Origin: Bacillota bacterium
GTDB taxonomy: Bacteria > Bacillota > Sulfobacillia > RBS10-35 > JAJYVN01
DNA length: 33,542 nt
Assembly: GCA_021797775.1 (NCBI GenBank)
Contig: JAJZZC010000029.1
Location: 1-33,542, forward strand
Reading direction: 5' to 3'
The notes beneath the pieces were generated by a model that saw only the letters and a list, made by a program, of their open reading frames with translations, had not been told where the DNA came from and ran no database searches. The position numbers and the translations under genes are program-made. Below, piece after piece: positions 1 to 33,542 of the stretch (its first letter is position 1; every line of letters starts with the position of its first letter).

Positions 1-53
1 CCCGCCCCCGCTCCGGCTCGCCCCCGACACCCCGCTCCCGGCCCCCTCGTGCT

Positions 54-290
54 TCAGCGCTGGCGGCAGACGAAGATGTTGGTCATCGTGCCCTCCGTCA
101 GACACCCTGCCGCGTTGAGCCATACGGCCTCCTCGCAGGCGCGGTCGCGCGCGTGGCTGGCGGCAGCCTCATGCTCGCGCCGTTCCGTTGTCTTGAGTGA
201 TACGAAGGGGCTGGGGACGCGCACATGCGGCGCGAGGCAGAGACGCCACCAGCCGCTGGCGCCCGCTCGCTTTACCCTCTTGGGGCGGGA
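54..290 (-). pseudogene. Relic of a class IV aminotransferase (PabC/IlvE-like)
   Basis: Read on the minus strand, this stretch gives a clean aminotransferase class IV core. It contains SPFVSLKTTERREHE, then EEAVWLNAAGCLTEG, then TMTNIFVCRQR and a stop at 54-56. In this PLP-dependent family (aminodeoxychorismate lyase, branched-chain and D-amino-acid aminotransferases) these match the KT-containing strand and the signature 'EAL.LN..G.v.EGt.sNiF'. The stop falls immediately after that signature, so the roughly 90 C-terminal residues are missing. Upstream of about 290 the frame no longer resembles the family and runs into a plus-strand relic, so the N-terminal half is missing too. There is no plausible start codon. 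The family is confidently recognised; the exact enzyme is not. Confidence 0.6.
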
Positions 291-304
291 AACCGGTCAC
301 CCGA

Positions 305-560
305 GGCGGGCCCATTCAGTTCGTCTCGTTCAGCACGGCGCGCCAGGGGTGGCTGGCCGTGGGGGGCGTAAACCGCGCCACGCAGGGCTGTTCCCTCGTC
401 CTCTACGTAACGCGAGACGGCGGGACGGGCTGGAGGCTGGCAGCCGACAACATCCTGCCCGGCATCCCCGGCTCGGCCAGGGCCACGCTTGGCTGGCCGG
501 AGTTCACAGGCGGCGGCTACCAGGGCGGGGCGCTTGGGCGCTTGCGCCGGTCATTGGGCC
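305..560 (+). pseudogene. Relic of an Asp-box/YCF48-like beta-propeller protein
   Basis: The plus-strand frame through 308 reads PIQFVSFSTARQGWLAVGG and, further on, LYVTRDGGTGWRLA. The second segment is an Asp-box (S/T-x-D-x-G-x-T-W) and the first is the preceding 'hydrophobic, GW, AVGG' strand typical of YCF48-like and BNR propellers. Codon use is normal for this genome over about 80 codons, then similarity fades near 560. The piece has no start or ribosome site of its own and is not in frame with the sialidase-like gene at 732. It could be a remnant of a tandem paralogue of that gene or of an unrelated extracellular propeller. Confidence 0.4.
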
Positions 561-731
561 TGGACCGAAGGTGTACGGTCTTACGCCGGGAACCACGTCA
601 GCCACGGGCGGGTCTCCTGCCCCACTGGTGGCACGCCCGCAGGCATAACAGGGTTGGGGCTGGGGCGGCCGGCCCCGGCCGTGCGCCGCGGCTTCGGTTC
701 CCGCACACGGACCCATCCTGGGAGGTTGCCG

Positions 732-1718
732 ATGAGCGCCACGCTTCGTCCGGTGCCGGGGATGCGCGCCGAGGACCTGCCCGCCACGTCCGCCAAGCGC
801 CCCTCGTGCCACGCCGCTACGGCCCTGGCCTTGCCGGATGGCACGCTCCTGGCCTCCTGGTACGCCGGTACGGAGGAAAAGCACCCCGACGTCGCGGTGC
901 TGCTGGCGGCCAGGGCCCCAGGGGGTGTCTGGGACGCGCCCGAGACCGTGGTGGACACGCCCGGCCGCTCCGAGGGCAACCCCGTCCTGGGCCTCGATCC
1001 CTCCGGCCGCTTGTGGCTCTTCTTCGTCACAATGGACGGCGACGGTTGGAAGACGTGCCGCATCCGCTACAGGCGTGCCGAGGCCCCCGGGGCACCCTGG
1101 TCGGCCGACGGCGCCATCACGGATTTCCCGGGCTGGATGATCCGCTGCAAGCCCGTCGTACTGCCCGGAGACCGTTGGCTGCTACCGGCCTACGACGAAC
1201 GGACGTGGGAAGGGTTCATGTTGCTGTCCACGGACGCCGGAGAGCACTTCGCCGCAAGCGGGCGTATCAGCGCGCCTCGTGGCCTGATCCAGCCCACTCT
1301 CCTGCCCCGCGACGATGGCCGCATCCTTGCGCTGCTGCGCAGCCGGGACGGCTGGATCTGGCGGTCGCTCTCCGCCGACGGGGGCCAGACCTGGGCCCCC
1401 CCGCAGCCCACCGTGCTCCCCAATCCCAATAGCGGGATCGACGCCGTGCGCCTGGGCTCGGGTGCCTTCCTGCTCGTGTACAACGACTCCAACCGCCTGC
1501 GCTCCCCGCTCGTCGCCGCGCTTTCGGACGATGGCGGTGACACCTGGGGGCCGCCCCACATACTGGTGGAAGGACCTGGGGAGTATTCCTACCCTGCAGT
1601 GGTGGAAGGGCACGACGGCGAGGTCCACGTCCTCTACACCCACGAGCGTCGCACCATCCGTCACCTGGCCTTCCGCCCCGAGGCGCTTGCCATCCACGCG
1701 GCAGGGCGGACGTGCTGA
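732..1718 (+). CDS. Sialidase-like BNR/Asp-box glycosidase
   Basis: This 328-residue protein is predicted to form a six-bladed beta-propeller of the BNR_2/exo-alpha-sialidase-like family. Asp-boxes are visible at about residues 164-173 (LLSTDAGEHF, degenerate), 212-221 (SLSADGGQTW) and 263-272 (ALSDDGGDTW). The C-terminal segment (EYSYPAVVEGHDG, then VHVLYTHERR) is the usual closing blade of this group. Many members are not true neuraminidases but act on other glycans, so the substrate cannot be named. No signal peptide is evident, which suggests an intracellular enzyme. ATG 732 was chosen because GGAGG at 721-725 lies six bases upstream; the frame is open to 489 but that part is low quality. 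A DapA/N-acetylneuraminate lyase-family gene occurs at 25317, but the distance makes a shared sialic-acid pathway only a suggestion. Confidence 0.8.
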   Translation: MSATLRPVPGMRAEDLPATSAKRPSCHAATALALPDGTLLASWYAGTEEKHPDVAVLLAARAPGGVWDAPETVVDTPGRSEGNPVLGLDPSGRLWLFFVTMDGDGWKTCRIRYRRAEAPGAPWSADGAITDFPGWMIRCKPVVLPGDRWLLPAYDERTWEGFMLLSTDAGEHFAASGRISAPRGLIQPTLLPRDDGRILALLRSRDGWIWRSLSADGGQTWAPPQPTVLPNPNSGIDAVRLGSGAFLLVYNDSNRLRSPLVAALSDDGGDTWGPPHILVEGPGEYSYPAVVEGHDGEVHVLYTHERRTIRHLAFRPEALAIHAAGRTC

Positions 1719-2777
1719 TCCCAGGCGTGGGCTTCCCGCGCTGCACTCGGTGCCTGCGTCGGACCCAGTCGGCCACCCGCTGGGGTTTTCGGCGGCGACT
1801 CGCCTTCGGGCGACCGGCCGGCCCTGAGCCATTGGGAGAGAAGAAAGGCCAGCAGGGGGAGGCACGGGCGGGGCTGGCGGCTTTCGACCGCAACAGGGCG
1901 CAGCGGCAAGGCCATGGGCTCACGCGGCCTGAGCATCTGTTCCCCTGAGGGGGGCGAACGGAGGGGCCTGGACATTCCTCAGGCCGGCCCGTTTCGCCCG
2001 CGCGCGCTGACCCGGGGAGCCTGGGCAGCCCACCTGGACCCAGGCATGGGCCGCACGAGTTGCGCGAGGCGCTCGGCGCGTTGCCGGCACCCGCGGGCGC
2101 CGCCGCGCTCGCATCCACGCCCAGCCCGCCCCCGTGGGACCATCTCGGGCGTCCGGCAGCCGGGCGCGTGGCCGGTGTGGCGGTGAGCGATCCCGCCGCG
2201 GGGGACATCCAGGCCCAGACGGCCAGCCGCGGTGGTCCCGCCACCCGCCAGGCGGGCGCGTCACGTGTTGCCGTACATCAGCGTATGGTGATACAGTGAT
2301 GGCAGGTGTCCCGCCAGGCGGTCGGTCAAGGGCCGCCGACCTTGTCCGGCTCCTGAGTCACGAGACCCCGCTGTGGATGTGGGCGCAGCGTGTGTGCGCG
2401 GGTGGGCCTCTTTGTTTACGAGCCAGCCGGCGGGCACTGGTGTGGGTTCAAGGGCGCGGGGCGGGCTGCCTGGGCGTCCACCGCGCTGCTCCGGGTCAGA
2501 GCAGCCCCGCGCGCCGACCGGCGCCCCGCGCGCGAGCGCCAGCAGTGCCCAGCGGCCCGTCTCCCAGGGGGGCGGCGCGGGCGCAGAGCCAGGGCAGGTC
2601 GCATAGGGGCGGCTGGAACAGGCGCCGGACTTGGCCAAGGCGGGACAGGCGCTGGCCCCCGTGCCGCTGGGTCCCGGCGGTCGCCATCCTTACCGCCCCC
2701 TGGTAGTGACTGGAGGCTATGCACGGGGCCTCGACGGCAGCGGTTCATCCTAGGATCAGGAAGTGCGCAGGGCAGCA
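1719..2777. other. Intergenic stretch without a convincing gene
   Basis: About 1.06 kb with no ORF I can support. The only coding-like passage is on the plus strand at roughly 2057-2225 (ELREALGALPAPAG, then AGRVAGVAVSDPAAGDIQ), which has genome-like third-position G+C but no recognisable family and no ribosome site. A relatively AT-rich patch lies near 2265-2305. The region probably contains gene debris. Confidence 0.4.
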
Positions 2778-3131
2778 CTAGCCAGGCGCCGCTGGCTGGC
2801 CGGCGGTCGCCGCGAGCATGAAGCGCAGGTGCTCGGCGTCGGTTTCGGCCTGGTAGTGGGCGAGGAGAAGGTCGCGCTGGGCCGCTCGGTGTGCCGCGCG
2901 TTCGCGCCGCAGCAGGCCGACCGAGAGCCCTAGACCGAGCCCCAAGCCCACGGTGAGAAGCGATGGGAACGGGTGTACCGACGAACCGCCCGACGCGCCC
3001 GGCGCCGCCAGAGGCGTAAAGAGGGCCTCGCGGAGCACCACGCCAAGCAGCACCGCCAACGCGAGGAAGCCGGCAAAACGCTCGCCGGCACGGGGCGGCA
3101 GCAACGCGACCGTTCCCCTTCTCATAGTCAT
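2778..3131 (-). CDS. Small two-helix membrane protein, unknown function
   Basis: Predicted product of 117 residues. One hydrophobic segment lies at about residues 19-43 (FAGFLALAVLLGVVLREALF) and a second at about 60-75 (glycine/leucine-rich), followed by a charged amphipathic tail rich in Arg, His and Glu (RRERAAHRAAQRDLLLAHYQ). This looks like a small integral membrane protein with a cytoplasmic helical tail; no family was recognised. The ATG overlaps the TGA of the TnpB relic (ATGA, 3128-3131), and a second ATG follows two codons later. There is no good Shine-Dalgarno sequence, so translation may be coupled to or reset from the relic. A good promoter lies about 260 bases upstream (3393-3421). 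The ORF could be the downstream half of a membrane gene split by the IS605 insertion. Confidence 0.45.
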   Translation of the reverse strand: MTMRRGTVALLPPRAGERFAGFLALAVLLGVVLREALFTPLAAPGASGGSSVHPFPSLLTVGLGLGLGLSVGLLRRERAAHRAAQRDLLLAHYQAETDAEHLRFMLAATAGQPAAPG

Positions 3132-3300
3132 TTGTTTCCAACCGCCGCAGCGGCCGGTTTCCGACTCGAAGGTACCTGCTTCACAGCGACCGGTTTCACC
3201 AGGCCGTTCTCCTGGCCAGAGCCTCCCGCTCCACAGGCGTTTACCGTCTCCGGGGAACTCCCGGCGACAAAGATCCGCAAGGATCTGGCGTCTACGCTCT
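3128..3300 (-). pseudogene. tnpB: C-terminal relic of IS200/IS605-family TnpB (OrfB)
   Basis: The minus-strand frame ending at 3128 reads FVAGSSPETVNACGAGGSGQ, then NGLVKPVAVKQVPSSRKPAA and a stop. The 'SSPET.NACG..GSG' step and the 'VK...VKQ.PSS' tail are characteristic of the extreme C-terminus of many IS200/IS605 OrfB/TnpB proteins, after the last zinc-finger and RuvC residues. Everything N-terminal to about residue 60 of this fragment is absent, so no RuvC catalytic residues remain. In intact elements this DNA also encodes the scaffold of the omega (reRNA) guide RNA. Recognition is by memory of the family's tail pattern, not by alignment. Confidence 0.6.
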
Positions 3301-3392
3301 TACGTGCCGGACGCTTCTTCCCGACACAGCCGCCAAAGCGTAGGTATTTCAAGCAGCGGTGGCCGGCTTGGTTTTCGCCGACTACTGGAGAT

Positions 3393-3421
3393 ACTATAGC
3401 ACAAGAGTGGACAGAAGGCAA
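3393..3421 (-). promoter_or_regulatory. Sigma-A-type promoter reading into the TnpB relic
   Basis: On the minus strand a -35 box TTGCCT (3421-3416) and a -10 box TATAGT (3398-3393) are separated by exactly 17 bases. This is the best promoter match in the window: 4/6 and 5/6 to the sigma-70/sigma-A consensus, in an otherwise very G+C-rich background. Transcription would start near 3386, pass through the TnpB relic as an untranslated leader of about 255 bases and enter the small membrane ORF ending at 2778. Confidence 0.55.
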
Positions 3422-3957
3422 CCTTTACGGTAGCAGTTGGGAACCCCCAGGGCCAGGGCCAGGGCCATGAGCCCCAAGGGCCAGTCGGCCTGGATGCTCG
3501 CGCTGGCGGCCATGACGGCGGCCGCCAGGACAAAGGCCACGCGCCCCGCCGGCCCGGGGGGCCGCGCGCGGGGTGCGGACCACCAGAGCGTCAGCGCCGC
3601 GGTCACGGTGAACGCCGCCCAAGCAGGCCGGGGTGCGCCGCCCGCGCGCAGGACGAGGGCCACGCAGAGCGCTGCCGCCAAGGCAGCCGCGCTCCCGACG
3701 CGGCCCGTCACCTGCCGCCAGATGCGGTGCGCGCGTAACGGTGCTGCGGGCGCACCGGACCGCGACCCACGCGTTGCCGGTCGATCGACCGATGGCGTCG
3801 GAGCCGCCTCCACCACGACCCTGCGCGGTGCCCCGCCGGCCGGGCCACGGCCGCCGCGTGACGGGGCCGAACAGGCCGGGCTCTCCGGTCGCGGCATGGC
3901 GGCCCTGTTCGCTCTGCCGGCGCGCCGCCCGCGCCAGCGGCCCCCACATCCTACCAC
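3394..3957 (-). CDS. Hypothetical multi-pass membrane protein, possibly truncated at its C-terminus
   Basis: The open frame encodes up to 187 residues. The last hundred or so form four hydrophobic segments (for example VGSAAALAAALCVALVL, WAAFTVTAALTLWW, VAFVLAAAVMAASAS and LGLMALALALGV). The first 80 residues are Arg/Pro/Gly-rich and less convincing, so a later start such as GTG 3711 is possible. The final residues (NCYRKGCLLSTLVL) differ in composition from the rest and are read through the -35/-10 promoter of the neighbouring TnpB relic. That suggests the original C-terminus was replaced when the IS605-type element inserted. No family was recognised. Confidence 0.35.
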   Translation of the reverse strand: MVGCGGRWRGRRAGRANRAAMPRPESPACSAPSRGGRGPAGGAPRRVVVEAAPTPSVDRPATRGSRSGAPAAPLRAHRIWRQVTGRVGSAAALAAALCVALVLRAGGAPRPAWAAFTVTAALTLWWSAPRARPPGPAGRVAFVLAAAVMAASASIQADWPLGLMALALALGVPNCYRKGCLLSTLVL

Positions 3958-4526
3958 AGGGTACGCCCGCTGGCATGGTGGTCAGCGGGTGTCGGGGAAC
4001 GGGTGTTTAGCCGGCAGGGTGGGGGGGCGACCCCTGCATGACCGAAGAGCCGCGGCGCCAGCCCCCGGCTGCAGCCGTGGGGGTACGCCGCCTTGTCCAA
4101 ACAGGTGGGCTGTGGACCACTTCGCTTAGCAGCTCGCCAACCGAACGTAGCGGGTTGCGCCGGGAAGTCCTCTGGCGTGCAAAACGTTCGCGGCATCCAG
4201 CCTGGGCCTGGCGCGCCAGCCTGCGGGCTGGGGGGTGCGGATCCGCTCCTGCGGACGGTGCCTGCCGACATCCCTCCGCGCGGTGCGGGCGTTGCCGCCC
4301 GCCGCCCCCGAACGGGGGAGAGAGCGGAGCGTCGGCGATCGGCCGGGGTGGTGGCCGCGCGGCGCCAAACAACGCAGAAGGCCCGGGATGTTGTAGCGGC
4401 TCGTCCGCGAGCGCCCGAGAGAGCCTGCCGGAAACCGGCCGGGGATGCGGCGGGCCTCCGTGGACGGTGGGGGGGATAGACAGAGTGGGCGCCATCCTCC
4501 TCGTCAGCCCGTGGGGGGACCCAGGG
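3958..4526. other. Non-coding stretch with IS605-type structures
   Basis: No gene is supported here. The left part (3966-4083) carries three successive hairpins, described separately, that resemble the right end of an IS200/IS605 element. The rest (4084-4526) has coding-like snippets on the minus strand (such as NPLRSVGELLSEVVHSPPVW near 4110-4180) but no frame that stays convincing. Confidence 0.35.
3966..4083 (+). ncRNA. Candidate omega-RNA/right-end structure of an IS200/IS605 relic
   Basis: Three hairpins follow one another on the plus strand. The first has a 7-bp stem, CCCGCTG (3966-3972) with CAGCGGG (3983-3989). The second has a 6-bp stem, GCAGGG (4014-4019) with CCCTGC (4032-4037). 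The third spans 4062-4082, with CCCC+CGGC, loop TGCA, then GCCG, one unpaired T, and GGGG. The third matches the general form of the terminal hairpin at the right end of many IS200/IS605 and IS1341-type elements. No intact tnpB frame precedes it. It may be a fossil right end or a stand-alone guide-RNA-like transcript; no promoter was recognised for this strand. Confidence 0.35.
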
Positions 4527-4970
4527 TCAGCCTGACAGGGTCCATTGACGGACGGCCTCCACGATGGCCCGCAATGTGTCTGGGTCGGGGGGCGGCGCCG
4601 TTGCCCCCGTGGAGTCGTCGTCGCCCTCGTTGGGGTCCTCGCGCGGAGCGACGGTCGCCGGCCGCTGCCCTGCGGCCGCACTCGGCTGAGCGGGTCCGTA
4701 ATCCGCGGATGCCGCCGGCACCACCGAGCCGGACACCTTGCCCTCCGTGTCTACGCCCGTCTCCTCAACGCCTTGTCCGCGTGGGCGTGACACCGCGGCC
4801 CGCCGCCGTGTGGCGGCCGTCTTGGCGCCGCCGCCGTCCGCCTCGACCTGATCCAGGCCCGGCTCCGGTCCCTGCCCGGTGCGGGCCGTTTGTGCCGCAT
4901 CCCCGCTCGGGCCACCTGCCCGTTCGCCGTGACTCCCCGCTCTCTGGGGTCGAGAAGGCCCTTCCATCAT
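4527..4970 (-). CDS. Small disordered acidic protein, unknown function
   Basis: Predicted product of 147 residues. The composition is hydrophilic and low in aromatics, with runs of Gly, Ala, Thr, Glu and Asp (for example EDPNEGDDDSTGATAPPP). It ends in one amphipathic helix, DPDTLRAIVEAVRQWTLSG. This suggests an intrinsically disordered protein with a short C-terminal docking helix; no domain was recognised. ATG 4970 was chosen because AAGGGGG (4977-4983) lies six bases upstream. An in-frame ATG at 4976 sits directly against that site and is less likely. Codon use is like the intact genes. It may be lineage-specific; spurious translation cannot be excluded. Confidence 0.4.
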   Translation of the reverse strand: MMEGPSRPQRAGSHGERAGGPSGDAAQTARTGQGPEPGLDQVEADGGGAKTAATRRRAAVSRPRGQGVEETGVDTEGKVSGSVVPAASADYGPAQPSAAAGQRPATVAPREDPNEGDDDSTGATAPPPDPDTLRAIVEAVRQWTLSG

Positions 4971-4976
4971 GCTCAT

Positions 4977-5406
4977 CCCCCTTGGTCGCATTCTGCGCCA
5001 CCAGCGGGGATCCAATCACGGCGGCGCCGGGGGCCCGTCGCGGCGGCTGGCGTCCGTCGGGGGATCGGCCGAGGCAAGCGCCTGGCGCACAAGGCTCCGC
5101 GCCCCGGTGGCCGGGGGAACCGCATGGCCGCCTGGTAACCGTGCAGGCGTCGTGGCCGTATCGGCACCGCGTCCGCGGGCCCGCGCCCGGCCTCTCCCAG
5201 GTGCGTAGCGCACCCGGCTGGGGAGCCGCGCGCCAGAGATCCCTGCCTGGTCCGCCGCTGGCGTTCCGGTCGGGCGGAGTGAAGGCCAAAGGCCTTTGGG
5301 CCCGGCCCCGGCGTGTGGGGCAATCGCTAGAGATGAACTGCACGGTCGCGCGGCAGCGGCCGGTGGGGCGGCAGTCGGGGGACCCGCCTGCATGCGGCCG
5401 GCCCCG
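4977..5406. other. Intergenic region with a 14-bp palindrome
   Basis: No gene is supported between the small disordered ORF and the lytic transglycosylase. A perfect palindrome, CCAAAGGCCTTTGG, occupies 5286-5299; such symmetry without a loop fits a protein-binding site better than a hairpin. A minus-strand frame ending at 5016 is open but has no start signal or family match. Confidence 0.35.
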
Positions 5407-6561
5407 TTACCGCTCCCGTTGGTAGATGGACAGGACGTCGCGCACGTAGTTCTGGGTCTGCTGATACGGCGGGATGCCGCCATAGGCCTTGACCGCGTAT
5501 GGACCGGCGTTATAGGCGGCCAGCGCAAGTTTCACGTTGCCGTGGAACTGGTGCAGCATCTCCAGCAGGAAGGTGATCCCACCGCGCAGGTTCTGGACCG
5601 GATTATAGGCGTTCTGCACGCCCAGGGCCGCCGCCGTGCCGGGCATCAGCTGCATCAGGCCGATAGCGCCAGCCGTGCTCTTGGCGTGGACGTTGCCGCC
5701 GGACTCCTGCAGCACCACGGCCTCGACCAGCAGGGGATCGATGCCGTACTGGGAGGCCAGTATGTGGATGTCGTTCAAGATGTGCGGCCAACTGACCTTG
5801 CCGGATGCCAGCTCAGCCAACAGCTTGTGGATCTGGGCCTCCAGGCCGTTACGCACGGCGACCAACTGCTGGACGACGCCTGACGCGGCAGCGACCGCGG
5901 CGTCGGCGCGCGCGTTCGCCGCCGCCGCCAGCGCGTCCTGAGTACGGAGCACCGCCAACTCGTGGGCCGCGGCGACCCGCAGGTCGGCCAGCCGGGCCAC
6001 CGTACTGCGCTGGGCTGATTCCAACTGCAGGAGGCGGGCCTGCGCGGCTTCTGCCTGACGCAGGTAGCCGACCTCCAGGTTCCAGATCCGCCGCAGCAGC
6101 CCCAGGCGCGTGAGGAAGTCGGCAAAGGTGTTGGCCCCAAACAGGACGTTGACGAAGGAGACCGTGCCATGCTCGTAGATGACCGTAAGGCCCTGGTCCG
6201 CCTTCTTCTGGTCTGTGGCCACCAAGGCCTTGGCGCGCGCTACCTCCAACCGCAGCCGCGCCAATCGGGCGCTCGCTACGGCGAGCTGCTCGCTGAGGGC
6301 GGCGAGGTGGTTGGCGGCAAGGCGCAAGGCGTTGTCAGCGCGGGCCAAGGCGAGTTGGGCCTGCTGCCAGTCCGCGAGGTCGCCCGAGTAGGCCGCCTGC
6401 GCCGAGGCCAACTGCTGGCTGACCGCGCGGGCTTGGGCCTCCACGGACGCGAGGGAGCCCGCGCCATGGGCGGGGGCGCAGACTCCCAACCAGACCACGC
6501 CCGCGCACGCCAAAGCAAGCAGGCGCACGCGCGCACGCCAGCCTCGACCACACGCAAGCAT
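5407..6561 (-). CDS. Secreted coiled-coil lytic transglycosylase (SLT domain)
   Basis: This 384-residue protein cleaves peptidoglycan glycan strands to 1,6-anhydro products outside the membrane. An N-terminal signal peptide (Arg-rich start, then LLALACAGVVWLGVCAPAHG with a likely cut after AHG) precedes a long Ala/Leu/Gln coiled coil up to about residue 240. The C-terminal SLT/goose-lysozyme-like domain runs from about residue 270. Its catalytic Glu is residue 286 in VVLQESGG, followed by AIGLMQLMPGTAAALGV and AYNAGPYAVKAYGG, the standard family motifs. The coiled coil plus hydrolase layout resembles PcsB/CwlO-type wall hydrolases. ATG 6561 gives the best signal peptide; GTG 6585 is an in-frame alternative. 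A perfect hairpin (6600-6624) sits just upstream. Confidence 0.88.
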   Translation of the reverse strand: MLACGRGWRARVRLLALACAGVVWLGVCAPAHGAGSLASVEAQARAVSQQLASAQAAYSGDLADWQQAQLALARADNALRLAANHLAALSEQLAVASARLARLRLEVARAKALVATDQKKADQGLTVIYEHGTVSFVNVLFGANTFADFLTRLGLLRRIWNLEVGYLRQAEAAQARLLQLESAQRSTVARLADLRVAAAHELAVLRTQDALAAAANARADAAVAAASGVVQQLVAVRNGLEAQIHKLLAELASGKVSWPHILNDIHILASQYGIDPLLVEAVVLQESGGNVHAKSTAGAIGLMQLMPGTAAALGVQNAYNPVQNLRGGITFLLEMLHQFHGNVKLALAAYNAGPYAVKAYGGIPPYQQTQNYVRDVLSIYQRER

Positions 6562-6585
6562 CGGCCGCCCACGATCACCGACCAC

Positions 6586-7472
6586 GGCGTGGACGCTTCG
6601 GCAGGACGTCCGGCACGTCCTGCCTCCCTGGTGGCGACTTCAGGGTCGCGTCGTTCCGCCTGAGGGCTTGGGTGTACGAACGATGGTGAACACATCGGTG
6701 CGGTCGTGGCCCCGGGGGCCCCCCGGTGCCCGCCACCGCAACGGCCGCACGATTGCGGCCAGTCGGGCCCACGGTGGCGGTGCACCGATGGGCTCCCCCG
6801 AGCCGCTCTGTACGCCTCCGGGTTGTCGCTATACGCTGCTCGCCCTTCTCGCTGAGGCCGTTTGCCGAGTACGACGCGGCGTGGCGTCTTCCGGGCAGCA
6901 GCGTTGCGGCGGGGGCTTCGCCTCTGATCGCTTCCGTGCCGGGATGCCGGTGGGCCACGCGTGCCTACCGCTTGTGCGGCAAGGGTTCCCCCTGGGGGGC
7001 CGGGGCGGCCGTGGTCCGGGCATCCCGGCTGCGGGCGCGCACGGCCGCCCCGCGCGATGCCCTGCCGTCCAGGTTGGTCACTGAGAACGACGGAATGCGG
7101 GGGGCCGCGTCGTGCGACGCGATGGCCAGCCACGGGAAGGCCGTTCCGGCGCGGCGGGCGGTCATCCGAGCGACCGGGGGTGCCCAGCGCGCCCGATCGC
7201 TGCACGCGCCTTTGCCGCAGCAGCCCGCCCGGCGCCGGTCCTCGTGGCGGTCCCGGGCCGGCTCCGGGCGGAGGTGCGCCCCGCAGGGCGGGGAGAGGGG
7301 CATCGACGATTGGGCAGAGGCCGGCCGACAAGCGCAGGCGCGCCTGTTCCCGGCCCGCCACGCGGGGGGGCCTTCCGCTATACTGTGCTTCAGCCCGTGC
7401 CCCCACCTTCCCCTTCCAGGTCGTTCTGGGACACCTGCCTGGTTGGGGTGCCCGGAACGGAGGACCTCTGCG
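6586..7472. other. Divergent intergenic region, no gene found
   Basis: Nearly 0.9 kb separates the divergent transglycosylase and helicase genes. Long frames exist on both strands but are composition artefacts of G+C-rich DNA and match no family. Apart from the hairpin at 6600-6624, the only signal noticed is TATACT at 7379-7384, a possible -10 box for the helicase without a good -35 partner. Confidence 0.4.
6600..6624 (-). promoter_or_regulatory. Perfect 10-bp inverted repeat upstream of the transglycosylase gene
   Basis: GGCAGGACGT (6600-6609) and ACGTCCTGCC (6615-6624) are exact reverse complements around a five-base centre. The repeat lies 39-63 bases upstream of ATG 6561. No U-tract follows on either strand, so an operator or a leader hairpin is more likely than a terminator. 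Confidence 0.45.
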
Positions 7473-9746
7473 TTGCCGACCAGTACGCGCGGCACCGTCG
7501 TCGAGCCGGAAGCCCCCGAGTTGGAGGCCGACGGCGAACCGCTTGCCGACCTGACCACGTACCGCGGGCTGCGGCTTGACCCCTTTCAGCGCCGCGCCAT
7601 GCGGGCCGTATCCAGGAACCGTAGCGTCATCGTCTCCGCCCCGACCGGGACCGGCAAGACCCTCATTGCTGATTACTTGGTGGAACGCGCCCTCGCCGCG
7701 GGGCGGCGGGTCATTTACACCGCGCCCATCAAGGCGCTCTCCAACCAGAAGTTTGAGGAGTACAGCCATCTCTGCGGCGAGGAGCGCGTCGGGATTCTGA
7801 CGGGCGACGTGTCGATCCGTCCGGACGCGCCGCTGTGCATCATGACGACCGAGATCCTGCGCAACCAGTTGATCACCGGGGACGACCGGCTGGCGGACCT
7901 CGCCTGGGTCGTGTTTGATGAGATCCACTACATCGCCTCCGACCGCGGCATTGCCTGGGAGGAGAGCATCATTCTCCTGCCCCCGGAGACGCGGGTCCTG
8001 GGCCTGTCGGCCACCATCGGCAACCTGGACGCCCTGGCCGCCTGGGTGGAGGAGACGTTGGGCCAGCCGGTCGAGCGTATCCGCCAGAGCAGGCGGGCGG
8101 TGCCGCTCACGGTGCGCTACGCCACCCCAGCCGGGGTCTGTACCTTTCGGCAGGCGCAAGAGCAGGCGCTGCGCGGCGACTACGAGGTGACGCGCATGCA
8201 CCACCTCAAACTGGTCCGCGTGGCCGCCGAGGAGGGAGGACTGCCCGCCCTCTATTTCGTCTTTTCGCGACTCGGCACCGAGGAGCGGGCGCGTGAGGCG
8301 GCGGCCAGCCAGCAGTTTCTCGACGCCGCCGGCAGCCGCGCGGTAGAGGTGGCCCTTGCTGAGATGGCCGAGCAGGCCCCGGGCGCCCACGAGCTGAAGG
8401 GGGCGCTCCGCCACTGCCTCCTGCGCGGGGTGGGCTTCCACCACGCCGGACTGCTTCCCGCCACCAAGCGCGTCGTGGAGACGCTCTACGCCCGGGGCCT
8501 CATCCCGCTGCTCTACTGCACGGAAACCTTTGCCGTCGGCGTGAATTACCCCGTACGCTCGGTGGTGTTGGAGACCACGCGGAAATTCGATGGCCGGGGG
8601 TTTCGCCCGCTCTCCGCGCAGGAGTTCCAGCAAATGACCGGACGCGCTGGCCGCCGCGGCAAGGACGCGCGTGGCTTTGCCTTCGTCGGCGTGGACGGCC
8701 GTGATCGCGAACCCCCGCAGGACTATGCCGCGGCTCCCCTGGAACCGCTGCACAGCCAGTTCTTCGTCACAGAGAGCACGGCCCTCAACCTGCTGCGCAC
8801 CTTTGGCCGGGAACGCGCTCTCGCCGTCTTGGCGCGTACCTTCCGCGAGTACCAGCGCCGCCAGACCGCGGCCGCCAGCCGCCAGCGGCTGGAGGAGCTG
8901 TTCGCTGAGCGCGAGCGATTGTGGGCGGCGGGCTGCCCCCACCTTGGCACCGCAGCCTGTCCCTTGGACCGCCGCCGCCTTCTCGCCGAGCGCTCGGCGT
9001 ATCGGGGCAGGCGCCGCCGCCAGCGCCACCGGCGGTCCCGCCTCTCGATGGACCGGGCGTTGATGGAGATCGAGGTCCAGCTCGCCGTACCCGAGGACTG
9101 CCCCAAGCAGCCCGCCGCGTGCGAGCCGCTGACGGCCCCCTATGGTCGGTTGCGCGAACGCATCGCCGCCGCGGAAGCGGAGGTGGAGCGCGAGGGCGGT
9201 GCCGACCAGTACCGCGAGGAGTTGGACCGCGTGCTGTCCTTGCTGCAGGGGCTGGGTTACGTGGACGGGGGCGACCGGCTGCTGCCCCGCGGCGAGGTGG
9301 CACGGCACCTGCATGTCGAGCCGCTGCTCCTGACCGAACTGATCTTTGACGGTTTCTTTCACCGGGAGGACGAGGACACCATCGGCGCGGTCCTGGCGGC
9401 GGTGGACTACGATGCGCGCCACGACGACACGTGCTACGGGCTGCCGCAGCCCGGCGCGAGCCGCGAGGTGGAGCGGACCGCGCGCCGGTTGCGCGCCCAA
9501 GGCGCGGCGGTCCGCTTCGACCCGGTGGTCAGTCCGCTGGTCCACGCCTGGAGCCGCGGGGTGCCGTTCGCCACGCTGGTACGCCATACCAGCATTCAGG
9601 ACGGCGACTTCATCGGCGCGGTGCGGCGCGCCATTGACCTCCTGCGGCAGTTGCGCGCCGCCGCCCGCGAGGACCCGGTGCTAGTGGAAAAGTTTCACCG
9701 CTGCGCCGCGCGGTTGGATCGCGACGAGGCGCAGGTTCTGTTCTGA
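7473..9746 (+). CDS. Ski2/HelY-like DEIH-box RNA helicase
   Basis: This 757-residue superfamily 2 helicase is expected to unwind structured RNA, using ATP, in RNA processing or decay. Walker A is APTGTGKT at about residues 56-63. The Walker B/DExH box is DEIHY at 149-153 followed by DRGIAWEE, a hallmark of the Ski2/Mtr4/HelY group. Motif III is SAT (179-181) and motif VI is QMTGRAGRRG. The C-terminal third has an Arg-rich segment (RGRRRRQRHRRSRLSMDRAL) and the Ski2-like C-terminal helical region. TTG 7473 was chosen as start because GGAGGA (7459-7464) lies eight bases upstream and the conserved fold begins soon after. The frame is open far upstream but non-homologous there. The length fits bacterial Ski2-like proteins, somewhat shorter than actinobacterial HelY. 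Confidence 0.88.
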   Translation: MPTSTRGTVVEPEAPELEADGEPLADLTTYRGLRLDPFQRRAMRAVSRNRSVIVSAPTGTGKTLIADYLVERALAAGRRVIYTAPIKALSNQKFEEYSHLCGEERVGILTGDVSIRPDAPLCIMTTEILRNQLITGDDRLADLAWVVFDEIHYIASDRGIAWEESIILLPPETRVLGLSATIGNLDALAAWVEETLGQPVERIRQSRRAVPLTVRYATPAGVCTFRQAQEQALRGDYEVTRMHHLKLVRVAAEEGGLPALYFVFSRLGTEERAREAAASQQFLDAAGSRAVEVALAEMAEQAPGAHELKGALRHCLLRGVGFHHAGLLPATKRVVETLYARGLIPLLYCTETFAVGVNYPVRSVVLETTRKFDGRGFRPLSAQEFQQMTGRAGRRGKDARGFAFVGVDGRDREPPQDYAAAPLEPLHSQFFVTESTALNLLRTFGRERALAVLARTFREYQRRQTAAASRQRLEELFAERERLWAAGCPHLGTAACPLDRRRLLAERSAYRGRRRRQRHRRSRLSMDRALMEIEVQLAVPEDCPKQPAACEPLTAPYGRLRERIAAAEAEVEREGGADQYREELDRVLSLLQGLGYVDGGDRLLPRGEVARHLHVEPLLLTELIFDGFFHREDEDTIGAVLAAVDYDARHDDTCYGLPQPGASREVERTARRLRAQGAAVRFDPVVSPLVHAWSRGVPFATLVRHTSIQDGDFIGAVRRAIDLLRQLRAAAREDPVLVEKFHRCAARLDRDEAQVLF

Positions 9747-10282
9747 GGGCGCGCGGCGGCGCCCCCGTCACCCGGGGGCCGGGGGGCCGTCGCGGCTTGT
9801 GGTCGGCGACGATGCCCGATCCTGGATCCACGGTCGCGGGGATAGCACGGATCGCGCGGGTCACTGCCCGTTCGCGGCGGACTGCCTGCTTGGCCTGGGC
9901 CCGGACCATGCGGCCCGGCCGACTTTTGCGACAGTCGGGTGGTACGATCACCACAGAGGGGAGCCCGACGACGCCCAGGGTGACGGGGTCGCTATGCGAC
10001 GTAGTACGGCTCCCTCTGCCGGGCACCGATGGCCGCCGCGCCGGCCTGCCTACGCTGTCAGCACCGGGACCAGCCACCCGCCGCGTCGCGGGTTCGCCCG
10101 CACCCCGGGTGAGCCGCGGGTGCGGTGCGCGCAAGGCCGCCAGGCGGGGTCCACGCTCGCCGCAAGGACGCCGCCGACCTGTGGGATGTTGCGATCGCGC
10201 TGCACCTCACCGAACAGGTATCCCCCTGAGGCGCGCGGCCGGCCCGGCGACGGAGCACACCTTGCGTGCATCCGCGGGCTGC
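9747..10282. other. Intergenic region with unidentified coding-like fragments
   Basis: No complete gene is supported. The plus-strand frame 10113-10229 reads GGVHARRKDAADLWDVAIAL then HLTEQVSP and a stop. It looks like the C-terminus of a once-real protein, but I cannot name the family. A minus-strand passage around 9800-10010 (VVGLPSVVIVPPDCRKSRP, then AQAKQAVRRERAVTRAIRAI) is also open, without start signal or family. Confidence 0.35.
9761..9779 (+). terminator. Hairpin downstream of the helicase gene
   Basis: GCCCCCG (9761-9767) pairs with CGGGGGC (9773-9779) around a five-base loop, 15 bases after the helicase stop. No U-tract follows, which is common in G+C-rich genomes, so termination activity is inferred from position only. 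Confidence 0.4.
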
Positions 10283-11842
10283 TCATAGCCCGTACAGTGC
10301 CCCGTACTTCTCCCGCAGGTAGCGTAGGTATGGGGCGGTGTCGATCGGCCGCCCGGTCACTTCCGCGGCGAGTTCGTCCGGCGTCGGCCCTGCTCCGCGT
10401 TGGTGGATGCGCGTGTGCAGGAACCCCAGCAACGGGCCGAACCCCCCGCGGCGGATCATCCCCGGCAGGTCGCCCAACTCCGCCGCCGCTTGCTCCATCC
10501 ACTGCGCGGACAAGACGTTGCCCAGCGTGTAGCTCGGGAAGTAGCCGAGCCCCCCGTCGGACCAGTGGACGTCCTGCAGGACTCCCTCGAGGTCGTCGAC
10601 CGGCCGCACACCGAGCAAATGCTCCATGCCCGCGTTCCAGGCGGCCGGCAGGTCGGCCACCGGCAGGTCACCGGACAGCAGGCGCTGTTCCAGGTCGAAG
10701 CGCAACGCCACGTGCAGGTTGTAGGTGACCTCGTCCGCCTCTACACGGATGGCAGAGGGCCGCACCACGTTGGCCGCCCGGTAGAGGTCGGCGGCGCCGT
10801 AAGCGTCGAACCGCCCGGGCAGGTGGCCGCGCAGTCGCGGCATGAACCATTCCCAGAAGGCCAAGCTGCGCCCGACGGCGTTCTCCCAGAGCCGGGATTG
10901 CGACTCGTGCACGCCCGTAGAGCAGGCCTCGCCGAGTGCCCCGCGGCTGGCGGCGGCGGGGAGGCCCTGCTCGTAGAGGGCGTGGCCTGCTTCGTGCAGC
11001 GTGGCGAAGAAGCCGACGGCGAAGTCGTCATCCTGCACCCGTGTCGTGATGCGGCAGTCCCCGGGTCCGAAGGACGTGGAGAACGGGTGGATGGAGAAGT
11101 CCTGCCGCCCGCGTGCGAAGTCATAACCGAAGGCCGCAATGGCGTCGATCCCCGCCGCGAGTTGCCCGTCGCGGGGCAGCGCCTGCAGGAACGGCTGCCG
11201 CGACAGGGGCGGGCGCTCAGCGATGGCCGCGACCAGGGGCACAATGGTCGCGGTCAACTCCGCGAAGATGGCGCGCACCCGGGCGGCATCGATACCCGGT
11301 TCGTGCCCGGACAGCAGGGCATCGTAGCGCTGCCCCGTCCAGCCGACGGCGTCGGCGTAGCGCCGGGTCAGGTCCAGCACGCGCTGCAGGGCGGGGGCGA
11401 AGACGGCGAAGGACCGCTGGGCGCGCGCCTCGGCCCAGGCCATGTAGCCGGCGGTGCCGGCGCGGCTGCGCTCCTCGACCAGTTCCGCGGGTACGGTTGC
11501 CTCGCGGTCGTGCAGCCGGTGGGCCGCACGCAGCCACGCGGGATCGGCCGCCGCATCGGAGGCGGCGTCGGCAAGGGCCTCGGCCATCGCGCCGGAGGTC
11601 AGGCGCGCGTGCGCGAGGCGGCGCAGGGTAGCGAGTTGCGTCCCACGGGCCTCGGCACCCCCCGCGGGCATGTTGACCAGTTGGTCCCACTCCAGCACCG
11701 CCGCCGCACGCTGGATGTCGCTGCACTCCGCCCACAGCGCTTGGACCCGCTCCCATGCCGCTGCCAGGAAGGCCGCCTCCTTATCGGTGTGCCCCTTGCC
11801 GCAGACACGCCCCCCCAGGGCGCGTCTGCGCGTTCGCGACAC
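10283..11842 (-). CDS. M32-family (Taq) metallocarboxypeptidase
   Basis: This 519-residue cytoplasmic zinc carboxypeptidase removes C-terminal residues from peptides. The zinc motif HEAGH is at residues 283-287, extended to the family signature HEAGHALYEQG. It is preceded by FSTSFGPGDCRITTR and followed by GVHESQSRLWEN, DEVTYNLHVALRFDLEQ and GYFPSYTLGN, all standard blocks of the M32 family. The length is typical (about 500). GTG 11842 is the furthest upstream start that gives a family-like N-terminus, but it lacks a good ribosome site, and an unrecognised nearby start cannot be excluded. The frame stays open beyond it to 12376 without homology. It is transcribed convergently with the helicase and is probably monocistronic. 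Confidence 0.88.
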   Translation of the reverse strand: MSRTRRRALGGRVCGKGHTDKEAAFLAAAWERVQALWAECSDIQRAAAVLEWDQLVNMPAGGAEARGTQLATLRRLAHARLTSGAMAEALADAASDAAADPAWLRAAHRLHDREATVPAELVEERSRAGTAGYMAWAEARAQRSFAVFAPALQRVLDLTRRYADAVGWTGQRYDALLSGHEPGIDAARVRAIFAELTATIVPLVAAIAERPPLSRQPFLQALPRDGQLAAGIDAIAAFGYDFARGRQDFSIHPFSTSFGPGDCRITTRVQDDDFAVGFFATLHEAGHALYEQGLPAAASRGALGEACSTGVHESQSRLWENAVGRSLAFWEWFMPRLRGHLPGRFDAYGAADLYRAANVVRPSAIRVEADEVTYNLHVALRFDLEQRLLSGDLPVADLPAAWNAGMEHLLGVRPVDDLEGVLQDVHWSDGGLGYFPSYTLGNVLSAQWMEQAAAELGDLPGMIRRGGFGPLLGFLHTRIHQRGAGPTPDELAAEVTGRPIDTAPYLRYLREKYGALYGL

Positions 11843-12761
11843 CTCTACGATGGCTAACCGTCGAGAGTTTCCCCGCGGACGGGCTGCCGTGCCTCGTCCC
11901 GTTGGGTCATTCTTCCCGGCACGTGCTGGGCCTGCCCGGGTCGGTGCGCTGGCGACGGGAGGCCTCGGCCATACGGCCTCCCTGCCGGGGTGCCGCTCCC
12001 TGTCGCCCGCGCGGCGCCGCAGGGATTCCCGCAGCGGCGCCCGCCGCGTGCTGCGGCCGGCGTCGCTGCCTGCTCCGGTCGCTACCGCTCTCGTGGCTGG
12101 GACGGCCTGCCCGCGGCTGCGGCGGCGGGGTGGCCACCCGGTGCCGTCGGGGGCCCAGGCCCACGTCGCACGGTCACGGGCCTCGGACGAGCAGGCGGCC
12201 CCGCATCGCGTCGTCATCGCACTGCTGGTGTCGTCCATGTCGCCAACGGCCCCACAGGTTGTGGCTGCCGCAGACGAGCGGGCTGTTTGCCGCGCCTTCC
12301 CAGCACGGCCGCCTGCGCCGCCGATGCCGGCGCGGGCGGCCCCGGGCCCGACCGCGGGTGCGCAACCCCACGCCACGCCGGTCTCCCGGGGCGTGCCGCC
12401 GGCGGACGCCCTGCAGACGGATCCAGCAGCCTCCAGGCCTGGAGCCGCGGGGTGGGCCCGATGGGGTGCCTACCGGCCGGAGAGGTGGCGGTCGACCACG
12501 ATGCCGGACCCAACAGGGGGTGCTGATAAGGGTCACTCGGGGAAGGTGTGGACCGACCTGGAGCGTATTCTACCGCGGGAGGCGTGCGTGGGCGGATCCC
12601 CCGGAGCGACCCGGGCCGCAGCCGCGCATCGATGGAGCAAGCGGCGGGGCGATTCCCCGGCGCCGGTCGTCAGCAGGGCTGTTGGACCGGGGTGGGCGGA
12701 TGAGCGTCGGCCGCCGTCCACCGTGTCCGCGCCTCCAGGAACAGTGGCTCGATAGGAGGGA
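11843..12761. other. Divergent intergenic region, no gene found
   Basis: About 0.9 kb between the carboxypeptidase and the small membrane gene. Several long frames are present on both strands, but none has a family match, good start context or consistent codon use. A plus-strand snippet near 12524-12590 (ADKGHSGKVWTDLERILPRE) looks coding but is isolated. Confidence 0.35.
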
Positions 12762-13055
12762 ATGGACACGGCCTTCACGTGGATCGCTGCGTTGCTCATT
12801 TCCGCCGTGGTGGGCTGCTTGTTCGCCCGCGGTCTCGGTTCCGCCCGACCCATCGTCGTCGTTACTGGGGGCGTGGTCGGCGGCCTAGTCGGCGCCGTCG
12901 TACTGCGCCTCCTCTTCGCTGGTCCCCTGGCTGGCGAGTATACGTTGCTCGGCTGTATCTTCGGCGCGTTGCTTGGGGTGTGGGCCCTCTGGTCGCTGGC
13001 CGGGGGCAGTGCGCCCGCCGTCTCGGGCCACGGGGGTGCCGCGCCGCGCGGGTAG
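12762..13055 (+). CDS. Small glycine-rich three-helix membrane protein
   Basis: This 97-residue protein has three hydrophobic segments (WIAALLISAVVGCLFARGLG, VVVTGGVVGGLVGAVVLRLL and LLGCIFGALLGVWALWSL) with regularly spaced glycines. The pattern resembles the GlsB/YeaQ/YmgE transglycosylase-associated or similar glycine-zipper membrane families, whose function is poorly known; the resemblance is by pattern only. A Gly/Ala/Pro tail follows. The start is fixed by AGGAGGG at 12754-12760, although spacing to the ATG is unusually short. It lies tail to tail with the SLH-glycosidase gene. Confidence 0.7.
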   Translation: MDTAFTWIAALLISAVVGCLFARGLGSARPIVVVTGGVVGGLVGAVVLRLLFAGPLAGEYTLLGCIFGALLGVWALWSLAGGSAPAVSGHGGAAPRG

Positions 13056-13231
13056 GCGGGCACGGGCGGCGGTGTCCCGGTCTTCCCGCACCGGTTCCGG
13101 CCCGGGAAGGGCCCCGGTCGCCGGTGGGCGCGGCCTCCCCGTACCACTCCGGCCCGGGAGACGCGGTCTGCGGTGGGCGGGCGGCTCCCCCCGCACCCGT
13201 GGGCGCGGACCCGCGGCCGGGCGCCCAGCCC

Positions 13232-15118
13232 CTACCGCCACTGGCTCAGGGCCTGCTGGAACACGGGCCACCAGTCGGGGGCGCTGTAGTCCATCCGCCA
13301 CACGCAGACGCCGCCGATCCCCATCTGGTGGGCCATGGCCAGGCGGTTCGAGGCCTCCTGGCCGTTGACGAACCACCCGACGTAGGTGGAGGCGCCGGAG
13401 GTATAGGCAAAGGTGGATTCGTCGGAGGCCGGGTCCTGGATCACCGGCGCCTGGTTGGTCTGCGCCGTGTTGTACATACCGGATTCCCAATAGGCCGTGC
13501 CCGCGTCGGTGCTGGTGTTCCAGACGTACCCGTAGAGCGGCAGCCCGAGGATCACCTTGCTCGCGGGCATGACGCTCTTGGCGTAGGAGATGGCTGCGCG
13601 CTCCCAGCTGATCGGCGAGATCGGGCCCGGGGTACCGCCGGCGTAGTGGTAGTCGTAGGCCATCATGATCACCTGGTCGGCGGACTGGCCGAGCGAGGCG
13701 TAGTTGTAGGCGGCATCCCACGGCTGCCCCAGGTCGCTGGCCGTCTCGGTGGGCACGTCGACGGAGAGCTTGACGCCGATGGCGTGGAGGTCGGAGGCCG
13801 CGGTGGCGATGAACGTGCTGAAGGCGTGGCGCTCAGCGCCGGGCACGCCCTCCACGTCGAAGTTCACCCCCGCGTACCCCGCCTGCTGCACCATGGACAC
13901 GATGGACTGCAGCAGGGACTGCTGTTCCGTGGGGTTGACCAGGAAGCCCAACGACTCGGCCTGCACCATGACCCACAGGGGTACTGCGGGGTGCCCTCGT
14001 GCCCAGGTCAGGGTGCGTGGGCTGTTGAAGCCCACGAGTGTGCCGCCGCTGGCGATGGTGTAGCCGCCGTAGATCAGGGCGGTCAGGGCGCTGCCCCCGT
14101 CCTGCTGCAACTGCGTGTAGGCCTCGCTACTGTCGCTGTACCAGGCCTCCAGCGCGAAGCCGGGCGCCGTCACCGGGGTCGGCGGGGGCGGCAGGGGTGC
14201 CTGCGGATAGGTCTGCGAGGTGTACTGCATAAAGCGCACGATGAGGGCGGCCGCCTCGGCGCGCGTGGCGGACGCCGTCGGCGCGAAGCAGGGCTCCGGG
14301 CTGCACGGTTCACCGTAGATCAGGTGATCCTTCATGACGACGGTCGCCGGTAGCGCCCAGGACGGGATCTGCGCGCCGTCGGCCCAGATCTGGAAGTAGC
14401 GGGCGTCCGGGGTCTGGCCCTTTGCTTCCAGTGCCCTGCCGAAGATGGTGGTGATGGCGGCGCGGTTGATGGGCGCGCTCGGGCCGAAGTCGCCGTTGGC
14501 GTAGCCCTGGATGAGGCCCGCTGCCACGGCGGCGGCGACGGCGCTCCGATCCGCGGCGGGAATGGTGGACTCGTCTTTGAAGGGGCGCACGCTGCCCGCC
14601 TTGGCGGCCGGCAGTTCCAGGGCGCGGCTGATCCACAGCGCGAAGCTCAGGCGGGTCACCGGCCGGTTGGGATGGAACAGCCGGTCGGCCGGTACCGTGA
14701 CGACCCCGGCCTGTTGCAGTTCGTCGATGTAGCCGGCGGCCCAGGACCCGGCCACGTCGGTGAACTGGTTCTGCCCCGCTGGCGGCGTCCCCAACGGCAG
14801 GGCAGGAACGTCCGGCGGCGGCGTCGATGCCGCGGAGGCGCTGGAGGACGCGGTCCCCGCCGTCGATGCGCTCGCTCTGGGGACCGTGGATGTTCCGGCC
14901 GACGACGGAGCGCCCGCGGCGGAGGACGACCCTGCCGCGGACCCCAACGAGCCGCTGGCGGTGGTCGATGCCGTTGGTGCCGCGGCAGTAGCGGCATGGG
15001 CTGGCGCCGCTGCTCCAGACGACGTCGCGGCGACGGCCGCGGGGGCGGATGCCAGGAGCCCGAGGGCTGCCCACGCAGCCAGAGCCGCTCGGATCCGACG
15101 GAAGGTTCCGTGATGCAA
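13232..15118 (-). CDS. SLH-domain GH18 glycosidase (YaaH/SleL-like)
   Basis: This 628-residue secreted enzyme probably hydrolyses N-acetylglucosamine linkages in peptidoglycan or cortex. The order is a signal peptide (residues 1-31), an Ala/Ser/Thr-rich linker to about 105, three SLH repeats to about 295 for wall anchoring (for example FTDVAGSWAAGYIDELQQAG and GLIQGYANGDFGPSAPINRA), a proline hinge, and a GH18 barrel to the end. The GH18 active-site strand is YAGVNFDVEG with acid catalyst Glu423. QVIMMAYDYHYAGG and KVILGLPLYGYVW are further family blocks. The TTG start at 15118 is supported by AGGGGG (15126-15131) seven bases upstream. The SLH-GH18 fusion differs from the LysM-GH18 layout of Bacillus YaaH/SleL. 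A leader stem-loop precedes it. Confidence 0.88.
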   Translation of the reverse strand: MHHGTFRRIRAALAAWAALGLLASAPAAVAATSSGAAAPAHAATAAAPTASTTASGSLGSAAGSSSAAGAPSSAGTSTVPRASASTAGTASSSASAASTPPPDVPALPLGTPPAGQNQFTDVAGSWAAGYIDELQQAGVVTVPADRLFHPNRPVTRLSFALWISRALELPAAKAGSVRPFKDESTIPAADRSAVAAAVAAGLIQGYANGDFGPSAPINRAAITTIFGRALEAKGQTPDARYFQIWADGAQIPSWALPATVVMKDHLIYGEPCSPEPCFAPTASATRAEAAALIVRFMQYTSQTYPQAPLPPPPTPVTAPGFALEAWYSDSSEAYTQLQQDGGSALTALIYGGYTIASGGTLVGFNSPRTLTWARGHPAVPLWVMVQAESLGFLVNPTEQQSLLQSIVSMVQQAGYAGVNFDVEGVPGAERHAFSTFIATAASDLHAIGVKLSVDVPTETASDLGQPWDAAYNYASLGQSADQVIMMAYDYHYAGGTPGPISPISWERAAISYAKSVMPASKVILGLPLYGYVWNTSTDAGTAYWESGMYNTAQTNQAPVIQDPASDESTFAYTSGASTYVGWFVNGQEASNRLAMAHQMGIGGVCVWRMDYSAPDWWPVFQQALSQWR

Positions 15119-15460
15119 CGTGGTTCCCCCTGGCCCGCGGGCCTGCGTGGCTGCCGTCCCGGCTCACGTACGCAGGCGACGGGTTCAAACCCTACCACCG
15201 CTGCATTACAAAACCGTCACGCGCGGGCCCAGGCCGCGTGGCGTCGGCGCGGGCGGCCTGGCCCGCGCGGCCGGTCCGAACCCCGTGGCGGCGTGCCCGG
15301 GCGGGCATCTTCGACCGTGTGCGGTGCGTGATGCCGGGGATAGCCCGCGGGGGCGGGCCGTAGGAATGCGGGAGCCGAGCGACTCGCCCGTGCCGGCCGG
15401 CACAGTGCTCCGGCCGCGCCCGGAGGGGCGCTTTTCTCTCTGCGGGGGAGGGGGGACAGC
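15119..15460. other. Divergent leader region between the glycosidase and flippase genes
   Basis: About 340 bases that carry the two divergent 5' ends. It contains the leader stem-loop at 15133-15177 on the minus side and a strong purine-rich ribosome site (15444-15455) for the flippase on the plus side. No small gene is evident. Confidence 0.4.
15133..15177 (-). promoter_or_regulatory. Leader stem-loop of the SLH-glycosidase gene
   Basis: On the minus strand GCCTGCGT (15177-15170) pairs with ACGCAGGC (15148-15141) around a 21-base loop. The palindrome GCCCGCGGGC (15142-15133) overlaps the 3' arm and ends just before the ribosome site at 15131-15126. The two foldings share bases and are mutually exclusive, as in RNA switches. 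It does not match any riboswitch consensus I know, including c-di-AMP, which often precedes wall-hydrolase genes. Confidence 0.35.
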
Positions 15461-17137
15461 GTGCGGGCTGGGGGCGCCCGGAGCGTGGTGCGCGGCGCCG
15501 CGGCGCTGGCGGCGGCAGGACTGCTGGCCAAGGTTCTGTCTGCCGTGTACCGCGTGCTGGTGGCCCGGTGGCTCGGCGCCGAAGCCGTCGGCCTCTACGA
15601 ACTGGCGGCCCCCGTGCTCGGGGCGGCGCTCAGCGTGTGCGGTATGGGCCTGCCGGTGGCGACCTCGGCCCTGGTCGCCGGGGCGCTCGGGCGCGGCGAT
15701 GCGGCTGGGGCGCGGCGCCTGCGGGCGGCCAGCCGGAGGCTGCTGCTCCTCTCCGGGCTCGCGGGCAGCGTGCTTGTGGCCGTCACGGCCCCGCGCCTGG
15801 CGCGGTTGCTCGGCAACCCCCACGCCGCCGGCCCGCTGCGGGCGGTGGCCCCGGCGATCCTGCTGGCCATCTACCTCTCGGGGGAGAAGGCCTGGCTGCA
15901 GGGCAGCGGGCGCGTGGCCGCGTCGGCCGTCGTCGTGGTCCTGGAGCAGGTTGGCCGGGTGGCGGCGGCGCTCTTCGCCGCGGCGCGCTTCGCCGGGTTG
16001 CCGGGCGAGGCGGGCCCACTGGCGCCGTCCGCGGCGACCGCCGTCGCCTGGTCGCCGGCCGTCGGTTCGGTGGCGGGTGCGGCCGTCGCCTTGACCGCGG
16101 ATGCGGTCGTGCCTGTGCCGGGTGGCGCCCGCCCGGCGGGGGGTGCCGCCCCGGGCCGCGCGTTCCGGCAGGCGGTGGACGCACCGGATCGCGGGTTCCC
16201 AGGACCGGGAAGGGGGCCGCGGCAAGCGCGGGAGGCGATGACCGCCCCAGCCCCCGTCCCCGGTTCAGCGGAGGTCCTTCTGGTCCAGGGCGGCCTGCCG
16301 AACTGGGCCTCTGGGGTGATCGCTTCGTTGGCCACGGCGGTGGACGCGGCCCTGGTCGCGCGCCGCCTGCGGGAGGCAGGTGGGTTTTCGGCCTACGCCG
16401 CCACGGCCGCCCTGGGTGAACTCAACGGCATGGCTATGCCGTTGGCCACCGGACCCACCGTTCTCTTCGGCGCGGTGGCCACGGCCTTCGTCCCGGCGGC
16501 CTCGGCCGACTGGGCACGCGGCGACCGCGCGGGCGTGCGCCGCCGGGGCGAGGCCGCGTATTTCTGGGTGCTCGCCGCCTCCCTGCCCCTTGCGCTGGGC
16601 TTGTGGCAGATGGCCCAACCCGTCTGCGTCCTGCTTTACCGCAACGCCCAGGCCGCGGCGCCGCTCGGGGTCCTCTCAGTGATGGGTACCACGCTGGGCC
16701 TCTCCTACGTGGCCTCCGCCCTGGCCAACGCGGTGGGCCGTCCGGCGGTCCTGGTGCCGGGCGTCGTCGCCGGTGCCGTGGTCAAGACCGCTCTGGTCCT
16801 GCTGCTGACAGGCAGCCACGGCATGGGCGTGCGGGGCGCCGCATTCGGCGCCATGGCCGGTTCGGCGCTCAGCACGGGGCTCAACCTGCAGGCGGTCCAA
16901 CGCATCACCGGCTGCCGCCCACCCTGGGGGCTGGCAGCCGTCAGCAGCGGGCCGGCGCTGGTGGCCCAGTGGCTGGGCGCGCAGGCGGCGTGGGCGGCCG
17001 TTCCCGCGGGGGCGCTGGCGCTGCGCGTCGGGCTGGCGGCGTCCGCGGGGGCGTTGGCTTACGCCCTGGCCTTCGCTGTGGCCTGTGTGGCCCTGCGCGG
17101 CCGGATCCGCCTGCCAGGCGGCTGGCTGGGGCTCTAG
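15461..17137 (+). CDS. SpoVB/MurJ-like MATE-fold polysaccharide flippase
   Basis: This 558-residue polytopic membrane protein of the MOP superfamily (SpoVB, MurJ, RfbX-like) would flip lipid-linked wall or cortex precursors. The N-terminus (GLLAKVLSAVYRVLVARWLG, then GLYELAAPVL) is the classic SpoVB/MurJ start, and about 12-14 hydrophobic segments follow. It has an unusual low-complexity, Pro/Gly/Ala-rich insertion at about residues 205-268, between transmembrane halves, that most relatives lack. The GTG start at 15461 follows a strong GGGAGGGGGG site. The protein fits with the glycosidase and deacetylase around it as a wall or spore-cortex group. Distinguishing spoVB from other paralogues needs phylogeny. 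Confidence 0.82.
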   Translation: MRAGGARSVVRGAAALAAAGLLAKVLSAVYRVLVARWLGAEAVGLYELAAPVLGAALSVCGMGLPVATSALVAGALGRGDAAGARRLRAASRRLLLLSGLAGSVLVAVTAPRLARLLGNPHAAGPLRAVAPAILLAIYLSGEKAWLQGSGRVAASAVVVVLEQVGRVAAALFAAARFAGLPGEAGPLAPSAATAVAWSPAVGSVAGAAVALTADAVVPVPGGARPAGGAAPGRAFRQAVDAPDRGFPGPGRGPRQAREAMTAPAPVPGSAEVLLVQGGLPNWASGVIASLATAVDAALVARRLREAGGFSAYAATAALGELNGMAMPLATGPTVLFGAVATAFVPAASADWARGDRAGVRRRGEAAYFWVLAASLPLALGLWQMAQPVCVLLYRNAQAAAPLGVLSVMGTTLGLSYVASALANAVGRPAVLVPGVVAGAVVKTALVLLLTGSHGMGVRGAAFGAMAGSALSTGLNLQAVQRITGCRPPWGLAAVSSGPALVAQWLGAQAAWAAVPAGALALRVGLAASAGALAYALAFAVACVALRGRIRLPGGWLGL

Positions 17138-17570
17138 GGGGCGGCCCCTGGATTCGGGCGGGGGCGGGGAGGGGCCACGGGGCCGCGTCGCGTCGCGCGC
17201 GTTCAGCCCGGCGTAGGTGCGCCGCGCGGTGGGCGATCGGGCTTTGGGGTCCCGGTGGTTTCCGTTGAGGCGATGCGCCGGGCCTACCGGGGGCCGCGCG
17301 GGGCGCGGAGGCCCGCCCCGGCGGTGCGGACGGCCGGGGGAGGGCGGAGGCCGATGCGGGAAGGGCGCGCGCTCGACGTTCCGCCGTGGTACGGGGCGGT
17401 GGGGGTCCGTCTGCCGCTCCGCTGCTCCGGGAATGGACGGTGGGGCCCCGCCGCTTCCGGTCGTGGGGAGGGTATAGGCCAGGGGTGCTCCACGGTGCGG
17501 ATAGGCCCCGCGCGGGCGGACTGAGGGCTGCGCTGGCAACGTGGCGAGACGTCCGAGGAGGGATGGCGGG
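17138..17570. other. Intergenic region between flippase and deacetylase
   Basis: About 430 bases. A short plus-strand frame (17354-17524, 56 codons) follows a GGAGG but has no recognisable family. No other gene is supported. AGGGG-GCGG-CCCCT immediately after the flippase stop could form a weak hairpin. Confidence 0.3.
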
Positions 17571-18317
17571 GTGTGGGGCGCGATGCGCAGGCGAACCGCA
17601 TGGGGGATGTACGGGCTCGGGCTGGCCACGCTGCTGGCGGTATTCCTGGTGGGCACGGGGGTTGGCGGGGCGCTGGCGCCCGGGGCCGGGCCGCGTCCGG
17701 TGCGCTCGGTGCGCTCGGTGCCCGTGCCCGTGAAGGCAGTGGCTCTCACCTTCGACGACGGGCCGAGTCCGGAGTGGACGCCGCGGATCCTCAACGTGCT
17801 GCAACAATACGGGGCTCGGGCGACCTTCTTTCTCGTCGGGCTGGAGCTTAGCCGCTACCCGCAAATCGCCAAGCAGGAGGCGGACGCCGGGATGGAACTG
17901 GGCAACCACGGCTTCCGCCACGCGCTGCTCGTCGGCATGGACCCGACGGCGATCGAGGCCGATGTGCGGCCGGTCGAACAGGAGATCACGGCCATCACGG
18001 GACAGCGGCCCACGCTCTACCGGTTGCCCCGGGGACGGGGCGACGCAACCGCCCTGCGCACCCTGGCGGACATGGGGTATACGGTTGTTTACTGGAGTGT
18101 GGACACGCATGATTACCAGGACCGGCGCACGGCGCAGGGGATCGCCACGCAGGTGGAGCGGGAGGTCAAGCCCGGTAGCATCGTCATCCTCCATGACGGC
18201 GGCGGCAACCAGCTGCACACCGTGGAGGCCTTGCGCCTGTTCCTGCCCGTGCTCAAGGCGGAGGGGTATCAGTTCGTGACGGTGAGCCAACTGCTCGAGA
18301 TGGCCAAGGGCGGGTAG
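17571..18317 (+). CDS. Membrane-anchored polysaccharide deacetylase (CE4/NodB)
   Basis: This 248-residue protein would remove N-acetyl groups from peptidoglycan or a related polysaccharide on the outer face of the membrane. An N-terminal hydrophobic segment (LATLLAVFLVGTGVGGALA) acts as signal anchor. Motif 1 is TFDDGPSPEWTP (Asp62, Asp63), motif 2 the metal pair His113/His117 in NHGFRH, motif 3 YRLPRGRGD (the usual RPP-G here reads RLPRG), and motif 5 ILHDGGG. The GTG 17571 start is supported by GGAGGG (17557-17562) eight bases upstream; ATG 17583 is an alternative. It is similar to sporulation PdaA/PdaB-type deacetylases, but the subtype is not certain. A hairpin overlaps its stop codon. 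Confidence 0.86.
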   Translation: MWGAMRRRTAWGMYGLGLATLLAVFLVGTGVGGALAPGAGPRPVRSVRSVPVPVKAVALTFDDGPSPEWTPRILNVLQQYGARATFFLVGLELSRYPQIAKQEADAGMELGNHGFRHALLVGMDPTAIEADVRPVEQEITAITGQRPTLYRLPRGRGDATALRTLADMGYTVVYWSVDTHDYQDRRTAQGIATQVEREVKPGSIVILHDGGGNQLHTVEALRLFLPVLKAEGYQFVTVSQLLEMAKGG

Positions 18318-18332
18318 GGGGGAACCCCGCCC
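18308..18332 (+). terminator. Hairpin overlapping the deacetylase stop codon
   Basis: GGGCGGG (18308-18314) pairs with CCCGCCC (18326-18332), with the TAG in the loop-proximal part. No U-tract follows. A second G+C stem (in the 65-bp repeat) comes immediately after, so the two may act together. Confidence 0.4.
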
Positions 18333-18387
18333 GGCGCCGCCGGCTGGGCGGCGGCCTGCTTGCGCCTTGGTCGGTGCCTCGGCGGGA
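18323..18387 (+). repeat. 65-bp hairpin repeat, copy 1
   Basis: This 65-bp block recurs at 26491-26555 with 58 of 65 positions identical by hand count and no gaps. It contains a G+C stem, CGCCGCC (18335-18341) with GGCGGCG (18347-18353), followed by the strongly conserved GGCCTGCTTGCGCCTTGG. Most differences fall in the loop, so the stem is kept. It lies directly behind the deacetylase gene. Confidence 0.6.
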
Positions 18388-18388
18388 G

Positions 18389-18635
18389 TGGGAAATAGTG
18401 CCTGCTCTTCACCGGGAGCGGCTCAGAGCGGCGGGGAGGGCAGCGCCAGCGGCGCCTGGCATCGAGCCGTGCCGCCGCCTGCGGGAGCCTTGCCGACACG
18501 GGCGGTGCAGGACGCCGTGCCGGTTTGACCGGGGCCGGCGCGATCGGGGGCGCGGTGGTGCACCGGGCCCCGGGCGGCGGCTGGTGCAGGCCCGGCGGTC
18601 CCGCCCGGGCGCGGGTCGGGGGCCGGGCGCGCGGG
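18389..18635 (+). repeat. About 250-bp dispersed repeat, copy A
   Basis: Related to 29629-29879. Both copies begin with TGGGAAAT. The left 100 bp is only loosely similar, while the right 145 bp (from CTTGCCGACACGG) is close, with one insertion of about 18 bp in copy B. Substitutions change residues in all three plus frames I compared, so it is not conserved as protein. It may be a degraded non-autonomous mobile element or a structured RNA. Confidence 0.5.
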
Positions 18636-18722
18636 GGCACCCTTCGGCCCCTTTGCCAACCATGCGCTGGCGGCGCTGCCGGGGCGGGGGGGCCTGTGCC
18701 CCTCGGCCCAGTGGCAGGCGGC

Positions 18723-18965
18723 TCACGCCGGAGCGCCCGGATCTGGCGCGAGCCGGTGCCCCGGCGCGAACCGGCCCTGCAGCCATTCCTCCATCCGTGC
18801 GCGGGTGAAGGCCAGGGCGCCGCCCGGGTTGTCCGCGTGGGAGAAGACGCAGGCGCTCAGGCAGCCGCTGTAGCCGGTGAAGGCCAGGGCGCCGCCCGGG
18901 TTGTCCGCGTGGGAGAAGACGCAGGCGCTCAGGCAGCCGCTGTAGCCGGCGGCCTGCAGCGCCCA
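18723..18965 (-). pseudogene. C-terminal relic of a TIM-barrel sugar isomerase with internal tandem duplication
   Basis: The minus-strand frame reads LQAAGYSGCLSACVFSHADN and, after a repeat, RARMEEWLQGRF to a stop. This resembles the C-terminus of the AP-endonuclease-2-like sugar isomerase/epimerase family (GY.G.ls.E...), where the Glu is a metal ligand. Here that position is Cys in both copies, so the site is lost. An exact 24-residue unit is present twice in tandem. No N-terminal part of the barrel is found upstream. Confidence 0.45.
18805..18948 (-). repeat. Exact tandem duplication, 2 x 72 bp
   Basis: Positions 18805-18876 and 18877-18948 are identical in all 72 bases. The unit length is a multiple of three and keeps the minus-strand frame of the isomerase relic. 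Perfect identity within otherwise decayed sequence implies a recent event. Confidence 0.9.
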
Positions 18966-19061
18966 CGGCCAGGATCTGTTGCGGGGCCTCGTGCGGGGGG
19001 CGGCGGGCGAGGTCTCGCGCGCCCTCGGGCTCCCGGCGCGGCCCGCGACGCCCGCCGCCAG

Positions 19062-19250
19062 TGGTTGACGTTGCGGCGCGTGGCCTCCCTGGACGGCCGC
19101 GCCGCCCTGGCGCGCCTCCGCGCGCAGGCGCCCGCGGGCGTGAGCAGCGACGACGCTCTGGCGTTGGCGCTGGCCCCCGCGAGGGACCACGGCGGCCGGC
19201 CCATGTGGGACGTGCTGGAGGACCTCTGGCGCTACTCTCGCGGCGGGCCT
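19062..19250 (+). pseudogene. Unidentified coding-like fragment
   Basis: The plus-strand frame gives LTLRRVASLDGRAALARLRA, then SSDDALALALAPARDHGGRP and MWDVLEDLWRYSR. It has genome-typical codons and an alternating helix pattern, but no start signal and no family I recognise. It is likely a piece of a degraded gene. Confidence 0.3.
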
Positions 19251-19581
19251 GGATCCGGCGTGGGTTTCCGTGGTGGTGGGGTGCCGCGGTGGCTCGGCAC
19301 GCCCATGTCCCTGCGCCCGGAGCCGAGTACGCACGGCCCTCTCTCTGCCCTGGGCTTGGGCTGAACCCCAGCGTGGCCGGGTGGCGGCAGCGGCATGGCC
19401 GTTGAGCGGCATGCCGCGCGGCGAGACAGCCTACGGCGGCGCAGCAGTCCCCCGCCAGGGCTTCGCAAGCCGCCGGGCCCTCTCCAATAGCGTGAGCAAC
19501 GGGGCCGCTGTTCGGTCTCATTCCGCGTGGTCAGTAGCACCACACCCGGCCTCGGCGGTGGCGCGGCGTTGCGCTACGCGG

Positions 19582-21087
19582 TCACACCCGCACGGTTTCG
19601 ATCCCGAGGATGTCCCCCACCTTGCCGATCTCGCCGGCGACGTGCCCTACCGCCAGGGCCACGTGGTGGGTCGGGCCGTGGGCGCACCAGGCGCTCATGA
19701 AGTCGGCGGGCTCCAGCGGGAAGTGGATGCGGCTGTTGGTGTTGCCGATGCGCAGGACCGGGCCCGGCCGGGACCGCCCCTCTGCCACGATGAAGCGGAA
19801 ACGCCCGTCGGCCGTCTGCGTCAGGCAGAGGATCGTCACCGGCCCGGTGCGGACGCTGAATTCGACCGACACCCCGCGGCCGGCCTTGCCGTGGTATAGC
19901 CCGAGCCCGCGCAGCACAGGGCGGCGCCGGGAGATGGCGAGATGTCCTGGTCCGTCGTGCCCCATCAGGACAAAGCCTTCCGCCAAGTCCATGGCGTAGA
20001 TCTCCGTGTAGCTGCCGCCGCACGCGAGTCGGTCCAGGACCATCATGGCCACGCAGTTCTTGAGGTCGCCTTCCCCGGCGCAGGGTACGCCGCGGGCCGT
20101 GAGCAGCGAGCCCCCGAGGATCAGGGCTGCCCCCAGGTCTTCGCTCGGCCCCCGGCCGCGGTAGTAGTACGCCAGCCCGGTCAATTCGTGGGCGCGGACG
20201 AGCCGCTCCATCCCGGCCGCGACGCGCGCGGCCCAGCCCAACTCGTCCGGGACGACGCTGGCGTCCACCTGGAACATGCGATGGGTCAGCGTCAGCACCG
20301 CCTCCGCCTCGTCCGGCCGGACCGCCTCGACCTCCGCGGCGAGGTCTTCCATCTCGAGGACATCCACGTGCAAACCAAGCCGGTGGTGCTGCGTGAAGTC
20401 CGTGTACATGTCCAGCATGCCAGGGTAGGTGTGGCCCAGGAAGCCGATCCGCGCGTCGCGCAGGGAGCGGCGCACGCCCGCGGCCTGGCACCAGCCCTGG
20501 ATCTCGGCCCACGCCGGCTCAGAGTGCGGTCCGGCCAGTGTGCCGGAGACCACCCGGAAGGGCACGCCGCAGCGCGCCAGGGCACCGGCGATCTCCGGTA
20601 CGCAGCAGGCGCTGCAGTGGGCCAGCCACTCCGCCGTGTCCGCGTGCTCGTAATCCAGCCGCGCTGCGGGTTGGAGGTTGAGGACCAGGACCGGCGCGCC
20701 GGCCCGCTGCACGACGGGCAGCACCTGGGCGGAGGCGGCGTAGGTGGCCGCGTGCACGATGGTCAGGTCGACGCCGGCTCGCGCGAACTGGTCGCCCGCC
20801 TGCCGCCCGGCGCCCTCCGTGTCCACCATCCCGGCGTCCACCACCTCGGCCATGGCGGACAGCCGGTCCACCACGGCGTGGGCGTAGCCGAGCAGCCGCT
20901 CCCGCAGGCCCGGGAACTGCGCCCAGTAGGCGTGCAGGCCGATGGCGCAGACCCCCACGACCGGCCGTGCCGGCGCCACGAGGCGGCCGAGACGGTGGAG
21001 AGCGTCTGCCACTTCGGCCAGTCCAGAGTTGTCCGTCGCGTCCGCACCGGGACCCGTCGCCTCTGCGGCCCGCCGCGGGCCATCCAC
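19582..21087 (-). CDS. L-arabinose/L-fucose isomerase-family protein
   Basis: This 501-residue cytoplasmic protein belongs to the AraA/FucI-like fold, which interconverts aldoses and ketoses with a divalent metal. CAGEGDLKNC (Glu339) corresponds to the metal-binding Glu segment of AraA, and HDGPGHLAIS and CAHGPTHHVAL resemble the later active-site strands. The N-terminal domain starts at PVVGVCAIGLHAYWAQFPGL. Many members act on unknown sugars, so no symbol is given. The GTG start at 21087 is supported by GAGGAG (21096-21101) eight bases upstream; the frame continues upstream without homology. It is divergent from the dehydrogenase operon, with an MFS relic in between. A 42-bp relic of its 3' end occurs at 29915. 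Confidence 0.8.
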   Translation of the reverse strand: MDGPRRAAEATGPGADATDNSGLAEVADALHRLGRLVAPARPVVGVCAIGLHAYWAQFPGLRERLLGYAHAVVDRLSAMAEVVDAGMVDTEGAGRQAGDQFARAGVDLTIVHAATYAASAQVLPVVQRAGAPVLVLNLQPAARLDYEHADTAEWLAHCSACCVPEIAGALARCGVPFRVVSGTLAGPHSEPAWAEIQGWCQAAGVRRSLRDARIGFLGHTYPGMLDMYTDFTQHHRLGLHVDVLEMEDLAAEVEAVRPDEAEAVLTLTHRMFQVDASVVPDELGWAARVAAGMERLVRAHELTGLAYYYRGRGPSEDLGAALILGGSLLTARGVPCAGEGDLKNCVAMMVLDRLACGGSYTEIYAMDLAEGFVLMGHDGPGHLAISRRRPVLRGLGLYHGKAGRGVSVEFSVRTGPVTILCLTQTADGRFRFIVAEGRSRPGPVLRIGNTNSRIHFPLEPADFMSAWCAHGPTHHVALAVGHVAGEIGKVGDILGIETVRV

Positions 21088-21489
21088 CGTCCTCACTCCT
21101 CGGGCGCGCGTCAGGTGTTCAAGCGGCCATCCGTTCCGCGCCACCCATGCGCCTCTCCTGCCGCCTGCCGCAGGGGCCCTGGGGCGCCGCGGCAGGCCGC
21201 CGCCCAGGCGCGCAGACTCGTGCCTTGGTGTTCTGCGGGGACTCTGTGCCGCCCTGCGCCGCGAGCCCGCCCGCAAGGCCCGCGCGAAGGCCATCGCCGC
21301 CCCGGCCGCTGCCAAACATGCCAAAGGATCCGCCGTCGGCCCCGGCCGCGACGCTACCGGGAGGCAGCATGCCCTACGAGTGAGACACCGGGCCCACCCG
21401 GCTCGACCCTCACCCGTTCAACCCGCTTTTGGCGCTTCCATGCGTGTACCCCTACCTGGATCAACACGCCGCCCTGTTTCAGGGAGCGG
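21088..21489. other. Divergent intergenic region, no gene found
   Basis: About 400 bases upstream of the isomerase. Plus-strand frames here (for example ending GGSMPYE near 21382) have no family match. It may have held the N-terminal half of the broken MFS transporter that follows. Confidence 0.3.
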
Positions 21490-21973
21490 AGCCTCCGGTG
21501 GCGGTGGCCGGACGGCGCCGGCCCGCTGTGGGCGGCCGTGGATCTGTCGAGCTTCTGGCTGGCCTTGGGCACCGGGCGTCTCGGAGTAGGATTCCTGACG
21601 CGGATCTTCCCGCTCTCCCTGCTGATCGCGCCCGGGGCGGCCGTCGGTGTTCCCGCGTTGCTCCTGGCCCTGTTGGCCCACGGACGCGGCCTGGCGCTGG
21701 CCACGTCCGTGGTGTGCGGCCTCGCGTTCTCGGGCACCTACCCCTCGTTGGTGGCACAGGCTCAGGTGCGCCACGGCGGGTCCATGCTCCTCACCTCCGT
21801 CATGGTCGCGGCCAGCGGCGTGGGCGGCCTCGTCCTGCCCGCGGCGTTCGGCTTCGCCACGCTTCGGCGTGCCCGCCGGTGCCTGCCTGTTGGCCGCGAT
21901 GCTGGTCCCCGTGACAGTGCTGCCGTTTGCCGGGGCGCGTTCCCCCGCGCCCCGGTTCCCGGCGACGTCTTGA
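21490..21973 (+). pseudogene. Relic of an MFS sugar transporter (C-terminal half, frameshifted)
   Basis: The frame reads DLSSFWLALGTGRLGVGFLT, then ALLLALLAHGRGLALATSVV, CGLAFSGTYPSLVAQAQV and VAASGVGGLVLPAAFGFA, matching the last five or so helices of a major facilitator. Near 21860 the homology jumps by one frame and continues as GVPAGACLLAAMLVPVTVLP to a stop at 21973. The six N-terminal helices are absent. It sits just upstream of the Gfo/Idh dehydrogenase, so it was probably the uptake gene of this catabolic cluster. Confidence 0.65.
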
Positions 21974-22091
21974 CCGTCCGCGACTGGACCCTGGGTTAGG
22001 AGACCCAGAAAAGAGCGATCGTTGCAGGCATCGGCGAGCCGCCGGAGTAGGACCCATCGCGAGCGGGGAGGAGTTAGGGAGGCGCCCGCGC

Positions 22092-23207
22092 ATGACCTGG
22101 ACCCTGGTCCCCGAGGACTACCTGCCCGGACCGCCCCGCGATGTCGACGTGGCCCGGTTCGGCGTCGGGCTCATCGGTTGCGGGGGGATCGCCAACGGTG
22201 CGCATCTCCCTGCCTACCGCAAGGCCGGCTACCGGGTGGCCGCCTGCTGCGACGTGGACCTGGAGGCGGCGCGCCGCACCGCGGAGCGCTGGGACATCCC
22301 GTTCTGGACCGGCGACGTGCGGGCGCTGTTGGCACGGGACGACGTCGCGGTGCTCGACATGGCCCTGCATCCCGCCGCGCGCTTGGCCGTTCTGCGCGAG
22401 GTGGCGCGCGCCCCGCGCCCCGTCCTGTCCCAGAAGCCGCTGCACATGGACATCGACTCGGCGCGCGAACTCGTCGCCGAGGCCGAGCGCGCCGGCATCG
22501 TCCTGGCGGTGAACCAGCAGGCGCGCTGGGCGCCCGCGCATCGCGCGCTGCGGGTGCTCATCGACCGGGGCGCCGTGGGGCGCGTCTACAGCATCCAGCA
22601 CGTGTACCGCTCGTTCCAGGACCAGCCCGACTCGTGGACGCGCACCCTGGCGAACTTCAACATCGCCGACCACGGCGTGCACTACCTCGACCTCTGCCGC
22701 TACTTCGCGGCATCCCCGGCCGCGGGCGAGCGCGAGTGGGTCCGGCTGCACTGCACCACCGCCATGCTGGCGGACCAGCTCGCCGTGGACCCGCTGATCT
22801 ACTCCGTCAACGTCGAGTTCGGTCCGCCCGGCGGGCGCGACGGGCTCATGGGCAGCTTGCAATTCAACAATATCGTGCGGGCGCGCCGGGCCCATAGCTA
22901 CACGTGGTGGATCGACGGCAGCGAGGGTAGCGTCTGGGCCGACCAGAGCACGGTGCGCTTGGCGCGGGCGGACGACCCGGGCACGGTGCACGACTTCCCG
23001 TTGGGCGGTGCCTGGTTCCCCGACGCCTTCCAGGGGCCGATCGGCGACCTGATGGCCGCCGTCGCGCACGGGCGCCCGCCGGCGGTGACCCCCCGCGACA
23101 ACCTGAACACCATCGCGATGACGACCGCGGCGGTGCGGTCCAGTCGCGAGGGACGCGCCGTAGAGCGGGCCGAGGTGATGGAGCCGGGGCGTGGGGCCCA
23201 AGGATGA
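22092..23207 (+). CDS. Gfo/Idh/MocA-family sugar dehydrogenase
   Basis: This 371-residue NAD(P)-dependent oxidoreductase should oxidise a sugar, inositol or glycoside hydroxyl. The Rossmann motif is VGLIGCGGIANGAHLPAY (residues about 25-42). The normal EKP motif reads QKP at 114-116 (VLSQKPLHMD); the catalytic Lys is kept. NIADHGVHYLD holds the conserved catalytic His. The ATG 22092 start has AGGGAGG (22076-22082) nine bases upstream. It is the first intact gene of a plus-strand group. Its stop overlaps an ATG of the next frame (ATGA), pointing to an operon with the TIM-barrel isomerase. In known systems such pairs make and process 3-oxo-glycosides. The substrate is unknown. Confidence 0.87.
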   Translation: MTWTLVPEDYLPGPPRDVDVARFGVGLIGCGGIANGAHLPAYRKAGYRVAACCDVDLEAARRTAERWDIPFWTGDVRALLARDDVAVLDMALHPAARLAVLREVARAPRPVLSQKPLHMDIDSARELVAEAERAGIVLAVNQQARWAPAHRALRVLIDRGAVGRVYSIQHVYRSFQDQPDSWTRTLANFNIADHGVHYLDLCRYFAASPAAGEREWVRLHCTTAMLADQLAVDPLIYSVNVEFGPPGGRDGLMGSLQFNNIVRARRAHSYTWWIDGSEGSVWADQSTVRLARADDPGTVHDFPLGGAWFPDAFQGPIGDLMAAVAHGRPPAVTPRDNLNTIAMTTAAVRSSREGRAVERAEVMEPGRGAQG

Positions 23208-23350
23208 CCGGGAGCGGGGGGATGGCGCCGCCGGGGCGGAACACCGCCCTTGTCGTGTACCGGCAGGCGACGCGACGGGGTGGCGCCTCCAACGTCCCCT
23301 CTCCCGGCGGCGTCCCGGTCAACGGCTCGGCAGGAGGAGGGCGGGGACGG

Positions 23351-24187
23351 GTGGCGCTGCGTGTGCGGGGGATCTCCAGCGGGCTGTACGGTTGGACCCA
23401 GCGGCGGGCCTTGGACGGGCTCGCCGCTGACGTGGGCGCCGTGCTGCGGGACTGCGCGGCGGCGGGTCTCGATGCGGTCGAACTCGACCCGACGCCTGAG
23501 GTGCAGCCTCTGCTGCGTGCGGCGGGGCTGAAGGTATCGGCCGTGTACGTGGGGGCGCCGTTGCACCTGCCGTGGGAAGAGGTGGGCGTCGAGGAACGCG
23601 TCTTGCCTCGCGCGCGGCGGTTGGCGGAAACAGGCGGGGTGGACCTGTTGGTGAACGCGGACCCCAAAGGCGGGTGGGGGAAGGCCCTGCCCAAGACGGC
23701 GGACGAGATCAGCCAGCAGGGGGACAACCTCAGTCGCATCGCGGCGCTGGTGGCGCCTCTGGGGCTGCGCGTCTGTTTCCACAACCACGCGGACGAGCAC
23801 GCGCGGGCGGTGGCGGATCTGCGGTCCGTGATCGAATGCGCGGCCCCCGAGGTCGGCCTCTGCGTCGACACCGGGTGGGCGCACACGGCGCGCTGTGACC
23901 CGTTGGACTGGATCCGGCGGTACGGCACTCGCGTATACGCGCTGCACCTGCGCAACCAGCGGGGGCCGGTGCCGACCGCAGACCTGGCCACGGGCGACTT
24001 GTCCATGCCGGCCCTGTGGGAGGCGTTGGCGTCGGCGGGATACGAGGGTTGGCTCGGCATGGAGCTATGGCACCGCAAGGATACGGGCGCGACCGTCAGC
24101 ATGGTGGAGGCGGCGCGGGGCTCGATCGCCCTGCTGCGGGGGTTGCTGGGCGGCGGTGGGTCCCCCGCGCGGGGGGTAGGCGGGTAG
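23351..24187 (+). CDS. TIM-barrel sugar isomerase/epimerase (AP-endonuclease-2 fold)
   Basis: This 278-residue protein belongs to the xylose-isomerase-like TIM-barrel family, metal-dependent isomerases, epimerases or lyases of sugars. Likely metal or active-site positions are seen in LDAVELDP, CFHNHADEHA, GLCVDTGWAH, VYALHLRN and WLGMELWHRK. GTG 23351 was chosen because AGGAGGAGG (23332-23340) lies ten bases upstream and the barrel begins at once (LRVRGISSGLYGW). The frame extends to ATG 23204, which overlaps the preceding stop, but the extra 49 residues are Gly/Pro-rich and non-homologous. It is probably cotranscribed with the dehydrogenase and acts on its keto product. Confidence 0.85.
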   Translation: MALRVRGISSGLYGWTQRRALDGLAADVGAVLRDCAAAGLDAVELDPTPEVQPLLRAAGLKVSAVYVGAPLHLPWEEVGVEERVLPRARRLAETGGVDLLVNADPKGGWGKALPKTADEISQQGDNLSRIAALVAPLGLRVCFHNHADEHARAVADLRSVIECAAPEVGLCVDTGWAHTARCDPLDWIRRYGTRVYALHLRNQRGPVPTADLATGDLSMPALWEALASAGYEGWLGMELWHRKDTGATVSMVEAARGSIALLRGLLGGGGSPARGVGG

Positions 24188-24519
24188 GGCGTGAACTGGC
24201 GAGCGCCGGTTGACTCCGTTCCGCCCAGGCGTAGCGGGCGCTCGCGGGCGGCGCTGGCCGTGGGGAACGGACGGCGTGGTGTGCGGTGTGCCGGCGTACC
24301 GGGTGTCGCGCTGGGCCCCGTCCCGCCGCCGCGCGCGCCGGAGCAAGTCGCCTGCCAGGTACGGGGTACGGCGGGGGCGGTAGGCGCGAGTCCGACCGCC
24401 GTACGTGCCTCCTCGTCGGTCAACTGGCTGGCCGGGCGGCGGAAAGCCGCAGCGCCGGGCGCCGCTCCGGTGGGAGACGGGCCGTGCCGATGCGCTTTGG
24501 GCGAAAGGGGGCGGGAGAC
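24188..24519. other. Intergenic region upstream of the SDR relic
   Basis: About 330 bases. A minus-strand snippet (QLTDEEARTAVGLAPTAPAV) is open but unsupported. Nothing else was recognised except the purine-rich ribosome site of the following fragment. Confidence 0.3.
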
Positions 24520-24760
24520 ATGGACCTGGGTCTTCGGGGCAAGGTTGCGCTGATCACGGGTGCCTCCAACGGTTTCGGGCGCGCGGTGGCACACGCGCTG
24601 GCGGCCGAAGGCATGGACGTGGCCCTGGTGGCGCGCGGGGAAGCGCGCCTGCGCGAAACGGCGGCCGAGGTGGCCGCGGCCAGCGGGCGGCGCGCTCTGG
24701 CCCTGCCCGCTGACGTGCGCGACGGCGCGGCCGTGGGTCTGGCTGTCGAGCGGGCGGGCG
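24520..24760 (+). pseudogene. Truncated short-chain dehydrogenase (SDR)
   Basis: The fragment starts with a good site (GGGAG at 24513-24517) and ATG, then MDLGLRGKVALITGASNGFG, the TGxxxGxG NAD(P)-binding motif, followed by VALVARGEARLRETAAEVAA and LALPADVRDG. Homology ends near residue 80, before the NNAG and catalytic YxxxK motifs, where a normal SDR of about 250 residues would continue. The frame runs on to a stop at 24825 with unrelated sequence. Translation is therefore still possible but cannot yield an active enzyme. It was probably the next dehydrogenase of the operon. Confidence 0.7.
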
Positions 24761-25316
24761 TTGCACCATCGAGGCGTTCACGGCGGCATTGGGTGACGAT
24801 TAGCGAGCGCTGTGGCCATTTGTGAGCCACACGGTGGGGGGCGTGCGCCCGTCTGCCGAGCGAGCGGGCACTTCCGGCGGGGGGCAAACGGCACGTTCCG
24901 ACATCCGTGGCGTCCAGCATCTGCTGCCGGAGCATGTTGGCACACCGGGCGTCGGTCACGGGTGTCGTCTCCGCCACTGCTCCCCCTGAACTCGCGCGGG
25001 GCCACGCGCGCGAACCTTCGCGCCATGGTAGCCTGGTAGGGATGGGGCCGGTCAAGCGGGAGGGCACGCAGTGGCCCAACGGGGTGGATTGTGGGTGGGG
25101 TCGCGTACCGTGGCGGAATGGGCCGCGCTCCGCGGGCGGGATGCCCCCGATTGGCGGTGTCCGGCCGAGGTGGACCAGCTGCTTGTTGACGTACGCGGCG
25201 GATGCCGGGGGCCAGGCGGGGCGGGCCGTGCGCTGCGAGCTGACGGCGGACGGAGGAGGCACCACGCCGATCGGGGACGGTCCACGCCCGGTCCAAGGAG
25301 CAAGGGGGCGGGGGAT
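24761..25316. other. Decayed region between SDR relic and aldolase gene
   Basis: About 550 bases. Short coding-like pieces appear: TIEAFTAALGDD before a stop at about 24809 on the plus strand, and TPVTDARCANMLRQQMLDAT on the minus strand near 24910-24970. None can be assigned. AAGGAG and AAGGGGG at 25295-25308 are the ribosome-site candidates for the next gene. Confidence 0.35.
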
Positions 25317-26207
25317 ATGGATCGCTTGGTGACCGGCATCGTGCCGCCGATGGTGACACCGCTTTCCGCCGATGGCGCGATCGATCGGGCCGCCTTAGCC
25401 GGCGAGGTGGAGTATCTGCTCGACCGGGGGGTCCACGGGCTCTGCGTCACGGGATCGACGGGGGAGGGCCACGCGCTCTCGGACGAGGAAGTGGCCGAGG
25501 TCGCCCGCGTGGTCGTGGCCGCGGTCCGCGGCCGCGTGCCGGTGCTGGGGGGCGTCATCCGCAACTCCACCCGCACGGCGGTGCGCTGCGCGCAGGGCCT
25601 GCGCGCGGCCGGGGTGGACGCGCTGCAGGTGACCCCCGTGCACTACCTGTTCGCGCCGGACGGCGACGCGACCATCGTGTACTACCGCACCATCGGCGCG
25701 GCGACCGGGCTTCCTGTCTATGTGTACAACGTGATCCCGTGGGCCGCGATCGAGCCGGCCGTCCTGCTGCGTCTCTTCGCCGAGGTGCCGGCCGTGGCCG
25801 GGGTCAAGCAGAGCGGCGGCGACATGCACAAGCTGGCCGACCTGCTCGCTGCGGTGGATCCCCACCACGCCGTCCTCAGTGCGGTGGACGACCTCCTCCT
25901 GCCATCCTTCGTCCTCGGGGCGCAGGGAGCCATCGCCGCGGTCCTGACAGCCGCCCCCGCCCAGGCAGTTGCGCTCTGGGACGCCGTGCGGGCGGGACGG
26001 CTGGACGATGCGCGCCGGCTGCACGCTACGCTGCTTGCCCTCTGGCGCGCCCTGGAGGGGCCCAACATGCCCGCGCGGCTGAAGGTGGCCCTGGAGCTGC
26101 AGGGCCGGCGGGGCGGCCTGCCGGCGCAGCCCCAGGCGGCGGTGGGCCCGGCCGAGCGCGACACGCTGCGGCGGACGCTCGGAGCCGCCGGGCTGCTGCG
26201 CGTCTGA
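25317..26207 (+). CDS. DapA/NanA-family class I aldolase
   Basis: This 296-residue TIM-barrel lyase belongs to the dihydrodipicolinate synthase/N-acetylneuraminate lyase family, which cleaves or forms 2-keto acids through a lysine Schiff base. The family motif is TGSTGEG (45-51), the general-base Tyr is Tyr137 in PVYVYNV, and the Schiff-base Lys is Lys164 in AGVKQSGGD. GSTGE rather than GTTGE, and the catabolic setting, favour a keto-deoxy sugar-acid or sialic-acid-type aldolase over lysine biosynthesis. ATG 25317 follows AAGGGGG by eight bases. A relic of a second copy's 3' end begins 13 bases after its stop. Confidence 0.85.
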   Translation: MDRLVTGIVPPMVTPLSADGAIDRAALAGEVEYLLDRGVHGLCVTGSTGEGHALSDEEVAEVARVVVAAVRGRVPVLGGVIRNSTRTAVRCAQGLRAAGVDALQVTPVHYLFAPDGDATIVYYRTIGAATGLPVYVYNVIPWAAIEPAVLLRLFAEVPAVAGVKQSGGDMHKLADLLAAVDPHHAVLSAVDDLLLPSFVLGAQGAIAAVLTAAPAQAVALWDAVRAGRLDDARRLHATLLALWRALEGPNMPARLKVALELQGRRGGLPAQPQAAVGPAERDTLRRTLGAAGLLRV

Positions 26208-26220
26208 TTGCCTGATCCAG

Positions 26221-26273
26221 GCGGCTGCAAGTGGCCCTGGAAGTGCAGGGCCGGCGGGGCGGGAAGCCGGCGC
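26221..26273 (+). pseudogene. 3'-end relic of a second DapA-family gene
   Basis: These 53 bases match the 3' part of the intact aldolase at 26075-26127 at 46 positions by hand count. They encode RLQVALEVQGRRGGKPAP against RLKVALELQGRRGGLPAQ in the intact protein. The remaining gene is absent. It is either what is left of a tandem paralogue or a short local duplication. Confidence 0.6.
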
Positions 26274-26602
26274 CGCGGCCGTACCGGCGGCGTGCGGCGA
26301 GCCTGTTGCGTCTGCGCGGAGGCGCGAGACGCCGCGAGATGGGGGCATGGCAGCGGAAGGCGTGTGCCGTAGCCGCGCGCGGAGCACCTGGGGCGCCGGC
26401 GGCTCCCCAGGCGGCGTAGGGCTCCCGCGTTCCCGCCGGGCCATACGGGGCGGGGCGCTGCCGCCGGTCCGGGCGGGGGCGGCCCGGGCGAACCCCGTCC
26501 GGCGCCGCCGCGCGTGCGGCGGCCTGCTTGCGCCTTGGCCGCTGCCTCGGCGGGACGATCACCGCCGCTTCCTCGGATGGCCCCACAGAAGGGATGGCCG
26601 CC
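26274..26602. other. Intergenic region between aldolase relic and aldo/keto reductase
   Basis: About 330 bases. It holds copy 2 of the 65-bp hairpin repeat (26491-26555) and the ribosome site of the reductase. No gene was recognised. Confidence 0.4.
26491..26555 (+). repeat. 65-bp hairpin repeat, copy 2
   Basis: Second copy of the block at 18323-18387. Here the stem is a perfect 8-bp GCCGCCGC with GCGGCGGC around a GCGT loop. The flanks differ from copy 1, so the 65 bp appear to be the whole unit. Confidence 0.6.
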
Positions 26603-27544
26603 ATGCCGATGCGCTACGGCCGTGTGGCTGGAGTCGAGAAGCCCTTGTCGCGCCTGATCCTGGGTTGCGGACCCCTGCACCCCGACCGCATGGAGCAGGC
26701 CGAGACCCTGTTGGATGCGTTCTTCGCGGCCGGGGGCACGGCCATGGACACGGCCCATGCGTACGGCGGGGGCGCCAGCGAGCGCGCCCTGGGGCAGTGG
26801 ATGGCCGCGCGCGGCGCGCGGGACCGCGTCTTCCTCATCACCAAGGGCGGGCACCCCGATGCCGAGTGGCGCCCCCGCGTGTCGGCCGACGTGATCGCGC
26901 GAGAACTCCGCGAGAGCATGGAACGCCTGGGCACGGATCACATCGACCTCTACCTGCTGCACCGGGACGATCCGACGGTGCCTGTGGGCACCTTGGTCGA
27001 CTGCCTGAACGAGCACGTCGCAGCAGGGCGCGTCCGCGCCTTCGGCGGATCCAACTGGAGCCCGCGCCGGTTGGAGGAGGCCAACGCTTACGCCGCCGCC
27101 CACGGCCTCCGCGGGTTCGCCGCCAGCAGCCCCTTTCTCTCCCTGGCGGTGGCCCGCGACCCGGCCCGTATGGGCCACGCCATCGTCAACGGCGACGCCG
27201 CGGTGCTGGCCTGGTACCGGCAGACGGGGTTCCCGCTGCTGGCCTGGACCGCGCAGGCCCAGGGCTTCTTCTCCGACCGCGCCGCGCCCGAGCATCCGGA
27301 CGCCCGTGGCCGCCTCCGGCGCTACGACCATCCGGACAACTGGGAACGGCGCGTGCGGGCACGCCAACTGGCGGCCCGGCTCGGGCGCACCCCGACGCAG
27401 GTCGCCTTGGCCTGGGTGCTGGCCCAGTGCAACGCGTATGCGATCATCGGCCCTGGGAGCATGGCCCATCTGGAGGAGTCATTCGGGGCCCTGGACCTGC
27501 AGCTGGAGCCGCACGATCTCGCCTGGATCAACCTGGAGGGATGA
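26603..27544 (+). CDS. Aldo/keto reductase
   Basis: This 313-residue NADPH-dependent oxidoreductase has the (alpha/beta)8 AKR fold. The catalytic tetrad is visible as Asp49 and Tyr54 (AMDTAHAYGGG), Lys81 (LITKGGH) and His120 (LYLLHRDD). The cofactor region includes AYAIIGPGSMAHLEES near the C-terminus. ATG 26603 is preceded by AGAAGGG (26587-26593) at nine bases; ATG 26594 lies too close to it. It follows the aldolase on the same strand and probably reduces an aldehyde or ketone product of the pathway. The substrate is not determined. Confidence 0.86.
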   Translation: MPMRYGRVAGVEKPLSRLILGCGPLHPDRMEQAETLLDAFFAAGGTAMDTAHAYGGGASERALGQWMAARGARDRVFLITKGGHPDAEWRPRVSADVIARELRESMERLGTDHIDLYLLHRDDPTVPVGTLVDCLNEHVAAGRVRAFGGSNWSPRRLEEANAYAAAHGLRGFAASSPFLSLAVARDPARMGHAIVNGDAAVLAWYRQTGFPLLAWTAQAQGFFSDRAAPEHPDARGRLRRYDHPDNWERRVRARQLAARLGRTPTQVALAWVLAQCNAYAIIGPGSMAHLEESFGALDLQLEPHDLAWINLEG

Positions 27545-27582
27545 TGCGGGGGGGATGCACCCGCGGGCGGTCGGATGGCTGA

Positions 27583-27870
27583 TCATGGTACGACGAATGG
27601 CAAGAACGGCCACAGGGTGTCCGCCGGTTGCCGCGACAGGGCGTTGATGCCGTACCAGTCGCCGTTGTCATCCGCGCACCGCCGGTCGCCGGCAAAGAGC
27701 GGCACGGGCACGACGTCCCACGTATCCGCGGGAGGCCATGCCGGTGACGATCGTGGGCAGGCTGCGTGTGCTGCTCATGCCGCAACCGCCGGCCGCCTCG
27801 CGGACCAACCCGACGATTTCGGGCCGGCCTGCAACCGTCCCTGGGGCGGCGGTGCGGAGTGCCGGGGCGC
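27583..27870 (-). pseudogene. C-terminal relic of a sugar ABC transporter substrate-binding protein
   Basis: The minus-strand frame from about 27747 reads PADTWDVVPVPLFAGDRRCA, then NGDWYGINALSRQPADTLWP and FLPFVVP to a stop at 27583. The 'WDV.P.P...G.....NG..YGI...S..P..A..F' pattern is typical of the C-terminal lobe of family 1 extracellular sugar-binding proteins. Upstream, the adjacent frame contains AGRPEIVGLVREAAGG, which may be the same gene after a frameshift. No lipoprotein signal or membrane permease genes are nearby. It lies downstream of the second TIM-barrel isomerase on the same strand. Confidence 0.5.
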
Positions 27871-28035
27871 CTGCGCGAGGACCATGGGTGGCACGAGGGC
27901 GGTGCCCCCTGGGTGCGGGACGAAGCCTTCCGGTCTTGGGCTCGCCCGCACCCCCGGTTCGCAAGGGCTACCGCGGTCTGGACCCGAGCGCCCGGATCCC
28001 GAGGCTGCGGCGAAAGGGACCTACGCCGCAGCGCC
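27871..28035. other. Short decayed stretch upstream of the SBP relic
   Basis: A plus-strand frame here reads GGAPWVRDEAFRSWARPHPR, which looks coding but has no start and no family. The minus strand has nothing I can assign. Confidence 0.25.
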
Positions 28036-28758
28036 CTACGCGCCCCACTGTTCCCGCAGAAAACGCCTGCTCATGGCCGAACTCTCCAGCGGGGTGCGTG
28101 CGGTGCGGTCCTGTTCCACGACGCCCACCGAGACGCCGACGCTATCGGCAGCAGCCTTGATCGCGCCCCAGTCGAGGGTCCCCGCGCCCACCTCGCCGAA
28201 GGTGCCGTCGGGCAGCATGTCCTTGAGATGGAGATAGCCGACCCGGCCCCGCAGCAGCCGGATGACAGCGGCCGGGTCCTGGCCGCCCTTGGCCACCCAG
28301 TAGGTGTCTAGGTTGAGCTTGACGTTGGCGGGGTCCGTCTCGGCCAGGATGTGGCTGAGCCCGAACATGTCGTGCGTGATCTCGTGCGCGTGGTTGTGGT
28401 AGCAGAGGGTCACGCCCTGCTCGCGGCACCGAGCCCCCGCCCGGTCAAGGCGAGCCGCGACCTCCTTGTATTGGGCTGAGGTCGGGTAGTCGGAGCCGGA
28501 GCAGGCGAGCAGGTTCGCCCGGTGGTGCTCCAACCAGCGCAGGTGGTTGTCCAGGTCGTGCTCCAGGCTCCCGGTGTTGGCGTGGCTGGCGACCACGCGT
28601 AGGCCGTTCCGCCGCAGGTCCTCGTCCGCCTGGTCCGGGTCGGGCTGCGGGCTCATCTCCACCGCGTCGAATCCGGCCTGCGCGACCTCGCCGAGGACCC
28701 CGGCGCGGTCGATGCGATTGCGCTGGCCCCAGACGATCAACTGCACCCCGATCTGCAT
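28036..28758 (-). CDS. TIM-barrel sugar isomerase/epimerase, second paralogue
   Basis: This 240-residue protein has the same AP-endonuclease-2-like barrel as the gene at 23351 but is only distantly similar. Family positions include FDAVEMSPQ, CYHNHAHEI, KLNLDTYWVAKGG, GYLHLKDM and VGVVEQD, giving the usual Glu/Asp/His metal site; it resembles the IolE/2-keto-myo-inositol dehydratase and 3-oxo-sugar lyase group. The ATG 28758 start is fixed by GGAGGTG (28767-28773) eight bases upstream. It is slightly short for the family (270-290), though the barrel appears complete. It is transcribed away from the intergenic repeats towards the ABC binding-protein relic. Confidence 0.85.
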   Translation of the reverse strand: MQIGVQLIVWGQRNRIDRAGVLGEVAQAGFDAVEMSPQPDPDQADEDLRRNGLRVVASHANTGSLEHDLDNHLRWLEHHRANLLACSGSDYPTSAQYKEVAARLDRAGARCREQGVTLCYHNHAHEITHDMFGLSHILAETDPANVKLNLDTYWVAKGGQDPAAVIRLLRGRVGYLHLKDMLPDGTFGEVGAGTLDWGAIKAAADSVGVSVGVVEQDRTARTPLESSAMSRRFLREQWGA

Positions 28759-29217
28759 CTCGGCACCACCTCCAGAACTGAAGCCGCACGACGGCCCCCC
28801 CCGGCCCGGTGTGCCGGGCGGCCGGGCTTGGGCGGTGTTTGCCTGCCGCCCAGGGGCTCGCCGCGCCCGGGCGCGGTCGCGACGCTGTTCCCGCGGGCCC
28901 GGGGCGCGTCCCGGCCGCGCGCGTAGGGGATGGCCTCTCCCGTTCAGGCATCGCCGATGAGGCCTTCAGGCTGGCGGACCGGCGGTGGCCGCTCCGCGTC
29001 CCGGCGCGGATCCCAGGACCGGCTCGGGCCGACGGTGACGCGCGCTGGGGAGTTTGACACCCCTCCGAGGGGACCTCCCGGCCGGTGGAGGGAGCCAGCC
29101 AGGGTGCCATCATTACCGGCAGGGGCTTGGGGGGGGGCCGAATGATGCCGAGGTGCACCCACGGTGGCCGTGCACGGAAGCGCCCGCCACAGACGCCGTT
29201 TCCCTCGGCCCGGTCCG
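28759..29217. other. Intergenic region, no gene found
   Basis: About 460 bases. A plus-strand snippet near 28930-29010 (GLSRSGIADEAFRLADRRWP) looks coding but has no family or start. CCCCT-CCG-AGGGG near 29069-29081 could form a short hairpin. Nothing else was recognised. Confidence 0.3.
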
Positions 29218-29592
29218 TCACGTTTGTCGTCGCATCGACCCGCTCGAGGGAGCGTTGGACACGCCAGACCCCATCCCGCCCGTTGGACAACTGTCCGGTA
29301 TGCCGCTGGGGGGAAGGGAGAGGCCCGTTGGGCGGCGGGACGTCCCGGCGGCGAGCGACGTCTCCGCGCGCAAGTGCGCCCGCGCCGCCCGCCGGAGCAG
29401 GCGGCCGCCAGCGGGACCCACCGCGACGCCGTCCGCCGTGACCAACTCGGCCAGGGAGGCGGCGACCGCCTCCAGCATCCCCCGTCGCGGGTGCCAGCGC
29501 GGACATCCGCGAGCGGCGTCACGAGCAGCACGAGCCAGTGCCTCGACTTCGCCAGGCTCAAGGAGAAGGATGCCGTTTGTTTCGCGCCACAT
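29218..29592 (-). CDS. Hypothetical protein, possibly real small gene
   Basis: The frame encodes about 124 residues beginning MWRETNGILLLEPGEVEALA. It has an amphipathic alpha-helical first half (VEALARAARDAARG, then MLEAVAASLAELVTADGVAV) and a disordered Ser/Pro/Gly tail. Codon use in the first 80 codons is genome-typical. No good ribosome site precedes ATG 29592 (an in-frame GTG lies at 29607). No family was recognised. The region just upstream is relatively AT-rich (29610-29650) and coincides with the left end of repeat copy B, so promoter or element-end activity is possible. Confidence 0.35.
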   Translation of the reverse strand: MWRETNGILLLEPGEVEALARAARDAARGCPRWHPRRGMLEAVAASLAELVTADGVAVGPAGGRLLRRAARAHLRAETSLAAGTSRRPTGLSLPPSGIPDSCPTGGMGSGVSNAPSSGSMRRQT

Positions 29593-29628
29593 ACCGACAG
29601 CATGCACCGACGCCGGTCGCTAACCAAA

Positions 29629-29879
29629 TGGGAAATCATTCCTTACTGGCGCCCCAACGTCGGGGATGGTGGTGCCGCCAGCGCCCGGCGGCGGGTCGTC
29701 CTGCCGACCGCGGGAGTCTTGCCGACACGGACGGTGCATGACGCCGTGGCGGTTCGACCGGGGCCGACGCGACCGGGGGTGCGGTGGCGCGCCGGGCTCC
29801 CGGCGGCGGCTGGTGCAGGCCCAGTGCGCGGGCCAGGGCCGGCGGTCCGCCCGGGCCCGGGTCGGGCGCCGGGCCCGCC
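29629..29879 (+). repeat. About 250-bp dispersed repeat, copy B
   Basis: Partner of 18389-18635. It begins TGGGAAAT and shares CTTGCCGACACGG, GGTTCGACCGGGGCCG (GGTTTGACC in copy A) and CGGCGGCTGGTGCAGGCCC, with an extra segment of about 18 bp near 29820-29840. The relic of the isomerase 3' end begins 35 bases after it. Confidence 0.5.
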
Positions 29880-29914
29880 TCCAGTTCCCCTCGGTGACGT
29901 GGCGCGGTGCTGCT

Positions 29915-29956
29915 CGGTCACACCCGCACGTCTCAACCCCGAGGACGTCCCCCAGC
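29915..29956 (-). pseudogene. 3'-end relic of a second AraA/FucI-like isomerase gene
   Basis: About 42 bases match the extreme 3' end of the intact isomerase gene (19579-19622), including its stop. On the minus strand it encodes ELGDVLGVET against KVGDILGIET in the intact protein. A single missing base then shifts the frame before the stop. The same order, repeat then isomerase 3' end, is seen at 18389-19622, but here only 35 bases separate them. Confidence 0.5.
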
Positions 29957-30278
29957 TCCCGCGGTGGTCGGGGCGGCGTCCAGCGGCCGCTGGGCTGGGC
30001 CTGCTCAAGCTACTTCTCTTCTCACCGCGGCGGTAGGGATCACTGCCGCCGGTCCGGGGCAACGGCCAGTGACCCCGAGGGCCGCGTCCCCAGCGACGGC
30101 ACCCCGTCATCTGCCGCGACCGTCGCGCTGCCGCATCCCACACGTGGGCGGCCCGCCCGCGGGATGCGTGGGTGGCGCGCTGCGTCGCCGACGCGGATGG
30201 ACGGCGCCGCTCTCGCGCGCCGATCCTTCGGAGGCACGGCGAGAGCGGTGTATGCCCGCTGTCCATCTCGCCGTCTGC
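29957..30278. other. Intergenic region, no gene found
   Basis: About 320 bases with long frames on both strands but no family match, start context or relic that I can name. Confidence 0.3.
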
Positions 30279-30305
30279 GGTACCGTGACTGAGGCAGTAC
30301 CACGC
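30279..30305 (+). promoter_or_regulatory. Interrupted inverted repeat before the 52-aa ORF
   Basis: GCGGTAC and GTACCACGC flank a 13-base centre. The arms pair over seven positions with one bulged A. The repeat ends immediately before the ribosome site GAGGAGGA (30306-30313), so a bound protein or a folded RNA could control translation or initiation of the small ORF. Confidence 0.35.
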
Positions 30306-30320
30306 GAGGAGGACCCGCCG

Positions 30321-30479
30321 ATGGCCATCACGACGCGCAAGCCGCAGTGTCAGGCGGACGCCGCTGGCGCTGAAGAACCCGGGACGCGAGCGGGTGAGAC
30401 CCTGGCAGGGGTGCGAGTCCTGGGCGCCAAGCCGACGGACCGTCCCCTTGCGAAAATCAGGCTCAAGCGAATGCGCTGA
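30321..30479 (+). CDS. 52-residue basic protein, unknown function
   Basis: This short ORF has one of the best ribosome sites in the window, GAGGAGGA (30306-30313), seven bases before ATG 30321. The product begins MAITTRKPQCQADAAG and ends DRPLAKIRLKRMR. It is hydrophilic with a basic C-terminal tail and has no membrane segment. No family was recognised. A peptide precursor, small nucleic-acid-binding protein or fortuitous ORF are all possible. It converges with the molybdoenzyme gene and shares the terminator hairpin at 30531-30558. Confidence 0.4.
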   Translation: MAITTRKPQCQADAAGAEEPGTRAGETLAGVRVLGAKPTDRPLAKIRLKRMR

Positions 30480-30530
30480 AACCGCGACGACGTCCTCGGC
30501 GTCGGTCCCCGCGCCGCGGGGGGGGGAGCG

Positions 30531-30558
30531 GGGGGGGCGGCGTGTCCGCCGCCCCCCC
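30531..30558 (-). terminator. Strong bidirectional hairpin after the molybdoenzyme gene
   Basis: GGGGGGGCGGCG (30531-30542) and CGCCGCCCCCCC (30547-30558) form a perfect 12-bp stem with a four-base loop, five bases beyond the molybdoenzyme stop on the minus strand. It also lies downstream of the 52-aa ORF on the plus strand. No U-tract is present. The position and stability support termination for both directions. Confidence 0.65.
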
Positions 30559-30562
30559 TGTC

Positions 30563-33466
30563 TCACGGCAGCCGGAACGCGTCGGGGTGGGGCTTGAGCG
30601 GCCGCAGCATGTAGATGGGCCGCCGCAGCCTCCCGCTCCCGGAGACCGGGCGGCAGAGGTGCAGCCACCGCTCGTACACGGCGTGCGCGGCCGCCGTGTC
30701 CACCTGGATCTCGCCGTAACGCGCCGAGTCGGAGGCCTTCCGCACCCGCACCTTCTGGTGCCAGCAGTGCTGGCCGCTGATCGGGTCCGGCTGGACGGGG
30801 AAGATCAGGTTCTGGTGCACGCCGCCGTCACTCCACCAGATACGGGACGAGTCGGGATCCGGGCTGGCGAAGGGGCGCACGCCGTGGATCACGTCGATCC
30901 GCCAGCGCGAGGCGTCCTGCTGCAGCCGGACGAGAGAGGAGTTCCAGCGCTCGGGCCCGTACTCGTCGTGCAGGCGCCAGCGGCCGAGGTGGTGGCTGCA
31001 GGCCACCACGCCGGGGTGGATCGCCTCCGTGACCCAGGCGCGGTCGACGAAATGGCCGATCTCGGTCTCGACCTGCACGAGGTCCCCGGTCTCCACGCCC
31101 AGGCGCGCGGCGTCCTGCGGGTGCAGCCACACCGGGTTGATCTGCGAGATCTCGTAGAGCCACTTCGCGCCGTTGGTGCGGGTGTGGACCAGCGTCGGCA
31201 GGCGGAAGGTCGGTAGGAGGGCGAACTCGCCCGCCTCCACGCGCACGTGGCTCTGGTGCACCTGGCTGACCAGGTGGGGCATGGCGTCCCGCTGGGCCGC
31301 GTCCCGCGGGTAGATGGGGATGGCGTATTCCGGCCAACTCCACTCCCGCAGCGTGTGGCTGAAGAATTCGAGGCGCCCGGACGGGGTGGGGAAGCCCTCC
31401 ACGGCGGTGTCGCCCTGCAGGATGCCGATGCGGACCCGCCCCTCGGCGTCTCGGAACGGGCCGGGCTGCGGCCGCATGTTGACCCGGGGCGGCGCCTTCT
31501 CCGCCCATACCGCACCGTCGTGCGTGACCGTGCCGGCCAGCAGGGCGGCGGGCAGCGGCCGCTCGTGCTGCCGGTAGACATCCTCAGTGAGGCAGAAGTT
31601 GCCATGTTGGCGCATGTACTGCAGCGGCGTCAGGCCCTTGGCCTTGGCCGCCTCCGGCAGGCCCGGCACCGCGTGCTCGAAGACCCAGCCGTAGTATTCG
31701 TCGAGCTGGATCTTGCGCCCCGGGTCGTCCGGGGAGGCGAAGTGCTTGCGGATCCCCAGGCTCCCGTCCGGATCGATCCGCCAGGACAGCTCGATCCAGA
31801 ACTCGTTCTCCTCCCACACCTCCCCCGGGTTGGCCTCGTAGCCGCGCGTGAAGCGCTCCCCGCGCGACTCGCGGAAGACACGCTGCACCGGCTGACGGAA
31901 GCCGATCCACTGCGCCGCGTGGGTCTCGTAGCTGTGCAGGTCGTGCCGCTCAGGGCCGAGCCCCATCGGCAGGACATAGTCGGCGAAGAGCGCCGTCTCG
32001 CTCCAGACCGGGGTCAGCGCCACGTGCAGGCCGATCCGTCGCGGGTCGCGCAGCATCGCCATCCAACTGAAACCGTCCGGGTTCGTCCAGACGGGGTTGT
32101 AGACGCGGGTGAAATAGACATCCAGCGTCCGGTCCTGCTCTTCCATCAGATGCGGGAGCAGGAAGCTCATCTCCAGGTTGGCCAGCGGGAAGGTGCGTGG
32201 GAAGTGCAACTCGTTCCAGGCGCGCACCGGCTCGGGCTCACTCGGTGGCCGCGGCACGAACTTGCACCAGCCGCCCGCCAGGATGCTCCCAGGCTCTCCA
32301 ACGGCTCCCACCAGCACGTTGAGGAAGAAGAGGGCCCGAGCGACCATCCACCCACCCAGGTGGCCCGCGGCGGCGCTGCGCCAGACGTTGGTGGCCAGGG
32401 CGTGCCCAGCGCGGTGGATCTCCGCCACCACCTCCTCGACCACCACGGGGCTCACCCCGCACTCCTGCTCGGCCCACTGCGGGGTATAGGGGGCATAGAT
32501 CGCGCGCAGCAGGGCGAGGAAGTCCTCAAAGCCCACCCCCTCCGGCACGCTGGCGATGATGCCGCGCCGCCGCAGGTCCTCCAGGTACTCCCGATCGGCG
32601 AGCAGGTCGGACCAGTTGACCCAGCGGCGCAGGAAGTCCCGGTCGATCCAGTCCCGCTGCAGCAGCAGGTTGGCCATGGCCAGCAGGAGCCCGGCCTCCG
32701 TGCCCGGCCAAGGGGAGAGCCACCAGTCGGCCTGCGAGGCGCTGTTGCTGAGCCGGGTGTCGACGACCGCGATGCGAGCGCCTTCCAGACGGGCTTCTCC
32801 GATGCGCTGCGCCTGCGGGTTGAAGTAGTGGCCGGACTCCAGGTGGCTGGAGAGCAGCAGGGTGAAGCGGGCATGCGCGTAGTCCGGCATGGGTCGGTCA
32901 AAGCCGAACCAGTAATGATAGCCCGTGCGCGACCCGGCCGAGCAGACGTTGGTGTGCGAGTTGTGCCCGTCCACCCCCCACGACGCGACCACGCGCTCGG
33001 TGTAGAGATCCTCACCCGGCCGGCCCACATGGTACACGACGCTGTCCCGCCGCCCCGCCTGGAGCGCCGCGCGAATGCGGCCGGCGATGTCGTCGAGCGC
33101 CTGATCCCAGCTCACCCGCTCCCAGCGATCCTCGCCTCGCTCGCCCACCCGGCGCATGGGGTAGAGGATGCGCTCCGGATTCCGCACCTGGTTCAGCGTG
33201 GCCGGCCCCTTGGCGCAGTTCCGCCCGCGGCTGCCAGGGTGCAGCGGCTGCCCCTCGAACTTGCGCACCTCGCCGCTTTCCTTGTCCACGAAGGCCAGGA
33301 GCCCGCAGGCCGACTCGCAGTTGAAGCAGACCGTCGGGATCAGGTGGTAGCGGCGCAGGCGCCGCCTCGGCCAGGCCCGCGAATCCAGCTCCGACCAGTC
33401 GTCCCACTGCGAGGGCGGCGGGCCGCCCGCCAGCTGGCCGCCCGCCGCCCGCATGCGCCCGTGCAC
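30563..33466 (-). CDS. Molybdopterin oxidoreductase catalytic subunit (DMSO reductase/CISM family)
   Basis: This large Mo/W-bisMGD enzyme has at least 967 residues. The N-terminal 4Fe-4S motif is CFNCESAC with Cys47, Cys50 and Cys54, and Cys84 in GRNCAKG. Cys175 in HTNVCSAGSR is the likely metal ligand, as in the polysulfide/thiosulfate reductase branch. SRLSNSASQADWWLSPWPGTE-type cofactor segments and the C-terminal MopB domain follow (LVHTRTNGAKWLYEISQINP, then GVETGDLVQVETEIG). No Tat signal is seen in the window. GTG 33466 and ATG 33454 are possible starts, but the frame remains open to the window edge at 33542, so the 5' end may lie outside. Electron-transfer subunits, if any, would be upstream beyond the window. 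The substrate cannot be assigned. Confidence 0.88.
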   Translation of the reverse strand: MHGRMRAAGGQLAGGPPPSQWDDWSELDSRAWPRRRLRRYHLIPTVCFNCESACGLLAFVDKESGEVRKFEGQPLHPGSRGRNCAKGPATLNQVRNPERILYPMRRVGERGEDRWERVSWDQALDDIAGRIRAALQAGRRDSVVYHVGRPGEDLYTERVVASWGVDGHNSHTNVCSAGSRTGYHYWFGFDRPMPDYAHARFTLLLSSHLESGHYFNPQAQRIGEARLEGARIAVVDTRLSNSASQADWWLSPWPGTEAGLLLAMANLLLQRDWIDRDFLRRWVNWSDLLADREYLEDLRRRGIIASVPEGVGFEDFLALLRAIYAPYTPQWAEQECGVSPVVVEEVVAEIHRAGHALATNVWRSAAAGHLGGWMVARALFFLNVLVGAVGEPGSILAGGWCKFVPRPPSEPEPVRAWNELHFPRTFPLANLEMSFLLPHLMEEQDRTLDVYFTRVYNPVWTNPDGFSWMAMLRDPRRIGLHVALTPVWSETALFADYVLPMGLGPERHDLHSYETHAAQWIGFRQPVQRVFRESRGERFTRGYEANPGEVWEENEFWIELSWRIDPDGSLGIRKHFASPDDPGRKIQLDEYYGWVFEHAVPGLPEAAKAKGLTPLQYMRQHGNFCLTEDVYRQHERPLPAALLAGTVTHDGAVWAEKAPPRVNMRPQPGPFRDAEGRVRIGILQGDTAVEGFPTPSGRLEFFSHTLREWSWPEYAIPIYPRDAAQRDAMPHLVSQVHQSHVRVEAGEFALLPTFRLPTLVHTRTNGAKWLYEISQINPVWLHPQDAARLGVETGDLVQVETEIGHFVDRAWVTEAIHPGVVACSHHLGRWRLHDEYGPERWNSSLVRLQQDASRWRIDVIHGVRPFASPDPDSSRIWWSDGGVHQNLIFPVQPDPISGQHCWHQKVRVRKASDSARYGEIQVDTAAAHAVYERWLHLCRPVSGSGRLRRPIYMLRPLKPHPDAFRLP

Positions 33467-33542
33467 CGCGTCGCGGTGGGTCCGCTCGGCCGGCTCGGCC
33501 GGCGCGGCGCGCCGGCTCGGGTCCGCCGTGCCCGCGGTCGCG
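33467..33542 (-). other. Open extension of the molybdoenzyme frame to the window edge
   Basis: The last 76 bases keep the molybdoenzyme frame open, reading an Ala/Pro/Arg-rich segment (TADPSRRAAPAEPAERTH). No ribosome site is clear before GTG 33466. Whether this is coding or an untranslated leader cannot be decided here. Confidence 0.4.

Follow-up and report, generated by a model that had tools for sequence, protein, structure and literature searches.

The 336-bp element and the gene it probably interrupts

On the minus strand of the window, which is the whole analysed stretch of 33,542 nucleotides, positions 3445 to 3110 form a single unit of 336 bp with the ends GGTTCCC...GGAACGG and GG at both ends, a complete non-autonomous element. 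The element starts with GGTTCCCAACTG and ends with GAAGGGGAACGG, and positions within it are numbered E 1-336, the window position being 3446 − E. A search of its own genome with the region gave 41 matches, almost all terminating at two common positions or at contig ends. The same boundaries, also defined by an empty and a filled site (L011 and L012), recur at 21 different left and 24 different right junctions, and the flanks there are unrelated. At least 24 insertions are present in this genome, with an identity of 98-100% where they are assembled in full. Six copies are assembled whole at this identity and most of the remaining ones break at contig ends within the element, as is expected of a collapsed repeat; the genome is a fragmented MAG of 407 contigs, 90% complete and with 6.7% contamination. 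The repeat structure and the high identity of the copies together show that the element is a recently amplified mobile element. A sequence-only reading of this DNA had listed a promoter, a TnpB remnant and a membrane ORF as separate features. The promoter, the TnpB tail and the overlapping ATG are instead parts of one non-autonomous mobile element, and the ORF is most likely one half of a split gene.

The minus-strand promoter described earlier, TTGCCT-17-TATAGT with TG before the −10 box, is present in the left end (3421-3393) and is the sole sigma-70-like site in 2700-4100, where shuffled sequences are expected to give 0.0 ± 0.1. The left ends of g5 elements hold a comparable sequence (TTGCCT or TTGACC ... 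CACAAT). The TnpB C-terminal coding tail was likewise confirmed, being placed at 3125-3268 on the minus strand with an in-frame TGA; over 3125-3307 the match to residues 345-404 of a full-length TnpB is 73% with this one TGA. The premature TGA of the g1 element is also found in the TnpB end on contig C68. The earlier view that the leader contains only TnpB tail held for part of it, but about half (E ~66-175) is not simple tail and contains a hairpin specific to miniature elements.

The membrane ORF (2778-3131) begins within the element, its ATG overlapping the end of the TnpB tail as had been noted, and the opening codons, with the ATG among them, are part of the right end common to the copies of the subfamily. 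The ORF without these element-derived codons (2778-3109, minus strand) is most likely the 3′ part of an interrupted membrane-protein gene, whose 5′ part, with an uncertain start codon, lies at 3446-3957 on the same strand. When the element is excised and one GG kept, the ORF above 3446 and the ORF below 3109 join in frame to give 289 aa from stop to stop. An in-frame join by itself has a chance of about 1 in 3, and matching codon-position GC adds support: third-position GC is high on both sides of the join (85 and 83%) and second-position GC is low in the 3′ half. Frame and composition thus form the basis for the view that a membrane-protein gene was most likely split by the insertion. For this protein, alone or rejoined, there was no Pfam match, and 12 further genomes of the order gave no convincing or intact homologue. 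Annotators should be cautious with small ORFs that start within such right ends, as these are junction products.

The element is short, non-coding and multi-copy, as MITEs are. Terminal inverted repeats and target duplication, which a strict definition of MITEs demands, are absent, the tips showing only a short GTTCCC/GGGAAC similarity. Searches of plasmids, phages and viral contigs with the element or with its hairpin A gave no match, and a contig scan with a short right-end pattern found relatives and chance matches too.

IS607 parentage and insertion sites

The TnpB tail had been attributed to an IS605-type element, an assignment that had to be revised, since the parent is an IS607-type transposon with a serine recombinase TnpA and a TnpB. 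In another genome (G002, contig C224) a 189-aa serine recombinase TnpA (PF00239, E 3e-16) lies immediately upstream of a 404-aa TnpB (PF01385, PF07282) that ends in the tail found in the element and has the same right end. This gene order, together with no match to the Y1 (HUH) transposase PF01797 in the element's own genome, places the family in IS607. Membership of IS200/IS605 was rejected on the same PF01797 result and on the GG target mode. TnpB genes with this tail and right end are present in other genera of the family, and the left ends have GG-n-CAACTG in common.

IS607 inserts into GG without duplication (PMC6188088), and all junctions of the element agree with this mode. A paralogous empty site in its own genome, GCGGAG-GG-TAGTATGAGG on C329, is matched by the filled site GCGGAG-[GG...GG]-TAGTATGAGG on C195, and comparison of empty and filled site (L011 vs L012) shows insertion into GG with duplication absent. 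It is near certain that the element is a miniature derivative of IS607, and, having no protein genes, it probably borrows transposase and nuclease from full-length relatives. Full-length copies are represented in its own genome by a left end and tnpA start at the ends of contigs C91 and C7, identical in protein to the G002 element, and by TnpB pieces on C133, C68, C394 and C156. A search of this fragmented MAG for a full-length tnpB with the same tail gave these pieces only, and no intact cognate TnpB or full-length copy is assembled there.

Two other repeats were observed. A second family of ~157 bp, ending CCTAGGATCAGGCAGTGCGGAGGGTAGTA, occurs in the window at ~2716-2780, in L011 at ~712-873 and in L012, L021, L040, L046 and L052. 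It supplies the paralogous empty site and is a recurrent target of the element, which enters at GAGGG|TA; the incomplete repeat in the window, ~330 bp from the element, is empty. A third repeat is a miniature element of ~124-128 bp with inverted ends CCTGATTTTCGCA/TGCGAGATTCAGG and a 5-bp duplication TTGAA; it sits nested in a copy of the 336-bp element (L014:1594-1721), is also found on C197 in L152, and has a related copy in the window at ~30461-30330 (minus strand).

The 5-mer before the element was scored with the leading G-run placed at the junction. It consists of A and G only at 19 of 21 sites in the element's own genome. For full-length elements and for elements of other subfamilies and genera the figure is 14 of 20. 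The background is 9.7% for GG sites in general and 20% for GGG sites. GAGGG and AGGGG are the commonest 5-mers, and that of the window copy is GGGGG (3444-3448, minus strand). The measured TAMs of IS607 TnpBs are AGGAG, GAGGG and GGG (GAGGG: PMC11061315), whereas TnpA alone shows only a (G)GG preference (PMC6188088). The left junction carries a motif that is TAM-like in a statistical, not a biochemical, sense. The purine-rich sites would fit selection by, or co-adaptation with, TnpB; they may also be a preference of the cognate TnpA, and the GGG part of the target is TnpA's own preference too (PMC6188088).

The guide-RNA scaffold and its relatives

The 159 nt at 3110-3268 (minus strand) constitute a guide-RNA (reRNA/omega-RNA) scaffold that stands at the right end, is continuous with the flank and is common to full-length TnpB elements. 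Its identity to the TnpB tails and right ends found in other genera is 80-94%, and the genome's own TnpB end on C68 matches it at 96%. Miniature elements of like build, with left end, hairpin A and the 159-nt scaffold, occur in at least four genera (its own, g1, and g2, g5 and g6). The miniature copies of all four genera keep the scaffold; in g6 elements the promoter is not clear. Hairpin A (E 103-154; 3292-3343, minus strand), predicted by RNAalifold and assessed by pair counts, has changes on both sides at three pairs and was seen only in miniature elements, not in TnpB-bearing ones. A terminal hairpin of the right end, CCGGCCGC....GCGGTTGG, lies at 3138-3157 on the minus strand, and the last 58 nt, which include it, gave a z of −2.95.

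Across 13 distinct sequences the predicted structure was paired in 96.2% of cells, and seven pairs had changes on both sides, which was matched by 6 of 500 shuffles. The covariation score was 0.200 vs 0.138 in shuffles (0/500), and slid versions reached at most 0.096. Relatedness can inflate shuffle tests, and weight was placed on the slid control and on the between-genera changes in hairpin A. The terminal hairpin was misaligned by MAFFT and left out of the covariation count.

At the gathering threshold no Rfam family matched anywhere in the window. RAGATH-18 (RF03064), which serves IS607 TnpBs as guide-RNA scaffold (PMC11061315), can be aligned full length (cmscan, model 1-71/71) at 3237-3173 on the minus strand with 19.0 bits, which is below its gathering score of 44.9 and amounts to resemblance, not membership. 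At the corresponding place in five relatives it scores 22.8-26.8 bits, relatives reach up to 30.5, and it is the sole Rfam family that recurs there. Transposase-2 (RF03015, gathering 42.7) gave no match in the window, which places the copy outside that family. A covariance model built from the 159-nt scaffold, termed R1, had hits in 40 of the 121 genomes from the class that were searched, and four remote R1 loci score Transposase-2 at 67-73 bits; the Transposase-2 loci found in this way lie at or within the 3′ ends of TnpB reading frames in distant genera. The layout of the element, with ~30 nt from the scaffold start, a 65-nt core and 63 nt from core to right end, fits the 37+73+64 of the sequenced ISFba1 reRNA (PMC11061315). 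From the RAGATH-18-like core, the R1 and Transposase-2 matches and the 63- versus 64-nt spacing it was concluded that the 3′ part, as judged by its sequence, is an IS607 guide-RNA scaffold that formally belongs to neither of the two Rfam families.

Three loci in other families of the class, L269 (G120), L272 (G019) and L275 (G105), have a nearly identical TnpB end and scaffold (167-196 bits with R1), which suggests either that the full-length element was transferred horizontally or that the bins are contaminated. At L083:199-274, some 1.2 kb away from a g6 copy, there is an Rfam tmRNA match of 43.7 bits (threshold 47), possibly a divergent or partial tmRNA gene.

The scaffolds of g6 miniature elements are 94-98% identical to g6 TnpB ends, yet compared with each other the miniature scaffolds of g1 and g6 agree at only 81-82%. 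The elements of g5, g2 and subfamily B of the own genome are more diverged, with scaffolds that show no near-identity to a resident TnpB. Internal support was weak in a tree of the scaffold region, and the near-identities of g1 and g6 alone were used. Subfamily B (L202 1440-1746, L203, L204, L205, L206, L152) has a diverged, Transposase-2-like core with a GUAAGACC loop, as in Transposase-2 RNAs and a second TnpB clade (G004 C364), and a hairpin A that is 96% identical to that of g6. Subfamilies A and B have the hairpin in common and differ in their cores, that of A being RAGATH-18-like. One B copy, L205, shows a short tandem expansion close to its right end. Any of three processes could explain this pattern: gene conversion involving full-length copies, repeated birth, or selection for a scaffold that suits the nuclease.

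A proposed orphan guide RNA and its alternatives

The preferred reading, to which a probability of roughly 60% is given, is that the element encodes an orphan guide RNA supplied in trans to TnpB. An orphan omega-RNA usable by a TnpB encoded elsewhere was one of two proposals of the sequence-only reading, and it agrees with the number of copies, with an RNA that is conserved and covaries, with the match of this RNA to IS607 TnpB guide-RNA families and with the TAM-like sites. TnpA of full-length copies would move the element between GG dinucleotides, and the left-end promoter would make an RNA ending in the scaffold and about 20 nt of host DNA as guide. In the window copy the predicted 20-nt guide would be the minus-strand bases 3109-3090, right after the right-end GG, as placed by the layout of IS607 reRNAs (PMC11061315, PMC10711439). 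Loaded with this RNA, a TnpB produced from another locus would cleave insertion-free alleles at a purine-rich TAM, and repair from the filled copy would keep or restore the element by homing. Against this reading stand the RAGATH-18 score below threshold, the unclear promoter of the g6 elements, TnpA's own preference for the GGG part of the target and the fact that no intact cognate TnpB is assembled in the genome; the TGA common to the g1 element and the C68 TnpB end may also mean that their similarity is mere recent descent. It is possible, if tentative, that the elements form an RNA-only selfish lineage, in which the promoter-hairpin cassette would persist by feeding guide RNAs to resident TnpBs while swapping or converting its scaffold to match.

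A rather unlikely alternative is that of a plain miniature transposon, an internal deletion of IS607 in which the 3′ part was kept only as right-end DNA for TnpA, its RNA being without function. IS607 can transpose with TnpA as its only protein, and TnpA binds extended segments of the element's ends (PMC6188088), so that the right end may have been kept as DNA; the copies of g5, g2 and subfamily B are diverged. Against this alternative, the 159 nt that were kept equal an reRNA in length, pairs in the RNA are maintained by compensatory changes, the miniature-only hairpin is conserved across four genera, the promoter is positioned to transcribe the scaffold, and the purine-rich sites exceed a bare GG/GGG preference.

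Less probable still, the copies would be dead relics of a past burst that once used TnpB, in a lineage now without active nuclease. The many fragments and the lack of an assembled intact cognate TnpB in the genome agree with this, but the 98-100% identity of the copies indicates recent amplification, and tnpA starts at contig ends, with protein identical to that of the G002 element, are expected of collapsed recent copies. The other proposal of the sequence-only reading was that the remnant might have been exapted as a leader, or as a regulator resembling a guide RNA, that controls the neighbouring membrane ORF. In its favour, a promoter and a structured RNA precede this ORF, the ATG of which overlaps the stop of TnpB. 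The proposal is now very improbable, as the unit with its promoter, scaffold and ATG is followed by unrelated DNA at some two dozen insertions, the ATG belongs to the invariant right end, and the ORF is most likely the 3′ half of a split gene that joins in frame across the element and whose product has no homologue in the order (12 other genomes).

If the orphan guide RNA is real, TnpB would be a shared public good, its nuclease exploited by protein-free elements for their own retention, in parallel to the use of transposase by non-autonomous transposons. Guide-directed homing in trans would become testable, as would the decay or persistence of TnpB genes beside such parasites and the way in which guide-RNA genes part from the nuclease they serve, which the origin of CRISPR RNAs must also have required.

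Miniature transposons and IS607 guide RNAs are known already, as reportedly are stand-alone IscB guide RNAs: Altae-Tran and colleagues are said to have described in 2021 stand-alone IscB omega-RNA loci in Ktedonobacter. Those loci similarly encode a guide RNA away from the nuclease, but with IscB and not TnpB, whereas the RNA here lies within a mobile element that has ends, a promoter and recent amplification. A literature search covering few subscription papers returned no report of a miniature IS607 element that had been amplified and carried both a promoter of its own and the entire TnpB scaffold. IS607 TnpB systems with RAGATH-18-derived reRNA (ISFba1 and others; PMC11061315) share with the element a serine-recombinase origin, a scaffold just within the right end, the layout of 5′ flank, core and 63/64-nt 3′ flank, a flank-derived guide and an AG-rich TAM (GAGGG). 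They differ in that the scaffold of the element stands without tnpA and tnpB and scores below the Rfam threshold; also, the parents' scaffold overlaps the 3′ coding end of TnpB, whereas the published reRNA lies outside coding sequence (PMC11061315). R1 picks up Transposase-2 RNAs (RF03015) next to TnpB genes or inside their 3′ ends in other genera of the class, and subfamily B has the loop of these RNAs, but the window element has a different internal loop. Prokaryotic MITEs, whose review mentions no IS607/TnpB case (PMC10969869), and PATEs are likewise short, non-coding, high in copy number and mobilised by the transposase of a full-length relative; unlike them, the element lacks long terminal inverted repeats and target duplication and carries a full nuclease guide scaffold.
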